From: Mycobacterium stomatepiae
GTDB taxonomy: Bacteria; Actinomycetota; Actinomycetes; Mycobacteriales; Mycobacteriaceae
DNA length: 64,000 nucleotides
Direction: 5' to 3'
Assembly: GCF_010731715.1 (NCBI RefSeq)
Contig: NZ_AP022587.1
Location: 4,960,001 to 5,024,000, forward strand
The translations under genes were made by a program, and so were the position numbers. Under the pieces are notes generated by a model. The model saw only the letters and a program-made list of their open reading frames with translations. It was not told the origin of the DNA and made no database searches. Of this stretch, positions 1-64,000 are shown piece after piece (position 1 is the stretch's first letter; the number at the start of each line of letters is the position of its first letter).

Positions 1-643
1 GCAGCAACATGCAGATCACGTGCGCGATCTCGGTGGGGGTGCCGACCCGCCGCATCGGGATGTCCTTGAGAACAAGAGCTTCGCGCGCCGACCCGACGGG
101 GCTGCGCTCGCGGTACATCTCGGTCTCGATCGGCCCCGGGGCCACCGCGTTCACGGTGATGCCCGACGACGCAAGCTCGCCGGCCCAAATCCGGGTCGCG
201 GTCTCCAATGCGCCCTTCGTAGCGGCATAGGGAGTGCGCTCGTCGACGCCGGTCGTCGTGAGGCTGCTGAGGTTGACAATGCGGCCCCACCCCGCCTCGA
301 CCATGCCGGGCAACACGGCCTGCACCACCTGCACCGCGGTGCGCACATTCATGTCGTAGGTGAGAAATAGGTCGTCCAGGTCGATCGACCCGATGTGGCC
401 GAACCGGGCCAGGCCGACGTTGTTGACCACGGCGTCGACCCGGCCCTCCGCGACGATCGAGTCGAGGGCCGCCGCGGTCGCCTCCCGGTCGCTCAGGTCG
501 ACCGCGACGAACCGGCCCGGAAAATCTGGCGGCGCGCTGCGCGCCAGTCCAATCACCTCGTAGCCGTCGGCGGCGAGGCGGTCTACGACCGCGCGGCCGA
601 TCCCCTTTTACGCCCCGGTGACGAGCACTCGCCGCTTCGACAT
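1..643 (-). pseudogene. Short-chain dehydrogenase/reductase, interrupted by in-frame stop and cut by window edge
   Basis: Reading leftward from ATG 643-641, the frame gives a classical SDR: an N-terminal TGA-x-KGIG cofactor loop, VDAVVNNVG (the NNAG-type motif), a catalytic Tyr-Lys in PYAATKG, and VAPGPIETEM. Codon 12 (608-610) is TAA and falls inside the glycine-rich NAD(P) loop, between TGA and KGIG. No other stop is seen to the window edge and the rest of the fold motifs are intact, so the lesion is recent or a base-call error. The 3' end lies outside the window. Substrate unknown. It is an SDR by family; loss of function is inferred, because initiation downstream of the loop would remove the cofactor site. 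Confidence 0.75.
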
Positions 644-721
644 CGCCTTCCTCTTTCGCGCTCGCGGATGCGACCGATCAGGGGAACGCCGAAATGCCCG
701 GGTTTCATGCCGTGCGTTCGA

Positions 722-1798
722 TCACCCGGGCAGGTAAAGGCCCTTGCCGGTGACCAATGGCAGGTCGAGAGTCGTGACGATCCCCGGCGCGGCGGCCACC
801 ACTGCCGGGATCGCGTTGACCACCCGCATCGCGGTGGCCACCAGACCGGCGTGGTTGTGATCCCCATTGGGGCTGCCCAGGCAGACGTCCATCCCGTAGG
901 ACGGCTCGCCGGTGATCTCGATGCGGTACGAACCGCCCTCCTGGGCCGGCTGCGGCCACTCCGGGCACAGGTCTTCGCGCAACCGGGTGACGTGCTCCAG
1001 GACGATCGCGGGCTTGCCGTCGACGATCCCGAACACCTCGAAGCGCAGCGCCGCGGCGGTGCCCTTGGCAATGTGACCCGACGCGATCTCGAAGTCCTCG
1101 GGTGCGGGAATCCGGACGTACTCCTGCGTGACGGCATCGAGCGTGATGCCCAGGCCCGCGGCAATCTGGCGGATCACCGATCCCCAGGCCAGGCTCAACA
1201 CACCGGGCTGCAGCAGCATCGGGATGTCGTCCATCGGCCTGCCAAAGCCCATCACGTCGAACATGACCGCGGCGCTGTCGTAGGTCGCGTAGTCGACGAT
1301 CTCCATGCACCGAATCTGCTGGATGCTCTGACAGGTGCCGGCCAGCGCCAGGGGAAGGAGGTCGTTGGCGAATCCCGGATCGATACCGTTGACGTAGACG
1401 CTCGAATTGCCTTCTCGTGCAGCATCTTCGATTGGCTTGATGAGCTCTTCCGGGATGACCTGCCACGGGTACTGCAGGAAGACCGGGCCGCTGCCGACGA
1501 CGTTGATGCCGGCCGCCAGCACGCGCCGGTAGTCCTCGAGCGCCTCGGGCAGCCGGTTGTCGGCCAGTGCGTTGTATACCGCGCACTGGGGCCGGGTGGC
1601 CAGCACGGCATCGAGGTCGGTGGTGGCCAGCACACCGGTCGAATCCGCAAGTCCGGCAAGCTCTGCCGCGTCTTTGCCGGCCTTGGAGTCTGAGGACACC
1701 CAGACCCCGGTGAGCTCGAATTCGGGATTGGTGATAAGCGCTCTCAGTGCGTGAATACCGACATTGCCGGTGCCCAGTTGAACGACGGGGATGGGCAT
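722..1798 (-). CDS. Dihydrodipicolinate-reductase-like NAD(P)-dependent dehydrogenase (Rv0926c-like)
   Basis: A 358-residue protein that starts with a Rossmann strand and glycine motif, VVQLGTGNVGIHALRAL, as in the DapB N-terminal family and 2,4-diaminopentanoate dehydrogenase-like proteins. Length and order (followed by an SDR, then pstS on the other strand) match M. tuberculosis Rv0926c. It is almost certainly a cytosolic nucleotide-dependent oxidoreductase; substrate unknown. It lies 25 bp downstream of the next SDR on the same strand, so the two probably form one transcript. True DapB is much shorter and carries its own substrate motif, so lysine biosynthesis should not be inferred. Confidence 0.75.
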   Translation of the reverse strand: MPIPVVQLGTGNVGIHALRALITNPEFELTGVWVSSDSKAGKDAAELAGLADSTGVLATTDLDAVLATRPQCAVYNALADNRLPEALEDYRRVLAAGINVVGSGPVFLQYPWQVIPEELIKPIEDAAREGNSSVYVNGIDPGFANDLLPLALAGTCQSIQQIRCMEIVDYATYDSAAVMFDVMGFGRPMDDIPMLLQPGVLSLAWGSVIRQIAAGLGITLDAVTQEYVRIPAPEDFEIASGHIAKGTAAALRFEVFGIVDGKPAIVLEHVTRLREDLCPEWPQPAQEGGSYRIEITGEPSYGMDVCLGSPNGDHNHAGLVATAMRVVNAIPAVVAAAPGIVTTLDLPLVTGKGLYLPG

Positions 1799-1823
1799 GA
1801 CTGGCTCCTTAGTGGTGGGGAGA

Positions 1824-2615
1824 TCACAGGTCCGGGACCGGGATGTCGAGGTTGGGGAAGGTGAGGCCTCCGTCGACCTCCAGGGTCTTGCCGGTCAGGA
1901 AGTTGCCGGCCGGCGACGCCAAATATACTGCTGCAGCGGCAATGCCGACCGGGCCGCCGAGCCGGCGCATGGGTGTCACCTTCTCCATCGGCTTGCGCAG
2001 ATCCTCGTTGGAGGCCACCACGTCGAGTGCGGAGGTCAGGATCGAGCCGGGTGCGATCGCGTTGACCCTGATGCGTGGGCACAGGTCCAGCGCCGCCGAC
2101 CGGGTGTAGTGAGACAGCGCGGCCTTGGCGGTGGCGTAGGCCGCGAAGCCCCGCCCGGCCAGCCGGCCCATGGTCGAGGTGATGTTAATGATGCTGCCTT
2201 CACCCGAGTGCTCGAGCATCAACGGCACCGAGGCCAGGGTGAGCGCGTGTGCGGTGGCGACGTTGAACGTGAATGCGTCCCTGAGGTCCTTCACCGACGT
2301 GGTGAGCAGCGTGTTGGGCATGGTGCCACCGACGTTGTTGACGACGATGTCCAGCCGCCCGAAGGCTTCGACGGCCTGGCCGGCCAGCGCTGCGGTGGCA
2401 TCGGGATGAGCCAGGTCGGCGGTGACGGTGTGGGCTTTGCGGCCCACCGCGCGGACCTGTTCGGCGACGGCCTCTAGTTCGGATTCCGTGCGCGAGGAGA
2501 CGAGGACATCAGCGCCGGCTTCGGCGAACGCCACCGCTATGGCCGCCCCGAGACCACGGCCGCCACCAGTGATGACGGCGACTTTATCGTCGAGACGGAA
2601 CCTGTCAAGGATCAT
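1824..2615 (-). CDS. Short-chain dehydrogenase/reductase (Rv0927c-like)
   Basis: A 263-residue SDR. It shows the cofactor loop [19 protein letters not shown], a catalytic Ser region IINITSTMG, the YATAKAAL Tyr-Lys pair, and a C-terminal [11 protein letters not shown] typical of FabG-like enzymes. The ATG at 2615 is preferred over an upstream in-frame start at 2657 because AGAGAGG sits just before it and the protein then matches the 263-residue Rv0927c. A KstR-like palindrome lies about 70 bp upstream, suggesting a role in sterol or lipid catabolism. It leads the two-gene unit with the reductase-like gene downstream. The exact substrate cannot be read from sequence. Confidence 0.85.
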
Positions 2616-2685
2616 TACGGCCTCTCTTCGTTGAGCTGTCGGCCGAAACGGAAGCAAGACTGACCGTCTCGGATCGCGGTATTTC

Positions 2686-2699
2686 TGGAACAGGTTCTA
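2686..2699. promoter_or_regulatory. KstR-type operator TGGAACAGGTTCTA
   Basis: The 14-mer fits the published KstR consensus TnnAACnnGTTnnA exactly. It lies in the 238-bp gap between the leftward SDR and rightward pstS, about 70 bp from the SDR start. It shares the 13-mer GTTCTAGTTTGGC with the operator-flanking sequence near 21315. Binding is inferred from the motif only. Confidence 0.65.
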
Positions 2700-2853
2700 G
2701 TTTGGCATACGGTAGTGGCGACGTGGCGTCCGCATACCGCATGGCCGCTGCCGGTGCCAATCGCGGCGGCAATTGCAAACGCGCGCGATGGCCTGCGACG
2801 ATGGCTGACGAATTCGCCCAACACCGTCTCGTTCGTACCGTCGAAGGATTGAA

Positions 2854-3963
2854 TTGAGAATCAACCGATTTGGCGCCACCCTCTGCATTCTGGCCGCTGC
2901 ACTGGTGTTGTCGGGGTGTGGCGATGACGACAACGCAATCGGTGAAAAGACGGCGACACCGCCACCGCCGGTGCGGGTAGTCTGCGGCGGCAAGCCGAAG
3001 CTCAAGACAAGTGGGTCCACCGCCCAAGCGAATGCGATGACGCGGTTCGTCAAGGCGTACGAGCAGGCGTGCCCGGGTCACACGGTGAACTACACACCCA
3101 ATGGTTCGGGCGCGGGAATCAGCGAATTCACCGGCAATCAAACCGATTTCGCCGGTACGGACTCGACTTTGACGCCCGGCGAGCACGACGCCGCGCAGCG
3201 GCGCTGCGGTTCGCCGGCGTGGCAACTGCCGGTGGTGGTCGGCCCGATCGCGATCACCTACAACGTCGACGGCCTGACGTCGCTGACTCTCGACGGCCAG
3301 ACCGCGGCCAAGATCTTCAACGGCGGCGTCACCAAGTGGAACGACCTCGCGATCCAGGAGCTCAACCCGGGCGTAAGTCTGCCCGCCGAACCGATTCAAG
3401 TCGTGTTCCGCAGTGACGAGTCGGGGACAACGGACAATTTCCAGAAGTATCTCGACGCCGCTTCCAAGGGTGCGTGGGGCAGGGGCGCCGGCAAGAAGTT
3501 CAACGGCGGTGTCGGTGAGGGCGCCAAGGGCAACGACGGGACCAGCGCGGCCGCCAAGGCCAACGACGGGTCGATCTCTTACAACGAGTGGTCGTTTGCG
3601 CAGGCGCAACGCCTGGGCACGGCCAAGATCGTCACGTCGGCGGGTCCGGACCCGGTGGCGATCAGCGCCGACTCGGTGGGCAAGACGATCGCAGGCGCCC
3701 CGATCGTCGGGCAGGGCAACGACTTGGCTCTCGACACGGTTTCGTTCTATCGCCCCAAACAGCCTGCCGCGTACCCGATAGTGTTGGCGACATATGAGGT
3801 GGTGTGCTCGAAGTATCCCGATCCCGAAGTCGGCGCGGCGGTGAAGGCGTTCCTGCAGAGCACCATCGGTGCTGGCCAGAATGGCTTGGCGGACAACGGA
3901 TATGTTCGAGTTCCGGATACGTTCATCTTCCGGTTGTCAGTTGCCGTCAATGCGATCTCGTGA
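2854..3963 (+). CDS. pstS: Phosphate-binding lipoprotein PstS, upstream tandem copy
   Basis: A 369-residue periplasmic phosphate-binding protein of the PstS family. It has a short signal peptide with lipobox LSGC (lipid-anchored Cys about residue 22). The ligand-binding signatures are [36 protein letters not shown] and [16 protein letters not shown]. Translation most likely begins at TTG 2854, preceded by GAAGGA; no ATG fits. It is a close paralogue of the next gene, from which it is separated by 187 bp, so the pair looks like a local duplication. In this copy several surface positions differ ([12 protein letters not shown]), so affinity may differ. It delivers phosphate to the PstC/PstA channel encoded downstream. 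Confidence 0.92.
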
Positions 3964-4047
3964 TTGTAAGCTCTTGGCATCCTGAGGTGGTGAGGGGGGT
4001 CGCATCATCGCGCCGAAAGGCGATGGGAGGGACAAATTTCGTCGAAA

Positions 4048-4076
4048 GTTAACCTGTTCTTACTGTAGCTTCACGG
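4048..4076 (+). promoter_or_regulatory. Candidate phosphate-regulon box (T-rich near-direct repeats)
   Basis: Between the two pstS genes, half-sites TTAAC, TTACT and TTCAC begin at about 4049, 4060 and 4070. This roughly 10-11 bp periodicity resembles Pho-box or RegX3-type sites. It lies about 80 bp before the second pstS start, and M. tuberculosis pst genes are known to respond to SenX3-RegX3. Assignment is speculative. Confidence 0.3.
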
Positions 4077-4150
4077 TCGCAAGGATGACGGTTGGTTTTG
4101 TAAGCTGCGGCTAGGGCTGCGGCGTTCAATCGTAAAGGTGAGGAACTGAT

Positions 4151-5266
4151 TTGAAACTCAACCGGTTTGGCGGCTTGGTCGGGGTGCTGGCAGCTGGAAC
4201 GTTCGTTATGTCGGGATGTGGCAGCGACAACAATGCGACCGGAGGTAGCACGACGACGGTGGCGCCGTCGAGCAAAGTGACCTGCGGTGGCACCAAGACG
4301 CTGAAGGCAAGCGGTTCGACGGCGCAGGCGAACGCGATGACGCGTTTCGTCAAGGCTTTCGAGCAGGCTTGCCCGGGTCAGACTTTGAACTACACACCCA
4401 ACGGCTCGGGCGCCGGAATCCACGAATTCACCGGTGGCCAAACCGATTTCGGCGGATCGGACTCTCCGCTGGGTCACGATGAGTACGCGGCCGCCCAAAC
4501 ACGCTGCGGCGGTGCGCCGGCGTGGAACTTGCCCACGGTGTTCGGCCCGATCGCGGTCACCTTCAACATCAACGGGGTGACTTCGCTAAGCCTCGACGGT
4601 CCGACCCTGGCGAAGATCTTCAACGGTGGCATCACCGCGTGGAACGACCCCGCGATCCAAGCCATCAACTCCGGTGCGACTTTGCCGGGCGAGCCGATTC
4701 ACGTCGTATTCCGCAGCGACGAGTCAGGCACGACGGACAACTTCCAGAAGTATCTCGATGCGGCTTCTAACGGCGGATGGGGCAAGGGCGCCGGCAAGAA
4801 GTTCAACGGCGGTGTCGGCGAGGGCGCCAAGGGCAACGACGGCACCAGCGCGGCCGTCAAGAGCACCGAGGGGTCCATCACCTACAACGAATGGTCGTTC
4901 GCCCAGGCGCAACACCTGAACATGGTCAAGGTCGTCACGTCGGCGGGTCCGGATCCGGTCGCGATCACCAGCGACACGGTGGGCAAGACGATCTCCGGAG
5001 CCTCGATCGTCGGGCAGGGCAACGACCTGGTCCTCGACACGATTTCGTTCTACCGGCCGAAACAGGCGGGCGCTTACCCGATCGTGCTGGCGACGTATGA
5101 GGTTGTCTGCTCGAAGTACCCCGATTCGCAGGTCGGCTCGGCGGTGAAGGCATTCCTGCAGAGCACCATCGGTCCCGGACAAAATGGCTTGGGGGACAAC
5201 GGATACATCCCCATTCCGGATGCGTTCGGGTCGAGGTTGTCGGCTGCGGTCAACGCGATCTCGTGA
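4151..5266 (+). CDS. pstS3: Phosphate-binding lipoprotein PstS3
   Basis: A 371-residue lipoprotein whose first residues (MKLNRFG) and overall sequence match PstS3 (Rv0928, about 370 residues). The signal peptide ends in MSGC. Conserved phosphate-binding segments are [35 protein letters not shown] and [13 protein letters not shown]. The start is TTG 4151, preceded by GAGGAA. It binds inorganic phosphate outside the membrane and passes it to the PstC/PstA permease encoded immediately downstream. A candidate phosphate-control box lies upstream. PstS3 is the better orthologue match; the preceding gene appears to be the extra copy. Confidence 0.95.
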
Positions 5267-5296
5267 CATGAGGTTGTGGTGTCCGAAGGATCGCGC

Positions 5297-6289
5297 GTGA
5301 GTCTGTCCGAGACAAAGCCTGCACCGGGTGCGACAAAGCCCGCTCTGAAGGCGATTAACCCGCGCGCGGTGCGGCGGGGCGATCGAATATTCTCCTCGGT
5401 CGCAACCGCCGCCGGATCCACGATTGTGATCGCGATCGCGTTGATTGCGGTATTTCTGCTGATTCGGGCCGCCCCGTCGCTGCGGGCAAACCACGCGAAC
5501 TTCGTTACCAGTAACGAATTCGACACCGGCGGCGCCGAGAAGCTGGCCTTCGGTATCCACGACTTGCTGATGGTCACGTTGCTGAGTTCGATCAGCGCAC
5601 TGGTGTTGGCCGTGCCGGTCGCGGTCGGGATCGCGGTGTTCCTCACCCAATATGCCCCGGCCCGGCTGGCTCGCCCATTCGCCGCGATGGTCGATCTACT
5701 GGCCGCGGTCCCGTCGATCATCTTCGGCCTGTGGGGCATCTTCGTGCTGGCGCCCAACCTGGAGCCGGTGGCCCAGTTTCTGAATCGCAACCTGGGGTGG
5801 ATCTTTCTGTTCAAGCAAGGCAACGTGTCGCTGGCCGGCGGTGGCACCATCTTCACCGCCGGGATCGTGCTGTCGGTGATGATCCTGCCGATCATCACCT
5901 CGGTGGCGCGCGAAGCGTTTCGCCAGACCCCGCGGATTCAGATGGAGGCGGCCCAGGCGCTCGGCGCCACTCGGTGGGAGGTGGTGCGGATGACCGTGTT
6001 GCCGTACGGGCGCAGCGGTGTGGTCGCCGCCTCGATGCTGGGATTGGGCCGCGCTCTGGGCGAAACGGTTGCGGTGCTGATCATCTTGCGGGCGGCGGCG
6101 CGCCCGGGTAATTGGTCGCTGTTCGACGGCGGCTATACATTCGCCTCGAAAATCGCCTCCGCGGCATCCGAATTCAGCGAACCGTTGCCGACCGGGGCGT
6201 ATATCTCGGCGGGATTCGCCTTGTTTGTGATCACGTTCTTGGTCAACGCGGCTGCCCGCGCGATCGCGGGCGGGAAGGTCAACGCATGA
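5297..6289 (+). CDS. pstC2: Phosphate ABC transporter permease PstC (PstC2)
   Basis: About 330 residues with six predicted membrane segments. Landmarks are the first helix ending [13 protein letters not shown], the PstC-type [22 protein letters not shown] loop, and the EAA-like coupling segment [27 protein letters not shown] that contacts the ATPase. GTG 5297 is chosen because GAAGGA lies six bases upstream; an in-frame GTG at 5276 has no spaced ribosome site. It forms the channel with PstA. Its stop overlaps the pstA start. In M. tuberculosis it is Rv0929. No ATPase gene lies in this window. Confidence 0.92.
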
Positions 6290-7209
6290 GTGTCGAAGCA
6301 TTGCGAGGGCCACTCAAAGTCTCGGTGGTCCAACAGCTCAGCTGGCGGCGCAGGATCACCAACCACATCGCGACAGGCCTTTTCTTCGCGTCCTTCGGTG
6401 TCGCCCTGGTACCGCTCGTCTGGGTGCTGTGGGTGGTGATCGACCGCGGTGGCTATGCGGTCACCCGGCCAAGCTGGTGGACGCATTCGCTGCGCGGAGT
6501 ACTGCCCGAGGAGTTCGCCGGCGGTGTCTATCACGCGCTGTACGGCACGCTGATGCAAGCCGGCGTGGCTTCCGCGCTGGCCGTGCCGCTGGGCTTGATG
6601 ACGGCGGTGTTCCTGGTGGAATACGGCTCGGGACGGCTGGCCCGGGTCACCACGTTCATGGTCGATGTGCTCGCCGGGGTTCCCTCTATCGTGGCGGCGT
6701 TGTTCATTTTCAGCCTGTGGATCGCCACTTTGGGGTTCCAGCAGAGTGCCTTCGCCGTGGCGCTGGCGCTGGTCCTGCTGATGCTGCCGGTCGTGGTGCG
6801 CTCTACCGAGGAGATGCTGCGGCTGGTGCCCGACGAACTGCGCGAGGCCAGTTACGCGTTGGGCGTTCCCAAGTGGAAAACGATTGTGCGGATTGTCTTT
6901 CCGATCGCGATGCCGGGCATCATATCGGGCGTGCTGCTGTCCCTCGCGCGCGTGATCGGCGAAACCGCGCCGGTGCTGGTCCTGGTCGGGTACAGCCGCT
7001 CCATCAACCTCGACATCTTCCACGGCAACATGGCCTCGCTGCCGCTGCTGATCTACACCGAACTCACCAACCCGGAACATGCGGGATTTCTGCGGGTCTG
7101 GGGCGCCGCGCTGACCTTGATCATCATCGTCGCGGCCATCAATCTGATGGCCGCGGCCTCCCGTTTCCTGAACAGCCGCCCGCGTGGGGAGCGTTTCACC
7201 CGGGCGTGA
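6286..7209 (+). CDS. pstA1: Phosphate ABC transporter permease PstA (PstA1)
   Basis: A 307-residue inner-membrane permease. Translation starts at ATG 6286, which overlaps the pstC stop as ATGA, so synthesis is coupled. It has the PstA signatures [20 protein letters not shown] and the EAA-type loop [28 protein letters not shown], followed by [11 protein letters not shown]. With PstC it makes the transmembrane pore for phosphate. It corresponds to Rv0930 (308 residues). In M. tuberculosis this gene is followed by pknD, pstS2, pstB and a second pst set; here the next gene is mku, 15 bp away and convergent. Confidence 0.93.
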
Positions 7210-7224
7210 AGCTCATGTCCATGG

Positions 7225-8130
7225 TCAGGATCGTGACGCGGCTTTCGCGGGAGACTTCTTGGCCGACGCCTTCTTTGCCGCGGCCTTCTTGGCGGGTGCC
7301 TTCTTGGTGGCGGTCTTCTTCGCCGGTGCCTTTCCGTCGCCGGAGCGCGCCTTCACGCTGGCCTCCAGCTTGGCGAGCAAGTCGGAGACATCTTCGGTCT
7401 CGTCCAGCTCTTTCGGCTTCTCCTCGGCGGTAAACGCTTCTCCACCTTCGAGTTTCGCATCAACGAGCTCCTGCAGCTGCTCCTGATAGGTGTCGTGATA
7501 GCGGTCTGGGTTGAAGTCCTCGGCCATCGACTCCACCACCTGCCCAGCCATCTTCAGCTCCGCGGGCTTGATCTCGACCTTCTTGTCCAGCACTGGGAAG
7601 TCGGGGTCGCGGATCTCGTCCGGCCACAACAAGGTGTGCACCACCATTACGTCACTCTTGCCAAAGTCCGTGACCCGCAACGCCGCAAGCCGGGTCTTGT
7701 TGCGCAGCGTGAAATGAACGATGGCCATCCGGTCGGTCTCAGCGAGCGTCTTGGCCAGCAGGACATACGATTTGGACGACTTCGAGTCCGGCTCCAGGAA
7801 ATAGCTGCGATCGAACATCATCGGGTCGACGTCGCTGGCAGGGACGAACTCCAGTACTTCGATTTCGCGACTGCGTTCTTCGGGCAGGGTGGAGATGTCG
7901 TCGTCGGTGATCACTACCATCTGCCCGTCGTCGGATTCGTAGGCGCGGGCGATGTCCCGATATTCGACGACCTCGCCGTCGAGCTCGCACACCCGCTGGT
8001 AGCGAATGCGGCCGTTGTCCTTGGCATGCACCTGATGGAACTTGATGTCGTGGTCTTCGGTGGCGCTTTACACCTTGACCGGCACGTTGACGAGCCCGAA
8101 CGCAATCGAACCCTTCCAGATGGAGCGCAT
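7225..8130 (-). pseudogene. mku: NHEJ DNA end-binding protein Ku (mku), nonsense codon at residue 21
   Basis: From ATG 8130 the frame encodes the Ku start MRSIWKGSIAFGLVNVPVKV, then TAA at 8068-8070, then SATEDHDIKFHQVHAKDNGRIRYQRVC, which is normal Ku sequence (VKVYSATEDHDI in the family). A tyrosine TAC thus reads as TAA. The remaining 280 residues are open and include the Ku beta-barrel and a long Lys/Ala-rich DNA-binding tail (KKTATKKAPAKKAAAKK). Total coding length is 301 codons, longer than the 273-residue Rv0937c. Reinitiation at GTG 8031 would delete 33 N-terminal residues including the first strand. Ku binds double-strand ends and recruits LigD, whose gene here is also damaged. A sequencing error remains possible. 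Confidence 0.85.
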
Positions 8131-8285
8131 GGTGTCAGTATGCCCATACCATCGCCGGCAAAACAGCCCGACGGGCCCGTGAGCTGCGATTGAGCGGTTT
8201 ACAGCCGCATCGTCGGTGCAGCATAATTCGGGTGGTGCAGCGCTGGTTCCGCCGCGAACGAACAGCGAAACCCGTTGACGGTCAA

Positions 8286-9359
8286 TCAAACCAGGGGTGA
8301 GTCCCCGGAATAGTGGCGAACCTGATTGCCGCCGGCGCGTTTGGCTTCGTACATGGCGGCGTCCGACGTCCTGATCAGTTCGTCGATGAGTTCCACGCCC
8401 GCGGCGGCCGGGCCGGTAGCAAGCAAGGCGCTGGAGGTGCCGATGCTCGCCGTGATCTCGAAGGGCAGCGCGGCGACCGCCGCGCACATTCGTTCGGCCA
8501 TCCGCGCGGGGTCGGGCGTGGTTTTGATATCGGCGACGACGAATTCCTCCCCGCCCGCCCGGCCGATCACGGCCGTGGCACGACTGCTCTGCTGCAGCGC
8601 GGCGGCGACGGCGACCAGCGCTCGATCGCCCGCGGCGTGGCCGTGCGTGTCGTTGAGCTGTTTGAATTCGTCGAGATCGATGACCGCGACCACCAGATAG
8701 CAGCCCGGTGTGTTGCGATGAACCCTGATCAATTCGTACGCGGAGTTGTTGAAGGAGCGCCGGTTGTGCAGGCCGGTGAGGGGATCGCGGCCGGAGCTCT
8801 GCAGATCGGTTCGCAGCGTATGCACCAGCGACTGCATACCCAAGGGCACTCCGATGTTGAGGCCTATCACCACGATCAGGGAGGCCGCGGTCAGCGCTGC
8901 GTCTCCGGTGCTCGCGATGATGCGATACGACAGGACCAGTGCGCATGTCGCGGCCACACCGAGGTTGACGAAGACGTAGGGCAGGGCGTGGAAGTAGGCG
9001 ATGTAACCACCCAGTGCCGCGAAAGTCGTGCATCCCATCAAGCCCACGTAGGGGCTCGACAGGGATAGCAGCGCCGCCGCGATGCCCGCCATTGCGACGA
9101 TCAGCCAGCTGTTCGACTGGCGTCGGGTCGGCCAGCGCTTCAACCGCAGGGTCGCACCGGCGATTCCGCAGGCCGATGCCACGATGGTCACCCCCCGCGT
9201 CGCGTGATCCGCGGGCCCCGCCGGACTCCAGAGCATGATCAGCGGGAAAGCCGCGAATGACGCGATGAACACGGCCGATATCCTGCGCCACGGTGTCAGA
9301 AGGCCGTGACCGTCCAGGTAGGCACTGATCCAGTCGAACTGGTCTGGCTGCTTTGCCAC
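8286..9359 (-). CDS. Membrane-anchored diguanylate cyclase (GGDEF domain)
   Basis: The N-terminal half holds about six hydrophobic segments (ISAVFIASFAAFPLIMLW, ATCALVLSYRI and others). A GGDEF domain follows: DPLTGLHNRRSF, IDLDEFKQLNDTHGHAAGDRAL, and the active-site signature GRAGGEEF, which is catalytically competent. It should make cyclic di-GMP from GTP at the membrane. No EAL domain or extra sensor is visible. The start is uncertain. GTG 9359 (VAKQPDQFDW) gives the family-like N terminus; GTG 9443 is open in frame but lacks a ribosome site; ATG 9372 follows AGGAGG too closely and is out of frame by one base. The gene interrupts the usual mku-ligD neighbourhood. Confidence 0.85.
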   Translation of the reverse strand: MAKQPDQFDWISAYLDGHGLLTPWRRISAVFIASFAAFPLIMLWSPAGPADHATRGVTIVASACGIAGATLRLKRWPTRRQSNSWLIVAMAGIAAALLSLSSPYVGLMGCTTFAALGGYIAYFHALPYVFVNLGVAATCALVLSYRIIASTGDAALTAASLIVVIGLNIGVPLGMQSLVHTLRTDLQSSGRDPLTGLHNRRSFNNSAYELIRVHRNTPGCYLVVAVIDLDEFKQLNDTHGHAAGDRALVAVAAALQQSSRATAVIGRAGGEEFVVADIKTTPDPARMAERMCAAVAALPFEITASIGTSSALLATGPAAAGVELIDELIRTSDAAMYEAKRAGGNQVRHYSGDSPLV

Positions 9360-9469
9360 GGAACTCGCCCATACCTCCTGGTCGGTAGCGCCGTCGAGCG
9401 CCGTCGAACCAGGGCACGCCCGAACTCGGGCAACCCCGGCCACCGAGGTACTGGGTGAAACTGCCGGGG

Positions 9470-10375
9470 CTAGAAGGCGATTGAGCGCAGGGCGGCGCGA
9501 TCGGGCAGATCTGCACCGGCGCGTCCGACGGTCAGTGCCGACACCAGCCCCGCCGCCTCCAGCGCCGCGGTCAGTTCGTCGAGCTGGATCCTGGCCAGGG
9601 CGGCCCTCCGGTCACCGCCCAGCAGGTCCATTCCCCAGAGCGCGTCGAGCAGGCCGACCATGAACGCATCGCCGGCGCCGATGGTGTCGACCACCCGGAC
9701 CTGCTTCGGGGCCACCTGTGCCTCGCCCGCCGCGCAAAACGCCCGCGAACCGTGTCCGCCCATCGTCACGGCGACGATCGCGGGTCCCAGCGCCAGCCAG
9801 GCCCGGGCCGTCTGCTCCGGCTCGTGGTCGGGTTCGATCCAGCGCAGATCCTCGTCGCTGACCTTGACGATGTCGCTGCGCTCGATCAGATGGGTGATGC
9901 GTTGCCGCGCCAGAGCCCGGTTCTCGATCAGCGACGAGCGCACATTGGGGTCCAGGGTGACCGTCGCCGACAGCCGGTAGGCGTCGAGTAACGCCGCCAC
10001 CGCCAAGCACCCCGGCTCGAGCACGGTCGCGATGGATCCGGTGTGCACCACCAACGGCGGGGCAACCTCGGGTGTGCCGGCCAGCTGCCAGTCCAGATCA
10101 AAGGCGTAGGAGGCGGACCCGTCGTCGGTGATCGTCGCCGCCGCGGTCGGTGTGCGAGCGGCGGTCACACTTCCCGGAACAAGATGTACGCCAGAGGCTT
10201 TGACGTAATCCGCGATCCGCCGGCCATACGGGTCGTCGGCGATGTGAGTCAGGAAGTCGACATCACGACCCAGCCGGCCGAGTCCGACGGCAACGTTGAG
10301 TGGACTGCCGCCGACATGTTCGTCGCGCCCGACGATATCGATCAGCGCCTCGCCGATCACCAGACCGCGGCTCAT
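9470..10375 (-). CDS. PfkB-family sugar kinase (probable fructokinase)
   Basis: A 301-residue ribokinase/PfkB-fold kinase. The N-terminal GGSPLNVAVGLGRLG and the C-terminal anion-hole and base motif DTIGAGDAFMVGLL are both present. It probably phosphorylates fructose or a related ketose at the expense of ATP. Its ATG (10375-10373) overlaps the stop of the polyol dehydrogenase gene as ATGA. The pair therefore encodes a dehydrogenase that makes a ketose and a kinase that traps it. Last gene of a four-gene leftward operon. Substrate is inferred from context; a pentulose or other hexose is possible. Confidence 0.85.
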   Translation of the reverse strand: MSRGLVIGEALIDIVGRDEHVGGSPLNVAVGLGRLGRDVDFLTHIADDPYGRRIADYVKASGVHLVPGSVTAARTPTAAATITDDGSASYAFDLDWQLAGTPEVAPPLVVHTGSIATVLEPGCLAVAALLDAYRLSATVTLDPNVRSSLIENRALARQRITHLIERSDIVKVSDEDLRWIEPDHEPEQTARAWLALGPAIVAVTMGGHGSRAFCAAGEAQVAPKQVRVVDTIGAGDAFMVGLLDALWGMDLLGGDRRAALARIQLDELTAALEAAGLVSALTVGRAGADLPDRAALRSIAF

Positions 10376-11781
10376 CGCACCAATGCGTCCAGCGTCGCGC
10401 GAGCTCCCTTGCTGTGCAATGAGTCCAGCGCCCAGCGGTAAGCCTCGACGAACCGATGCTGGTGGGACAGGTCAGCGAATACCGCGGTGATCTCGATGAA
10501 GGCGCATGCGTTGTCGCGCTGCGACCGGGCGATCGGAATGAGTGAATCCGCCAGCTGGTCCACCACCTCGTACGGCTCGCCCCACTCGTCAACGCCTTCG
10601 GCGTAGCGGGCCCAACTGGCCACGGCCGCTGATGCCATCTGAACCGGCCCGTCGCTGGCCAGGTTGTCGCAGATGACGGGGAACAGCCATTTCGGAATGC
10701 GGTCCGACGAGTACGCACACAGCCGCGCGACGGTGTCGCGCACGGCCGGATTGGCGAACCGCTGAACCAGCGTGCGGCCGAATTCATGGAGGTCGATCCC
10801 GGGCACAGGGGGCAGTGTCGGGATGGCCTCGGTGTCGAAGTAGGCGAGCAAGAACTTGGCGAACAACGGATCCTGTGCGGCTTCGTGCACCAAACGGTAG
10901 CCGCACAGATGCGCGAAGTAGGCCAGGCACTGATGCCCCGCGTTGAGCATTCGCAACTTCATCAACTCGTACGGGCGGACGTCGTCGACCAGCAGCACGC
11001 CCGCCCGCTCCAGCGGTGGCCGCCCGTCGGCGAAGTCGTCCTCGAGCACCCAGGCGGTGAACGGCTCGGCCACCACCGGCCACCGGTCGTTGACGCCGAA
11101 GTCGCGGCGCACTTCTGCCGCCATCTCCAAAGTCGTTGCGGGAGTTATGCGGTCAACCATCGAACTCGGGAAACGGGCGTGCTGCGCGACCCATTCGGCC
11201 AGTTCGGGATCGAGGCGCTCGGCGCTTGCCAGCACGGTACGCCGGGCGACCTCGCCGTTGTTCTCGATGTTGTCGCAGGACGCGATCGTCGGCGCGGGGA
11301 TTCCACGGTCGCGTCGCCTGGCCAGCGCTTGGGTGATCAACGTGAACGCGGGACCATCGGGATCGCGGTACCCGCCCTCGGTGATGGTCAGCGAAATGAT
11401 CCGCGTCGACGGCGCGGCAAGTACCTCCAGAGCCGATTCCGGATCATCCGGCGCGTAGCGGTAGTCAACGATTGAGCCGATCACTTGGGCGTCCCGGCTG
11501 CCGTCGGGATTCTCCAGTATCAGCGTGTAGAGACCGTCCTGACCGTTCAGAACGTCGCGCATGGTCCAGTCGGCGGGCATTACCCCGATCCCGCAGATGC
11601 CCCACTCGTGCGCCAGGCCCTGTTGCAGCAACAGGTTGATATACGCGGCCTGATGCGCCCGGTGAAAGTGACCGGCGCCGATGTGTGCGATGCCGACGCT
11701 GACGGTGTCGCGGTCATACTTCGGCGCGTCGATCGGCAGCTTGGGGAGCGACGCATTGTTCAGATCGATCGCGTTGGCCAT
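10372..11781 (-). CDS. Mannitol dehydrogenase-family polyol oxidoreductase (copy 1)
   Basis: A 469-residue member of the long-chain polyol dehydrogenase family. It has the N-terminal NAD-binding motif AHIGAGHFHRAHQAAY, the SLTITEGGY segment, CDNIENNG, and the catalytic signature KxxxxNxxH as KLRMLNAGH (Lys about 275, Asn 280, His 283). The reaction is oxidation of mannitol, arabinitol or a similar polyol to the ketose with NAD. ATG 11781 is chosen because AGGAGG lies nine bases upstream; the frame is open further but without a ribosome site. It overlaps the downstream kinase gene. No transporter for the substrate is encoded nearby. Confidence 0.9.
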   Translation of the reverse strand: MANAIDLNNASLPKLPIDAPKYDRDTVSVGIAHIGAGHFHRAHQAAYINLLLQQGLAHEWGICGIGVMPADWTMRDVLNGQDGLYTLILENPDGSRDAQVIGSIVDYRYAPDDPESALEVLAAPSTRIISLTITEGGYRDPDGPAFTLITQALARRRDRGIPAPTIASCDNIENNGEVARRTVLASAERLDPELAEWVAQHARFPSSMVDRITPATTLEMAAEVRRDFGVNDRWPVVAEPFTAWVLEDDFADGRPPLERAGVLLVDDVRPYELMKLRMLNAGHQCLAYFAHLCGYRLVHEAAQDPLFAKFLLAYFDTEAIPTLPPVPGIDLHEFGRTLVQRFANPAVRDTVARLCAYSSDRIPKWLFPVICDNLASDGPVQMASAAVASWARYAEGVDEWGEPYEVVDQLADSLIPIARSQRDNACAFIEITAVFADLSHQHRFVEAYRWALDSLHSKGARATLDALVR

Positions 11782-11839
11782 CGTTGGCCACCTCCTCCCC
11801 GGGCCCGAGCCCGGATCGCTACTGCCCGTGGCCGATGCC

Positions 11840-12697
11840 CTACATGAGTGAGGAACCTCGAGCCGGCACGGCCGACAACCGCAGGAAATCAGCGAGAGCA
11901 CGCCATGAATCAGTGATCGCTACCGCACCGGCATCAATCAGTTCTGCACGGCGGCAATCGCGTTCGTCGGGCAGTAAGAACATCAGATTACCGACGGTGG
12001 CGTAGCCGGCCGCGACCGCGGAAGACACCCCCGCCACCGAGTCTTCGATTGCTAGCCCCTGTTCGGGCGTGACGCCCAGCACTTGACCCGCATGCAGGTA
12101 TACCGCCGGATCGGGCTTGCTGGTCGGCACCGGAAGCGAATCCTCCGCGCTGAACGTCACCGATTCCGATATCAGCGCGTCCAGGCCGGTGGCGGCGAAG
12201 CACGCACGCAGCCGTCTGGTCGCGCTGGAGCTGACGGCCGCCAGCGCGTAATGCGCCGCGAGGTCTCGTAACGGTTCCAGCACCTGCGGATCGGGTGTCA
12301 GGGTGACCGCCAGATGGGCGGTGACCCGTTCGCGCTCCTCACGCACCCACTGTTCGAGCTCGTCGGCTGACAACGCGATGCCGCTGGCCAGGTCGCCGGC
12401 CGAGGCGACCGCCGCCGCGGGACGGCTCGGGATCAGCGCCGGATCGAACGGCACCCCGCATTGCACCGCCAAGTCGAGGGCGGTGTTGCGAAAGTTCTTC
12501 CCGACGGCGCGCTTACGCAACTCCTCCGAGCTGAGCGGAGCCGTCACGCCGAACCTGGCCAGGAAACGGTTCGTCACCTCGGTCGACGCGTCGAACGCCG
12601 GCCGCTCCGAGGCGAACAGGCTGTCGTCGGCGTCCAGGAGCAAGGTGGTGACCGGCGTTGGGTCGAATTCGCGCACGAAGGTCAGGCCCACGGTCAT
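11840..12697 (-). CDS. HAD-superfamily phosphatase/phosphomutase-like hydrolase
   Basis: A 285-residue HAD protein. Motif I is TLLLDADDSLF (nucleophile Asp in DADDS), motif II AAVSSSATRRLR, motif III Lys in PTSKPDPAVYL, and motif IV AIEDSVAGVSSAVAAG, with an inserted helical cap between I and II as in beta-phosphoglucomutase-like enzymes. It probably dephosphorylates a sugar or polyol phosphate in the same pathway as the flanking polyol dehydrogenases. Its start overlaps the stop of the upstream dehydrogenase by four bases. It lies between two dehydrogenase paralogues in one operon. Substrate unknown. Confidence 0.82.
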   Translation of the reverse strand: MTVGLTFVREFDPTPVTTLLLDADDSLFASERPAFDASTEVTNRFLARFGVTAPLSSEELRKRAVGKNFRNTALDLAVQCGVPFDPALIPSRPAAAVASAGDLASGIALSADELEQWVREERERVTAHLAVTLTPDPQVLEPLRDLAAHYALAAVSSSATRRLRACFAATGLDALISESVTFSAEDSLPVPTSKPDPAVYLHAGQVLGVTPEQGLAIEDSVAGVSSAVAAGYATVGNLMFLLPDERDCRRAELIDAGAVAITDSWRALADFLRLSAVPARGSSLM

Positions 12698-14130
12698 CGT
12701 GCCACCAACTCCCGCTCGTCGTTGCGCAGCGCGCTATGCAGCGTGGGCACCACACCTCGCTCGTCGATCTCGGCGATCATGTCGCCCAGGCGCTCGGCAA
12801 AACCGGGAACCGCGCGCACCTGGGCGAACATCTCATGCCCCAGTAGCGGATCAGGGTTGGTGCTCGCCATGTTGGCCAACTTAACGACCGGAATGGCCTG
12901 CGAGTCCTCGAGGTTGATCTTGCGTCCCTTCAGGTCATGGCCGCGCATGTAGCGGGACCATCCGGCGACCGCCAGCATCAGCAGCGTGTGCGGCCTGCCC
13001 TGCGCGATCGCCCCCTCCAGCGACGGCAGCACGAACGACGCGATCTTGCTCGTTCCCCGTCGGGCCAGCCGCGACAGTTGGTCGCTCATCCGGGGATTGC
13101 CGAGCCGATTGAGCAGGGTGCCGCGGTACTCGGGGGTGTTCATCCCGGGAACGGCGGGCAGCAGCGGCTGAATCTCGTCGCGCAGCAAGGTCTCGACGTA
13201 GTCGAAGATCACCCGGTCTCGCATCGCCTCGTCGGTGCGCTGGTAGCCGGCCAGGGTGGCCAAACAGCCCAGCGCGATATGGGCTCCGTTGAGCAGACGG
13301 GTCTTGATCAGCTTGTGGTCGCGGACGTCGGCAACGAATTCGGCACCGACCAGGTCGAGCGGCGGACGCCAGTTGCAGAAGGAATCCTCGATCACCCACT
13401 GGCGATACGGCTCGGTCACGACCGGATATTTGTCGGCCACGCCGAAGGTCTGCTCGACGAATTTGCACTCTGACTTCGAGGTTTGCGGGGTGATGCGATC
13501 GACCATGGTCGACGGGAACGCGACGTACGTATCGATCCAGCGTGCCAGCGCGGGATCCTTCAATGCCGCGAACGACACCAGCGCGGTCCGCGCCGGCTGG
13601 GTGTCACCCGGGATGTTGTCGCAGCAGAGCACGGTGAACGGCGCGATGCCCGCGCGTCGCCGGCGGTCGAGAGCTTCGGTCAGATATCCCCACGCGGTGG
13701 CATAGCCGCCGTTCGCGACCAGGTCGGCACGCACGTCGGGGTGCTCGGCGTCGAACTCGTCGGTGACGGGGTTCAGGAAGTATCCGTTGTTGGTGATGGT
13801 CAGGCTGACGATGCGGGTTTGGGGGTCTGCCAGGGCGGCGCGGACCGCGGCGCCATCATTCGGCGCGTAGTGAACGGAGCCGATCGAGCCGACCACGCGG
13901 GCGGTTTGGCGGTCGTGACCGCGCTGCACGACGGTGTACAGCCCATCCTGTGCCGACAGCAGGTCTTTGGCGTTTGGGGAGTTCAGGCTAACGCCGGTGA
14001 CTCCCCACCGGTCTGAAATGCCGGAGCGGGCAAGGTCGTCGAAGTAGACGGCCTGGTGTGCGCGGTGAAAGTTGCCCGCACCGATGTGAACGACACCACG
14101 CCCGAGGGCCGACCTGTCGTAGGTGGGCAC
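12694..14130 (-). CDS. Mannitol dehydrogenase-family polyol oxidoreductase (copy 2), apparent 5' frameshift
   Basis: The open frame from GTG 14130 encodes 478 residues: VVHIGAGNFHRAHQAVYF, LTITNNGYF, CDNIPGD and the catalytic KTRLLNGAH (Lys about 276). Upstream, a near-ideal AGGAGG (14220-14225) precedes ATG 14216 and MADVFPLGVQK, but that frame stops at 14169. Restoring one G in the GG run near 14183 would fuse the two as MADVFPLGVQKGGVPLTD followed by ATLPLHSQRVDVPTYDRS, which reads like the family N terminus. So the gene probably spans 12694-14216 with a one-base deletion, or a sequence error. First gene of the leftward polyol operon. It may act on a different polyol from copy 1. Confidence 0.8.
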   Translation of the reverse strand: MPTYDRSALGRGVVHIGAGNFHRAHQAVYFDDLARSGISDRWGVTGVSLNSPNAKDLLSAQDGLYTVVQRGHDRQTARVVGSIGSVHYAPNDGAAVRAALADPQTRIVSLTITNNGYFLNPVTDEFDAEHPDVRADLVANGGYATAWGYLTEALDRRRRAGIAPFTVLCCDNIPGDTQPARTALVSFAALKDPALARWIDTYVAFPSTMVDRITPQTSKSECKFVEQTFGVADKYPVVTEPYRQWVIEDSFCNWRPPLDLVGAEFVADVRDHKLIKTRLLNGAHIALGCLATLAGYQRTDEAMRDRVIFDYVETLLRDEIQPLLPAVPGMNTPEYRGTLLNRLGNPRMSDQLSRLARRGTSKIASFVLPSLEGAIAQGRPHTLLMLAVAGWSRYMRGHDLKGRKINLEDSQAIPVVKLANMASTNPDPLLGHEMFAQVRAVPGFAERLGDMIAEIDERGVVPTLHSALRNDERELVAR

Positions 14131-14346
14131 GTCAACTCGCTGCGAATGAAGGGGAAGTGTCGCGTCGGTCAGGGGGACGCCGCCTTTTGGACGCCAAGGG
14201 GGAAGACATCAGCCATTGTCCTCCTGTGCCCCAAGGAGGCCGCGGGTCTAACCCATCCGTGGGGCATGTCACAGATTAAATTGACGCGACGGGCCATTTT
14301 CGGAGGTCAAAGCAGTTAACGCCGCCGAAACGCGTAGGTTGGCACC

Positions 14347-16604
14347 ATGGCACCGCGGGTGAAGCTGACCAACCCCGACAAGGTGCTCTACCCTGCGACC
14401 GGCACCACTAAGTCCGATGTCTTCGCCTACTACACCGGCATCGCGGAGGTGATGGTGCCGCACATCGCCGGGCGCCCGGCTACTCGTAAACGTTGGCCGA
14501 ATGGCGTTGAGCAGTCATCTTTTTTCGAGAAGCAGTTGGCTTCCTCGGCGCCGGAGTGGTTGCCGCGCGCCAGTATTTCGCACCGGTCCGGGACGACGAC
14601 GTATCCGATCATCGACAGCGCCGACGGCCTGGCCTGGATCGCGCAGCAGGCTGCGCTCGAGGTGCACGTGCCGCAGTGGAGGTTCGTCGCGCAATGGACT
14701 CGCAGGAGAGCCGAAGAACTCAAGCCCGGGCCGGCGACACGATTGGTGTTCGACCTTGACCCGGGCGAGGGCGTCACGATGGCGCAGCTGGCCGAGGTTG
14801 CCCGCGCGGTACGCGATCTGATCGGCGATATCGGCTTGACGACCTTCCCGCTCACCAGCGGCAGCAAGGGGCTGCATCTCTACGCGCCGCTGGACGAGCC
14901 GGTGAGTAGCAACGGTGCCACCGTGCTGGCGAAACGTATTGCGCAGCAACTGGAAACTTCGATGCCCACGTTGGTCACCTCGACGATGACCAAGAGCGTG
15001 CGGGCCGGTAAGGTGTTCCTGGACTGGAGCCAGAACAGCGGATCCAAGACCACGATCGCGCCCTACTCGCTCCGCGGGCGGGAGCGCCCGACCGTCGCGG
15101 CGCCGCGCAGCTGGGAAGAACTCGACGATCCGGCGCTGACCCAGCTGCGCTACGACGAGGTGCTGGCCCGGGTGGCCCGCGACGGCGATCTGCTGGCGCC
15201 ACTGGATGCGGACGCTCCCGTCGCGGATCGGCTGACCACCTACCGCAGCATGCGCGACGCGGCGAAGACGCCCGAACCCGTTCCCCGGGCTAAACCTGTA
15301 GCGGGCCAAGGTAATACATTCGTCATCCAGGAGCATCATGCCCGTCGGCTGCACTACGACTTCCGGCTGGAACGAGACGGTGTGCTGGTGTCCTGGGCGG
15401 TGCCGAAGAACCTGCCAGAGACGACATCGGTGAACCATCTCGCGGTGCACACCGAAGACCATCCGCTCGAATACGGCACGTTCGAGGGCGACATCCCCAA
15501 AGGGGAATACGGTGCCGGCAAGGTGGTCATCTGGGATTCCGGAACCTATGACGCCGAGAAGTTCCGCGAGGACGAGGTGATCGTGAATCTGCACGGGAGC
15601 CGAATCTCCGGGCGCTACGCCCTGATTCAAACCAAGGGTGACCAATGGCTGGCGCATCGGATGAAGGACCAGAAGGTCCTCGAGTTCGACGAGCTCGCCC
15701 CGATGCTCGCCACACATGGGTCGGTGGCGGCGTTGAAGGCAAGCCAGTGGGCGTTCGAGGGGAAGTGGGACGGCTACCGGCTGCTGATCGAGGCGGATCG
15801 TGGCGGTCTGCGGCTGCGGTCCCGAAGCGGTCGCGACGTCACCAAGGAATACCCGCAATTTGGTTCGCTGGCAGCGGATCTTGCCGACCATCACGTAGTG
15901 CTCGACGGCGAGATCGTGGCGTTGGACAAGTCGGGCGTGCCCAGCTTCAACGAGATGCAGAGCCGCAACCGCGCAACCCGCATCGAGTTCTGGGCGTTCG
16001 ATTTGCTGTACCTGGACGGTCGCTCGCTGCTGCGGGCAAAATACTCCGATCGCCGCAAACTCCTCGAAACGCTGGGTAGCGCACGCAGTCTGATCGTTCC
16101 GGGTTTGGTGCCCGGCGAGGACGGTGCGCAAGCGCTTGAGTATTCCCGTGCACACGGCTGGGAGGGCGTGGTTGCCAAGAAGCGCGACTCCACCTACCAG
16201 CCGGGCCGTCGCTCGGCGTCCTGGGTCAAGGACAAGCATTGGAGCACACAGGAAGTCGTGATCGGCGGCTGGAAGGCCGGAGAGGGTGGGCGCACCAGCG
16301 GCATCGGTTCGCTGATGGTGGGGATACCCGGCAGCCGGGGCTGCGCTTCGTCGGCAGGGTCGGCACCGGCTTCACCGAGCGCGACCTGGCCAACCTGAAA
16401 AAGACGCTGGCGCCGCTGCACACCGACGAGTCCCCGTTCGACGCCCGGCTGCCCACGCGCGACGCCAAGGGTGTGACGTTTGTCGAGCCGGTTCTGGTCG
16501 GCGAGGTGCGCTACAGCGAGCGGACCCCGGATGATCGCTTGCGCCAACCGAGTTGGCGAGGATTGCGGCCGGATAAGAAGCCAAGTGAGGTGGTGCGCGA
16601 ATGA
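14347..16604 (+). pseudogene. ligD: NHEJ ATP-dependent DNA ligase LigD, frameshifted near its C terminus
   Basis: The three LigD modules are in mycobacterial order. The polymerase/primase domain covers about residues 1-290, with the metal-binding FDLDPGEG. The 3'-phosphoesterase domain (about 310-450) has FVIQEHHARRLHYDFRLERDG. The ATP-dependent ligase domain has adenylated Lys473 in EGKWDGYR and motif V GVVAKKRDSTY. At the GGGG run 16337-16340 the frame breaks: frame one ends at 16398, whereas the true C terminus (LRFVGRVGTGF... SWRGLRPDKKPSEVVRE) continues in the next frame to TGA 16604. One missing G explains it. The truncated product loses about 90 residues of the OB fold, including motif VI. 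Rv0938 is 759 residues; the restored protein would be about 752. Confidence 0.88.
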
Positions 16605-18541
16605 AATGGGTGACCTTTCGAGAAGGCGGCGCCGAGCGGACCGGGGTGCTCTCCGGTGACGCGATCCACCCGATGCCGCCGGGGGTGACGCTGCTCGATC
16701 TGGTCGGGCGTGGTGCCGAGGGGCTGCGCCAAGCCGGTGACCAAGCGCTGGGGTCCGACCCGGTGCTTCTGGATGAGGTGACGCTGATGGCGCCCATCCC
16801 GCGGCCGCCGTCGATCCGGGACTCGCTGTGCTTCCTGGACCACATGCGCAACTGCCAGGCCGCGTTGGGCGGCGGACGGGTGCTCAGCGATACCTGGTAT
16901 CGCATCCCGGCGTTCTACTTCGCTTGTCCGGCAACCGTTCTGGGGCCTTACGACGATGCGCCGACGGCACCCGGAAGTGCTTGGCAGGACTTCGAATTGG
17001 AGATCGCCGCGATCATCGGAGTCCGAGGCAAGGATCTCACAGTGCAACAGGCCGAGCAGGCCATCATCGGCTACACGATCTTCAACGACTGGTCCGCCCG
17101 AGACTTACAGCAGCTGGAAGGCCAACTGTCGATCGGGCAGGCCAAGGGTAAAGACAGCGGAGTCACGCTGGGCCCCTGGTTGGTGACGCCCGATGAGCTC
17201 GAGCCGTATCGCCACCCCTCGTTTCCCGGCAAGCTCGACCTGCACGTCACTGCGTTGGTCAACGATCACATGATCGGATCGGGCTCGACGGCCCAAATGG
17301 ATTGGAGCTTCGGCGAAGTCATCTCCTACATGTCGCGCGGTGTGCAACTCACGCCCGGCGACGTCGTCGGCTCCGGCACGGTGCCCACCTGCACGCTGGT
17401 CGAGCACCTCGATCCGACGTCGCTCGAATCGTTTCCCGGGTGGCTGCGCGACGGCGACGTCGTCACGCTGCGGGTGCAGGGTTTGGGGGAGACTCGGCAA
17501 ACCGTTCGTGCGAGCAGCCCGCCGCACCGGCTGGCGCCCCGGTCCAATCCGGAGGCCGCGCCCGCGCCGCACCGGGTCAACCGGGCGCCTGCGCGGGTCC
17601 CCTACACCCGCGGGCTGCACGAGGTCGGTGACCGGGTGTGGGCGTGGACGTTGCCGGACGGGGGCTATGGCTGGAGCAACGCCGGTCTGGTCAGCGGCGA
17701 CGGTGCCTCGCTACTGGTCGACACCCTGTTCGACCTGGCGCTGACCCGCGAAATGCTCACCGCTATGGGATCTATCACCGGGCGGGCGCCGATCACCGAC
17801 GCGCTGATCACCCATTCCAACGGCGACCACACCCACGGCAACCAACTGCTCGACGCGTCGGTGCGCATCCTCGCCGCCCAGGGCACCGCCGACGAGATCG
17901 GGCACGGGATGGCGCCCGAAATGTTGGCCATGGTGCAGAACGCCGATCTCGGGCCGGTCGCAACGACGTATACCCGAGACAGGTTCGGGCCCTTCGACTT
18001 CAGTGGCATCCGGCTCCGCAACGCCGACCAGACGTTCGGCCGCGAGTTGACCATCGAGGTGGGCGGTCGGCGGATCGAGCTGCTGAACCTCGGCCCCGCG
18101 CACACCGCCGCGGACTCGGTGGTGCACGTGCCGGACGCGGGGGTGCTCTTCGGTGGCGACCTGCTGTTCATCGGCTGCACCCCGATCGTGTGGGCCGGCC
18201 CCATCGCCAACTGGATCGCGGCGTGTGACGCGATGCTCGCGCTGGACGCCCCGACGGTGGTGCCCGGGCACGGCCCGATCACCGATCCGGACGGAATCCG
18301 CGCGGTCCGTGGCTATCTCGCGCACGTCGCCGAGCAAGCCAAGGTCGCGCACGACAAGGGGTTGTCGTGGGCCGAGGCCGCCGACACCATCGACCTCGGC
18401 GAGTACGCCACCTGGCTGGACGCCGAGCGGGTGGTGGTCAACGTCTATCAGCGCTATCGCGAACTCGATCCGGACACACCGCAATTGGAGACGATGGCGT
18501 TGCTGGTAATGCAGGCCGAGTGGCTTGCCAAACGTGGCTGA
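16601..18541 (+). CDS. FAH-family hydrolase/isomerase fused to a metallo-beta-lactamase-fold domain (Rv0939-like)
   Basis: 646 residues in two modules. Residues about 1-300 are a fumarylacetoacetate hydrolase/HHDD isomerase-like domain, with the acidic metal site WQDFELEIAAIIG, FNDWSARDLQ and GDVVGSGTV. After a Pro/Ala linker (about 305-335) comes a metallo-beta-lactamase fold with THSNGDHTHGN, GPAHTAADSVVHV, FGGDLLF and VVPGHGP. The canonical HxHxDH reads HSNGDH, so Asn replaces the second His. The length fits the 644-residue Rv0939. It likely cleaves or isomerises a ring-opened dicarboxylate and hydrolyses an ester or thioester, but neither substrate is known. Its ATG overlaps the intended ligD stop. 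Confidence 0.85.
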   Translation: MKWVTFREGGAERTGVLSGDAIHPMPPGVTLLDLVGRGAEGLRQAGDQALGSDPVLLDEVTLMAPIPRPPSIRDSLCFLDHMRNCQAALGGGRVLSDTWYRIPAFYFACPATVLGPYDDAPTAPGSAWQDFELEIAAIIGVRGKDLTVQQAEQAIIGYTIFNDWSARDLQQLEGQLSIGQAKGKDSGVTLGPWLVTPDELEPYRHPSFPGKLDLHVTALVNDHMIGSGSTAQMDWSFGEVISYMSRGVQLTPGDVVGSGTVPTCTLVEHLDPTSLESFPGWLRDGDVVTLRVQGLGETRQTVRASSPPHRLAPRSNPEAAPAPHRVNRAPARVPYTRGLHEVGDRVWAWTLPDGGYGWSNAGLVSGDGASLLVDTLFDLALTREMLTAMGSITGRAPITDALITHSNGDHTHGNQLLDASVRILAAQGTADEIGHGMAPEMLAMVQNADLGPVATTYTRDRFGPFDFSGIRLRNADQTFGRELTIEVGGRRIELLNLGPAHTAADSVVHVPDAGVLFGGDLLFIGCTPIVWAGPIANWIAACDAMLALDAPTVVPGHGPITDPDGIRAVRGYLAHVAEQAKVAHDKGLSWAEAADTIDLGEYATWLDAERVVVNVYQRYRELDPDTPQLETMALLVMQAEWLAKRG

Positions 18542-18548
18542 GGCTGCG

Positions 18549-19460
18549 CTACTTCAGGATGGCAGTCACAAAGCCGATGTTGGTCGCGGGACCCTCCCGA
18601 TCGGCCGACTCCAGTTCCGGCAGACCCGCGGCGGTCAACAGATCGTGCAGTCGGTATCGGATCACCCGCCACCCGCGGTCGCGCAGGTGTGCGGCGACAT
18701 CGGTGTGCTCCCCGGGGTAGATCAACTCGCCGTAATCCAAGTCGAATCCATGCCGCGCCAGGGCGTCCGTGATCTTCTGCGCCCGTTCCTGGGAGTCCGC
18801 CGCCGATCCGATGACCGATCCATGGTCGGCAGCCAGGCGGCTGCCTCTGGCGCTCAGCGCAATAACGTCGTCCAACAGTTGAACCTCGGCCTGCGGTGAC
18901 AGGAAGCCGATGAGCACTCCCTCGGCGAGCCATGCGGTGGGCTGGGCGTCGTCGAAACCCGCGGCTCGCAGTGCGCCCGGCCAATCCTCGCGAAGGTCGA
19001 TGCCGACGCTGCGGTACTCCGTGGTGGGCTTCGCCCCGATCTTCGACAGCGTGGTGGTCTTGAACTCGATCACCTTCGTCTGGTCGATTTCGTACACGGT
19101 CGTCCCGGCCGGCCAGGAAAGCCGGTAGGAGCGGCTGTCCAGCCCGGCCGCAACAATCACGACCTGGCGAATGCCGGCATCGGCGACTTGCACGAAGTAC
19201 TCGTCGTAAAACCGCGCCCAGGCAGCGAACGTGTCCGTCATCCGCGGGATGCCCAATGCGCTGTCATCGCCGTCGAATTCGCCGCTGGCCACCCGGTTGA
19301 ACAGGTCGATACCGACGGCGCGCACCAGCGGCTCGGCGAACGGATCGCTGATGACCGCCTGCGGCCGTCTCGTCGCGGCCGCGCGAGCGGCGGCGACCAG
19401 GGTAGCCGTGGCACCTACGCTGTTGGCCAGGTCCCAGGTGTCATCGTCGGGCCGTGCCAT
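18549..19460 (-). CDS. Class I SAM-dependent methyltransferase (mycobacterial leucine carboxyl-methyltransferase-like family)
   Basis: A 303-residue member of the large mycobacterial PPM-like methyltransferase family (relatives include Rv0146 and Rv0281). Diagnostic segments are [48 protein letters not shown] (SAM-binding loop), VYEIDQ and [17 protein letters not shown] 19460 is preferred over upstream starts because GAGGTGA lies four bases before it and family members begin in this region. It is divergent from the enoyl-CoA hydratase across 76 bp. Substrate unknown; such enzymes may methylate small carboxylates or lipids. Confidence 0.87.
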
Positions 19461-19536
19461 GGGTTCACCTCGCATGTCCAGTCGAAAACCGCGGGATGCC
19501 TCATCGGTAAACAACGACGTCGCATACGGTTTCGAT

Positions 19537-20346
19537 ATGCCTGCAGTGGAATTGGAAACCCTCGAGGACAACATCGCCTGTATCACCCTGAACCGCCCCG
19601 AGCGTCTCAATGCGATCGACGGTTCGTTGATCGACGGCGTGGACGCCGCCCTGGACGTGCTCAGCGCCGGTCAGCACCGCGTCGCGATCATCACCGGTGC
19701 CGGCCGCGGATTCTGTGCCGGCGCCGATCTGAGCGGCACCGGCCAGGCCTGGACCCAGCCGGCCAGCCCCGACACCCCGGCGTTCAAGGTCAACTACGAC
19801 GCTCAGGTACGGCTGGCCAACCTCTTCACCCGGATCTACGAACTGGACATCCCGGTGATCGCGGCGGTCAACGGCGTCGCCGTCGGGGGCGGCCTGGCGT
19901 TCACACTGGTCAGCGACATCCGGGTGGCTTCCGGTGCGGCCCGGTTCGGCTCGGTGTTCATCAAGGCCGGCTTCTCGTCGATGGACATGGGCACCAGTTA
20001 CCTGCTGCCGAAAATCGTCGGCTCCGGCGTAGCCCGCGAGCTGATGCTCACTGGCCGCATCATCGACGCCGACGAGGCCTACCGCATCAGGCTGGTGCAC
20101 GAGGTGGTCGCGCCGGACGACCTAATGCCGGCCGCCGTGCGCAAGGCCCGCGAGATCGCCGAGAACAACGCTTACGGCGTGTGGCAGACCAAGATTGGCC
20201 TCAACGCCGCACTCGACGCGCCCAGTTTGCGGCATGCCATCGAAATCGAGAACCGCACTCAGATCCTCAGCGGTTTCACCAACAACCCGGTCGAGGCAGC
20301 CAAGGCGCACATGGAGAAGCGCGCGCCCGAGTGGGATCCGCTGTGA
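19537..20346 (+). CDS. Enoyl-CoA hydratase/isomerase (crotonase family)
   Basis: A 269-residue crotonase. The oxyanion-hole segments are [16 protein letters not shown] and [20 protein letters not shown]. At the second catalytic position there is [10 protein letters not shown], where hydratases usually have a Glu-containing ARIGLxPGxG. The absence of that glutamate suggests an isomerase or other crotonase chemistry. Cytosolic lipid or CoA-thioester metabolism. Start ATG 19537 gives a normal N terminus ([26 protein letters not shown]). It is followed by a GC-rich interspersed repeat and then by the convergent F420-type oxidoreductase. Confidence 0.87.
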
Positions 20347-20364
20347 ACGTCTCGATGGCGTCGG

Positions 20365-20397
20365 CCCGCTGCGCCCGGCTGACGCCGCGCTTGCGAC
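20365..20397 (+). repeat. GC-rich interspersed repeat A, copy 1 (intergenic)
   Basis: About 33 bp beginning CCCGCTGCGCCCGGCTG and ending CGCGCTTGCGA, with one extra base in the middle relative to the copy at 53009. It lies in the 56-bp gap between convergent genes. Matches at 53009-53041 (in frame in accA2) and 51525-51557 (in echA7, more diverged) share orientation relative to the plus strand. Confidence 0.7.
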
Positions 20398-20402
20398 CGC
20401 CG

Positions 20403-21269
20403 CTAAATCTTCGCGATGACGTTCTCGGCGAACATCTCGAGATTGCGGATCTTGGTGTCCAGCGCCTCGGTGTCCTTGCCCATGATGTAGGGGATCCGGA
20501 AGCCGACGATGACGTCGGTCACGCCCTTGTCCTCCAGGCGTTTGATGCCGTCCGGGGTATAGGCGTCCACCGAGATGACGTGAATCTCGAACGGGCCGGT
20601 CTTGCCGGCTTCCTCGCGATACTTCTGCAGCTTGTCAATGAGCCCGTCGAGTTCCGCCGGGTCGCCGCCGCCGTGCATCCAGCCGTCGAGCCGGGCGGCC
20701 CGCTTCAGCGCGGCGTCGGCATGGCCGCCGATCAGGATCGGGATCGGCTGGGTCGGGGCCGGCGTCATCTTCGTCTTGGGAATGTCGTAGAACTCGCCGT
20801 GGAATTCGAAGTAGTCGCCGCTGGTGAGTCCCTGGATAATCTCGATGCATTCGTCCATACGCTTACCTCGCTTGGCGAACGGGACACCGAGCAGCTCGTA
20901 GTCCTCGGGCCACGGGCTGGTGCCGACCCCGAAGCCCACTCGGTTGTTCGTCAGCGCGGCCAGCGATCCGATTTGCTTGGCCACCAGCGCCGGTGGGCGG
21001 ATGGGCAGCTTGAGGACGAAGAAGTTGAAGTGCAGCTTCGTTGTCACCGCGCCCAACGCCGCTGTCAGCACGAAGGTTTCGATGAACTCCTTGCCGTCCA
21101 GGAATTCCCGATTGCCGTCCGGCGTGTACGGATACTTCGAGTCGGATTCGAAGGGGTAAGCGATGCTGTCGGCGATCGTCATCGCGTGATACCCGGCCGC
21201 CTCGGCGGCTTGGGCCAACGGGATGTAGTACCGATGGTCGGTCATCGCCTCTGCGTAAGTGAACCGCAC
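20403..21269 (-). CDS. LLM-class (probable F420-dependent) oxidoreductase (Rv0940c-like)
   Basis: A 288-residue luciferase-like TIM-barrel protein: AMTIADSIAYPF, LKLPIRPPALVAKQIGSLAALTNNRVGFGVGTSPWPEDYELLG, RGKRMDECIEII and PIPILIGGHADAALKRAARLDGWMH. These are typical of mycobacterial F420-dependent enzymes. GTG 21269 is chosen since it gives the 288-residue length of Rv0940c and follows GGAAGG; an in-frame GTG at 21299 is possible. A perfect KstR-type palindrome lies 37 bp upstream, pointing to sterol/lipid catabolic control. Substrate unknown; F420 use is inferred from family. Confidence 0.88.
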   Translation of the reverse strand: MRFTYAEAMTDHRYYIPLAQAAEAAGYHAMTIADSIAYPFESDSKYPYTPDGNREFLDGKEFIETFVLTAALGAVTTKLHFNFFVLKLPIRPPALVAKQIGSLAALTNNRVGFGVGTSPWPEDYELLGVPFAKRGKRMDECIEIIQGLTSGDYFEFHGEFYDIPKTKMTPAPTQPIPILIGGHADAALKRAARLDGWMHGGGDPAELDGLIDKLQKYREEAGKTGPFEIHVISVDAYTPDGIKRLEDKGVTDVIVGFRIPYIMGKDTEALDTKIRNLEMFAENVIAKI

Positions 21270-21306
21270 GTCATCCGCCTTCCATGTGGGGGCCGTCACA
21301 CGACAC

Positions 21307-21320
21307 TAGAACGTGTTCTA
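21307..21320. promoter_or_regulatory. KstR-type operator TAGAACGTGTTCTA
   Basis: A perfect 14-bp palindrome matching TnnAACnnGTTnnA, 37 bp before the chosen start of the Rv0940c-like gene. The identical 14-mer is found at 38715-38728 before the other LLM gene. It is positioned where it would occlude the promoter. Confidence 0.8.
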
Positions 21321-21366
21321 GTTTGGCTTGCGGGCGGGTCCCGCACAACGGGAAGAAGGGGCCCGG

Positions 21367-22131
21367 CTACAGCTGGTTTTCGGGGCCGATCACGGCCCAG
21401 ACCGTCTTGCCGGACGCGGTCGGCGTGCTGCCCCACGCCCGGGAGAGTGCCTCGACAATCGCCAACCCCGACACGTCGATGCCCTTGTCCGGCGACGGCA
21501 GGCGCACGGCGGCCGACGTGCTCTCGTCGGATACCGCGATGGTCGCCGTTTCGCCGTCGGTCTCGATCCGCATCTTCGGGACGCTGCCGGTGTGCTCGAG
21601 CACGTTCTCCACGAACACATTGACGACCACCAGTGCGACCGGGATGAGCCCGGATTGCTTCCATTCGGTGAGCCACTCGCGGACCAGCCGGCGGGATTCG
21701 CGCAGGCTGGTCAGTGTTGCGGGCAGTTCCGCGTCGGCCCGCTGCGTGGTCTGGCGGGTGAGCTTGCCGAGTGCTTTCATGGCCCCTTTTTCGGTCGAGT
21801 AGACCGGCATAAAGCGCGTGACCTCGCTGCGGGTGATCGCCTCGCGGGTGGTGCGATGGGCACTGACCAGCACAATCGGAACCTTGGTCTGGGTGCCGAG
21901 CTGCAAGTGGGCGCTGATGAAAGCCGACCACGCCGATTCCGCCGGCACCTTGAGCTCGCTGATGTTGACGATGACGGCCGTCGGCCCCTGCAGGGTCGCC
22001 TTGGAGATACTGTCGCGCAGCGCCCCCGAGTTGCTGGCGTCAAGCACACCGCCGACGGTCAGGATGGCGACCGAGTCGTCCGTCCGCGTCGCAACGGCCA
22101 GCGAGCTGTGCGACTCAGCTACCGCACTCAC
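21367..22131 (-). CDS. STAS domain fused to an anti-sigma-type HATPase domain (Rv0941c-like)
   Basis: 254 residues. Residues about 10-110 form a STAS (anti-anti-sigma) domain: VAILTVGGVLDASNSGALRDSI, then AVIVNISELKVPAESAWSAF, where a Ser could be the phosphoacceptor. Residues about 135-254 form a GHKL ATPase like RsbW/SpoIIAB kinases, with N box VVNVFVENVLEHTGS and G box DKGIDVSGLAIVEALSRAWG. In sigma-B-type switches these two activities sit on separate partner proteins; here they are in one chain. Start GTG 22131 follows AAAGGAG. A role in sigma-factor or other partner switching is inferred; the target is unknown. Confidence 0.82.
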   Translation of the reverse strand: MSAVAESHSSLAVATRTDDSVAILTVGGVLDASNSGALRDSISKATLQGPTAVIVNISELKVPAESAWSAFISAHLQLGTQTKVPIVLVSAHRTTREAITRSEVTRFMPVYSTEKGAMKALGKLTRQTTQRADAELPATLTSLRESRRLVREWLTEWKQSGLIPVALVVVNVFVENVLEHTGSVPKMRIETDGETATIAVSDESTSAAVRLPSPDKGIDVSGLAIVEALSRAWGSTPTASGKTVWAVIGPENQL

Positions 22132-22379
22132 GCTAGGGACTCCTTTCCGTCTAGTACATTATCCCTGCTTATCGCGCTTTGCGATGCAGCGGCTTGTGGG
22201 CGCGTGTCCTAATTGCGGTTAGGGCACACGAATCCTAGCGCGGTCGGAAAGCAGCCCGGCGTATCGATCAGGCGTTCCATTCCTGCTCCTCGAATTCCCA
22301 TCCGGCAAACCAAATAAGGAACCGCCCCCCCGGCGGCAGAGACTTCTCACGTTAGTTCAGTGGCACCGATGCCACCAGA

Positions 22380-23621
22380 TCAGAGAATTTGGGGCGGCTC
22401 AGGATTCGTCGTCGCGTACGGGGGAGCGCCCACGCCGGCGACCGCGTGAGTGCCCCACGGCGTCTGTTCGACGATGCGGGCCGCCGCGCTGTGTTCACCC
22501 ACCGTCAGCGTCGCCGTTCGGATCTGCTTGAAGATGTCGTCCGGTAGGGGCTGGGCGGGGAAGCTAAAAAGCGTTCCCTGCCAGTGGTAGCGGCCGTCGA
22601 TGGGATCGAGGCGCCCGGCCAGCCGCACGCGTACCGGATGGGACGTGCCGGCGATGGTCAGCGTCGCGGCGCCGTCATAGATCTCGTTGTCGTCGGGAGA
22701 CGACAGGTCGAACGCGTTGGACATCCGGGTCACCCGAAATGCCGGAGCGGCTTGGAAATGGGCGCGCTCGTTGAAGACCTGTTGGCTGCTGCGCAGCACC
22801 TCGATTCGGGTGCTGCCGCTGCGTGTCAGCAGCCCGAGGCATTCGACGATATAACGAGTTTGCGCGACGACATCGGGCCCGGTGATCGAGAAGTAGTTGG
22901 GGAAACCGTGAATCGCGATGCCCAGGAAGGGCTCGATGCCGTCGACCCAGGCTTGTTCGAGCGTCAATCCGCCACTGCCGATCAACTCTGCGGCCCGATC
23001 GGCAATCGTGAACCCCGTGCCGTAGATGATGGCGTCGGCTCGGTGGCCGACACCGTCGCCGGTGCGGATGCCCGACGCGATGATGGCGGCGATCGGCGAT
23101 GCCACCAGGGTGGGACGAGAAGCCGTGCGGCCCAGCGCCGCTCGGGTCTGACGCTGCAGCCAGCGCTTGACACGGGTTGGCGGCAAAGGCAATTCCGCGA
23201 CGATCCGGCGCGGTGCGTGCGCGAAAACGGTGACCGAGGCCGCCGCCGCGCTAAGCTGGGGTAGATAGTGACCGGCGGTGGAGTCGGTGCCGATGACCGC
23301 GACGTGCTTGCCGGTCGGATCGAAATCATCGTTCCACGCTGCCGCGTGAAACGATTCACCGCGAAAGTCGTTGCGCCCATCCAGCTCCGGCGTCCAAGCT
23401 GCGAGCATCGGTTGATGGGCAGCGACGACCGTCCGGCCGTGAACGGTCTCGCCCGCAGCGGTGCGCAACTCCCAGGTGTGGGTGCCGTCGTCGAACCGCG
23501 CGCTGATCACAGGTGATTTGTCGACAACAACGACGTCGGTGATGCCCGCCGAGAGCAGTTCGGTTGTGACGCCCCGGGCCCGGACTCCCGCGCCGATGAC
23601 GATGACCTGCGTCGGGCTCAC
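22380..23621 (-). CDS. FAD-dependent monooxygenase, BVMO-like with shortened FAD domain and C-terminal DUF4873 (Rv0943c-like)
   Basis: 413 residues. The N terminus VIVIGAGVRARG is a degenerate GxGxxG. The Baeyer-Villiger fingerprint FxGxxxHxxxW is present as FRGESFHAAAW at about residue 85, only some 75 residues after the glycine loop. In typical BVMOs this distance is about 140 residues and includes a GGTW motif, which is missing. A second nucleotide loop is HVAVIGTDSTAGHYLPQL. From about residue 320, EIYDGAATLTIAGTSHPVRVRLAGRLDPIDG looks like DUF4873. GTG 23621 overlaps the stop of the AurF-like gene (GTGA), so the two proteins are translationally coupled. Substrate unknown; activity could be lost or altered. 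Confidence 0.78.
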   Translation of the reverse strand: MSPTQVIVIGAGVRARGVTTELLSAGITDVVVVDKSPVISARFDDGTHTWELRTAAGETVHGRTVVAAHQPMLAAWTPELDGRNDFRGESFHAAAWNDDFDPTGKHVAVIGTDSTAGHYLPQLSAAAASVTVFAHAPRRIVAELPLPPTRVKRWLQRQTRAALGRTASRPTLVASPIAAIIASGIRTGDGVGHRADAIIYGTGFTIADRAAELIGSGGLTLEQAWVDGIEPFLGIAIHGFPNYFSITGPDVVAQTRYIVECLGLLTRSGSTRIEVLRSSQQVFNERAHFQAAPAFRVTRMSNAFDLSSPDDNEIYDGAATLTIAGTSHPVRVRLAGRLDPIDGRYHWQGTLFSFPAQPLPDDIFKQIRTATLTVGEHSAAARIVEQTPWGTHAVAGVGAPPYATTNPEPPQIL

Positions 23622-24574
23622 AGAAAGTTGGTGCGCTTCCAGGTGCGGCGCGCGATCGGGCCGAGCAGGCCAATTTCGGTCAAAAACGCTGCGAGCGGGG
23701 CGAATCCGGCGATCTGTATGTTGTGGCGGTGCGGGCTGTTGCGCGCGATCGCCCGCGCACGTTTGGGGTCTAGTCCGGTCCGCGCGTAAGGGATCGGATT
23801 GCTGAACAGGAAACGGAAGAAGTACCCGCCGAGCCCGTTGAAGTTGGCCATAAACAGTCTGTTGAACCGCGGCATCGTCTGCGCTCGCTTACGGGCGCCG
23901 TCGCGCGCGAACTGGATGTGGCGAGCCTCCTCGGTAACGTGAATCCGCATGAGCCGCTGAATGATTGGCTGCAATTCTGGATCGTCCATCATCTGCCGCT
24001 GCAGCGAATCGAAAATCTCCTCGCCGATCAGGGCGGCGATCCACAGCATCGAGCCGTGCTGGAAAACCAGCGGAAGCAAGTTGATGATGTAGCGGTGCAA
24101 CCGCCGCGGCTGTACCGGTTTGGCGCCGATGCGCTCGATAGCTTTGCCCAACATCACCATGTGCCGGGTTTCGTCGCCCAGTTCGGTCAGCTTGTAATGC
24201 GTCGACCGGCTCGTCGGGTCCTCGTGCAGGATCGTGCGCAGCAGCGACTGGTTCAGCATGTTCTCGAACCAGATGCCGGCCGACAAGGTGTTGACCAGTT
24301 CCTGGCGGGACAGCTCGATTTGTTGCTGTCGGGTCATCTCGTCCCACATCGGCGTGCCGTACAGCGAGACCAGCCGGGGGGGCAGATAGAACTTGTCCGG
24401 GTCCAGCGGGGCATCCCAGTCGATGTCGACGATCGGTTCGTAGGACTTTTTGACCGAGCCCTTCAGCAAGCGCTCCGAGAACTCTTCACGACTCGGCCCG
24501 CCCGGTCTCACCGCCGAGGTCATAGCGCCGCTCCTGCTCATCGCTTCGCTCTGCATCGTCTCAGCGCGAGTCAT
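23618..24574 (-). CDS. AurF-like diiron oxygenase
   Basis: A 318-residue helical protein resembling the p-aminobenzoate N-oxygenase AurF family. It carries the carboxylate/histidine iron ligands in WFENMLNQ, TELGDETRHM, IGEEIFDSLQ and HVTEEARHIQFARDG. It would use O2 at a nonheme diiron centre, with N- or C-oxygenation as the family chemistry. Start ATG 24574 follows AAGGGA. The first about 18 residues (MTRAETMQSEAMSRSGAM) are largely encoded by an interspersed repeat (24525-24560), so later ATGs are also possible. It is coupled to the downstream flavin monooxygenase, suggesting an electron-transfer or sequential-oxidation pair. Confidence 0.83.
   Translation of the reverse strand: MTRAETMQSEAMSRSGAMTSAVRPGGPSREEFSERLLKGSVKKSYEPIVDIDWDAPLDPDKFYLPPRLVSLYGTPMWDEMTRQQQIELSRQELVNTLSAGIWFENMLNQSLLRTILHEDPTSRSTHYKLTELGDETRHMVMLGKAIERIGAKPVQPRRLHRYIINLLPLVFQHGSMLWIAALIGEEIFDSLQRQMMDDPELQPIIQRLMRIHVTEEARHIQFARDGARKRAQTMPRFNRLFMANFNGLGGYFFRFLFSNPIPYARTGLDPKRARAIARNSPHRHNIQIAGFAPLAAFLTEIGLLGPIARRTWKRTNFL
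24525..24560 (+). repeat. Interspersed repeat B inside a coding 5' end
   Basis: A 36-bp segment beginning GCGCCGCTCCTGCTCATCGC. I recognise it from memory as a recurrent intergenic-type sequence in mycobacterial genomes; it occurs once here. On the minus strand it supplies the extra N-terminal residues of the AurF-like protein. Confidence 0.4.
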
Positions 24575-24699
24575 CGCTGGTGTCCCTTCATTGGGTCCTT
24601 CAGTCGGTACCCATGGTACTGGGTACTTGAGGCCCCGACTAGGTGTTCGAGGTTGCGATTCGGCAATGTGACGGGGAACCAGGCATGAGGAGGTTGCGG

Positions 24700-25461
24700 G
24701 TGAGTCGGCACATCCACGTGATCGGTATCGGCGCCGGGGATCCCGGCTACGTGACCGTGCAGGCGATCGAGGCGCTCAACGACACTCAGGTGTTCTTCGC
24801 GATGGACAAGGGCGAGACCAAAACCGACCTGGTGGCGCTGCGGCGCGAGATCTGCGCGCGGTTCATCCGGGAGCCCGGCTATCGCTTCGTGGAGTTGCCC
24901 GACCCGAAGCGCGCGAACCCGGGCGAGCGACAAGGCGATTACCGGGAAGTGGTATCCGACTGGCATGCCGCCCGGACCCGGATCTGGGCGCGGGCCATCG
25001 CCACGGAGCTCGGCCCCGACGGCGTCGGAGCCTTCCTGGCCTGGGGCGACCCGTCCCTGTACGACAGCACGCTGCGGATTCTCGCTGCGGTCGCGGCCGA
25101 GGTCGACTTCACGTTCGACGTCATCCCCGGCATCACGGCGGTCCAGGCGCTGACCGCCCGGCACCGAATCCCCCTCAACGACGTCGGCGAACCGGTGCTG
25201 ATCACCACCGGGCGCCAACTGCGCGCGCACGGGATGGAGGGCTCGGGCCCCTCAGTCATAGTGATGCTCGACGCCGACTGTTCGTTTGCCGCCTGCCCCG
25301 CCGATACTCGGATCTGGTGGGGCGCCTACCTGGGAACAAAGGACGAGCTGTTGGTGGCAGGCACCGTCGGCGAGGTGGGCAGGCGGATCGCGGCGTTGCG
25401 TTCGCAGGCCCGCGACCGGCACGGCTGGATCATGGACACCTATTTATTGCGGGTGCCGTGA
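24700..25461 (+). CDS. cobF: Precorrin-6A synthase (deacetylating) CobF
   Basis: A 253-residue tetrapyrrole SAM methylase of the CobF type. The N-terminal VIGIGAGDPGYVTVQAIEAL glycine loop, LAWGDPSLYDSTLRI and PGITAVQALTARHRIPLN are canonical. CobF methylates C-1 of precorrin-5 with loss of acetate in aerobic vitamin B12 synthesis. GTG 24700 is chosen because AGGAGG lies six bases upstream. It is divergent from the diiron/monooxygenase pair and 21 bp before the glycosylase gene. M. tuberculosis lacks cobF at this position, so the window retains the ancestral state. Confidence 0.92.
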   Translation: MSRHIHVIGIGAGDPGYVTVQAIEALNDTQVFFAMDKGETKTDLVALRREICARFIREPGYRFVELPDPKRANPGERQGDYREVVSDWHAARTRIWARAIATELGPDGVGAFLAWGDPSLYDSTLRILAAVAAEVDFTFDVIPGITAVQALTARHRIPLNDVGEPVLITTGRQLRAHGMEGSGPSVIVMLDADCSFAACPADTRIWWGAYLGTKDELLVAGTVGEVGRRIAALRSQARDRHGWIMDTYLLRVP

Positions 25462-25482
25462 GCCGATCGGCAAACTGGACAG

Positions 25483-26346
25483 GTGCCCGAACTGCCCGAG
25501 ATCGAAGCGCTGGTCGACCACCTGCGGCGGCACGCCGTGGGGTCGACGATCGGTCGCGTCGACGTCGGGGCGCTGTCGGTGCTCAAAACCTTCGATCCGC
25601 CGATCAGCGCGCTGCACGGCCTGACTGTCACCGGGGCCAACCGGTGGGGTAAGTACCTGGGGTTGCAGGCCGGGCACCTGCTGTTGATTGCCCACCTGTC
25701 GCGGGCGGGCTGGTTGCGCTGGTCGGACAAGCTGGCCGCGGCACCGCTGCGACCGGGCAAAGGGCCCATCGCGCTGCGCGTGCACCTGGGCGTTCCGGGT
25801 AGCGCGCCGGGGTTCGACCTCACCGAGGCCGGCACCCAGAAGCGGTTGGCGGTGTGGCTGGTCGACGACCCGGAGCTGGTGCCGGGGATCGCCGCGCTGG
25901 GCCCCGACGCCCTGGATCTCAGCGCCGACGACCTGGCCGGTGTGCTGGCCGGCAACACCGGGCGGATCAAGACCGTCATCACCGACCAGAAGGTGATCGC
26001 CGGAATCGGCAACGCCTACAGCGACGAAATCCTGCACGTTGCCAAGATCTCCCCGTTCGCCACGGCGGGGAAGCTGACGCGCGAACAGCTCGCCACCCTG
26101 CACGACGCGATGATCTCGGTGCTGACCGACGCGGTGAACCGCTCCGTCGGCCAGGGCGCCGCGATGCTCAAGGGGGAGAAGCGCTCCGGGTTGCGCGTGC
26201 ACGCGCGCACCGGGCTGCCCTGTCCGGTGTGCGGGGACACTGTGCGCGAAGTATCGTTCGCGGACAAGTCTTTTCAGTACTGCCCGACATGCCAGACCGG
26301 CGGCAAGGTGCTCGCCGATCGTCGCATGTCACGGCTGCTCAAATAA
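25483..26346 (+). CDS. Formamidopyrimidine-DNA glycosylase/endonuclease VIII family protein (full-length relative of Rv0944)
   Basis: A 287-residue Fpg/Nei enzyme. The N-terminal MPELPEIEALVDHLRR carries the catalytic Pro2 and Glu3. The helix-two-turn-helix GIGNAYSDEILH is intact. A zinc finger has CPVC and CPTC pairs (CPVCGDTVREVSF ... QYCPTC). All residues for base excision plus beta/delta lyase activity are present. Start GTG 25483. Rv0944 in M. tuberculosis is only about 158 residues and lacks part of this protein; here it is intact and follows cobF by 21 bp, probably in one transcript. Whether it prefers FapyG/8-oxoG or oxidised pyrimidines cannot be judged. Confidence 0.9.
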   Translation: MPELPEIEALVDHLRRHAVGSTIGRVDVGALSVLKTFDPPISALHGLTVTGANRWGKYLGLQAGHLLLIAHLSRAGWLRWSDKLAAAPLRPGKGPIALRVHLGVPGSAPGFDLTEAGTQKRLAVWLVDDPELVPGIAALGPDALDLSADDLAGVLAGNTGRIKTVITDQKVIAGIGNAYSDEILHVAKISPFATAGKLTREQLATLHDAMISVLTDAVNRSVGQGAAMLKGEKRSGLRVHARTGLPCPVCGDTVREVSFADKSFQYCPTCQTGGKVLADRRMSRLLK

Positions 26347-26355
26347 TCTTTCGGC

Positions 26356-26412
26356 CGAACGTCGACTTGTTGTGGTGAATCAAGCCGATAACGCCCGTCA
26401 ACTCGACGTTCG
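26356..26412. terminator. Inverted repeat after the glycosylase gene
   Basis: Arms CGAACGTCGACTT (26356-26368) and AACTCGACGTTCG (26400-26412) pair with one mismatch around a 31-nt loop, ten bases after the stop codon at 26346. There is no T run, so this would be a T-less mycobacterial-type terminator or a cruciform. Confidence 0.4.
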
Positions 26413-26420
26413 CGGATGCC

Positions 26421-26436
26421 CCGGCCGATCGGCCGG
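26421..26436. promoter_or_regulatory. Perfect 16-bp palindrome upstream of SDR gene
   Basis: CCGGCCGATCGGCCGG is fully self-complementary and lies 29 bp before GTG 26466. It could be an operator for the SDR gene. No known regulator consensus is recognised, and GC-rich palindromes occur by chance in such genomes. Confidence 0.35.
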
Positions 26437-26465
26437 CAATTGACACCTGTCGTTATGCTGCTCGG

Positions 26466-27215
26466 GTGACTCGCCAGAAGATCCTCATCACCGGCGCCAG
26501 TTCCGGCCTGGGTGCCGGCATGGCGCGTAACTTCGCCGCCAAAGGGCGCGACCTGGCGCTGTGCGCTCGTCGCACCGACCGGCTCGACGAACTCAAAGCC
26601 GAGCTCTCGCAGCAGTATCCCGCGATCAAGATCGCGGTGGCCGCGCTGGACGTCAACGATCACGAGCAGGTGCCGAAGGTTTTCGCCGAACTCCGCGACG
26701 AACTCGACGGCCTCGACCGCGTCATCGTCAACGCCGGCATCGGCAAGGGCGCCAAGCTGGGCTCCGGCAAGCTGTGGGCCAACAAGGCGACCATCGAGAC
26801 CAACCTGGTGGCCGCGCTGGTGCAGATCGAATCCGCGCTGGAAATATTCACCAAGACCGGCTCCGGGCATCTGGTACTGATCTCCTCGGTGCTCGGCAAC
26901 ACCGGGGTGCCGGGCGTCAAGGCCGCCTACTGCGCCAGCAAGGCGGGACTGAAATCGCTGGGCGAGTCGCTGCGCGCCGAGTACGCCAAGGGGCCGATCA
27001 GGGTCTCGACTATCGAGCCGGGTTACATCGAATCGGAGATGACCGCCAAGTCGGCGAGCACAATGCTGATGGTAGACAACGAAACTGGTGTCCGGGCACT
27101 GGTCGACGCCATCGAACGTGAGCCCGGCCGGGCCGTAGTTCCGCGCTGGCCGTGGGCTCCGCTGGTGCAGCTGATGCGGGTGCTGCCGCCGCCGCTGACC
27201 AAGCCGTTCGCCTAA
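26466..27215 (+). CDS. Short-chain dehydrogenase/reductase (Rv0945-like)
   Basis: A 249-residue classical SDR: cofactor loop ILITGASSGLGAGMARNF, VNAGIGKG, catalytic Ser in LISSVLGN, Tyr-Lys in YCASKAGL, then EPGYIESEM. Length agrees with Rv0945 (253 residues). The substrate is unknown; related mycobacterial SDRs act on ketoacyl or keto-mycolate-like substrates. Start GTG 26466. It converges on pgi, and its stop codon overlaps the end of a short open frame that follows the pgi stop on the other strand. Confidence 0.88.
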   Translation: MTRQKILITGASSGLGAGMARNFAAKGRDLALCARRTDRLDELKAELSQQYPAIKIAVAALDVNDHEQVPKVFAELRDELDGLDRVIVNAGIGKGAKLGSGKLWANKATIETNLVAALVQIESALEIFTKTGSGHLVLISSVLGNTGVPGVKAAYCASKAGLKSLGESLRAEYAKGPIRVSTIEPGYIESEMTAKSASTMLMVDNETGVRALVDAIEREPGRAVVPRWPWAPLVQLMRVLPPPLTKPFA

Positions 27216-27358
27216 AGTGAGTGCGGGACCGACGTGTAATGCGCTGCTTCGGAAGCGAATTCGGGCTTGTCGTAGGTCGCTAGCATCGGCATGCCGTAGA
27301 TCGCGACGTCGAATTGCTGCGCACCAATCCGCACGTACACGATCCCGAATATGAGCGT
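27212..27358 (-). other. Short open frame continuing in frame after the pgi stop codon
   Basis: Directly after the pgi TAG (27359-27361) the same frame stays open for 48 codons to TAG 27212. Its product includes VRIGAQQFDVAIYGMPM and then LATYDKPEFASEAAHYTSV. GTG codons at 27340 and 27334 could start an independent peptide of about 41-43 residues. It reads like protein rather than noise, but I do not recognise a family. It may be a remnant, a small gene, or a 3' extension reached by readthrough. Confidence 0.25.
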
Positions 27359-29023
27359 CTAGCTGACCCGTCCTCGTTCGGTCCGGTAGCGACGGACCAG
27401 GGCATCGGTCGAGCTGTCCGACTGCGGCGCGGGGGAGCTGTCGCTGGTGAGCACCGGAAGCAGCGCCTTGGCCTGCGTCTTGCCCAGCTCGACGCCCCAC
27501 TGATCGAACGAGTCGATTCCCCACACCACGCCCTCGGTGAACACCTGATGCTCGTAGAGCGCGATCAGCTGTCCCACCACCGACGGCGTAAGCCGTTCGG
27601 CCAGAATCGAAGTCGACGGCCGGTTGCCCGGCATCACCTTGTGCGGCACCACCTCGGCGGGAGTGCCCTCGGCGGCGATTTCCTCGGCGGTCTTGCCGAA
27701 CGCCAGCACCTGAGTCTGCGCGAAAAAGTTGCTCATCAACAGGTCGTGCATGCTGCCGGTGCCGTCGGCGGTGGGCAGGTCGTCGGTGGGCTGGCTGAAG
27801 CCGAGGAAGTCGGCGGGCACGATGCGGGTGCCCTGGTGCAGCAGTTGGTAGAAGGCGTGCTGGCCGTTGGTTCCCGGCTCGCCCCAGAAGATTTCGCCGG
27901 TGTCGGTGGTGACCGGCGTGCCGTCGGCGCGGGTGGACTTGCCGTTGGATTCCATCGTGAGCTGCTGTAGGTACGCCGCGAAGCGGGCCAGGTCGTTGGA
28001 GTAGGGCAGCACCGCACGCGCCTGCGCGTCGAAGAAGTTGGAGTACCACAGCCCGATCAGGCCGAGCAGCGCCGGCGCGTTGGACTCCAGCGGGGCGGTC
28101 TTGAAGTGCTCGTCGACGATGTGGAATCCGGACAGGAAGTCGGCGAAGGCCTCGCGGCCGATCACGGCCATCACCGACAGCCCGATCGCCGAGTCGACCG
28201 AGTAGCGACCGCCGACCCAGTCCCAGAAACCGAACATGTTGTCGGTGTTGATGCCGAATTCGTCGACCAGGCGCTTGTTGGTCGAGACTGCCACGAAGTG
28301 CTTCGACACCGCGGCGTCGCCGAGCGTGTCGGTGAGCCAGCGGCGTGCGGCCGTCGCGTTGGTCAGTGTTTCCAGCGTCGAGAACGTCTTCGATGCGACG
28401 ATGAAAAGCGTTGTGGCAGGCTCTAAGTCGGCGAGGGTAGCGACCAGATCGGCCGGGTCGACGTTGGACACGAAGCGGGCGGAGATTCCCGCATCGGCGT
28501 AGTGGCGCAGCGCCTGGTAGACCATCACCGGCCCCAGGTCCGAACCGCCGATGCCGATGTTGACGACCGTCCTGATCCGTTCCCCGGTGGCCCCGGTCCA
28601 TTCGCCGGTGCGCAGGCGATCGGTGAAATCACCCATCGCGTCCAGCACGCTGTGGACGTCCTCGACGATGTTTTGACCGTCGACAACCAGCTTGGCATCC
28701 CGGGGCAGCCGCAGCGCGGTGTGCAGGACCGCGCGATCCTCCGAGGTGTTGATGTGCACGCCGGAGAACATCTGATCCCGGCGCTCTTCGAGATTGGCCG
28801 CCCGGGCCAGGTCAATCAGCAAGCCCAAGGTCTCGCGGGTGACGCGGTGCTTGCTGTAGTCGATGTACAGGTCGCCGACCGTCACCGTCAGCTCGCGACC
28901 GCGATCGGGGTCGTCGTCGAAGAACTTGCGGAGGTGGGTTTCGCCGATTTGCTCGTGATGCCTACGCAGGGCGTCCCACGCCGGAGTGGCGGTGATGTCG
29001 GGGATGGTGAGCACGGAGGTCAT
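27359..29023 (-). CDS. pgi: Glucose-6-phosphate isomerase
   Basis: 554 residues, as in Rv0946c. Interconverts glucose 6-phosphate and fructose 6-phosphate in glycolysis/gluconeogenesis. Seen in the sequence: [16 protein letters not shown] (substrate phosphate loop), [13 protein letters not shown], the PGI signature [35 protein letters not shown], and the C-terminal [15 protein letters not shown] with the active-site Lys. Single gene on the minus strand, downstream of chorismate mutase with a 109-bp gap. A short in-frame extension follows its stop codon. Confidence 0.97.
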
Positions 29024-29111
29024 GGTTCGACCCTAGTGCCGACTCACGGGCCACAGCCACCGCTAGCGGGCAGCGCAATCCGCCATAGGAATACAGAAAT
29101 TGGCGGTACAG

Positions 29112-29131
29112 AATCCTCGAAATTGAGGATT
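29112..29131 (-). terminator. Small hairpin just after the chorismate mutase gene
   Basis: AATCCTC (29112-29118) pairs perfectly with GAGGATT (29125-29131) around GAAATT, one base after the gene stop at 29133. The stem is short and has no strong U tract, so efficiency is doubtful. Confidence 0.4.
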
Positions 29132-29132
29132 G

Positions 29133-29405
29133 TCAGTGGCCGAGCCGGCCCCGGCCCAAGCGCAGCAGCAGCATCGCGAGGTCCTTACCCTCCGGACCGA
29201 GCGCACTGTAACGCTGGATGACCTTCATTTCGCGGCTATGAACCAGTCGAGTACCACCGGATGCCATCCGGGCCCGGCCGATCTCGCGAGAAACTTCGGC
29301 ACGCCGCTGGACGGCGGCCAGTATCTCGGCATCGAGCCGGTCGATCTCAAGGCGCAATTCTTCAATGTTCGCCATCTGTTCAATGTCGATCATCTCGACG
29401 CTCAT
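29133..29405 (-). CDS. Chorismate mutase, AroQ-delta class (intracellular)
   Basis: A 90-residue all-helical chorismate mutase. LRLEIDRLDAEILAAVQRRAEVSREIGRARMASGGTRLVHSREMKVIQRY and the C-terminal LLLRLGRGRLGH match the intracellular M. tuberculosis enzyme Rv0948c, whose activity is boosted by complex formation with DAHP synthase through that conserved C terminus. It converts chorismate to prephenate for Phe/Tyr synthesis. The start is taken at ATG 29405; an A-rich leader lies upstream. It is shorter at the N terminus than the 105-residue Rv0948c annotation. Confidence 0.93.
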   Translation of the reverse strand: MSVEMIDIEQMANIEELRLEIDRLDAEILAAVQRRAEVSREIGRARMASGGTRLVHSREMKVIQRYSALGPEGKDLAMLLLRLGRGRLGH

Positions 29406-29753
29406 CCCTACACCCCCGTGTTGTTTTGATGTTGTTCTTTTGGTCTTGTTCACTATTCGGCTGAAAAACGTTTCTCGCTCTGGAAAAAGTTCGAGCCCTG
29501 AATCCGGGAGGCGGACCGCAGGGCTGTAGCAATCACAGCTAGACCGTGGGCACCGCTGGCCGGTATCCACAGTAAAATCGGCGACGCCACTCGAGGATCG
29601 AGAGGCGGCGATGGAGATGCGTATTGTCCATGTAACGAGTGTGCCACACGCTCGGACCCCCCGAAGCAAAACGACAAGTTCGACAACCTCCCCTTGCTGG
29701 GGGCCGTGGCCTGGGACTTTGTCGTCGGTGGGTAGCGGTAAATTTAGGCAGAC
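29406..29753. other. 348-bp divergent intergenic region with A-rich leader for chorismate mutase
   Basis: No convincing gene. On the minus strand, 29453-29418 is a strikingly A/C-rich, G-poor leader (CAAAAGAACAACATCAAAAC) just before the chorismate mutase start, in contrast to the surrounding high GC. Near the uvrD1 start, GGTAAATTTAGG could hold a -10 element giving a very short leader. GTGTGCCACAC at 29639-29649 is a small palindrome of unknown meaning. Confidence 0.45.
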
Positions 29754-32075
29754 ATGACTGCGCACGCAACTGATGACAAGCTCGCCGTCGAGATAAACGA
29801 GCTGCTCGCCGGCCTCAATCCGCAACAGCGCCAAGCCGTGGTACACCAGGGTTCGCCCCTGCTGATCGTGGCGGGCGCCGGCTCCGGAAAGACCGCCGTT
29901 CTCACGCGACGTGTGGCGTATCTCATTGCCGCCCGAGGCGTCGGGGTCGGTCAGATCCTGGCCATCACCTTCACCAACAAAGCCGCCGCTGAGATGCGTG
30001 AACGGGTGGTGCGCCTGGTCGGCAACCGCGCTCGCGCGATGTGGGTGTCCACCTTCCACTCGACCTGCGTGCGCATCCTGCGCAATCAGGCCTCCCTGAT
30101 TAAGGGCCTCAATTCCAACTTCTCGATTTACGATGCCGACGACTCGCGTCGCCTGCTGCAGATGATCGGGCGCGACATGAGCCTGGACATCAAGCGGTAC
30201 TCGCCGAGGCTGCTGTCGGTGGCTATCTCCAACCTCAAGAACGAGCTGATCGATCCTGATCAGGCTGTGTCCAACCTCACGGACGAATCCGATGACTTGG
30301 CTCACACCGTGGCTTCTGTATACGGCGAATACCAACGGCGGCTGCGCGCGGCCAACGCGCTGGACTTCGACGACCTGATCGGCGAGACGGTCGCGGTGTT
30401 GCAGACCTTCCCGCAGATCGCCCAGTACTACCGGCGCCGGTTCCGCCACGTCCTGGTCGACGAATACCAGGACACCAACCACGCCCAGTATGTTCTAGTG
30501 CGCGAATTGGTCGGGCGCGACGACGGCAATTCCTCCGACGATGACGTGCCGCCTGCGGAGTTATGTGTAGTCGGCGACGCCGATCAGTCGATCTACGCGT
30601 TCCGGGGTGCCACCATTCGTAATATCGAGGAGTTTGAACGCGACTACCCCGACGCCACCACCATTCTGCTGGAGCAGAATTACCGCTCTACGCAGAACAT
30701 TCTTTCGGCGGCCAATTCGGTGATCGCGCGCAACTCCGGGCGCCGGGAGAAGCGGCTATGGACCGACGCCGGTGAAGGGGAGTTGATCGTCGGCTATGTC
30801 GCCGACAATGAGCACGACGAGGCCAGGTTCGTCGCCCAAGAAATTGACGCGCTCGCCGAGCAGGGCGAAATTACCTATAACGATGTAGCGGTCTTCTATC
30901 GCACCAACAATTCGTCGCGGTCGTTGGAAGAGGTGTTCATCCGCGCCGGCATCCCCTACAAGGTCGTCGGGGGAGTGCGGTTCTACGAGCGCAAGGAAAT
31001 CCGCGACATCGTCGCCTATTTGCGGGTGCTGGACAACCCCGGTGACGCGGTCAGCATGCGGCGCATTCTCAACACCCCGCGCCGGGGCATCGGCGACCGC
31101 GCCGAGGCGTGTGTGGCGGTCTATGCCGAGAACACCGGCGCCAGCTTCGCCGACGCGTTGGTGGCCGCCGCCGAAGGCAAAGTCCCGATGCTCAATTCTC
31201 GTGCGGAGAAGGCGATTTCAGGATTTGTCGAGCTGCTCGACGAGCTGCGGGGCCACCTCGACGACGACCTCGGCGATCTGGTCGAGGCGGTGCTGGAGCG
31301 CACCGGATACCGCCGGGAGCTGGAGTCCTCGACCGATCCGCAGGAGTTGGCCCGGCTGGACAACCTCAACGAACTCGTCAGCGTCGCACACGAATTCAGC
31401 ATCGATGCGGCCTTGGATGCCGGGGAAGCCCCGGAGGACGAAGACGTGCCCGAAACCGGGGTGCTGGCTTCGTTTTTGGAGCGGGTGTCGCTGGTTGCCG
31501 ATACCGACGAGATTCCCGAGCACGCCGCCGGCCTGGTGACGCTGATGACGTTGCACACCGCCAAGGGTCTGGAGTTTCCGGTGGTGTTTGTCACCGGCTG
31601 GGAGGACGGGATGTTCCCGCACATGCGGGCGCTCGACGATCCGATGGAGCTCTCGGAGGAGCGCCGGCTGGCCTACGTGGGCATCACCCGCGCGCGGCAA
31701 CGTCTGTACGTGAGCCGGGCCATCGTCCGCTCCTCCTGGGGGCAGCCGATGCTCAACCCGGAATCGCGTTTCCTGCAAGAGATTCCGCAAGAGCTGATGG
31801 ACTGGAGGCGCACCGCGCCGGCTCCTTCGTACAGCGCGCCGGTCAGCGGCGCCGGAAGGTTCGGGACGCCGCGCGCCGCGCCGGCGCGCTCCGCGGCAAG
31901 CAAGCGTCCCCTGCTGGTGTTGGCTCCTGGCGATCGCGTGACGCACGACAAGTACGGGCTGGGCCGCGTCGAGGAGGTCTCCGGCGTCGGTGAATCGGCG
32001 ATGTCGCTAATCGACTTCGGCAGCGCAGGGCGGGTCAAGCTGATGCACAACCACGCCCCGGTCAGCAAGCTCTGA
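29754..32075 (+). CDS. uvrD1: ATP-dependent DNA helicase UvrD1
   Basis: A 773-residue superfamily 1A helicase. Motif Ia/I region LNPQQRQAVVHQGSPLLIVAGAGSGKTAVLTRR, motif II VDEYQDTNHAQY, motif III GDADQSIYAFRGA, motif IV QNYRS, motif V TLMTLHTAKGLEFPVVFVTGWEDGMFPH and motif VI RLAYVGITRARQRLYV are all present. The C-terminal region ends in the Tudor-like DRVTHDKYGLGRVEEVSG, which in bacterial UvrD/PcrA binds RNA polymerase. It acts in nucleotide-excision repair, and in mycobacteria is stimulated by Ku, making its proximity to a broken mku notable. Rv0949 is 771 residues. Confidence 0.97.
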   Translation: MTAHATDDKLAVEINELLAGLNPQQRQAVVHQGSPLLIVAGAGSGKTAVLTRRVAYLIAARGVGVGQILAITFTNKAAAEMRERVVRLVGNRARAMWVSTFHSTCVRILRNQASLIKGLNSNFSIYDADDSRRLLQMIGRDMSLDIKRYSPRLLSVAISNLKNELIDPDQAVSNLTDESDDLAHTVASVYGEYQRRLRAANALDFDDLIGETVAVLQTFPQIAQYYRRRFRHVLVDEYQDTNHAQYVLVRELVGRDDGNSSDDDVPPAELCVVGDADQSIYAFRGATIRNIEEFERDYPDATTILLEQNYRSTQNILSAANSVIARNSGRREKRLWTDAGEGELIVGYVADNEHDEARFVAQEIDALAEQGEITYNDVAVFYRTNNSSRSLEEVFIRAGIPYKVVGGVRFYERKEIRDIVAYLRVLDNPGDAVSMRRILNTPRRGIGDRAEACVAVYAENTGASFADALVAAAEGKVPMLNSRAEKAISGFVELLDELRGHLDDDLGDLVEAVLERTGYRRELESSTDPQELARLDNLNELVSVAHEFSIDAALDAGEAPEDEDVPETGVLASFLERVSLVADTDEIPEHAAGLVTLMTLHTAKGLEFPVVFVTGWEDGMFPHMRALDDPMELSEERRLAYVGITRARQRLYVSRAIVRSSWGQPMLNPESRFLQEIPQELMDWRRTAPAPSYSAPVSGAGRFGTPRAAPARSAASKRPLLVLAPGDRVTHDKYGLGRVEEVSGVGESAMSLIDFGSAGRVKLMHNHAPVSKL

Positions 32076-32102
32076 GTTGGCGAGCCGTTCGGCGCAAGGG
32101 AG

Positions 32103-32669
32103 TTACTCCTGCAGCCAGCGTTTGGTCCGCGGGTGCATCGCCAACACCGCGCTGGCGATCGGCAGCAGCGGGAAGGCGTGCACGATCCACGCGACCCGCG
32201 CGCCCGCGATGAAAACACCGCCATAGGTCAGCACCGCGACCACCGCGCCCGCCGTGATCAGGTAGCGGCCCAGCGGGCGACGCTGCAGCAGCAGGATCAC
32301 GCCTGCGACGGTGGTGGTCGCAAAGACCAGGGCGAGGAACGCGATCGCGATGCAGAACAGGCGGTCGGTCCGCCACCAGCCGGTGATCAAGTCCGTGGCC
32401 ACCACCGAGGTGGCCCATCCGCTGATGATGCTGACCGCCGCCGCGGCGAGGACGGTCCGGGGAGTCGGGTCAGCGGGCGGTCGGTCCGGCGGCGGCGCGC
32501 TGCGCGCGGCTGCGCGAGTGGCGCCCTGACCCGGTGAGGCCTGCAGCGGCAAGTGCGTCGTCGGGGTTTCCGGGATCGAGGGCATCGGCCCGCTCGGGGC
32601 ACGCCGGATGATCCGTGTTCGAGATTCGGGAGGCGGCTCGGAAGGCTCGGGGTCGTTCGGCGCGGTCAC
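32103..32669 (-). CDS. Small membrane protein with disordered Pro-rich N terminus
   Basis: 188 residues. The first about 80 are Pro/Ser/Arg-rich and disordered. Four hydrophobic segments follow (TVLAAAAVSIISGWATSVV, LFCIAIAFLALVFATTTVAGVILLL, YLITAGAVVAVLTYGGVFI, WIVHAFPLLPIASAVLAM) and a short basic tail. GTG 32669 begins one base after the M23 peptidase stop, indicating translational coupling; an upstream start at 32738 would overlap that gene by 68 bp. Function unknown; coupling suggests a partner of the cell-wall peptidase. Confidence 0.72.
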   Translation of the reverse strand: MTAPNDPEPSEPPPESRTRIIRRAPSGPMPSIPETPTTHLPLQASPGQGATRAAARSAPPPDRPPADPTPRTVLAAAAVSIISGWATSVVATDLITGWWRTDRLFCIAIAFLALVFATTTVAGVILLLQRRPLGRYLITAGAVVAVLTYGGVFIAGARVAWIVHAFPLLPIASAVLAMHPRTKRWLQE

Positions 32670-32670
32670 C

Positions 32671-33780
32671 TCAACCAGCGTAATTGCCGACGAAAATTCC
32701 TCGCTTGGCCAGCCACGGCACCGGGTCGATTCGTTCATTGCCGCCTTGGAGCACCTCGAAGTGCAGGTGCGGACCGGTGGAATTGCCCCGGTTGCCCATG
32801 GTGGCGATCTGGTCGCCGGCCATCACACGCTGGCCGACGCTGACCAACGCGGTGTTGATGTGGCCGTACAGGGTGACGGTGCCATCGGCGTGGAGCAACT
32901 TCACCCACATTCCGTAACCGGCCGTCGGGCCGGCGTCGATCACGACGCCGTCGGACACCGCGACGATCGGCGTGCCGATCGCGTTGGCGAGGTCGATGCC
33001 GGCGTGCAGCACGCCCCACCGGTAACCGAAGTTCGACGTGAAGATCCCGTGAGTGGGCATGACGTACAGCGGCTGCTGCAGGCGCGCCTCGCGTTGCGCG
33101 CGGTCGTTGGCGAAGGCGACGCCCTTGGCGAACTCCTGGTTGTGCAGGGCGCTCGCCGCGGGTTCGACCGCGATCACCTGCGCGCCGCGGGTGGAGTTGC
33201 CGCTCGACCCGCCGGTCAGTGCCGACGCGTTGGCGGTCAGCACCGTCTCGGCCTTCGTGACTTCGGTTTGGCTGGTCGCGGTGTGCGCCGCCGCGGCCGC
33301 CGCGCCGGCAGCCATCGAGGCGATCAGCACCCGGCCCTTGGCCGCGCTGGTCGGCTGCTTGCGGTGCTGCCCGCCGCGGCGGGCAATGCTGATCACGTCC
33401 GCGTCGTACGAACTGGGTTCGGCGCCGAGCTTGAGGGCGAGCTGAGGCAGTGCTTCGTTGGAGGCCATGGGGGTGGGGGCCGCCAGCAGCATCGGCGCCA
33501 GATCGTCGACCGCATCGAGGTCGTCGAGCTCGGGTGCGAGCAATACCCGCGCTTCGTAATCGAATGTGGAGTCGTTGCTCAGGTCCAGATCGTCGAGCTC
33601 GACCGAATCCGCGAAGTCCAAATCGTCGAAGTCGAAGCCGTCCAGCGGAAGGATCTCGGTGACTTCGTTGAGGTGCGATTGCGCCCAGCTTTCGCGGTGG
33701 TGGCGGCCCGCTCCTGACAACGCAGGAGATCGCGCAAGACGGTGTTGGGACAAGCTGGAATGTCCTCGTATCGTGACCAT
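32671..33780 (-). CDS. M23-family metallopeptidase, probable peptidoglycan hydrolase (Rv0950c-like)
   Basis: 369 residues. Residues 40-140 are acidic and low-complexity ([21 protein letters not shown]). A basic stretch and a hydrophobic Ala-rich segment ([18 protein letters not shown], about 150-170) follow and probably anchor or export the protein. The C-terminal LytM/M23 domain has [19 protein letters not shown] (zinc ligands His and Asp) and [12 protein letters not shown] (HLH). It would cleave peptidoglycan cross-bridges outside the membrane. ATG 33780 gives no good ribosome site, so a leaderless or later start is possible. It sits divergently from sucC. Confidence 0.87.
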
Positions 33781-34017
33781 AACGTTATCTGGACTTAAGG
33801 ACGGTATCCGTTTGGTGATCCAACTGGCAACCTCGGGGCCGGATTGTGAACTGGATCACGTTTAGCTTCTGCAGGCGTGTCGTGACGTGTGCCACATGGG
33901 TGGATGCGGCGGTAGCGGCCATTTGGAGTGTGGATACAGTTCCACCGTGCGAGTTGCCGATTCCGGCACCGCCGAGCTGTAGGCCTTGCAAATAACTCGA
34001 GCGAAGACAGTGAGTTC

Positions 34018-35181
34018 ATGGACCTTTTCGAGTATCAAGCGAAAGAACTGTTCGTTAAGCACAACGTACCTACTACGCCCGGTCGTGTAACCGACACCGC
34101 CGAGGGCGCGAAGGAAATCGCGACCGAGGTGGGCGCGCCGGTGATGGTCAAGGCGCAGGTCAAGGTCGGCGGCCGAGGCAAAGCCGGCGGCGTGAAATTC
34201 GCCGCGACACCCGACGACGCCTTCGAGCACGCCAAGAACATCCTCGGCCTGGACATCAAGGGCCACATCGTGAAGAAGCTGTTGGTCGCCGAGGCCAGCG
34301 ACATCGCCGAGGAGTACTACATCTCGTTCCTGCTCGACCGCGCCAACCGCACCTACCTGGCGATGTGCTCGGTCGAGGGCGGCATGGAGATCGAAGAGGT
34401 GGCCGCCACCAAGCCCGATCGGCTGGCGAAGGTGCCCGTCGACGCCGTCAAGGGTGTCGACCTGGCCACCGCGCGGTCCATCGCCGAGCAGGGCCACCTG
34501 CCGGCCGAGGTGCTGGACGCGGCGGCGATCACGATCCAGAAGCTCTGGGAGGTCTTCGTCGGCGAGGACGCCACCCTGGTTGAGGTCAACCCGCTGGTGC
34601 GCACTCCCGACGACAAGATCCTGGCGCTGGACGGCAAGGTCACCCTGGACGCCAACGCCGACTTCCGTCAGCCCGGCCACGCCGAGTTCGAGGACCGCGA
34701 CGCGACCGACCCACTGGAGCTCAAGGCCAAGGAGCACGACCTCAACTACGTCAAGCTCGATGGCGCCGTCGGCATCATCGGTAACGGCGCGGGTCTGGTG
34801 ATGTCGACGCTCGACGTCGTCGCCTACGCCGGTGAGAAGCACGGCGGGGTCAAGCCGGCCAACTTCCTCGACATCGGCGGTGGCGCCTCGGCCGAGGTGA
34901 TGGCCGCGGGCCTCGACGTCATCCTGAACGACAAGCAGGTCAAGAGCGTGTTCGTGAACGTGTTCGGTGGCATTACGTCTTGCGACGCCGTCGCGAACGG
35001 CATCGTGACCGCCTTGAACATGCTCGGCGACGAGGCCAACAAGCCGCTGGTGGTCCGGCTCGACGGCAACAACGTCGACGAAGGCCGCAAGATCCTCGCC
35101 GACGCCAACCACCCGCTGGTGATCGAGGCCGAGACCATGGATGCGGGCGCCGACAAAGCCGCCGAGCTGGCGAACAAGTAA
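34018..35181 (+). CDS. sucC: Succinyl-CoA synthetase (ADP-forming) beta subunit
   Basis: A 387-residue ATP-grasp protein identical in length to Rv0951. [38 protein letters not shown] (nucleotide lysines), [19 protein letters not shown] and [14 protein letters not shown] with [12 protein letters not shown] are the family signatures. With SucD it converts succinyl-CoA to succinate with ATP formation in the TCA cycle. ATG 34018 is chosen; the frame is open upstream but family members begin here. sucD follows after 13 bp. Confidence 0.97.
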
Positions 35182-35194
35182 GGGAGTCAAGAAA

Positions 35195-36097
35195 ATGTCT
35201 ATCTTCCTGAACAAGGACTCCAAGATCATCGTGCAGGGCATCACCGGCGGTGAGGGCACCAAGCACACCGCGCTGATGCTCAAGGCCGGCACCCAGGTAG
35301 TAGGTGGGGTGAACGCCAAGAAGGCGGGCACCACCGTGTCGCACGTCGACCCGAAAGGCAAGGACGTCGAACTGCCGGTGTTCGGCAGCGTCGCCGAGGC
35401 GATGAAGGAGACCGGTGCCAACGTGTCGGTCGTCTTCGTGCCACCGAAGTTCGCCAAGGACGCCATCATCGAGGCCATCGACGCCGAGATCCCCCTGCTG
35501 GTGGTCATCACCGAGGGAATTCCGGTGCAGGACAGCGCATATGCGTGGGCCTACAACGTCGACAAAGGCCAGAAGACGCGGATCATCGGGCCGAACTGTC
35601 CCGGCATCATCACCCCGGGCGAGGCGCTGGCCGGCATCACGCCGGCCAACATCAGCGGCCCCGGCCCCGTCGGGCTGGTGTCCAAGTCGGGCACGCTGAC
35701 TTACCAGATGATGTACGAGCTGCGCGATTTCGGCTTCTCCACCTCGATCGGCATCGGTGGTGACCCGGTGATCGGCACCACCCACATCGACGCCATCGAG
35801 GCGTTCGAGAAGGACCCCGACACCAAGGTCATTGTGATGATCGGTGAGATCGGCGGTGACGCCGAGGAGCGGGCGGCCGACTACATCAAGGCGAACGTGT
35901 CCAAGCCGGTCGTCGGCTACGTCGCGGGATTCACTGCGCCGGAAGGCAAGACGATGGGCCACGCGGGCGCGATCGTGTCCGGATCGTCGGGCACCGCGGC
36001 CGCGAAGAAGGAAGCCCTGGAGGCCGCCGGAGTCAAGGTCGGCAAGACGCCGTCGGAGACCGCGGCGCTGGCCCGGGAGATCCTGAAGAGCCTGTAG
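35195..36097 (+). CDS. sucD: Succinyl-CoA synthetase alpha subunit
   Basis: 300 residues. [28 protein letters not shown] (CoA-binding Rossmann), [51 protein letters not shown] and the catalytic His in [23 protein letters not shown] are present. The phosphohistidine relays phosphate between the alpha and beta subunits. The start at ATG 35195 follows GGGAG. It is co-transcribed with sucC and ends at a strong hairpin. Confidence 0.97.
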
Positions 36098-36109
36098 TTC
36101 GTTACCGAG

Positions 36110-36166
36110 ACCGCGGCCAGTCGCGATTCCACCGAAGAATCCGCGAGCTGGCCGCGGTTTCGTTTT
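36110..36166 (+). terminator. Intrinsic terminator after sucCD
   Basis: ACCGCGGCCAG (from 36110) pairs with CTGGCCGCGGT (36148-36158), with additional pairing of the inner CGCGATTC and GAATCCGCG segments, then TTCGTTTT. It begins 12 bp after the sucD stop. This is one of the clearest stem-plus-T-run structures in the window. Confidence 0.85.
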
Positions 36167-36218
36167 GGGTCCGGCGATCGGTTAGCCTGACGAACTAACT
36201 GTTGCCAGGAGGTTTGTC

Positions 36219-37742
36219 ATGCCGGTCGATCCGCGTACCCCGGTGCTCGTCGGGGTCGGCCAGTTCACCGAGCGCATCGACGACCCCGACTACCGGGGCA
36301 TGTCCGCGGTCGACCTCGCGACGGCAGCTGTGCGGGAAGCTCTCGCCGACACCGGCGCCAACGGCGTCGCGAAGGCCGTCGACACGGTCTTCGCGCTACG
36401 GCAGTTCGAGATCTCCGGACCGATGCCGGCAAAGCTCGGTAAGTCGAGCAACTATCCGCGTTCGGTGATGAACCGTCTCGGCGGCGACCCGGCCCGCGTG
36501 GTCCTTGAACCGGTCGGTGGGCAGGGTCCGCAGAAGCTCGTCACCGAGGCGGGTAACACCATCGTGGCGGGTGAGGCCGACGTCGTTCTGATCGTGGGCT
36601 CGGAGCCGGGTTCGACGGCCCGCTACTTCGCGAACCGTGACGACAAGCCGAACTTCCACGAACACGTCGAGGGTCAACTCGAGGATCGCGGCCATCAGAT
36701 CTACAGCTACATCGACGAATACACGATCCAGCACGGCCTGACCGGGGCGCCCGTGCAGTACGGGCTGCTGGAGAACGCCCGGCGCGCTCGACTCGGGCGC
36801 AGTGTCGCCGACTATCGGCGCGACATGGCCGAGCTGTTCGTCCCGATGTCGAAAGTGGCTGCCAAGAACCCGCTTTCGTCATCGCCGATCGAACGATCGG
36901 TCGACGAGATCGTCACCGTCACCGACGACAACCGGATGATCTGCGATCCGTACCCCCGGCTGCTCGTAGCCCGCGATCAGGTCAACCAGGGCGCGGCGGC
37001 GGTGCTGATGTCGGTGGAGGCCGCGTCGCGGCTCGGCGTGGCCGAGGACAAGTGGGTCTATCTGCACGGCCACTCGGACATGATCGAGCAGGCGATGCTC
37101 GACCGCGTCGATCTCGGCGCTAGCCCGGCGGCCGTCCATGCGGCCCGAGAAGCGTTGCGAGTGGCCGGGATCGGCATCGACGACGTCGCCACCTTCGATC
37201 TGTACAGCTGCTTCCCGTTTCCTGTGTTCGTCATCTGCGAAGCCCTGGGCATCGGCGGCGACGACCCGCGCGGCCTGACCCTGACCGGCGGGCTGTCGTA
37301 CTTCGGCGGCCCCGGCAACAGCTATTCGCTGCACGGTATCGCCGAGACGGTCGCTCAGATGCGGGACAGGCCAGGACAATTCGGTCTCGTCGGCGCCAAC
37401 GGCGGCATCATGAGCAAGTACTCGGTCGGCATCTACTCGACGACTCCGGTGGATTGGCGCGCCGACAACTGCGCGGCGCTGAACAAGGAGATCGACGCGC
37501 TGCCGAAGGTCGATGTCACCAAAACGCCCGACGGCGCAGCCACCATCGAGACGTACTCCGTGCGCTACGACTGGCCGATCCGTACCGGCATCATCGTCGG
37601 CAGGCTCGCCGCGGACAACCTGCGATTCATGGCCACCACCGATGACGACGACCTCGTCGCCTTGATGTCCGACGGCGATGCACTCGGCGCGGAGATCTCG
37701 GTGTGGACGACCGACAACGGCAACCGGGCTTCGCTGGGATAG
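36219..37742 (+). CDS. Thiolase-superfamily protein lacking the usual nucleophilic Cys
   Basis: A 507-residue thiolase-like protein. The N-terminal VDPRTPVLVGVGQFTER, VVLIVGSEPGSTAR, FDLYSCFPFPVFVICEALG and GGLSYFGGPGNSYSLHGIAE fit the thiolase/SCP2 fold, with a C-terminal OB-like extension after about residue 400 (VRYDWPIRTGIIVGRL). Where degradative and biosynthetic thiolases carry the nucleophilic Cys (CxSG), this protein reads EPVGGQGPQKLV, so standard Claisen thiolysis is unlikely. It may be a thiolase-like protein with noncatalytic, lyase or partner-dependent function, as with sterol side-chain aldolase partners. ATG 36219 has AGGAGG upstream. Confidence 0.8.
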   Translation: MPVDPRTPVLVGVGQFTERIDDPDYRGMSAVDLATAAVREALADTGANGVAKAVDTVFALRQFEISGPMPAKLGKSSNYPRSVMNRLGGDPARVVLEPVGGQGPQKLVTEAGNTIVAGEADVVLIVGSEPGSTARYFANRDDKPNFHEHVEGQLEDRGHQIYSYIDEYTIQHGLTGAPVQYGLLENARRARLGRSVADYRRDMAELFVPMSKVAAKNPLSSSPIERSVDEIVTVTDDNRMICDPYPRLLVARDQVNQGAAAVLMSVEAASRLGVAEDKWVYLHGHSDMIEQAMLDRVDLGASPAAVHAAREALRVAGIGIDDVATFDLYSCFPFPVFVICEALGIGGDDPRGLTLTGGLSYFGGPGNSYSLHGIAETVAQMRDRPGQFGLVGANGGIMSKYSVGIYSTTPVDWRADNCAALNKEIDALPKVDVTKTPDGAATIETYSVRYDWPIRTGIIVGRLAADNLRFMATTDDDDLVALMSDGDALGAEISVWTTDNGNRASLG

Positions 37743-37769
37743 CGGCATCCTGAACTGACGCTTCGCGAC

Positions 37770-37816
37770 ACTTAAACCACGCACGACACGCCGGCACGCG
37801 TCGCAATGGTTTAAGT
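37770..37816. terminator. Inverted repeat between convergent genes
   Basis: ACTTAAACCA (37770-37779) and TGGTTTAAGT (37807-37816) are a perfect 10-bp inverted repeat, AT-rich against the background. The 27-nt loop is itself partly self-complementary (CGACACGCCGG ... CGCGTCG). It lies between the stops of the thiolase-like gene and the convergent LLM gene, so it probably ends transcription from both sides. Confidence 0.6.
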
Positions 37817-37856
37817 CTCGAAGGACGCGCGGGCTGGCGAAGCGCGGGCCGCCCGC

Positions 37857-38705
37857 TTAGACCAGCGACGAGAGCTTGCCCGCCAGCCGCTCGACGTAGG
37901 CGGCGACCTCGTCCTCGGACTTGTCCGGCAGACCGAACAGCACCTCGGTCACCCCGAGCTCGGACCAGTGCGCCAGCTTTTCGGGCACCGGCTTGAAGTC
38001 CAGCGCCACGATTTGCGGGGCACCGTCGCGCCCGGCGGCCGCCCAGGTGTCCTGCAGCAGTTTCACCGGTTCGTCGATGTTGAAATCACGCGGCGTGGTG
38101 ATCCAGCCATCGGCGCTGCGGGCGATCCACTTGAAGTTCTTCTCGTTGCCCGCGGCACCCACCAGCACCGGGATATGCGGCTGCACCGGCTTGGGCCAGG
38201 CCCAGCTGGGGCCGAATTTGACGAACTCACCGTCGTAGGAGGCTTCCTCTTGTGTCCACAGCGCGCGCATGGCTTCGAGGTACTCGCGCAGGCAGGTGCG
38301 GCGGCGTCCGGCCGGCACGCCATGGTCAGCCAGTTCGTCGGTGTTCCAACCGAATCCGACGCCGAGGCTGACCCGGCCGCCGGACAGGTGGTCCAGGGTG
38401 GCGATGCTTTTCGCCAACGTGATCGGGTCGTGCTCGACGGGCAGTGCCACCGCGGTGGACAGCCGCACCCGCGACGTCACCGCGCAGGCGGCGCCTAGGC
38501 TCACCCACGGGTCCAGCGTGCGCATGTACCGGTCATCCGGCAGCGACTCGTCACCCGTGGTCGGGTGCGCCGCTTCCCGCTTGACCGGGATGTGGGTGTG
38601 TTCCGGCACGTAGAAGGTCTTGAAGCCGTGGTCGTCGGCGAGTTTGGCGGCGGCCGCCGGAGAGATGCCCCGGTCACTGGTGAAAAGCACTAGCCCGTAA
38701 TCCAT
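37857..38705 (-). CDS. LLM-class (probable F420-dependent) oxidoreductase (Rv0953c-like)
   Basis: A 282-residue luciferase-like barrel. [99 protein letters not shown] and [29 protein letters not shown] are typical of mycobacterial F420-dependent enzymes. ATG 38705 gives exactly the Rv0953c length; upstream in-frame codons are non-homologous. A perfect KstR palindrome ends nine bases before the ATG, so the transcript is probably nearly leaderless and tightly repressed. Likely a lipid or sterol oxidoreductase; substrate unknown. Confidence 0.9.
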
Positions 38706-38714
38706 GCACAGAAT

Positions 38715-38728
38715 TAGAACGTGTTCTA
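38715..38728. promoter_or_regulatory. KstR-type operator TAGAACGTGTTCTA
   Basis: Identical to the 14-mer at 21307. It abuts the start codon of the Rv0953c-like gene (nine-base gap), where bound repressor would block initiation. It may also affect the rightward promoter of the DUF5336 gene 260 bp away, though that is less likely. Confidence 0.8.
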
Positions 38729-38988
38729 CCTGTGCCGGGCAACCCGCCCTCCGCGGAGCGGCTGGAAGACGGGGTGGGACGACGATCCGCCCTGGTCGCG
38801 CGCGGGGGCCGGTCGCTCCGGCGCTGTCGCCCGAACGTGCGCTAGCGTGGTTGATCGATCGCGCGCAACGCAGGCGCGGGCACGTCTTGGCGTTGAGAAC
38901 GGCGGGCCCTGGAAGCACAGCGTCGCACCGCAATGGTGGGGTGGCGCCTGTCGAGGTCTTGAAGGCACTGCAAGCAACAGGAGGAGTC

Positions 38989-39840
38989 ATGACCTACTCG
39001 CCCGGGAGTCCCGGCTATCCGCAAGCGCAGCCGGGCGGCTCCTACCCCGGTGCCACACCGTCGTTCGCGAAGACCGACGACGCCGAGAGTAAGTTGCCGC
39101 TGTACGTCAACATCGCGGTGGTCGCGCTCGGCCTGGCGGTGTACCTGCTGAACTTCGGGCCGACCTTCGTCCTCAGCGCCGACCTCGGTCCGGCCGCCGG
39201 CGGCCGCGCCGGTGACGCTGGCACCGCGGTGCTCGTCGCCGTACTGGCCACGCTGCTCGCCGGGCTGAGTTTCGTGCCCAAGGCCAAGAACTACGCGGGT
39301 GTGGTCGCGGCGGTCGCCGTCCTGGGCGCGCTGCTGGCGATCGCGGAGGTGATCAACACCCCGGCCGGCTTCGCGGTGGGCTGGGCCATGTGGCCGCTGG
39401 TGGCGGCCAGCGTGCTGCAGGCCGTCGCCGCTGTCGTCGTGCTACTGCTGGACGCCGGCGTCATCACCCCGCCGCCGCCGCGGCCCAAGTACGATCCCTA
39501 CGCCCAGCAGTACGGGCAATACGGCCAGTACGGGCAGTACGGCGCTCAGCAGCACGGCGGCTACTACGGTCAGCCGGGCCCGCAGCAGCACAACCCGCAG
39601 TCCGGTTACGGATCGCAGTATGGCGGCTACCCCTCGAGCCAGGCCCCGACCCAGAGCGCGATCCCGACCGGTGGTTTCGGTGCCCAGTCCCCGCAGTCCG
39701 GACCGCAGTCGGCGGCGCAGCAGGGCCCGTCGACGCCGCCCACCGGCTTCCCGAGCTTCAGCCCGCCACCGTCGGTCGGGGGTGCGGGTGCCTCCGAACA
39801 GCCCGGCGACCAGCCGCCCTCTGGACCGGCCCCGGCCTAA
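38989..39840 (+). CDS. DUF5336 membrane protein, 34 kDa antigen-like (Rv0954-like)
   Basis: 283 residues. A short polar N terminus precedes four hydrophobic helices ([81 protein letters not shown]). A long Gln/Tyr/Gly/Pro-rich cytosolic or external tail has tandem YGQ units ([14 protein letters not shown]). M. tuberculosis Rv0954 has the same plan and has been linked to division-site proteins. ATG 38989 follows AGGAGG. It precedes perM by 39 bp, so both may be one transcript. Confidence 0.9.
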
Positions 39841-39879
39841 CCGCGGGCTCTCGCGCCTCGACGGGCACGTGCGCCAACA

Positions 39880-41319
39880 GTGACAAGGGTGTCAGCAAGC
39901 GGGGACAACCGGGCAGCGGGCGCTCGCCAGGCGCGTGACCTCGTTCGGGTCGCATTCGGCCCGGCTGTGCTCGCCCTCGTCATCATCGCCGCGGTCACGC
40001 TGCTTCAGCTGCTGATCGCCAACAGCGACATGACCGGCGCGCTCGGGGCGATCGCCAGCATCTGGCTGGGCGTGCACCGGGTGCCGATTTCGATCGGTGG
40101 CCGCGAGTTGGGCGTATTGCCGCTGCTGCCGATCCTGTTCATGGTGTGGGCGACGGCGCGCACCACGGCGCGGGCCACGACCCGGTATTCGTCTTGGCTG
40201 GTGGTTCGCTGGGTCGTCGCATCGGCGCTGGGTGGGCCGCTGCTGATCGCGGCGATCGCGCTGGCCGTCATCCACGACGCGTCCACGGTGCTCACCGAGC
40301 TGCAGACACCCAGTGCCCTGCGCGCATTCGCCAGCGTCGCGGTGGTGCACGCCATCGGCGCCGTGATCGGGGTCGGGTCCCGGGTCGGCCGGCGGGCGCT
40401 GACGGCGGTGTCCTTGCCGTTCTGGGTGGGCGATTCCCTGCGCGCCGCGGCCGCCGGCGTGCTGGCGCTGGTCGGACTCTCCGGCTTCGTGACGGCGGGA
40501 TCGCTGATCCTGCACTGGGCGACGATGCAGGAGCTCTACGGGATCACCGATTCGATCTTCGGTGAGTTCAGCCTCACCGTGCTTTCCATGCTCTACGCAC
40601 CGAACGTCATCGTCGGCACCTCGGCGGTCGCGGCGGGGTCCAGTGCGCACATCGGTTTTGCGACGTTTAGTTCGTTCACCGTTTTCGGCGGTGATATCCC
40701 GGCACTGCCCGTGCTGGCAGCAGTTCCGACGCCACCGCTCGGGCCAGCGTGGGTGGCGCTGCTGATCGTCGGCGCATCGTCGGGTGTGGCGGTCGGCCAG
40801 CAATGCGCACGTCGTCCGCTGCCGCTGCTTCCGGCATTGGCCAAGCTTGCAGTCGCCGCGGTGGTTGGGGCACTGGTGATGTCGCTGCTGGCATTCGGCA
40901 GCAGCGGCCGGCTGGGCAACTTCGGCGACGTCGGGGTGGATCAGGGTGCCCTGTGGATCGGCACCTTGTTCTGGTTCGCGGTCATCGGCTGGGTGACGGT
41001 GGTGATGACGGGCGGGATCAGGCCGATCAGATTCACAAGGCCTCGGCGGCCCAAGCAGAAGCGCGCACCCGCGCCGACGCCGGCCCAAGAACCGAAGGAC
41101 TTCGCGGACACCTTCGCCGCGCCTGTCGAGCACGACCTGCTGCTCGACGACGAGGCGTTCACCGGGCCACCGTCCGACGAGCCCCTGCTTGAGCCCCTGT
41201 CCGACGAGCCTTTGCCCGGCGAGCCGGCGTTTGACCAGCCCGATGACGAAGCGCGGCAGCCCGAGGCCGGGTCCGACGAATCCGGGCACAGCGCGACCGA
41301 GCACGATTCCGGGGACTAG
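39880..41319 (+). CDS. perM: Integral membrane protein PerM (DUF6350)
   Basis: 479 residues with about ten hydrophobic segments, from [23 protein letters not shown] through [20 protein letters not shown] basic patch ([12 protein letters not shown]) and an acidic repetitive tail follow ([25 protein letters not shown]). PerM (Rv0955) is required for persistence in chronic infection and supports cell division by stabilising FtsB. The acidic Pro-Asp-Glu tail is the most variable part. GTG 39880 is the start. It is followed by purN after 71 bp. Confidence 0.9.
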
Positions 41320-41390
41320 CGGCACTGCCCGCCTGCGGTGTTCGGCCGGTCGTCTCGTCACCCGGCCGTTGTCGTTAGTAGGCTCGCGAT

Positions 41391-42020
41391 GTGCTCGAAC
41401 CGCTGCGCGTGCCTCCGAGTGCACCGGCGCGATTGGTGGTGCTGGCGTCGGGCACCGGCTCGCTACTGAATTCGCTGCTGGCCGCCGCCGTCGACGACTT
41501 CCCGGCTCGGGTGGTCGCGGTCGGCGTGGATCGCGACTGCCGGGCCACCGAGATCGCCGCGGCCGCATCGGTGCCGACGTTCACGGTCCGGCTCGGCGAT
41601 CACCCCAGCCGCGAAGCCTGGGACGCCGCCATCACCGAGGCTACCGCCGCGCACTCGCCCGATCTCATCGTCTCGGCCGGATTCATGAAAATCCTTGGAC
41701 CACAATTCCTTTCGAGATTCTGCGGACGCACGCTGAACACCCATCCGGCGCTGCTGCCGGCGTTCCCGGGAGCGCACGCGGTTCCCGAAGCGCTGGATTA
41801 CGGTGTGAAGGTTACTGGCTGTACGGTGCACCTGGTGGATGCCGGCATGGACACCGGGCCGATATTGGCGCAGGAGTCCATTCCGGTCCTCGACGGCGAC
41901 ACCGAAGAGACACTGCACGAACGCATCAAAGTCATCGAACGGCGACTGCTGGTGGACGTGGTGGCCGCGATCGCGACTCGCGGCGTGACCTGGATCGGAC
42001 GAAAGGCGACCCTGGGATGA
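41391..42020 (+). CDS. purN: Phosphoribosylglycinamide formyltransferase PurN
   Basis: A 209-residue 10-formyltetrahydrofolate-dependent GAR transformylase. [17 protein letters not shown] (phosphate loop), [10 protein letters not shown], the catalytic [14 protein letters not shown] with Asn and His, and [16 protein letters not shown] with the essential Asp. It catalyses the third step of purine synthesis. GTG 41391 is the start. purH follows after seven bases, forming an operon as in M. tuberculosis Rv0956-Rv0957. Confidence 0.96.
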
Positions 42021-42027
42021 GCACAGC

Positions 42028-43611
42028 ATGAGCACCGACGAGTCAAGAAGAGCGATTCGCCGCGCCCTGATCAGCGTCTACGACAAGACCGGGTTGATTG
42101 AACTCGCCCAGGGCCTCACTGCGGCCGGCGTCGAGATCGTCTCGACCGGTTCGACCGCGAAAACCATTGCGGACAACGGCATTCCGGTGACCCCCGTGGA
42201 GCAGCTGACCGGCTTTCCCGAAGTGCTCGACGGCCGGGTCAAGACATTGCACCCGCGCGTGCACGCCGGACTGCTCGCCGATCTGCGCAAGCCCGAGCAC
42301 GCCGCGGCGCTCGAGGAGCTCGGGATCGCGGCCTTCGAACTGGTGGTGGTGAACCTCTATCCGTTCAGCCAGACCGTCGACTCCGGCGCGGGCCTGGACG
42401 AATGCGTCGAGCAGATCGACATCGGCGGGCCGTCGATGGTTCGGGCGGCCGCGAAAAACCATCCGAGCGTGGCGGTGGTCGTCGACCCGCTCGGCTACGA
42501 CGGGGTGCTCGCCGCGACGCGTAACGGCGGATTCACCCTCGCCGAGCGCAAGAAGCTGGCGTCGTTGGCCTTTCAGCACACCGCGGAGTACGACATCGCG
42601 GTGGCGAGCTGGATGGAATGCACCGTGGCGCCCGAGCATCCCGAAACGGCGTTCCCGCGGTGGTACGGCCACAGCTGGCGCCGCTCGGCGATGCTGCGCT
42701 ACGGCGAGAACCCGCACCAGCAGGCCGCGCTATACGTCGATCCGGCAGCCTGGCCGGGCCTTGCGCAGGCCGAGCAGCTGCACGGAAAAGAGATGTCCTA
42801 CAACAACTTCACCGACGCGGACGCGGCCTGGCGGGCCGCGTTCGACCACGAAGAAATCTGTGTGGCCATCATCAAGCACGCCAACCCGTGTGGGATCGCG
42901 ATCTCGTCGATCTCGGTCGCCGACGCCCATCGCAAGGCCCACGAGTGCGATCCGCTGAGCGCCTTCGGGGGCGTCATCGCCACGAATACCGAAGTCAGCC
43001 TTGAGATGGCGGAGTACGTCGGCACCATCTTCACCGAGGTGATCGTGGCCCCCGCATACGCGCCGGATGCCCTCGATGCCTTGACACGCAAGAAGAACAT
43101 CCGGGTGCTGGTGGCTTCCGAGCCGCTGGCCGGTGGCGCCGAGCTGAGGCCGGTCAGCGGGGGATTGCTGATGCAGCAGCGTGACCAGCTCGACGCGCAC
43201 GGTGACAACCCGGCCAACTGGACGCTGGCGACGGGAGCACCGGCGGACTCGGCGACGTTAAGCGACCTCGTCTTTGCGTGGCGCACCTGTCGCGCGGTCA
43301 AGTCGAACGCGATCGTGATCGCCGCCGGCGGCGCCACGATCGGCGTCGGCATGGGTCAGGTCAACCGGGTCGACGCGGCCCGGCTGGCCATCGAAAGAGG
43401 GAATGCGCGCGGCGGCGACCGCGTCCGCGGCTCGGTGGCGGCCTCCGATGCGTTCTTTCCCTTCCCGGACGGGCTGGAAACGCTGGCGCGCGCGGGAGTC
43501 AAAGCGATCGTGCACCCCGGCGGCTCGGTGCGCGACGACGAAGTGACCGCGGCGGCCACCGCGGCCGGCGTCACCTTGTACCTCACCGGTGCGCGCCACT
43601 TCGCTCACTAG
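42028..43611 (+). CDS. purH: Bifunctional AICAR transformylase/IMP cyclohydrolase PurH
   Basis: 527 residues with two domains. The N-terminal cyclohydrolase ([47 protein letters not shown]) is followed by the C-terminal AICAR formyltransferase ([78 protein letters not shown]). It performs the last two steps to IMP. Rv0957 is 523 residues. Translation is likely coupled to purN. Confidence 0.97.
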
Positions 43612-43697
43612 GGCGCACTGAAATCAGTGCGCGGGCACAGTTAAGGTCCCTAAACCCGGTGCACATGACGCACATATGTCGCGCGACGTAACTTGGA

Positions 43698-45083
43698 GTG
43701 GTGACATCACCGAGCAATCTGCCCCGAACCGTCGGCGAGCTGCGTGCGTCCGGCCATCGTGAACGGGGAGTCAAGCAGGAAATCCGCGAGAATCTGCTGA
43801 CGGCGCTGGCCGAGGGTGACGATATCTGGCCGGGCATCCTGGGATTCGAGGACACCGTATTGCCCCAGCTGGAGCGGGCGCTGATCGCGGGTCACGACTT
43901 CGTTCTGCTCGGCGAGCGCGGCCAGGGTAAAACTCGACTGCTGCGCGCGCTGGTCGGCTTGCTCGATGAATGGACACCGGTGATCGGGGGCGCCGAGCTC
44001 GGCGAGCACCCTTACACACCGATCACTCCGGAGTCGATCCGGCGGGCCGCCACCCTCGGCGACGACCTGCCGGTGGAGTGGCGACACCGCAGCGAGCGCT
44101 ACACCGAGAAGCTGGCCACGCCCGACACCAGCGTCGCCGACCTGGTCGGTGACATCGACCCGATCAAGGTAGCCGAGGGCCGCAGCCTCGGGGACCCGGA
44201 GACCATCGCCTACGGCCTGATCCCGCGGGCGCACCGCGGCGTCGTGGCGGTCAACGAACTGCCCGACCTCGCCGAGCGGATTCAGGTGTCGATGCTCAAC
44301 GTGATGGAGGAGCGCGACATCCAGGTCCGCGGCTACACGCTGCGCCTGCCGCTGGACGTGTTGGTGGTCGCCAGTGCCAACCCCGAGGACTACACCAACC
44401 GCGGCCGCATCATCACCCCGCTCAAGGACCGGTTCGGCGCCGAGATCCGCACCCACTACCCGCTGGAGCTGGACGCGGAGGTCGGCGTCATCGTCCAGGA
44501 AGCACACCTGAGCGCGCAGGTGCCCGATTACCTGACGCAGGTGATCGCGCGGTTCGCCCGCTACCTGCGCGAGTCGAACTCGGTCGACCAGCGATCCGGC
44601 GTCTCTGCGCGGTTCGCGATCGCGGCGGCCGAGACCGTCGCCGCCTCCGCGCGGCACCGGGATGCGATCCTCGGCGAGACCGACCCGGTGGCCCGAGTTG
44701 TGGACCTGGGCACCGTGATCGACGTGCTGCGCGGCAAGTTGGAGTTCGAATCCGGTGAGGAGGGCCGCGAGCAGGCGGTGCTCGAGCACCTATTGCGCCG
44801 CGCCACCGCCGACACCGCGTCTCGGACGCTCGGTGGCATCGACGTTGCCCCACTGGTCTCCGCGGTGGAAGCCGGTTCGGCGGTGACGACGGGCGAGCGG
44901 ATCTCGGCCAAGGACGTGCTGGCCGCGGTTCCGGGCCTGCCGGTCGTGGAGGAGATCGCCGATCGGCTGCAAGCGGAATCCGAGGGCGAACGCGCTGCGG
45001 CGCTGGAGCTGGCACTGGAAGCGCTGTATCTGGCCAAGCGCATCGACAAGGTGTCCGGGGAGGGCCAAACCGTCTATGGCTAA
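43698..45083 (+). CDS. MoxR/ChlI-type AAA+ ATPase (Rv0958-like)
   Basis: A 461-residue AAA+ protein. Walker A is LLGERGQGKTRLLRALV, the Walker B region HRGVVAVNELPDLAERIQVSMLNVMEE, sensor 1 VLVVASANPEDYTNRGRI with an arginine-rich KDRFGAEIRTHYP. It resembles magnesium-chelatase subunit I, but the pairing with a VWA protein and no porphyrin context favours a MoxR-like chaperone that remodels or activates another protein. The start is GTG 43698 or the adjacent GTG 43701. Its stop overlaps the start of the VWA gene. Rv0958 is 459 residues. Confidence 0.88.
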   Translation: MVTSPSNLPRTVGELRASGHRERGVKQEIRENLLTALAEGDDIWPGILGFEDTVLPQLERALIAGHDFVLLGERGQGKTRLLRALVGLLDEWTPVIGGAELGEHPYTPITPESIRRAATLGDDLPVEWRHRSERYTEKLATPDTSVADLVGDIDPIKVAEGRSLGDPETIAYGLIPRAHRGVVAVNELPDLAERIQVSMLNVMEERDIQVRGYTLRLPLDVLVVASANPEDYTNRGRIITPLKDRFGAEIRTHYPLELDAEVGVIVQEAHLSAQVPDYLTQVIARFARYLRESNSVDQRSGVSARFAIAAAETVAASARHRDAILGETDPVARVVDLGTVIDVLRGKLEFESGEEGREQAVLEHLLRRATADTASRTLGGIDVAPLVSAVEAGSAVTTGERISAKDVLAAVPGLPVVEEIADRLQAESEGERAAALELALEALYLAKRIDKVSGEGQTVYG

Positions 45084-47070
45084 GCCTTTTTCGCAAGGGC
45101 ACTCCTCACGTTACTCGGCATACACCGGCGGGCCCGATCCGCTGGCCCCGCCGGTGGATCTGCGCGAGGCACTCGAGCAGATCGGGCAGGATGTCATGGG
45201 CGGGACCTCCCCGCGCCGGGCGCTGTCCGAGCTACTGCGGCGCGGCACCGAGAACATGCGTGGCGCGGACCGGTTGGCCGCAGAAGCCAACCGGCGCCGA
45301 CGGGATCTTTTGCGCCGCAACAATCTAGACGGAACCCTGCAGGACATCAAGAAGCTGCTTGACGAGGCCGTGCTGGCCGAGCGCAAGGAGCTGGCCCGCG
45401 CGCTCGACGACGACGCCCGGTTCGGCGAACTGCAGCTCGACGCGCTGCCGTCCTCGCCGGCCAAGGCCGTCCAAGAGCTGTCCGAGTACAACTGGCGCAG
45501 CCAGGAGGCGCGCGAAAAGTACGACCAGATCAAGGATTTACTTGGCCGCGAGATGCTCGACCAGCGTTTCGCCGGCATGAAGGAAGCCCTGGAGGGCGCC
45601 ACCGACGAGGATCGCCAGCGCGTCACCGACATGGTCAACGACCTCAACGAGTTGCTGGACAAGCATGCCCGCGGTGCGGACACGAGTGCGGACTTCGACG
45701 AGTTCATGGACAAGCACGGCGAGTTCTTCCCGGAGAACCCGCGCAATGTCGACGAGCTGCTGGACTCACTGGCCAAGCGCGCCGCCGCCGCGCAGCGTTT
45801 CCGCAACAGCCTGAGCCCGGATCAGCGCGCCGAGCTGGATGCTTTGGCGCAGCAGGCATTTGGCTCGCCTTCTTTGATGCAGGCGTTGAACCGTCTCGAC
45901 TCTCATTTGCAGGCCGCACGGCCGGGCGAGGATTGGATGGGTTCCGAGCAGTTTTCCGGCGACAACCCGTTCGGCATGGGTGAAGGCACCCAGGCGTTGG
46001 CCGACGTCGCCGAACTGGAGCAGCTGGCCGACCAGCTTTCGCAGAGCTATCCCGGCGCCACGATGGACGACGTTGACCTCGACGCGCTGGCACGCCAGCT
46101 CGGCGACCAGGCCGCCGTCGACGCGCGCACCCTGTCCGAATTGGAACGGGCACTCGTCAATCAGGGCTTTTTGGATCGTGGTTCCGATGGCCAGTGGCGG
46201 CTGTCGCCCAAGGCGATGCGCCGACTCGGCGAGACGGCATTACGCGATGTGGCACAACAGCTTTCGAGCCGACGTGGCGACCGTGAGCTGCGGCGGGCCG
46301 GTGCAGCCGGCGAGCTGACGGGCGCGACCCGGCCGTGGCAGTTCGGTGACACCGAACCGTGGAACATCCCCCGCACGTTGACCAACGCGGTGCTGCGGCA
46401 GGCCGGAACGGCGACGCTCGACGGCCCGGACGCGCGGTTGAAGATCACCGTCGAGGACGTCGAGGTGTCCGAGACGGAGACGCGCACTCAGGCCGCGGTG
46501 GCGCTGCTGGTCGATACCTCGTTTTCGATGGTGATGGAGAATCGCTGGCTGCCGATGAAGCAGACGGCGCTAGCGCTCAACCACCTGGTGTGCACCCGGT
46601 TCCGCTCGGATGCCTTGCAGATCATCGCCTTTGGCCGTTACGCCCGGACCGTGACCGCGGCCGAACTCACCGGCTTGGAGGGGGTCTACGAGCAGGGCAC
46701 CAACCTGCATCACGCGCTGGCGCTGGCGGGCCGTCATCTGCGCCGCCATCCCAACGCGCAGCCCGTCGTGCTGGTGGTGACCGACGGTGAGCCGACCGCG
46801 CACCTCGAGGATGTCGGTGGCGACGGGTCGTCGGTGTTTTTTGATTACCCGCCCCATCCGCGCACCATCGCCCACACCGTGCGCGGGTTCGACGACATGG
46901 CGCGGCTGGGCGCGCAGATCACCATCTTCCGGCTGGGCAGCGATCCCGGCCTGGCGCGGTTCATCGACCAGGTCGCGCGACGGGTCGAGGGACGCGTCGT
47001 GGTGCCCGATCTCGACGGCCTGGGTGCGGCGGTGGTCGGCGACTATCTCCGGTCTCGGCGCCGCCGCTAA
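45076..47070 (+). CDS. VWA-domain protein paired with MoxR-type ATPase (Rv0959-like)
   Basis: 664 residues. The first about 440 are mostly charged and helical (GTENMRGADRLAAEANRRRRDLLRR, LNELLDKHARGADTSADFDEFMDKHGEFF). The C-terminal 220 form a von Willebrand A domain with the MIDAS motif LLVDTSFSM, YEQGTNLHHALAL and LVVTDGEPTAH. ATG 45076 overlaps the stop of the ATPase gene. Such MoxR-VWA couples act as metal-dependent cochaperones; the client here is unknown. The stop overlaps the convergent acyltransferase gene by four bases. Rv0959 is 672 residues. Confidence 0.88.
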   Translation: MAKPFSQGHSSRYSAYTGGPDPLAPPVDLREALEQIGQDVMGGTSPRRALSELLRRGTENMRGADRLAAEANRRRRDLLRRNNLDGTLQDIKKLLDEAVLAERKELARALDDDARFGELQLDALPSSPAKAVQELSEYNWRSQEAREKYDQIKDLLGREMLDQRFAGMKEALEGATDEDRQRVTDMVNDLNELLDKHARGADTSADFDEFMDKHGEFFPENPRNVDELLDSLAKRAAAAQRFRNSLSPDQRAELDALAQQAFGSPSLMQALNRLDSHLQAARPGEDWMGSEQFSGDNPFGMGEGTQALADVAELEQLADQLSQSYPGATMDDVDLDALARQLGDQAAVDARTLSELERALVNQGFLDRGSDGQWRLSPKAMRRLGETALRDVAQQLSSRRGDRELRRAGAAGELTGATRPWQFGDTEPWNIPRTLTNAVLRQAGTATLDGPDARLKITVEDVEVSETETRTQAAVALLVDTSFSMVMENRWLPMKQTALALNHLVCTRFRSDALQIIAFGRYARTVTAAELTGLEGVYEQGTNLHHALALAGRHLRRHPNAQPVVLVVTDGEPTAHLEDVGGDGSSVFFDYPPHPRTIAHTVRGFDDMARLGAQITIFRLGSDPGLARFIDQVARRVEGRVVVPDLDGLGAAVVGDYLRSRRRR

Positions 47071-48416
47071 CGCGACGCCGGACTGGGGGCGTGCCAGCCC
47101 GCTCTGGCGGTCAGCGAAAACTCGCTCAGCGCGCTCGAAATATGCTGTTCCAGATCGGCATTCGAATTGTCGCGGCCGAGCTCGTAGGCGAGGAACGACA
47201 CGAAGAGCCGACCGTTCACCCGTCCCGACAGCAACGCCAGCGCGCCGTTGGTGCGGTACATCGTCGCGTCGGTGACGCCCGGGTACACCGACTTCATCGC
47301 GAAGTAGTCGGCGTCCGTACCGTCCGGCCGGTTCGCCGCCGGGTCGATCGCGCCGAGGTTGGACGACACGACAGTCGTCGCGCTGCCGGTGACCACGCTG
47401 ATCAGCCTGCGAAAGATGGGTTTTGGGATCAGCGGGATCAGTGGCAGCAATGCCCACCGCTCGTCGGGTGCATCCTGGCTGCGGACCAGCGCCTGCTTGA
47501 TCGCGGCGCGGATCTCGCCCAGTCCCGCCGTCGCGGCCGCCGGTTTGACCGTGACGTCGACGTTGATCACGGCGTTGGCGCGGGTGTCGCCCGGGGCGCG
47601 CTGGTTGAGCGGCATCCCCACGTTGACCGAGCCGTCCGCCGCGACCCGCCCCACGCGCTGGGCGAGGTAGGTCGCCAATCCCGCGAGCAGCGCGTTGCTG
47701 GTTCCGCCGAGCGCCTGCGCGCGGGCGTCCCACTCGTCGGCGTCGAAGAAGAGCATCGCCATCGGCAGCGCGATGCTTCGGTCCGGGCCGCTGGGTGGTG
47801 CGGGCCGCCGCTTCGCTGCCGGGGCGGCGTTGTTGCTTTGCCGGGCCATGCGTGCCGCCGCGACGACGGCGCGACCCAGATCCGCGGTGTTGCAGGCGGT
47901 TTGGCGTGCATCCTCGCGCAGCGCCTGCCACCGTCGCCGCGATGCCGCGGCCGGCCAGGTGATCGCATCGTCGCGCCCGCAAGCCGCAGCGGCCACCGCC
48001 TCGCAGAGCCCGACGCCATCGGTGAGGCAATGCGTGACAACGAAACTCACCACGGCACCGCCGTCGGTCAGCGGCAGCATGGCAAGATGCCACCCGGGTC
48101 CGTGTTCGGCATCCGGCCGGAAGCCGGCCTGCGTTTCGAGCCAGGAGTCGATCTCGTCACGCGGCCGCGGCGTTGCCGCGATCTCGAGGCTGGGCCGATC
48201 GCTGGGCGATACCCAGCGGTGACGGCCGAACGGCAGCGGAGATCGTTCGATGCGGCGGGACAACCGGCCCCGGCTCAGATGCTGGTGGAATCGTCGCAAG
48301 CCCTCGATGTCGAGGCCCCGATCGTACACCCAGATGCATTGCAACACACTGGTGGTCGCTGTCGCTCGCTCTCCGAGAAAGAGTGTCTGGTCGGCCAGAT
48401 CCAGCACGTTGCTCAT
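47067..48416 (-). CDS. WS/DGAT-like acyltransferase
   Basis: A 449-residue member of the wax-ester synthase/diacylglycerol acyltransferase fold. The catalytic HHxxxDG reads THCLTDGVG: the critical second His and the DG are kept while the first His is Thr. The C-terminal region has NVGMPLNQRAPGDTRANAVINVDV, VVSSNLGAIDP and an SGRVNGRLFVSFLAY strand near the end. It would transfer an acyl-CoA to an alcohol or diacylglycerol. ATG 48416 lies four bases after the PapA-like stop, so the two acyltransferases are co-translated. Substrate unknown. Confidence 0.83.
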   Translation of the reverse strand: MSNVLDLADQTLFLGERATATTSVLQCIWVYDRGLDIEGLRRFHQHLSRGRLSRRIERSPLPFGRHRWVSPSDRPSLEIAATPRPRDEIDSWLETQAGFRPDAEHGPGWHLAMLPLTDGGAVVSFVVTHCLTDGVGLCEAVAAAACGRDDAITWPAAASRRRWQALREDARQTACNTADLGRAVVAAARMARQSNNAAPAAKRRPAPPSGPDRSIALPMAMLFFDADEWDARAQALGGTSNALLAGLATYLAQRVGRVAADGSVNVGMPLNQRAPGDTRANAVINVDVTVKPAAATAGLGEIRAAIKQALVRSQDAPDERWALLPLIPLIPKPIFRRLISVVTGSATTVVSSNLGAIDPAANRPDGTDADYFAMKSVYPGVTDATMYRTNGALALLSGRVNGRLFVSFLAYELGRDNSNADLEQHISSALSEFSLTARAGWHAPSPASR

Positions 48417-48420
48417 CTAA

Positions 48421-49902
48421 CTAAGCCGCCTCGTCGTCGTCTTTCGTCGGGGCAAGGGCGTACAGTCCATCCGTATTCACTTCAACGGCAACGATGCTGG
48501 ACTGCTCCAGAGCCTTACCCGCGATGCGGGCGAAAATCCGGAGCAGGGTCTCGACGTATTGATGCACCGACTCGCGGGCTATCTCATTGTCCGGGAAGGA
48601 GATCGTGACCGTCGTTCTTTCGGCGTGCCGGTTGATCCACACGTTGATCCCGCCGTGAGACAGGTTGTCGCCGTAGGTGCCGAAGTTCGTCTCTGCCCAC
48701 AGGCCGGCCAGTGGAATCTTGCGAAAGTCGAGGAAGGACAGCATCATCGGCAGCTGCGATGGCAGCTTGATGCCCAGTTCATCCGGTGTCGCGAGCTCCA
48801 ACAGCCGCTCGACCGGCACGTGGGCAAGGTCCTTGCCTGCGTCGAAAGATTTCTGAGCGGCCCGGGCGGCCTCGGGGAACGAACCGCCAGCGGTCGGCAC
48901 GACGACCGGAACCATGCTGGCGAACCAGCCCACCGTCATCGTGTCGATGCCCTGTGTCCGGGTGTCCCTTGCGGTGAACCCGCGATGAACCTCGTTGCCG
49001 GTCAATATGTATTCGGCCAGCGCGGTGCGCGCCAAGACGCCTCCGATGAACCGGGCGCCGGCCGCGATGCAGGCGGAATCGAACGCCTCCGTCCCGGCGG
49101 CATCCAACAACTCGACGGTCATCAAATCACCCGCGCTGCTGGTCCAGGTATCGCCCAGCGGCAGCGGAAAGCTCGGCCAGTCGCCATCGGCGTCGCGCGC
49201 GAAGTCGATCCAGTCTTTGATCTCGGGCGACGACAGGGTCAGGTCCGCAACCCTCTGGCGTTGCCGCGCCGTGTAGTCGCGGTAGCTCCTGAGCTGGACA
49301 GCCGTGGCGGGCTGGCGCGGATCAGCGCCTTGGGTCAGTTGTTGATACGTCAGGTGGATGTCGAAGAAGATGACGCCGGCGGACAGCCCGTCGATGTGCA
49401 GATGATCGACGCTGGCGTAGAAGGTGAAGTAGTCGGTGTGCTGGACGATACCGAAGCTGAAGCAACCCCATTCGAGCGTTTCGCGGCTCGTCGTCAGCAC
49501 ATGGGTGCGAACTTGCGCGGGCGTCATGTGGCCCCACGGCACGGGCGCCAAGTCGATGGCTTCCGGGTCCTCGATGGTGCGGCGCACGATGACGCCGTCC
49601 TCGAATTCGAACCAGTTGTGGTAGGTGTCGTGCCGACGGACATGGGTATTGACCGCCGTTGTCATTGCGGCAATGTCGCAGTTGCCGGCGATGTCCCAGG
49701 CGACGATCATCAGCCGCGGCAGCCGCCTGTTCATCGCCTTGCCGTGGTAGGCGGCCCAGAGGTGTTGTGCCTGCTGGTAACTCGGAGCAAGATCGCTTCG
49801 GGGCGCGGTGCGGGTCGCCTCATATGCCGTCGGTACGGCGGTCCACATGGTGAGCGGACCGTGTGGCGGTTGCCATTCGCTAATGTTGCCGAGTGCCACC
49901 AT
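48421..49902 (-). CDS. PapA-like polyketide/trehalose-lipid acyltransferase (condensation-domain fold)
   Basis: 493 residues. N-terminal MVALGNISEWQPPHGPLTMW is typical of PapA proteins. The catalytic HxxxDG is VDHLHIDGLSAG, the second structural motif includes TMTVGWFASMVPVVVP, and LPMMLSFLDFRKIP follows. PapA enzymes esterify acyl chains onto sugars or diols in mycobacterial envelope lipids. ATG 49902 is chosen because AAAGGG lies about six bases upstream; ATG 49938 would add 12 unrelated residues. No polyketide synthase or mmpL gene is adjacent, so the pathway is unclear. It leads the two-gene acyltransferase operon. Confidence 0.82.
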   Translation of the reverse strand: MVALGNISEWQPPHGPLTMWTAVPTAYEATRTAPRSDLAPSYQQAQHLWAAYHGKAMNRRLPRLMIVAWDIAGNCDIAAMTTAVNTHVRRHDTYHNWFEFEDGVIVRRTIEDPEAIDLAPVPWGHMTPAQVRTHVLTTSRETLEWGCFSFGIVQHTDYFTFYASVDHLHIDGLSAGVIFFDIHLTYQQLTQGADPRQPATAVQLRSYRDYTARQRQRVADLTLSSPEIKDWIDFARDADGDWPSFPLPLGDTWTSSAGDLMTVELLDAAGTEAFDSACIAAGARFIGGVLARTALAEYILTGNEVHRGFTARDTRTQGIDTMTVGWFASMVPVVVPTAGGSFPEAARAAQKSFDAGKDLAHVPVERLLELATPDELGIKLPSQLPMMLSFLDFRKIPLAGLWAETNFGTYGDNLSHGGINVWINRHAERTTVTISFPDNEIARESVHQYVETLLRIFARIAGKALEQSSIVAVEVNTDGLYALAPTKDDDEAA

Positions 49903-50259
49903 TTCCAGCCCTTTCTTCGCGTGCTGCCGACATTCCATGGCGGCACCGGAGCAGCGAAAGGCCAGCTGCGCATAGTCTTTCGCGCAGCCTTAATAGACCC
50001 TTTGCGCTGGATTCTTGCGACGCACTTCCGTTACTTAGGGGCCTGTCCCTGTGGCGTCGCTTGCACCCCCTGAGCCGCTGGTGTGGACGCTAGTCGACGG
50101 ATGCGGCAATTTCGGGTTTTTGCGAAGATACGCAATCCCTCGCATTTGCGCCGCCGTGCCAGTAGCCTCTAGGTCTCGATCGAGCCGGACGGGGATCCGC
50201 GCCGCACTAGCCGACGGCGGATCAAATCAATATCAAGCCGGCTGACGTTCGCCGGGTTA
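49903..50259. other. 357-bp intergenic region upstream of the PapA-like gene
   Basis: No gene or RNA recognised. On the minus strand GGTCTATTAAGG (near 49985-49996) might contain a -10 element for the acyltransferase operon. The part near 50260 lies downstream of the DUF1707 gene and shows no clear terminator. Base composition is less GC-rich than the flanking genes. Confidence 0.4.
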
Positions 50260-50859
50260 TCAGTGGGGCCTGCGCGCTTTGCGCTTGATGCCCACACCGC
50301 CCCATAGCGAGAAGCCGTGGATGTTCACTCGCGGCGCACCGGGCGTGCCTTGGCCCGCGATATCGCGGTCGAAGCCACCCATTACCCCGCGGCCGCGGAT
50401 CTCGACATTGACTTCGGGCGGCAACACGATGTTCTGCGCACCCATGATCGAGACCACATGGATATCGACTTCGGTCGACGTGAAGTCCGCGTAGCGCAGA
50501 TCAACCACACCGCTGCCCCACAGCGTGAACGTCGTCAGCTTCTTCGGCACGTTCCAGCGTCCGCGGCGCTCGAATCCGCTCAACAAGGCGAGCAGCAGGG
50601 TGGACGGCGCCGGATTCTGCTTTCCGCCGCGCCGGGGGCTTAACGGCGCGCCCGGCAAATCTGCCCGGAGCTGATCGAGTTCTTCGTACGTCGTCGCCGC
50701 ATATGCTCTGGTCAGACGATCTTCGTAGTCCTTGAGCTGCAGGCGTCCCTGCTCAGCCGCATACGCGAGTAACTGTGCAATTTGGATGCGGTCGGTATCG
50801 GCCGCTCGCGAGAAGTCCTCGCGGGCGGCCTTCGCATCCCGTTGCGCCGAATCGCTCAT
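50260..50859 (-). CDS. DUF1707 domain protein (Rv0966c-like)
   Basis: 199 residues. DUF1707 occupies about residues 10-65 with the characteristic RIQIAQLLAYAAEQGRLQLKDYEDRLTRAYAATTYEELDQLRADLP. The rest (TTFTLWGSGVVDLRYADFTSTEVDIHVVSIMGAQNIVLPPEVNVEIRGRGVMGGFD) is a beta-rich cell-wall-active-antibiotic-response-type segment, as in LiaF-like proteins. No membrane helix is seen. ATG 50859 gives a length matching Rv0966c (200 residues). Function unknown; LiaF-like regions suggest an envelope-stress role. Confidence 0.85.
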   Translation of the reverse strand: MSDSAQRDAKAAREDFSRAADTDRIQIAQLLAYAAEQGRLQLKDYEDRLTRAYAATTYEELDQLRADLPGAPLSPRRGGKQNPAPSTLLLALLSGFERRGRWNVPKKLTTFTLWGSGVVDLRYADFTSTEVDIHVVSIMGAQNIVLPPEVNVEIRGRGVMGGFDRDIAGQGTPGAPRVNIHGFSLWGGVGIKRKARRPH

Positions 50860-50933
50860 CAACCACGAGCGTACGACGTACAACTTTTGCTGCAAGAGGG
50901 TTGGCTAAATCGCAACCATCCTCCTACGCACGC

Positions 50934-51785
50934 CTAATTGCGGTCGGCGTCGTCGGCGGCCGTGGGCGGGGCCCAACTGGGGCGTCGTTTGTGCAGGAAT
51001 GCCAGCATGCCTTCGCGTGCTTCGTCGGAGACGAACAGCCGGGCGGATTCCTCGGTAAGCCGCTGCGCGTCGCGGTCGAACCCTTCGAGCACGGCGGCCG
51101 TCGTCAGCGCCTTCGATGCCGCCAGGCCCCGCGGCGACCCGCGGCCGATATCGGCGACCAGTTCGGCCACCGCGACGTCGACATCGTCGGCCGCGATCGT
51201 GACCAACCCGATCTCCGCGGCGACGGCGGCATCGAACGTCTCGCCGGTGAGGTAGTAGCGGGCCGCCGCCCGCGGCGACAGCTTGGGCAGCAGCGTCAGC
51301 GAGATGATCGACGGGGCGACCCCGATGCGCGCCTCGGTCAGCGCGAAGGTGCTGCGCGGCCCCGCCACCGCGATGTCGCAGGCGCCGACCAAGCCGAATC
51401 CGCCCGCCCGGACATGACCGTCGACGGCGGCGATGACCGGCAGCGGTGACGAGACGATCGCGCGCAGCACTGCGGTCATCTCCTGGGCCCGCGCCGCGGC
51501 CATGTCGTAAGCCGATGGTGGCGACCCGCTTCGCCCGGCTGCGCCGCCCTCGCGATCGTCACGCGGGTTACCGCTGCCGGCCTCGCTGAGGTCGGCGCCG
51601 GCACAGAACGTGCCGCCGGTGTGCCCGAGCACCACCACCCGCACGGCGGGGTCGGCCGCCGCGTCGCGCAGGCCCTGGTGCAATTGCCTGACCAGAGTGG
51701 TCGATAGCGCGTTGCGGTTGTGCGGCGAGTTCAGCGTCAGCCGGGCGTACGGCCCCGTGACGGCGTATTCGACAAAGGTATCCAT
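50934..51785 (-). CDS. echA7: Enoyl-CoA hydratase EchA7
   Basis: A 283-residue crotonase. Oxyanion-hole segments are [20 protein letters not shown] and VDGHVRAGGFGLVGACDIAVAG, and the catalytic region EARIGVAPSIISLTLLPKLS is present. Relative to the 269-residue Rv0971c it has an extra Arg/Gly-rich loop (NPRDDREGGAAGRSGSPPS) encoded by an interspersed repeat at 51525-51557. Its ATG overlaps the fadE12 stop. Last gene of the carboxylase operon; likely a methylglutaconyl-CoA hydratase-like step if the pathway is leucine or terpene degradation. Confidence 0.9.
   Translation of the reverse strand: MDTFVEYAVTGPYARLTLNSPHNRNALSTTLVRQLHQGLRDAAADPAVRVVVLGHTGGTFCAGADLSEAGSGNPRDDREGGAAGRSGSPPSAYDMAAARAQEMTAVLRAIVSSPLPVIAAVDGHVRAGGFGLVGACDIAVAGPRSTFALTEARIGVAPSIISLTLLPKLSPRAAARYYLTGETFDAAVAAEIGLVTIAADDVDVAVAELVADIGRGSPRGLAASKALTTAAVLEGFDRDAQRLTEESARLFVSDEAREGMLAFLHKRRPSWAPPTAADDADRN
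51525..51557 (+). repeat. GC-rich interspersed repeat A, copy 2 (inside echA7)
   Basis: CCCGCTTCGCCCGGCTGCGC onward to CGCGATC, a diverged form of the unit at 53009. It is in frame and encodes the loop insertion of EchA7. Confidence 0.6.
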
Positions 51786-52951
51786 CAGTAGCTGCGCGGC
51801 AGGCCCAGCGATGTTTGCGCGACGAAGTTCAGCACCATCTCCCGGCTGACCGGCGCGATTCGGCCCAGCCGGGCCGAGGCGAGCATCGCCGCGACGCCGT
51901 ATTCCTTGGTCAGTCCATTGCCGCCCATCGACTGCACGGCCTGATCCACCGAGCGGGTAGCAGCTTCGGCCGCGGCGTATTTGGCCATGTTCGCGGCCTC
52001 GGCCGCGCCCGCGTCGTTGCCGCTGTCGTAGAGTGTGGCGGCCTTCTGCATCATCAGCTTGGCGAGTTCGACCTCGATGTGGCACTGCGCCAACGGATGC
52101 GACAGGCCCTGGTGCGAGCCGATCGGCGCTCCCCACACCTGACGGGTCTTGACGTAGTCGGCCGCCTTCTCCAGCGCGAACCGGCCCATGCCCACCGAAC
52201 TGGCCGCGCCCATGATCCGCTCGGGGTTCAGGCCCGCGAAAAGCTGTGCGATAGCGGCATCTTCGGCCCCGACGAGCGCATCGGCGGGCAGCCGGACGTC
52301 GTCCAGGAAGACCTGGAATTGACGCTCGGGGCTGATCAGCTCCATCTCGATGGGGGTGTAGCTGAAGCCGGGGGAGTCGGTGGGCACCACGAACAGCGCC
52401 GGGCGCAGCTTGCCGGTCTTGGCTTCCTCGCTGCGGGCCACCACCAGCACCGCCTGGGCCTGGTCGATACCGGAGATATAAACCTTCTGGCCCTTGAGGA
52501 TCCAGTCACTGCCGTCGCGGCGCGCGGTGGTGGTGATCTTGTGCGAGTTGGATCCGGCGTCGGGCTCGGTGATGGCGAACGCCATCGTCAGCGTGCCGTC
52601 GGCGATCGAGGGGATCCAGCGCTTCTTCTGCTCGTCGGTGCCGAACTTGCTGATGATCGTGCCGTTGATGGCCGGCGAGACCACCATCAGCAGCAGCGCA
52701 CTGCCCGCGGCGGCCATTTCCTCCATGACCAAGGACAGCTCGTACATTCCCGCGCCGCCGCCGCCGTATTCCTCCGGCAGGTTGACGCCGAGAAAGCCGA
52801 GCTTGCCTGCCTCGGACCACAATTCATCGGTGTGCTCCTGCACGCGGGCCTTACGCAGGTAGTACTCGCTGCCGTAGTTGGATGCCCACGCGGACACCGA
52901 CTTGCGCAGCGCCTGACGCTCCTCGCTTTCGATGAAGCTGGTATCGATCAT
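51785..52951 (-). CDS. fadE12: Acyl-CoA dehydrogenase FadE12
   Basis: A 388-residue flavoprotein, same length as Rv0972c. The FAD/substrate signatures AFAITEPDAGSNSHKITTTARRDG, VYISGIDQAQAVLVVAR, the helix LNPERIMGAASSVGMGRFALEKAADYVKTRQVWG and SMGGNGLTKEYGVAAML are present. Glu in NPERI lies where isovaleryl-CoA-type dehydrogenases hold their catalytic base, while the usual C-terminal YEGT base is absent. ATG overlaps the accA2 stop (TAATG), echA7 overlaps its stop. It oxidises an acyl-CoA in the branched-chain pathway of this operon. Confidence 0.92.
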   Translation of the reverse strand: MIDTSFIESEERQALRKSVSAWASNYGSEYYLRKARVQEHTDELWSEAGKLGFLGVNLPEEYGGGGAGMYELSLVMEEMAAAGSALLLMVVSPAINGTIISKFGTDEQKKRWIPSIADGTLTMAFAITEPDAGSNSHKITTTARRDGSDWILKGQKVYISGIDQAQAVLVVARSEEAKTGKLRPALFVVPTDSPGFSYTPIEMELISPERQFQVFLDDVRLPADALVGAEDAAIAQLFAGLNPERIMGAASSVGMGRFALEKAADYVKTRQVWGAPIGSHQGLSHPLAQCHIEVELAKLMMQKAATLYDSGNDAGAAEAANMAKYAAAEAATRSVDQAVQSMGGNGLTKEYGVAAMLASARLGRIAPVSREMVLNFVAQTSLGLPRSY

Positions 52952-54999
52952 TACGAATCTCCTTCTGCTTCTGGCGCATCCACGCGCGCGGTATCTGGAT
53001 GGTCGTGACCCGCTGCGCCCGGCTGCGCCGCGCTTGCGATCACTCCCAGCACTGCGCCGACCTCGACTTGCTGGCCGGTGGTGACGTTGAGTTCGGCGAG
53101 CACACCGTCGCTGGGTGCGCTGATGGTGTGTTCCATCTTCATCGCTTCTAGCCAGATCAACGGCTGTCCGGTCGTGACACGCTCACCAACCTGCGCGCCG
53201 AGCCGGATGACGTTGCCGGGCATCGGTGCCACCAGCGATCCCTTGGCAACGGCTGAGCCCGGCTCGGGGAACCGGGGTACCGCGTCCAAATGGACGGGCC
53301 CTCGGGTCGAGTCGACGTAGACGTCGCGGCCGTGGCGGGCAACCGTGAAGCGGCACGCTACGCCGTTGGCGTCGGCCAGCACCACCTCGCCTGGCGCTGA
53401 CGAGACCAGCTGCACCGGTTCGTCGCCAGCCAGCACCAAACCCGTTCTGGTGAAGCGGTATTCGACTCGGTGCTCATTGTCCTCGTCGTCGGTGTAGGAC
53501 TTGACCTGATAGCCCGAGGTCAGGTTGCGCCAGCCACTGGGAAGCGAGCCGTATACCGCGGCCGACGCGCGATTGTGAGCGGCCTCGGCCAGTGCCGCGG
53601 CGATCGCCGACAAACGCACGACGGCTGCATCGGCCAGCGGTGCCGACAGCTGCGCCAGGCCGTGTGTGTCGAAGAACGCGGTGTCGGTCGCGCCGTCGAG
53701 GAATGCCGGATGCCGCAGCACGTTCACCAACAGCTCGCGGTTGGTGCGCAGCCCGTGCAGCCGCGTCCTGGCCAACGCGTCGGCCAGCACCAGCGCGGAT
53801 TGCCGTCGGGTCGGCGCGTACGAGATGACCTTGGCCAGCATCGGGTCGTAGTGAATCGAGACGACCGACCCGTCGACAATGCCGGAGTCCAGCCGGATCC
53901 CGGTGCGCTGCCGCAGCGAGTCGAACTGTGCCCTGGTACCGGGCACGTCGAAGGTGTGCACCGGGCCCGCCTGGGGTTGCCAGCCGCGCGCGGGGCCTTC
54001 GGCATACAGCCGGGCCTCGATCGAATGACCATGGGCGACAGGAGGTTCGACGTCGAGACGGTCACCGTCGGCCACCGCGAGCTGCAGCTCGACGAGGTCG
54101 AGTCCGGCGGTCTCCTCGGTAACCGGGTGTTCGACCTGCAGCCTGGTGTTCATCTCGAGGAAGAAGAACTCACCGTCTTGAGAGTTCGGGTCGGCGAGAA
54201 ACTCCACCGTCCCGGCGCCGGCGTAGCCGATCGCGCTGGCGGCCAGCCGGGCGGCGTCGAAAAGCTTGGCCCGCATGCCCGGAATGCGTTCCACCAACGG
54301 CGACGGAGCCTCTTCGATGATCTTCTGGTGGCGGCGCTGAATCGAGCATTCCCGTTCCCCGACCGCCCACACCGTGCCGTGGGTGTCGGCCAGGACCTGA
54401 ACTTCCACGTGGTGGCCGGTCGGCAGGTAGCGCTCGCAGAACACGGTCGGATCACCGAACGCTGACTGCGCTTCGCGCTGAGCGGCGGCGACTTCACCCG
54501 CCAACGCCGACAATTCGTGGACCACTCTCATCCCGCGGCCACCGCCGCCGGCGGAGGCCTTGACCAGCACCGGCAGCTGGGCTTGCGTGATCGAGTCGGG
54601 GTCGAGTTCGTCGAGGACCGGCACTCCGGCCGACGCCATCAGTTTCTTGGACTCGATCTTGGAACCCATCGCTCGCACCGCGTCCACCGGCGGACCGACC
54701 CAGGTCAAGCCCGCGGCCTGGACGGCTGCCGCGAATTCGGCGTTCTCCGAGAGGAATCCGTAGCCGGGGTGCACCGCATCGGCGCCCGCTGCGCGTGCGG
54801 CGGCGATGATGGCCTCGGCATTCAAATAGTCATTGGTCTTCGCCAGCCGCACCGCGGCATCGGCCTCGGCGACGTGCGGGGCCGCGGCGTCCGGCTCGGT
54901 GTAGACCGCGACGGTGCCTAGGCCGAGGCGCCGGCAGCTGGCGAAGACTCGGCGGGCGATTTCGCCGCGGTTGGCAACCAGAACTCGGGTGATTCCCAT
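52951..54999 (-). CDS. accA2: Acyl-CoA carboxylase alpha (biotin carboxylase/BCCP) subunit AccA2
   Basis: 682 residues. The N-terminal biotin carboxylase has GITRVLVANRGEIARRVF, ATP-grasp KASAGGGGRGMRVV, EFLADPNSQDGEFFFLEMNTRLQVEHPVTE and IEARLYAEGP. The C-terminal biotin carrier domain has MPGNVIRL and the biotinylated Lys in EAMKMEH. ATG 54999 follows the accD2 stop by five bases. The last about 25 residues (SAAQPGAAGHDHPDTARV...) are an extension encoded by interspersed repeat A. Rv0973c is 667 residues. It supplies carboxybiotin to AccD2 for carboxylation of an acyl-CoA. Confidence 0.95.
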   Translation of the reverse strand: MGITRVLVANRGEIARRVFASCRRLGLGTVAVYTEPDAAAPHVAEADAAVRLAKTNDYLNAEAIIAAARAAGADAVHPGYGFLSENAEFAAAVQAAGLTWVGPPVDAVRAMGSKIESKKLMASAGVPVLDELDPDSITQAQLPVLVKASAGGGGRGMRVVHELSALAGEVAAAQREAQSAFGDPTVFCERYLPTGHHVEVQVLADTHGTVWAVGERECSIQRRHQKIIEEAPSPLVERIPGMRAKLFDAARLAASAIGYAGAGTVEFLADPNSQDGEFFFLEMNTRLQVEHPVTEETAGLDLVELQLAVADGDRLDVEPPVAHGHSIEARLYAEGPARGWQPQAGPVHTFDVPGTRAQFDSLRQRTGIRLDSGIVDGSVVSIHYDPMLAKVISYAPTRRQSALVLADALARTRLHGLRTNRELLVNVLRHPAFLDGATDTAFFDTHGLAQLSAPLADAAVVRLSAIAAALAEAAHNRASAAVYGSLPSGWRNLTSGYQVKSYTDDEDNEHRVEYRFTRTGLVLAGDEPVQLVSSAPGEVVLADANGVACRFTVARHGRDVYVDSTRGPVHLDAVPRFPEPGSAVAKGSLVAPMPGNVIRLGAQVGERVTTGQPLIWLEAMKMEHTISAPSDGVLAELNVTTGQQVEVGAVLGVIASAAQPGAAGHDHPDTARVDAPEAEGDS
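53009..53041 (+). repeat. GC-rich interspersed repeat A, copy 3 (end of accA2)
   Basis: The 33-bp copy (CCCGCTGCGCCCGGCTG ... CGCTTGCGATC) taken here as the reference unit. It is read antisense through the accA2 C-terminal extension without introducing a stop. Confidence 0.7.
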
Positions 55000-55004
55000 G
55001 GGGC

Positions 55005-56600
55005 TCACATCCGGAAGACGCCGAAGTTCGACGTCCCCTTGATCGGGCCATTCGCGATGGCGGACAGACACATTCCCAGTACCGTGCGGGTATCGCGGGG
55101 GTCGATCACCCCGTCGTCGTAGAGCATTCCCGACAGGACCATCGGCAGCGACTCGGCCTCGATCTGGCCCTCGACAGCGGCCCGCATCGCGGCGTCGGCG
55201 TCCTCGTCGACCTGCTGACCGCGGGCCTCGGCGGCCGCACGGCTGACGATCGACAGCACGCCGGCCAGCTGGACACCGCCCATCACGGCGGATTTGGCGC
55301 TGGGCCAGGCGAACAGGAATCGGGGGTCGTAGGCGCGCCCGCACATGCCGTAGTGACCGGCGCCGTAGGACGCGCCGATCAGCAGCGAGATGTGCGGGAC
55401 GGTCGAGTTGGACACGGCGTTGATCATCATCGAGCCGTGTTTGATCATGCCGCCTTCTTCGTAGTCCTTGCCGACCATGTATCCGGTGGTGTTGTGCAAG
55501 AACAACAGTGGCGTGTCGTAGCGGTTGGCCAGTTGGATGAATTGGGTGGCCTTCTGCGATTCCTCGCTGAACAGCACGCCGCGGTGGTTGGCCAGAATGC
55601 CGATCGGGTAGCCGCACAGCGTCGCCCAGCCCGTGACCAGCGACGAGCCGTACATCGGCTTGAACTCGTCGAATTCGGAGCCGTCGACGGTGCGCGCGAT
55701 CACGTCGCGCGGGTCGAACGGGATGCGCAGATCCGACGACACGATGCCGATCAGCTCCTCGGCGTCGAACAGCGGCTCGATCACCGGCCGCGGCACCGGC
55801 CCGAGCTTGCGCCAGTTCAGCCGGGCCACCACGCGGCGCCCGATGCGGATCGCATCGAGCTCGTCGATGGCGAAGTAGTCGGCCAGACCCGAAGTGCGGG
55901 CATGCATTTCGGCGCCACCGAGCGACTCGTCGTCGGATTCCTCACCCGTGGCCATCTTCACCAGCGGGGGACCGGCCAGGAACACCTTCGAGCGCTCCTT
56001 GATCATCACGACATGGTCGGACATGCCGGGGATGTAGGCGCCGCCGGCCGTGGAGTTTCCGAAGACCAGCGCGATGGTCGGAATGCCGGCCGCCGACAGC
56101 CGGGTCAGGTCGCGGAACATCTGCCCACCGGGGACGAAGATCTCCTTCTGGGTGGGCAGGTCCGCGCCACCGGATTCGACGAGCGACACCACCGGCAGCC
56201 GGTTCTGCAGCGCAATCTGGTTGGCGCGCAAGATCTTCTTCAGCGTCCAGGGATTGCTGGTGCCGCCCTTGACGGTCGGGTCATTGGCGACGATCAGGCA
56301 CTCCACGCCCTCGACGGCACCGATGCCCACCACCACGCTGGCGCCTAGGGTGAAGGAACTGCCGTAGGCGGCCAGCGGGCTCAGCTCGAGGAACGGCGAA
56401 TCCGGGTCCAGCAGCAGTTCGATACGCTCGCGGGCGGTGAGCTTGCCGCGGGCGTGGTGGCGCTCGGTGTATTTCACTCCACCACCGGCAAGGGCCTTGC
56501 CGTGCTCGACGTCGATCTCGGCGAGCTTGGCGATCATGGTTTCGGCCGCGTCGGCGTAGCTGGAAGCCTTCGGGTCGAGGGTGGACTGCAATACCGTCAC
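55005..56600 (-). CDS. accD2: Acyl-CoA carboxylase beta (carboxyltransferase) subunit AccD2
   Basis: A 531-residue carboxyltransferase. Crotonase-fold halves contain KGGTSNPWTLKKILRANQIALQNRLPVVSLVESGGADLP, FGNSTAGGAYIPGMSDHVVMIK and, in the second half, FLHNTTGYMVGKDYEEGGMIKHG and GASYGAGHYGMCGRAYDPRFLFAWPSAKSAVMGGVQ. The motif set resembles methylcrotonyl/geranyl-CoA carboxylase beta subunits (LHNTTGYMVG) more than acetyl/propionyl-CoA types. GTG 56600 overlaps the fadE13 stop (GTGA). Pairs with AccA2. Rv0974c is 529 residues. Confidence 0.95.
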   Translation of the reverse strand: MTVLQSTLDPKASSYADAAETMIAKLAEIDVEHGKALAGGGVKYTERHHARGKLTARERIELLLDPDSPFLELSPLAAYGSSFTLGASVVVGIGAVEGVECLIVANDPTVKGGTSNPWTLKKILRANQIALQNRLPVVSLVESGGADLPTQKEIFVPGGQMFRDLTRLSAAGIPTIALVFGNSTAGGAYIPGMSDHVVMIKERSKVFLAGPPLVKMATGEESDDESLGGAEMHARTSGLADYFAIDELDAIRIGRRVVARLNWRKLGPVPRPVIEPLFDAEELIGIVSSDLRIPFDPRDVIARTVDGSEFDEFKPMYGSSLVTGWATLCGYPIGILANHRGVLFSEESQKATQFIQLANRYDTPLLFLHNTTGYMVGKDYEEGGMIKHGSMMINAVSNSTVPHISLLIGASYGAGHYGMCGRAYDPRFLFAWPSAKSAVMGGVQLAGVLSIVSRAAAEARGQQVDEDADAAMRAAVEGQIEAESLPMVLSGMLYDDGVIDPRDTRTVLGMCLSAIANGPIKGTSNFGVFRM

Positions 56601-57745
56601 GATTGATACCCCAGGATTTTGGCGGACAGTGCGGTCAGGATTTCGGTGGTACCGCCGCCGATGCCCAGGATTCGCATGTCCCGATATTGGCGCTCGACTT
56701 CGGATTCGGCCATGTAACCCATCCCGCCGAAAAGCTGAACGGCTTGGTTGGCCACCCACTCGCCGGCTTCGACGGCGGTGTTCTTGGCGAAGCAGACCTG
56801 CGGGATCAGATTCGTCTCGCCGGCGAGCTGGCGTTCCACCACGTTGCGCGAGTAGACCCGGGCGACGTCGATGCGCCGGGCCATTTCGGCCAGCGTGTTC
56901 TGCACCGACTGGCGCGAAATCAGCGGGCGGCCGAACGTCTCGCGGTCGCGACACCAAGCCACGGTGATGTCCAGGCACCGTTGTGCGCTCGAATATGCTT
57001 GCGCGGCAAGTCCGATCCGCTCGGATACGAACGCCTGCGCGATCTGGGCGAACCCGGTGTTCTCGGCGCCGACCAGGTTGTCCACCGGCACCCGGGCGTC
57101 GACGTAGGACAGCTCGGCGGTGTCGGAGGAGCGCCAGCCCATCTTGTCCAGCTTGCGGCTCACCTCGAAGCCGGGCGTGCCCTTCTCCACCGCCAGCAGC
57201 GAAACTCCTGCCGCGCCGGGGCCTCCGGTACGCACCGCGGTGACGACATAGTCGGCACGCACGCCGGAGGTGATGTAGGTCTTGGCGCCGTTGACCACGT
57301 AATGGTCACCGTCTAAAACCGCGCTGGTGCGCAGATGCCCGACGTCCGAACCGCCGCCGGGCTCGGTGATGGCCAACGATCCGATCTTCTCGCCGGCCAG
57401 CGTCGGTCGCACGAACTCCTCGATCAGCCGTTGATCACCCGAGGCGATCATGTGTGGCACCGCGATGCCGCAGGTGAACAGCGACGCGAAGACGCCGCCC
57501 GGTCCGCCGGCCTGGTGGAACTCCTCGCAGATGAGCACCGCGTCGGCGCCGTCGCCGCCACCGCCGCCGACCGCTTCGGGCAGCCCCGCACCCAGCAGGC
57601 CGGCCGCCCCGGCGCGCCGATGCAACTCGCGTGGCAATTCGCCGGTGCGTTCCCACTCGTCGATGTGGGGTAGGACTTCGCGTTCGGTGAACGCTCGCAC
57701 CGTCTTTCGCAGCTGTTCGCGCTCCGGGGTGGTCCAAATACTCAT
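56597..57745 (-). CDS. fadE13: Acyl-CoA dehydrogenase FadE13
   Basis: 382 residues as in Rv0975c. SLAITEPGGGSDVGHLRTSAV, YVVNGAKTYITSGVRADYVVTAVRT, SERIGLAAQAYSSAQRCLDITVAWCRDRETFGRPLISRQSVQNTLAEM and LFGGMGYMAESEVERQYRDMRILGIGGGTTEIL are canonical. Glu in SERIG is in the isovaleryl-CoA-type base position; the GGTTEI C-terminal motif is also kept. ATG 57745 overlaps the AtuA-like stop (ATGA). Likely the first oxidation, producing the alpha,beta-enoyl-CoA that the AccA2/AccD2 carboxylase acts on. Confidence 0.94.
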   Translation of the reverse strand: MSIWTTPEREQLRKTVRAFTEREVLPHIDEWERTGELPRELHRRAGAAGLLGAGLPEAVGGGGGDGADAVLICEEFHQAGGPGGVFASLFTCGIAVPHMIASGDQRLIEEFVRPTLAGEKIGSLAITEPGGGSDVGHLRTSAVLDGDHYVVNGAKTYITSGVRADYVVTAVRTGGPGAAGVSLLAVEKGTPGFEVSRKLDKMGWRSSDTAELSYVDARVPVDNLVGAENTGFAQIAQAFVSERIGLAAQAYSSAQRCLDITVAWCRDRETFGRPLISRQSVQNTLAEMARRIDVARVYSRNVVERQLAGETNLIPQVCFAKNTAVEAGEWVANQAVQLFGGMGYMAESEVERQYRDMRILGIGGGTTEILTALSAKILGYQS

Positions 57746-59463
57746 AGCAGGCTTTCCGGGATGTCGACGTGGCGGCTGCGCAGCCATTCGCCCAGCCCCT
57801 TGGCCTGGGGGTCGAACCGCGCCTGATAGGCGACGCCTTGACCGAGGATGCCCTCGATCACGAAGTTCACCGAGCGCAGGTTGGGAAACACGTGGCGGGT
57901 GACGTCGCAGTCCGACGCCTCGGGCAGCAGCTCCTTGAGCAGCCCGACCGTCAATATGTTGGCCAGCCAACGCCATTGGTTCTCGGTACGCACCCAGACC
58001 CCGACGTTGGCCGAACCGCCCTTGTCGCCGCTGCGGGCGCCGGCGATGCGGCCCAGCGGCGCGCGCCGGGTCGGACCCTTGGGCAACGGTTCCGGCAACG
58101 CCGGCTCGGTGGCGGGCTCGAGTATCAAAGTATCTGTGGTGCAATGGATATCGACGCGAGTTCCGTCGGCGTGGACCGCGATGTGCGGCACGACGGTGGC
58201 GTCGACGTAGCCCGCGGTGAAGACGCCATAGACCTGGCCTTCCCCCGGCGGGGCGGTGACGTGAAAACCTGGATAGCTGGCGAGCGCCAATTCGACTGCT
58301 GCCGAGGAGAACTGGCGACCGACATTGGCCGGGTCGGGGTCGCGGACCACGCAACGCAGCAGCGCGCTGGCGGCTTCCTCGGTGTCGGCGTCGGCGTGAT
58401 CGGTGCGGGCCAGCGTCCATTCCAGCTCGGCCGGCTTGACCGTCAAACCGGCTTCGAGTTGCCGGCGCACCAACTCGGCCTTGGCCTCGATGTCCAGCCC
58501 GGTCAGCACGAACGTCATCGCGTTGCGGAATCCGCCGATGCTGTTCAGCGAGACCTTCAGCGTCGGCGGCGGCGGCTCGCCCACCACGCCGCTGATGCGG
58601 ACCCGGTCGGGGCCGTCGGCCGTCAGCTGCACCGAGTCCATCCGCGCCGTGACGTCCGGGTTGGCGTAGCGGGCGCCGGTGATCTCGTAGAGCAGTTGCG
58701 CGGTGACGGTGTCGACGCTGACCAACCCGCCGGTGCCGGCGTGCTTGGTGATCACCGAGGAGCCGTCGGCGCTGACCTCGGCCAGCGGGAAGCCGGCGTG
58801 AAAAAGGCTGGTCAGGTCGGGCACTTCGGTGAAGAACGCGTAGTTGCCGCCGGTGGCCTGCACGCCGCATTCGATGACGTGTCCGGCGACCACCGCGCCG
58901 GCGAGTTCGTTGTAGTCGGTGCGGCCCCAGCCGAAGTGTGCGGCCGCCGCCCCGACGATCACCGAGGCGTCGGTGACCCGGCCGGTGACGACGACGTCGG
59001 CGCCGTCGCCGAGGCAGTCGACGATGCCCCACGCCCCCAGGTAGGCGTTGGCCGTCAGCGGCGTGCCCAGCCCGAGTTCGGCCGCGCGCGGCCCCAGGTT
59101 GTCGCCCTCGACGTGGGCGACCCGGGCGGGGATGCCCAGGCGCTCGGCCAGGGCGCGGATCGCGTCGGCCAGCCCGGCGGGATTGAGGCCGCCGGCGTTG
59201 GCAACGATGCGCACCCCGCGGTCACGGGCCTCGCCCAGGCAGTCCTCGAGCTGGGTCAGGAACGTCTTGGCGTAGCCGCGCTCCGGGTGTTTCATCCGGT
59301 CGCGGCCCAGGATCAGCATGGTGAGCTCGGCCAGGTAGTCGCCGGTGAGGTAGTCGATGTCGCCGCCGGTCAGCATCTCGCGCATTGCAGCGAGCCGGTC
59401 GCCGTAGAACCCCGAACAGTTCGCGATCCGCACGGCACCGGACCGGCCAGAAGCAGAGGCCAT
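57742..59463 (-). CDS. AtuA-like protein, DUF1446 (Rv0976c-like)
   Basis: 573 residues resembling the acyclic terpene utilisation protein AtuA. RIANCSGFYGDRLAAMREML, DYLTGDYLAELTMLILGRDR, VANAGGLNPAGLADAI, GADVVVTGRVTDASVIVGAAAAHFGWG and IECGVQATGGNYAFF are family hallmarks, followed by a C-terminal module (LGRIAGARSGDKGGSANVGVW). It heads the operon atuA-like-fadE13-accD2-accA2-fadE12-echA7. In pseudomonads AtuA accompanies citronellol/geranyl-CoA catabolism. Its biochemical activity is not established. ATG 59463 has GAGGACGCCA just upstream. Confidence 0.88.
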   Translation of the reverse strand: MASASGRSGAVRIANCSGFYGDRLAAMREMLTGGDIDYLTGDYLAELTMLILGRDRMKHPERGYAKTFLTQLEDCLGEARDRGVRIVANAGGLNPAGLADAIRALAERLGIPARVAHVEGDNLGPRAAELGLGTPLTANAYLGAWGIVDCLGDGADVVVTGRVTDASVIVGAAAAHFGWGRTDYNELAGAVVAGHVIECGVQATGGNYAFFTEVPDLTSLFHAGFPLAEVSADGSSVITKHAGTGGLVSVDTVTAQLLYEITGARYANPDVTARMDSVQLTADGPDRVRISGVVGEPPPPTLKVSLNSIGGFRNAMTFVLTGLDIEAKAELVRRQLEAGLTVKPAELEWTLARTDHADADTEEAASALLRCVVRDPDPANVGRQFSSAAVELALASYPGFHVTAPPGEGQVYGVFTAGYVDATVVPHIAVHADGTRVDIHCTTDTLILEPATEPALPEPLPKGPTRRAPLGRIAGARSGDKGGSANVGVWVRTENQWRWLANILTVGLLKELLPEASDCDVTRHVFPNLRSVNFVIEGILGQGVAYQARFDPQAKGLGEWLRSRHVDIPESLL

Positions 59464-59503
59464 TGGCGTCCTCCATTCAGGAATTACCGGTGCTCAACCA
59501 ACC

Positions 59504-59519
59504 AACCACCCGGTAGGTT
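59504..59519. promoter_or_regulatory. Imperfect palindrome upstream of the AtuA-like operon
   Basis: AACCACCCGGTAGGTT is symmetrical at 12 of 16 positions, with AACC/GGTT ends typical of TetR-family operators, about 40 bp before the operon start. An extra AACCAACC stretch precedes it. The regulator is not in the window. Confidence 0.4.
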
Positions 59520-59711
59520 AGCGGGTACCGCCGGTGTCACGTCAAGGATGCCCGGCTTGCCGTCGCTGTCATAGCTGCCCAGGCCGCACGGCCCATTTTG
59601 GCCACCAGCAGGTCACCGACTATTCTTGATGCCAATCGTCGCCGTCGGCCGTAGAGGCCCATGCCGCGCGGCGCACGACCGAAACCCCAGACCGAGGAGT
59701 AAGGCCCGACC

Positions 59712-59885
59712 ATGGCCACACCCAAGCGCAGGATGTCGCGCTCGAATACCCGTAGCCGCCGCTCGCAGTGGAAGGCCGAAAAAACCGAGCTCGTCGGTGT
59801 GACAGTGGCCGGCCAGAAGCACAAGGTTCCGCGTCGACTGCTCAAGGCCGCTCGCCTTGGCCTGATCGATCTAGACCGACGCTAG
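59712..59885 (+). CDS. rpmF: 50S ribosomal protein L32
   Basis: 57 residues beginning [20 protein letters not shown] and ending IDLDRR, the full L32 length. It lacks the paired cysteines of zinc-binding L32 (C-minus form), so its activity should not depend on zinc. It belongs to the large ribosomal subunit near the peptidyl-transferase exit region. GGAGTAAGG lies upstream of ATG 59712. It corresponds to Rv0979A just before mprA. Confidence 0.95.
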
Positions 59886-59964
59886 CTCGATTGCCCGACT
59901 CCTCAGCCGGCCCTGCGGGCCCGTATCGTCATCGAGCAGACATCTCGGGGAATACGCGGCGCGC

Positions 59965-59983
59965 CTCTCAGGCCGCTCTCAGG
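59965..59983 (+). promoter_or_regulatory. MprA-box-like direct repeat upstream of mprA
   Basis: Two identical CTCTCAGG octamers (59965-59972 and 59976-59983) separated by three bases: 8+3+8 bp, the architecture reported for MprA binding sites. It ends 16 bp before the mprA start and fits known mprAB autoregulation. Confidence 0.75.
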
Positions 59984-59999
59984 GCCTAGGACGAAACTA

Positions 60000-60689
60000 G
60001 TGGCCGTGCGCATTCTTGTCGTCGATGACGATCGCGCGGTCCGCGAATCGCTGCGCAGATCGCTTTCCTTCAACGGCTACTCGGTCGAGTTGGCCAATGA
60101 CGGTGTCGAGGCGCTGGAGATCATCTCCAGCGACCGGCCCGACGCGGTCGTGCTCGACGTGATGATGCCGCGGCTAGACGGTCTCGAAGTGTGCCGTCAC
60201 CTCCGCAGCACCGGCGACGACCTGCCGATCCTGGTGCTGACCGCCCGCGATTCGGTGTCCGAGCGGGTCGCCGGCCTGGACGCCGGTGCGGACGACTACC
60301 TGCCGAAGCCGTTCGCCCTCGAAGAGCTGCTGGCCCGGATGCGGGCGCTGCTGCGCCGCACCAAGCCCGAGGACGCCGAGTCGGTCGCCCTGACGTTCGG
60401 CGACCTGGCGCTGGACCCGGTGACCCGTGAGGTCACCCGCGGGCATCGCCGGATCAGCCTGACCCGTACCGAGTTCGCGCTGCTGGAGATGTTGATCGCC
60501 AATCCGCGCCGGGTGCTCACCCGAAGCCGCATTCTCGAAGAGGTGTGGGGATTCGACTTTCCCACCTCGGGCAACGCGCTGGAGGTGTACGTCGGGTACC
60601 TGCGCCGCAAAACGGAAGCCGACGGTGAGCCGCGCCTGATCCACACCGTGCGCGGCGTCGGCTACGTCCTTCGGGAGACGCCGCCCTGA
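60000..60689 (+). CDS. mprA: Response regulator MprA
   Basis: A 229-residue OmpR-class regulator. Receiver domain: [20 protein letters not shown], phosphoacceptor Asp53 in [11 protein letters not shown], and Lys in [14 protein letters not shown]. The C-terminal winged helix includes [36 protein letters not shown] and the [13 protein letters not shown] recognition region. It controls envelope-stress genes including sigB, sigE, pepD and its own operon. GTG 60000 is the start. The stop overlaps mprB (TGATG). Nearly identical to Rv0981. Confidence 0.97.
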
Positions 60690-62248
60690 TGATCCGGTTC
60701 CAACGACGTCGGCGCGCACCACTACGAGCCCCCAGTTCGTTGTCGCTGCGGTGGCGGGTGATGTTGCTGGCGATGTCGATGGTGGCGATGGTTGTCGTGC
60801 TGATGGCATTCGCCGTCTATGCGGTGATCGCGGCGGCGCTCTACAGCGACATCGACAACCAGCTGGACAGCCGCGCTCAGCTGCTGATCGCCAGCGGTTC
60901 GCTGGCCGCCGACCCGGCCAAGGCCATCGAGGGCACGGCGTATTCGGACGTGAACGCGATGCTGGTGAACCCGGGCCATTCGATTTACACCGCCCAACAG
61001 CCGGGCCAGACCCTGCCGGTCGACGCGCCGGAGAAGGCGGTCATTCGCGGCGACCTGTTCATGTCCCGACGCACCGCTGCCGACCAGCGCATCCTGGCGA
61101 TTCACCTGCCCAACGGCAGTTCGCTGCTGATCTCCAAGAGCCTGCGGCCGACCGAGGCGGTGATGACCAAGCTGCGCTGGGTGCTGCTGATCGTCGGCGG
61201 TGTCGGTGTCGCGGTCGCCGCGGTGGCCGGCGGCATGGTCACCCGGGCGGGGCTGCGGCCGGTCGCCCGGTTGACCGAAGCGGCCGAGCGGGTGGCTCGC
61301 ACCGACGACCTGCGGCCGATCCCGGTGTTCGGAAGCGACGAATTAGCAAGGCTCACTGAGGCATTCAACTTAATGCTGCGAGCGCTCGCCGAGTCCCGGG
61401 AGCGGCAGGCTCGGCTGGTCACCGACGCCGGACATGAATTGCGCACCCCGCTAACGTCGCTGCGGACCAATGTCGAACTGTTGATGGCGTCCATGGAACC
61501 GGGAGCGCCGCGGCTGCCCGAGCAGGAGATGGTCGACCTGCGTGCCGATGTGCTGGCGCAGATCGAGGAATTGTCCACTCTGGTAGGCGATTTGGTGGAC
61601 CTCACCCGAGACGACGCCGGCCAGGTGGTGCACGAGCCGGTCGACATGTCCGAGGTCATCGACCGCAGCCTGGAGCGAGTCAGGCGGCGGCGCAACGACA
61701 TTCACTTCGATGTCGACGTGATTCCGTGGCAGGTCTACGGCGACGCGGCCGGACTGTCGCGGGCGGCGCTGAACTTGATGGACAACGCCGCCAAGTGGAG
61801 TCCGCCGGGTGCCCAGGTCGGTGTCAGGATGCGACAGCTCGACCCGTCGCATGCCGAGCTGATCGTCTCGGACTTCGGCCCGGGGATCCCGCCGCACGAG
61901 CGGCGCCTGGTGTTCGAGCGGTTCTACCGCTCGACGACGGCGCGGGCCCTGCCGGGTTCGGGGCTGGGGTTGGCCATCGTCAAGCAGGTGGTGCTCAACC
62001 ACGGCGGACTGCTGCGCGTCGAAGACACCGTTTCGGGAGGACACCCGCCGGGAACATCGATTTACGTGCTGCTTCCCGGCCGGCCGCTGCCGATTTCGAC
62101 GTATCGGACGGCCGGGACCGAGAGTGGGGGCGGCGCCGGCAGCGACGCCACGACCGACCCCGCCGTTCCGATGGACGGCGACGCAGCGAACTCTCGTGAA
62201 TCGACGAACGTTATCTCAGTTGACTCTCAGTCCGCGCGCGCAAGGTAG
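60689..62248 (+). CDS. mprB: Sensor histidine kinase MprB
   Basis: 519 residues. Two membrane helices (VMLLAMSMVAMVVVLMAFAVYAVIAAALY and WVLLIVGGVGVAVAAVAGGMV) flank an extracytoplasmic sensor of about 110 residues. HAMP follows, then the H box DAGHELRTPLTSLRTNVELL with His249, N box LNLMDNAAKWSPPG, G1 DFGPGIP, F and G2 GSGLGLAIVKQVV. It autophosphorylates in response to envelope stress and phosphorylates MprA; PepD modulates it. The acidic/Ser-rich tail after residue 470 overlaps a second MprA-box-like repeat. Rv0982 is 504 residues. Confidence 0.97.
   Translation: MIRFQRRRRAPLRAPSSLSLRWRVMLLAMSMVAMVVVLMAFAVYAVIAAALYSDIDNQLDSRAQLLIASGSLAADPAKAIEGTAYSDVNAMLVNPGHSIYTAQQPGQTLPVDAPEKAVIRGDLFMSRRTAADQRILAIHLPNGSSLLISKSLRPTEAVMTKLRWVLLIVGGVGVAVAAVAGGMVTRAGLRPVARLTEAAERVARTDDLRPIPVFGSDELARLTEAFNLMLRALAESRERQARLVTDAGHELRTPLTSLRTNVELLMASMEPGAPRLPEQEMVDLRADVLAQIEELSTLVGDLVDLTRDDAGQVVHEPVDMSEVIDRSLERVRRRRNDIHFDVDVIPWQVYGDAAGLSRAALNLMDNAAKWSPPGAQVGVRMRQLDPSHAELIVSDFGPGIPPHERRLVFERFYRSTTARALPGSGLGLAIVKQVVLNHGGLLRVEDTVSGGHPPGTSIYVLLPGRPLPISTYRTAGTESGGGAGSDATTDPAVPMDGDAANSRESTNVISVDSQSARAR
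62213..62231 (+). promoter_or_regulatory. MprA-box-like direct repeat upstream of pepD
   Basis: ATCTCAGT (62213-62220), TGA, CTCTCAGT (62224-62231): the same 8+3+8 layout, with seven of eight positions matching between repeats. It sits inside the mprB 3' end, 92 bp before the pepD start. M. tuberculosis pepD is a known MprA target. Confidence 0.7.
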
Positions 62249-62323
62249 ATGCAGATAGTGTTGGAAATCGAGCCAAGTTGAGCTCGATAGCACCCCCATT
62301 TAGAGGAAGAGCGACTTAGCGAC

Positions 62324-63874
62324 ATGACGAATGACCCAAGGTATTCGCCACCGCCGCAGCAGCCGGGATACCGCACCGGGCCTAACCAGCCCTTTGAGCC
62401 AGGTGTAGTTCCCGCGTATGCCCCAGGGCCTCACCAACCGTACAACCAGCCTTACGACTGGCGGTACCACCAGGGGCAGCCGTCACAACCGTCGCCGACG
62501 TCGCCATACCGTCGGCCCTACGAGCCGTTCGGGGACACCGGGGCGGGTTCGATACCCAGCGGCACCGGGCCAGGCCGGATCCCCGGTGGCACCGGCGCGG
62601 GCCCGATCCCCGGCGGCACCGGCGCCGGTCCGATTCCCGGGGGCGCCGGGTCGGGTCCCATCCCCGGCATGCTGCCGCCGATGGGGCCGCCGCGGCCGGA
62701 GAAGCGATCGCGGGCCGGCCTGCTGGTGGCGGGCGCGCTGGCGGTCGCGGTGGTATCGGCGGGCATTGGTGGCGCCGCGGCAACGGTCGTCGAACTCGGC
62801 ACGCACTCCACGGGCTCCAGCCGCATCGGCGGACCGTCGGGGGCCACGCCGGGCGTTCCGGCGGCCAACATGCCGCCCGGCACCGTCGAACAGGTCGCCG
62901 CGAAGGTAGTGCCCAGCGTCGTGATGCTGGAGACCGACCTCGGTCGCGCGTCCGAAGAGGGCTCCGGTGTGATCCTGTCGTCCGACGGGCTGATTCTGAC
63001 CAACAACCACGTCATCGCTGCGGCCGCCGGCCCTCCGAAAGGTCCGAGCGCGCCGGGTACGCCGACACCGGGCAGCCCGACCCCGGGCAGCCCGCCGCCG
63101 GGCGGGCCGGCACCGAAGACCACGGTGACCTTCTCCGACGGCCGCACCGCGCCGTTCACGGTGGTGGGTGCCGATCCCACCAGTGACATCGCCGTCATCC
63201 GCGTGCAGGGGGTGTCCGGGCTGACTCCGATCGCGTTGGGCTCCTCGTCGGATGTGCGGGTCGGCCAGCCGGTGATCGCGATCGGTTCGCCGCTGGGGTT
63301 GTCAGGCACGGTGACCACCGGCATCATCAGCGCCTTGAACCGGCCGGTGTCGACAACCGGTGAGTCCGGCAACCAGAACACGGTGCTGGACGCGATCCAG
63401 ACCGATGCCGCGATCAACCCGGGTAACTCCGGCGGTGCGCTGGTCAACTTGCAGGGGCAGCTGGTCGGCATCAACTCGGCGATCGCCACTCTGGGGTCGG
63501 ATTCGCCTGACGCGCAAAGCGGTTCGATCGGGCTCGGCTTCGCGATCCCGGTCGACCAGGCCAAGCGCATCGCCGACGAGTTGATCAGCACCGGCAAGGC
63601 GTCGCATGCGTCGCTGGGCGTGCAGGTGACCAGTGACAAGGGCACGCCGGGTGCCAAGGTCGTCGAAGTCGTGCAGGGCGGCGCCGCGGCGAACGCGGGA
63701 GTGCCCAAGAACGTGGTCGTCACCAAGGTCGACGACCGTCCGATCAGCAGCGCCGACGCGTTGGTCGCCGCGGTGCGGTCCAAGGCGCCCGGCGATAAGG
63801 TAACGCTGACGTTCCAGGACCCCGGCGGTGGCAGCCGGACCGTGCAGGTCACCCTCGGCAAGGCGGATCAGTAA
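62324..63874 (+). CDS. pepD: HtrA-family serine protease PepD
   Basis: 516 residues. A long Pro/Gly/Tyr-rich cytosolic region (1-120) with five 9-residue repeats precedes one membrane helix (AGLLVAGALAVAVVSAGIGGAAATVVEL). The protease domain carries His229 (NNHVIAAAAG), Asp288 (DPTSDIAVI) and Ser369 (NPGNSGGALV). A PDZ domain begins at about residue 425 (ASLGVQVTSDKGTPGAKVVEVVQGGAAANAGVP). A Pro/Gly insertion (GTPTPGSPTPGSPPPGG) follows the catalytic His. It degrades misfolded envelope proteins and tunes MprAB signalling. Rv0983 is 464 residues. Confidence 0.96.
   Translation: MTNDPRYSPPPQQPGYRTGPNQPFEPGVVPAYAPGPHQPYNQPYDWRYHQGQPSQPSPTSPYRRPYEPFGDTGAGSIPSGTGPGRIPGGTGAGPIPGGTGAGPIPGGAGSGPIPGMLPPMGPPRPEKRSRAGLLVAGALAVAVVSAGIGGAAATVVELGTHSTGSSRIGGPSGATPGVPAANMPPGTVEQVAAKVVPSVVMLETDLGRASEEGSGVILSSDGLILTNNHVIAAAAGPPKGPSAPGTPTPGSPTPGSPPPGGPAPKTTVTFSDGRTAPFTVVGADPTSDIAVIRVQGVSGLTPIALGSSSDVRVGQPVIAIGSPLGLSGTVTTGIISALNRPVSTTGESGNQNTVLDAIQTDAAINPGNSGGALVNLQGQLVGINSAIATLGSDSPDAQSGSIGLGFAIPVDQAKRIADELISTGKASHASLGVQVTSDKGTPGAKVVEVVQGGAAANAGVPKNVVVTKVDDRPISSADALVAAVRSKAPGDKVTLTFQDPGGGSRTVQVTLGKADQ
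62534..62668 (+). repeat. Five 27-bp tandem repeats in pepD
   Basis: The 135 bp encode five units of nine residues: DTGAGSIPS, GTGPGRIPG, GTGAGPIPG, GTGAGPIPG, GAGSGPIPG. The middle two are identical at protein level. In-frame units allow copy-number change without frameshift. Confidence 0.9.
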
Positions 63875-64000
63875 TGAGAGTCGATGAGTCCATGTCCGAG
63901 CTCGGATATACGGTTGCACCCATGGAAACGGGTGCGGAATTGGTAGTCGGCCGGGCGCTGGTTGTGGTGGTCGACGATCGCACCGCCCACGGGGACGAAG
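63874..64000 (+). CDS. moaB2: Molybdopterin biosynthesis protein MoaB2 (N-terminal part, cut by window edge)
   Basis: The first 42 codons from ATG 63874, which overlaps the pepD stop (TAATG). After a 25-residue leader, the segment VVGRALVVVVDDRTAHGDE matches the first strand and loop of the MogA/MoaB fold. In M. tuberculosis Rv0984 (moaB2) follows pepD in the same order and binds the SigE-related network in some reports. The rest lies beyond the window. Confidence 0.85.
   Translation, partial: MRVDESMSELGYTVAPMETGAELVVGRALVVVVDDRTAHGDE

What the first reader, a model, noticed from the sequence alone, without database searches (positions are those of the whole stretch)
7225..16604. Both core NHEJ genes, mku and ligD, carry inactivating lesions
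mku has TAA in place of the conserved Tyr codon at position 21 (8068-8070). ligD loses frame at a G run (16337-16340), which removes the C-terminal OB-fold segment with motif VI. Ku and LigD act together, so parallel loss would be coherent pathway decay and unusual for mycobacteria. Both lesions look recent because all other motifs are intact. Base-call or homopolymer error is the main alternative.
Basis: partly seen in the sequence, partly recalled or inferred. Interest (0 to 1): 0.75.

Follow-up and report, generated by a model that had tools for sequence, protein, structure and literature searches.

The report
Broken DNA end-joining genes, mycobacterium
A slow-growing mycobacterium with a large genome seems to have lost its DNA end-joining repair through two small mutations, most likely as part of a recent wave of gene breakage across its genome rather than a targeted loss of one pathway, though a sequencing error, above all in the second gene, is not excluded.

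Summary
ligD (14347-16604) loses frame at about 16334-16340, leaving its OB domain in another frame. It is the only Ku found in the 6.21 Mb closed genome. mku is open in 80 of 80 fetched relatives' loci, ligD in 74 of the 75 that hold both pieces.

The interpretation needs widening. Of genes intact in two relatives over 800 kb, 18 of 454 are broken mid-gene here, against 2 of 418 and 1 of 434 in the relatives. The genome also holds at least 20 near-identical copies of an IS30-like element, absent or only traces in four relatives. So mku and ligD look like two hits among many in a recent, genome-wide pseudogenization, not shown to be coordinated pathway decay, although five broken genes including these lie within 21.5 kb (P about 0.03).

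Lesion spectrum and N/S counts argue against sequencing error, but the IS copies show error-like G/C-run deletions, so ligD is the less certain. Other ligase and polymerase genes remain open; Ku has no spare. Ku loss is published for M. leprae: a new case of a known kind.

The parts
8071..8130 (-). mku, N-terminal piece (20 codons before the stop)
   Evidence: same piece in frame with the rest in 80 of 80 fetched loci
8068..8070 (-). in-frame TAA at mku codon 21
   Evidence: one private substitution in the codon
7225..8031 (-). mku, C-terminal piece; open from GTG 8031 (268 aa)
   Evidence: Ku domain 145.7 bits; TIGR02772 247.8 bits
14347..16398 (+). ligD, N-terminal frame: POL, PE and ligase nucleotidyltransferase domains, then off-frame tail (683 aa)
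16334..16340 (+). ligD frameshift site (one-base loss against all 77 aligned relatives, in a G/C stretch)
16239..16604 (+). frame that carries the ligD OB domain (PF04679) from about its residue 32 on
1..643 (-). short-chain dehydrogenase gene, nonsense codon at 608-610; third broken gene of the window
8286..14130 (-). genes between mku and ligD: GGDEF protein, PfkB kinase, two mannitol-dehydrogenase-family genes, HAD hydrolase; not called broken

Best explanation
Both NHEJ genes are real, recent loss-of-function alleles in a Mycobacterium simiae-complex species at an early stage of genome-wide pseudogenization. Shown: the single Ku gene stops after 20 codons; ligD loses the frame of its OB domain; many other genes intact in two relatives are broken in this genome; one IS30-like element has at least 20 near-identical copies here and is absent or only a trace in four relatives. 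Inferred: no full-length Ku is made, and a restart at codon 34 would lack an N-terminal loop and Asp28 that are reported to matter; DNA ends are then not bridged and two-component end joining is off. The ligD lesion alone could be buffered by other open ligase and polymerase genes; Ku has no spare. The common cause is weakened purifying selection on accessory genes (bottleneck or niche change), not selection against NHEJ.
For: Lesions private to this genome: mku open in 80 of 80 loci, ligD in 74 of 75. One Ku in the genome. Mid-gene breaks 18 of 454 here against 2 of 418 and 1 of 434. The 18 are 9 nonsense and 9 frameshift; indels in or within 900 bases of broken genes include ones of 7, 17, 19 and 35 bases. 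Private one-base deletions are not concentrated in runs (14 of 119 in runs of 3 or more). N/S of private changes 0.310 here and 0.311 in G109 over 472 intact genes: no surplus of random substitutions. G/C runs are as common as in the relatives. IS30-like element: 20 copies against 0, 0 and short partial matches.
Against: No reads and no second isolate. One-base deletions outnumber insertions 119 to 62 here, against 88 to 83 and 42 to 30. Broken genes are not rarer among the most conserved class: 5 of 89 at 97% identity or more, 15 of 376 below. Most broken genes carry one lesion and no relaxed constraint (N/S 0.295 in 23), as errors also would. IS copies show error-like deletions at short G/C runs. 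Counting all calls, start-site artefacts included, the contrast is weaker: 25 of 454, 11 of 418 and 9 of 434 (P 0.04 and 0.008). The 'mid-gene' rule was set after seeing the list, and mku itself falls outside it.
Confidence: 0.6

Rival explanations
1. One or both lesions are consensus errors of a long-read assembly, ligD the likelier, and NHEJ is intact in the living strain.
For: Twenty copies of one IS differ at 9 columns in 15 combinations, 16 of the differing cells being one-base deletions, mostly at short G/C runs, which looks like consensus error; deletion bias 119 to 62; the ligD site is a G/C stretch; broken genes not depleted in the conserved class.
Against: Repeats are hard to polish, so IS copies may not speak for unique sequence; no 6-mer is more depleted here than in a control genome and G/C runs are not depleted; 9 of 18 mid-gene breaks, and mku, are substitutions, which would need a large surplus of random substitutions that N/S does not show.
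Confidence: 0.28
2. Coherent pathway decay: loss of one NHEJ gene relaxed selection on the other, and the pair was lost together for a reason specific to NHEJ.
For: Both genes of one pathway hit; Ku and LigD are both decayed in the reduced genomes G074, G114 and G328; five broken genes including these two within 21.5 kb (P about 0.03).
Against: The same genome has many broken genes of unrelated function; three of the five clustered genes are not repair genes; no relaxed constraint in ligD after the mku lesion.
Confidence: 0.08
3. End joining persists: Ku restarted at GTG 8031, or other ligases for LigD, keep the pathway working.
For: The restart ORF keeps most of the Ku domain; PE, LIG, POL, LigC-like and LigB-like genes are open; LigC is considered a backup in NHEJ (PMC8068969, abstract).
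Against: I see no ribosome-binding site before GTG 8031 (sequence); the product would lack residues 12-15, reported to mediate inter-dimer contacts (PMC12784962, passage), and Asp28 at a homodimer metal site (PMC12658125, passage).
Confidence: 0.04

Closest known systems
ku pseudogene of Mycobacterium leprae (PMC12658125, passage) and the decayed ku and ligD of reduced genomes G074, G114, G328
   Same: Ku, and in those genomes LigD too, inactivated in place in a mycobacterium
   Different: Those genomes are 3.1-3.3 Mb and their genes carry many lesions; here the genome is 6.2 Mb and each gene has one
Mycobacterial two-component NHEJ, Ku and LigD (Rv0937c and Rv0938, numbers from PMC6700215 passage)
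   Same: Orthologous genes, domain order POL-PE-LIG, opposite orientation with ligD downstream of mku's start
   Different: Neither gene is open here; about 6 kb of other genes lies between them
Split LigD-type genes (separate PE, LIG, POL) as described in Streptomyces (PMC5124664, listing and start of abstract only; recalled)
   Same: Own genome 1066448-1069617 has separate PE, LIG and POL genes followed by an Fpg/Nei-like gene
   Different: No Ku gene there; role untested

Membership tests
Working two-component bacterial NHEJ | An open, full-length Ku gene | tested here: not met
   TAA at codon 21; no second Ku
Working two-component bacterial NHEJ | LigD with polymerase, phosphoesterase and complete ligase domain in one frame | tested here: not met
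   POL, PE and nucleotidyltransferase in one frame, OB domain in another
Working two-component bacterial NHEJ | Ku-dependent end joining in the cell | not testable with these tools
   needs the strain
NHEJ loss by pseudogenization, as in M. leprae | Recognisable ku and ligD at the ancestral place with inactivating lesions | tested here: met
   flanked as in relatives
NHEJ loss by pseudogenization, as in M. leprae | Genome-wide excess of pseudogenes | tested here: met
   18 of 454 mid-gene breaks against 2 of 418 and 1 of 434 in 800 kb; not tested in the rest of the genome
NHEJ loss by pseudogenization, as in M. leprae | Reduced genome | tested here: not met
   6.21 Mb, the size of its relatives
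NHEJ loss by pseudogenization, as in M. leprae | Lesions confirmed by reads or in further isolates | not testable with these tools
   nearest listed Ku and LigD are 97% identical, other species or strains

The most novel reading that the evidence does not exclude
A 6.2 Mb slow-growing mycobacterium is caught at the start of reductive evolution, with a fresh IS30-like burst and, extrapolating from 800 kb, some hundreds of mostly single-lesion pseudogenes, and NHEJ is among the first systems to go, before any genome shrinkage. NHEJ loss would then precede genome reduction in mycobacteria instead of following it.
Probability: 0.35. Interest if true: 0.6.

Novelty: new member of a known kind. Interest (0 to 1): 0.42.

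Why it matters
A 2025 paper states that Ku is present in all mycobacteria except M. leprae (PMC12658125, passage), and a 2019 paper calls ku ubiquitous in sequenced Mycobacterium species and proposes it as a marker (PMC6700215, passages). Profile searches do not see a case like this: the broken Ku still scores far above cut-off. Bacterial NHEJ is associated with large genomes and slow growth (PMC7719229, passages), so an NHEJ-negative 6.2 Mb slow grower would be an informative exception and a natural contrast to its NHEJ-positive sisters.

Tried and rejected
Mutator or oxidative-damage signature: several nonsense lesions of the first 400 kb looked like C-to-A changes, but the private substitution spectrum matches the relatives (C>A 0.079, 0.095, 0.082), so it was dropped. 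Modified-motif error (GGGCCC) suggested by the IS copies: GGGCCC is not among the most depleted palindromes or 6-mers, and the control genome shows equal extremes. A second Ku elsewhere: none found. A loose first pass of the broken-gene test was swamped by start-site and antisense artefacts and was replaced, 8 and 8 ORFs were dropped as not coding-like. Fate of the locus in G291: the flanking gene has only a 35% identical match there; left. An essential-gene test with the reduced genome G074 could not be run. Literature: one search found no paper with its four terms on pseudogenes in this clade; searches listed none whose title or shown abstract start reports NHEJ loss in this clade. Species name not established; M. 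simiae complex by nearest named relatives.

Full report
Observation. The window is G000:C1:4960001-5024000 of a closed 6,210,822-base genome rated 100% complete. On the minus strand mku starts at 8130 and reads 20 codons to a TAA at 8068-8070; the rest is open from GTG 8031 to 7225. ligD starts at 14347 and holds the POL, PE and ligase nucleotidyltransferase domains, then loses frame at about 16334-16340; the OB domain (PF04679) is found in another frame ending at 16604. Both claims are correct.

Relatives. Eighty loci with record titles were fetched with the Ku piece, the best 80 of 119. The mku pieces are in one open frame in 80 of 80; the two ligD pieces in 74 of the 75 loci that hold both, the exception being a metagenome-assembled genome. 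The nearest Ku and LigD in the protein collection are 97% identical (P0001, named M. lentiflavum; P0121, unnamed) and full length; the 120 LigD relatives listed, of 2,809, are 747-763 aa. The species thus lies near M. lentiflavum, M. triplex and M. florentinum; G363 has the contig length listed for M. florentinum. I found no second isolate.

Genus. A Ku match is found in 386 of 396 genomes, 355 of 361 good ones, and ligD DNA in 392 of 396, 359 of 361. The match lists were cut, so I cannot say how many unlisted ones carry stops. Of 16 handles looked at again, most chosen for weak or missing Ku, the 3.1-3.3 Mb genomes G074, G114 and G328 have Ku remnants with stops, and their LigD is in pieces with stops. 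G291, closed, 4.55 Mb, has no Ku over cut-off and no ligD DNA match. G193 and G369 (3.2 Mb drafts) show no Ku and only LigD fragments. G015 and G031 lack Ku in drafts of 710 and 400 contigs but have open LigD, so an assembly gap is possible there. PMC12658125 (passage) states that Ku is present in all mycobacteria except M. leprae, where it is a pseudogene.

Is it specific to NHEJ? I compared 800 kb of this genome with the matching stretches of G109 and G363. Genes full length in both other genomes, with differences mostly at third codon positions, were tested. Breaks were called in 25 of 454 genes here, 11 of 418 in G109 and 9 of 434 in G363 (P 0.04 and 0.008). Most control calls lie in the first 60 residues, where start sites are uncertain. 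Limited to breaks beyond residue 60 and more than 10 from the end, a rule set after seeing the list, the counts are 18, 2 and 1 (Fisher 4e-4 and 7e-5); ligD is among the 18, mku (codon 21) is not. Genes hit include an acyl-CoA dehydrogenase, amidohydrolase, P450, enoyl-CoA hydratase, luciferase-like oxidoreductase, thiolase and P-type ATPase (others are named only by my reading). Five broken genes including mku and ligD lie within 21.5 kb (P about 0.03, 5,000 random draws of 20 genes). Inside the window three genes are called broken, a short-chain dehydrogenase, mku and ligD, of 42 testable before the coding filter.

Real or error? For real lesions: 9 of the 18 are nonsense and 9 frameshift; indels in or within 900 bases of the frameshifted genes include ones of 7, 17, 19 and 35 bases. 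Private one-base deletions are not concentrated in runs (14 of 119 in runs of 3 or more). N/S of private changes equals that of G109 (0.310 and 0.311 over 472 intact genes). G/C runs of 4 or more are as common as in the relatives (4,651, 4,679 and 4,828). For error: one-base deletions outnumber insertions 119 to 62 here, against 88 to 83 and 42 to 30. The broken genes are not rarer among the most conserved class (5 of 89 against 15 of 376). Their constraint is not relaxed, which fits recent lesions and errors alike. Twenty copies of one IS differ at 9 columns in 15 combinations, mostly at short G/C runs, which looks like consensus error in repeats. The ligD site is a short G/C stretch, so I hold it less certain than mku.

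IS burst. A 1,313-base element whose protein has HTH_38 and rve domains (IS30-like is my recalled label) has 20 matches of 1,311-1,313 bases in this genome, none in G109 and G163, and only short partial matches in G363 and G276 (40 of 145 candidates were scored here, so 20 is a minimum). A fresh burst of one IS together with scattered single-lesion pseudogenes is what early genome decay looks like (established knowledge, recalled).

Consequence. Ku has no second copy. A restart at GTG 8031 would begin at residue 34 and lack the N-terminal loop (residues 12-15) that PMC12784962 (passage) says mediates inter-dimer contacts, and Asp28, which PMC12658125 (passage) places in a homodimer metal site. 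LigD without its OB domain loses the part that caps the ATP pocket and binds nicked DNA (PMC8656161, passages). Other genes are open: a LigC-like ligase at 4272083-4273138 beside a POL gene, a second POL gene at 3476294, a LigB-like ligase at 2017993, and separate PE, LIG and POL genes with an Fpg/Nei-like glycosylase at 1066448-1069617 (the names LigC and LigB are recalled). So the ligase step has possible stand-ins and Ku has none; the mku lesion is the decisive one. That end joining is off is inferred, not shown.

Conclusion. Observation confirmed. The best reading is two recent loss-of-function alleles within a genome-wide recent wave of gene breakage (0.6), with consensus error, above all in ligD, the main rival (0.28). 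It is a new case of a known kind, NHEJ loss by pseudogenization, in an unexpectedly large mycobacterial genome.

Noticed in passing
window 1-643 (minus strand): A short-chain dehydrogenase gene, open in two relatives, has a nonsense codon at 608-610; two more broken genes lie just left of the window (own 4955100-4957009).
   Followed up: partly
own genome 1066448-1069617 (L148:8448-11617): Separate, open PE, LIG and POL genes of LigD type followed by an Fpg/Nei-like glycosylase gene; no Ku beside them. LIG and POL parts matched in some relatives (such as G131, G234, G360) but not in G109 or G363.
   Followed up: partly
own genome, 20 places (such as L127:16921-18233): IS30-like element in at least 20 near-identical copies; the copies differ mainly at short G/C runs in many combinations, which looks like consensus error in repeats.
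   Followed up: yes
   Followed up: partly
window 8286-14130: A GGDEF protein and a sugar-alcohol gene set (two mannitol-dehydrogenase-family genes, HAD hydrolase, PfkB kinase) sit between mku and ligD; the distance between mku and ligD varies from a few hundred bases to several kb among relatives.
   Followed up: no
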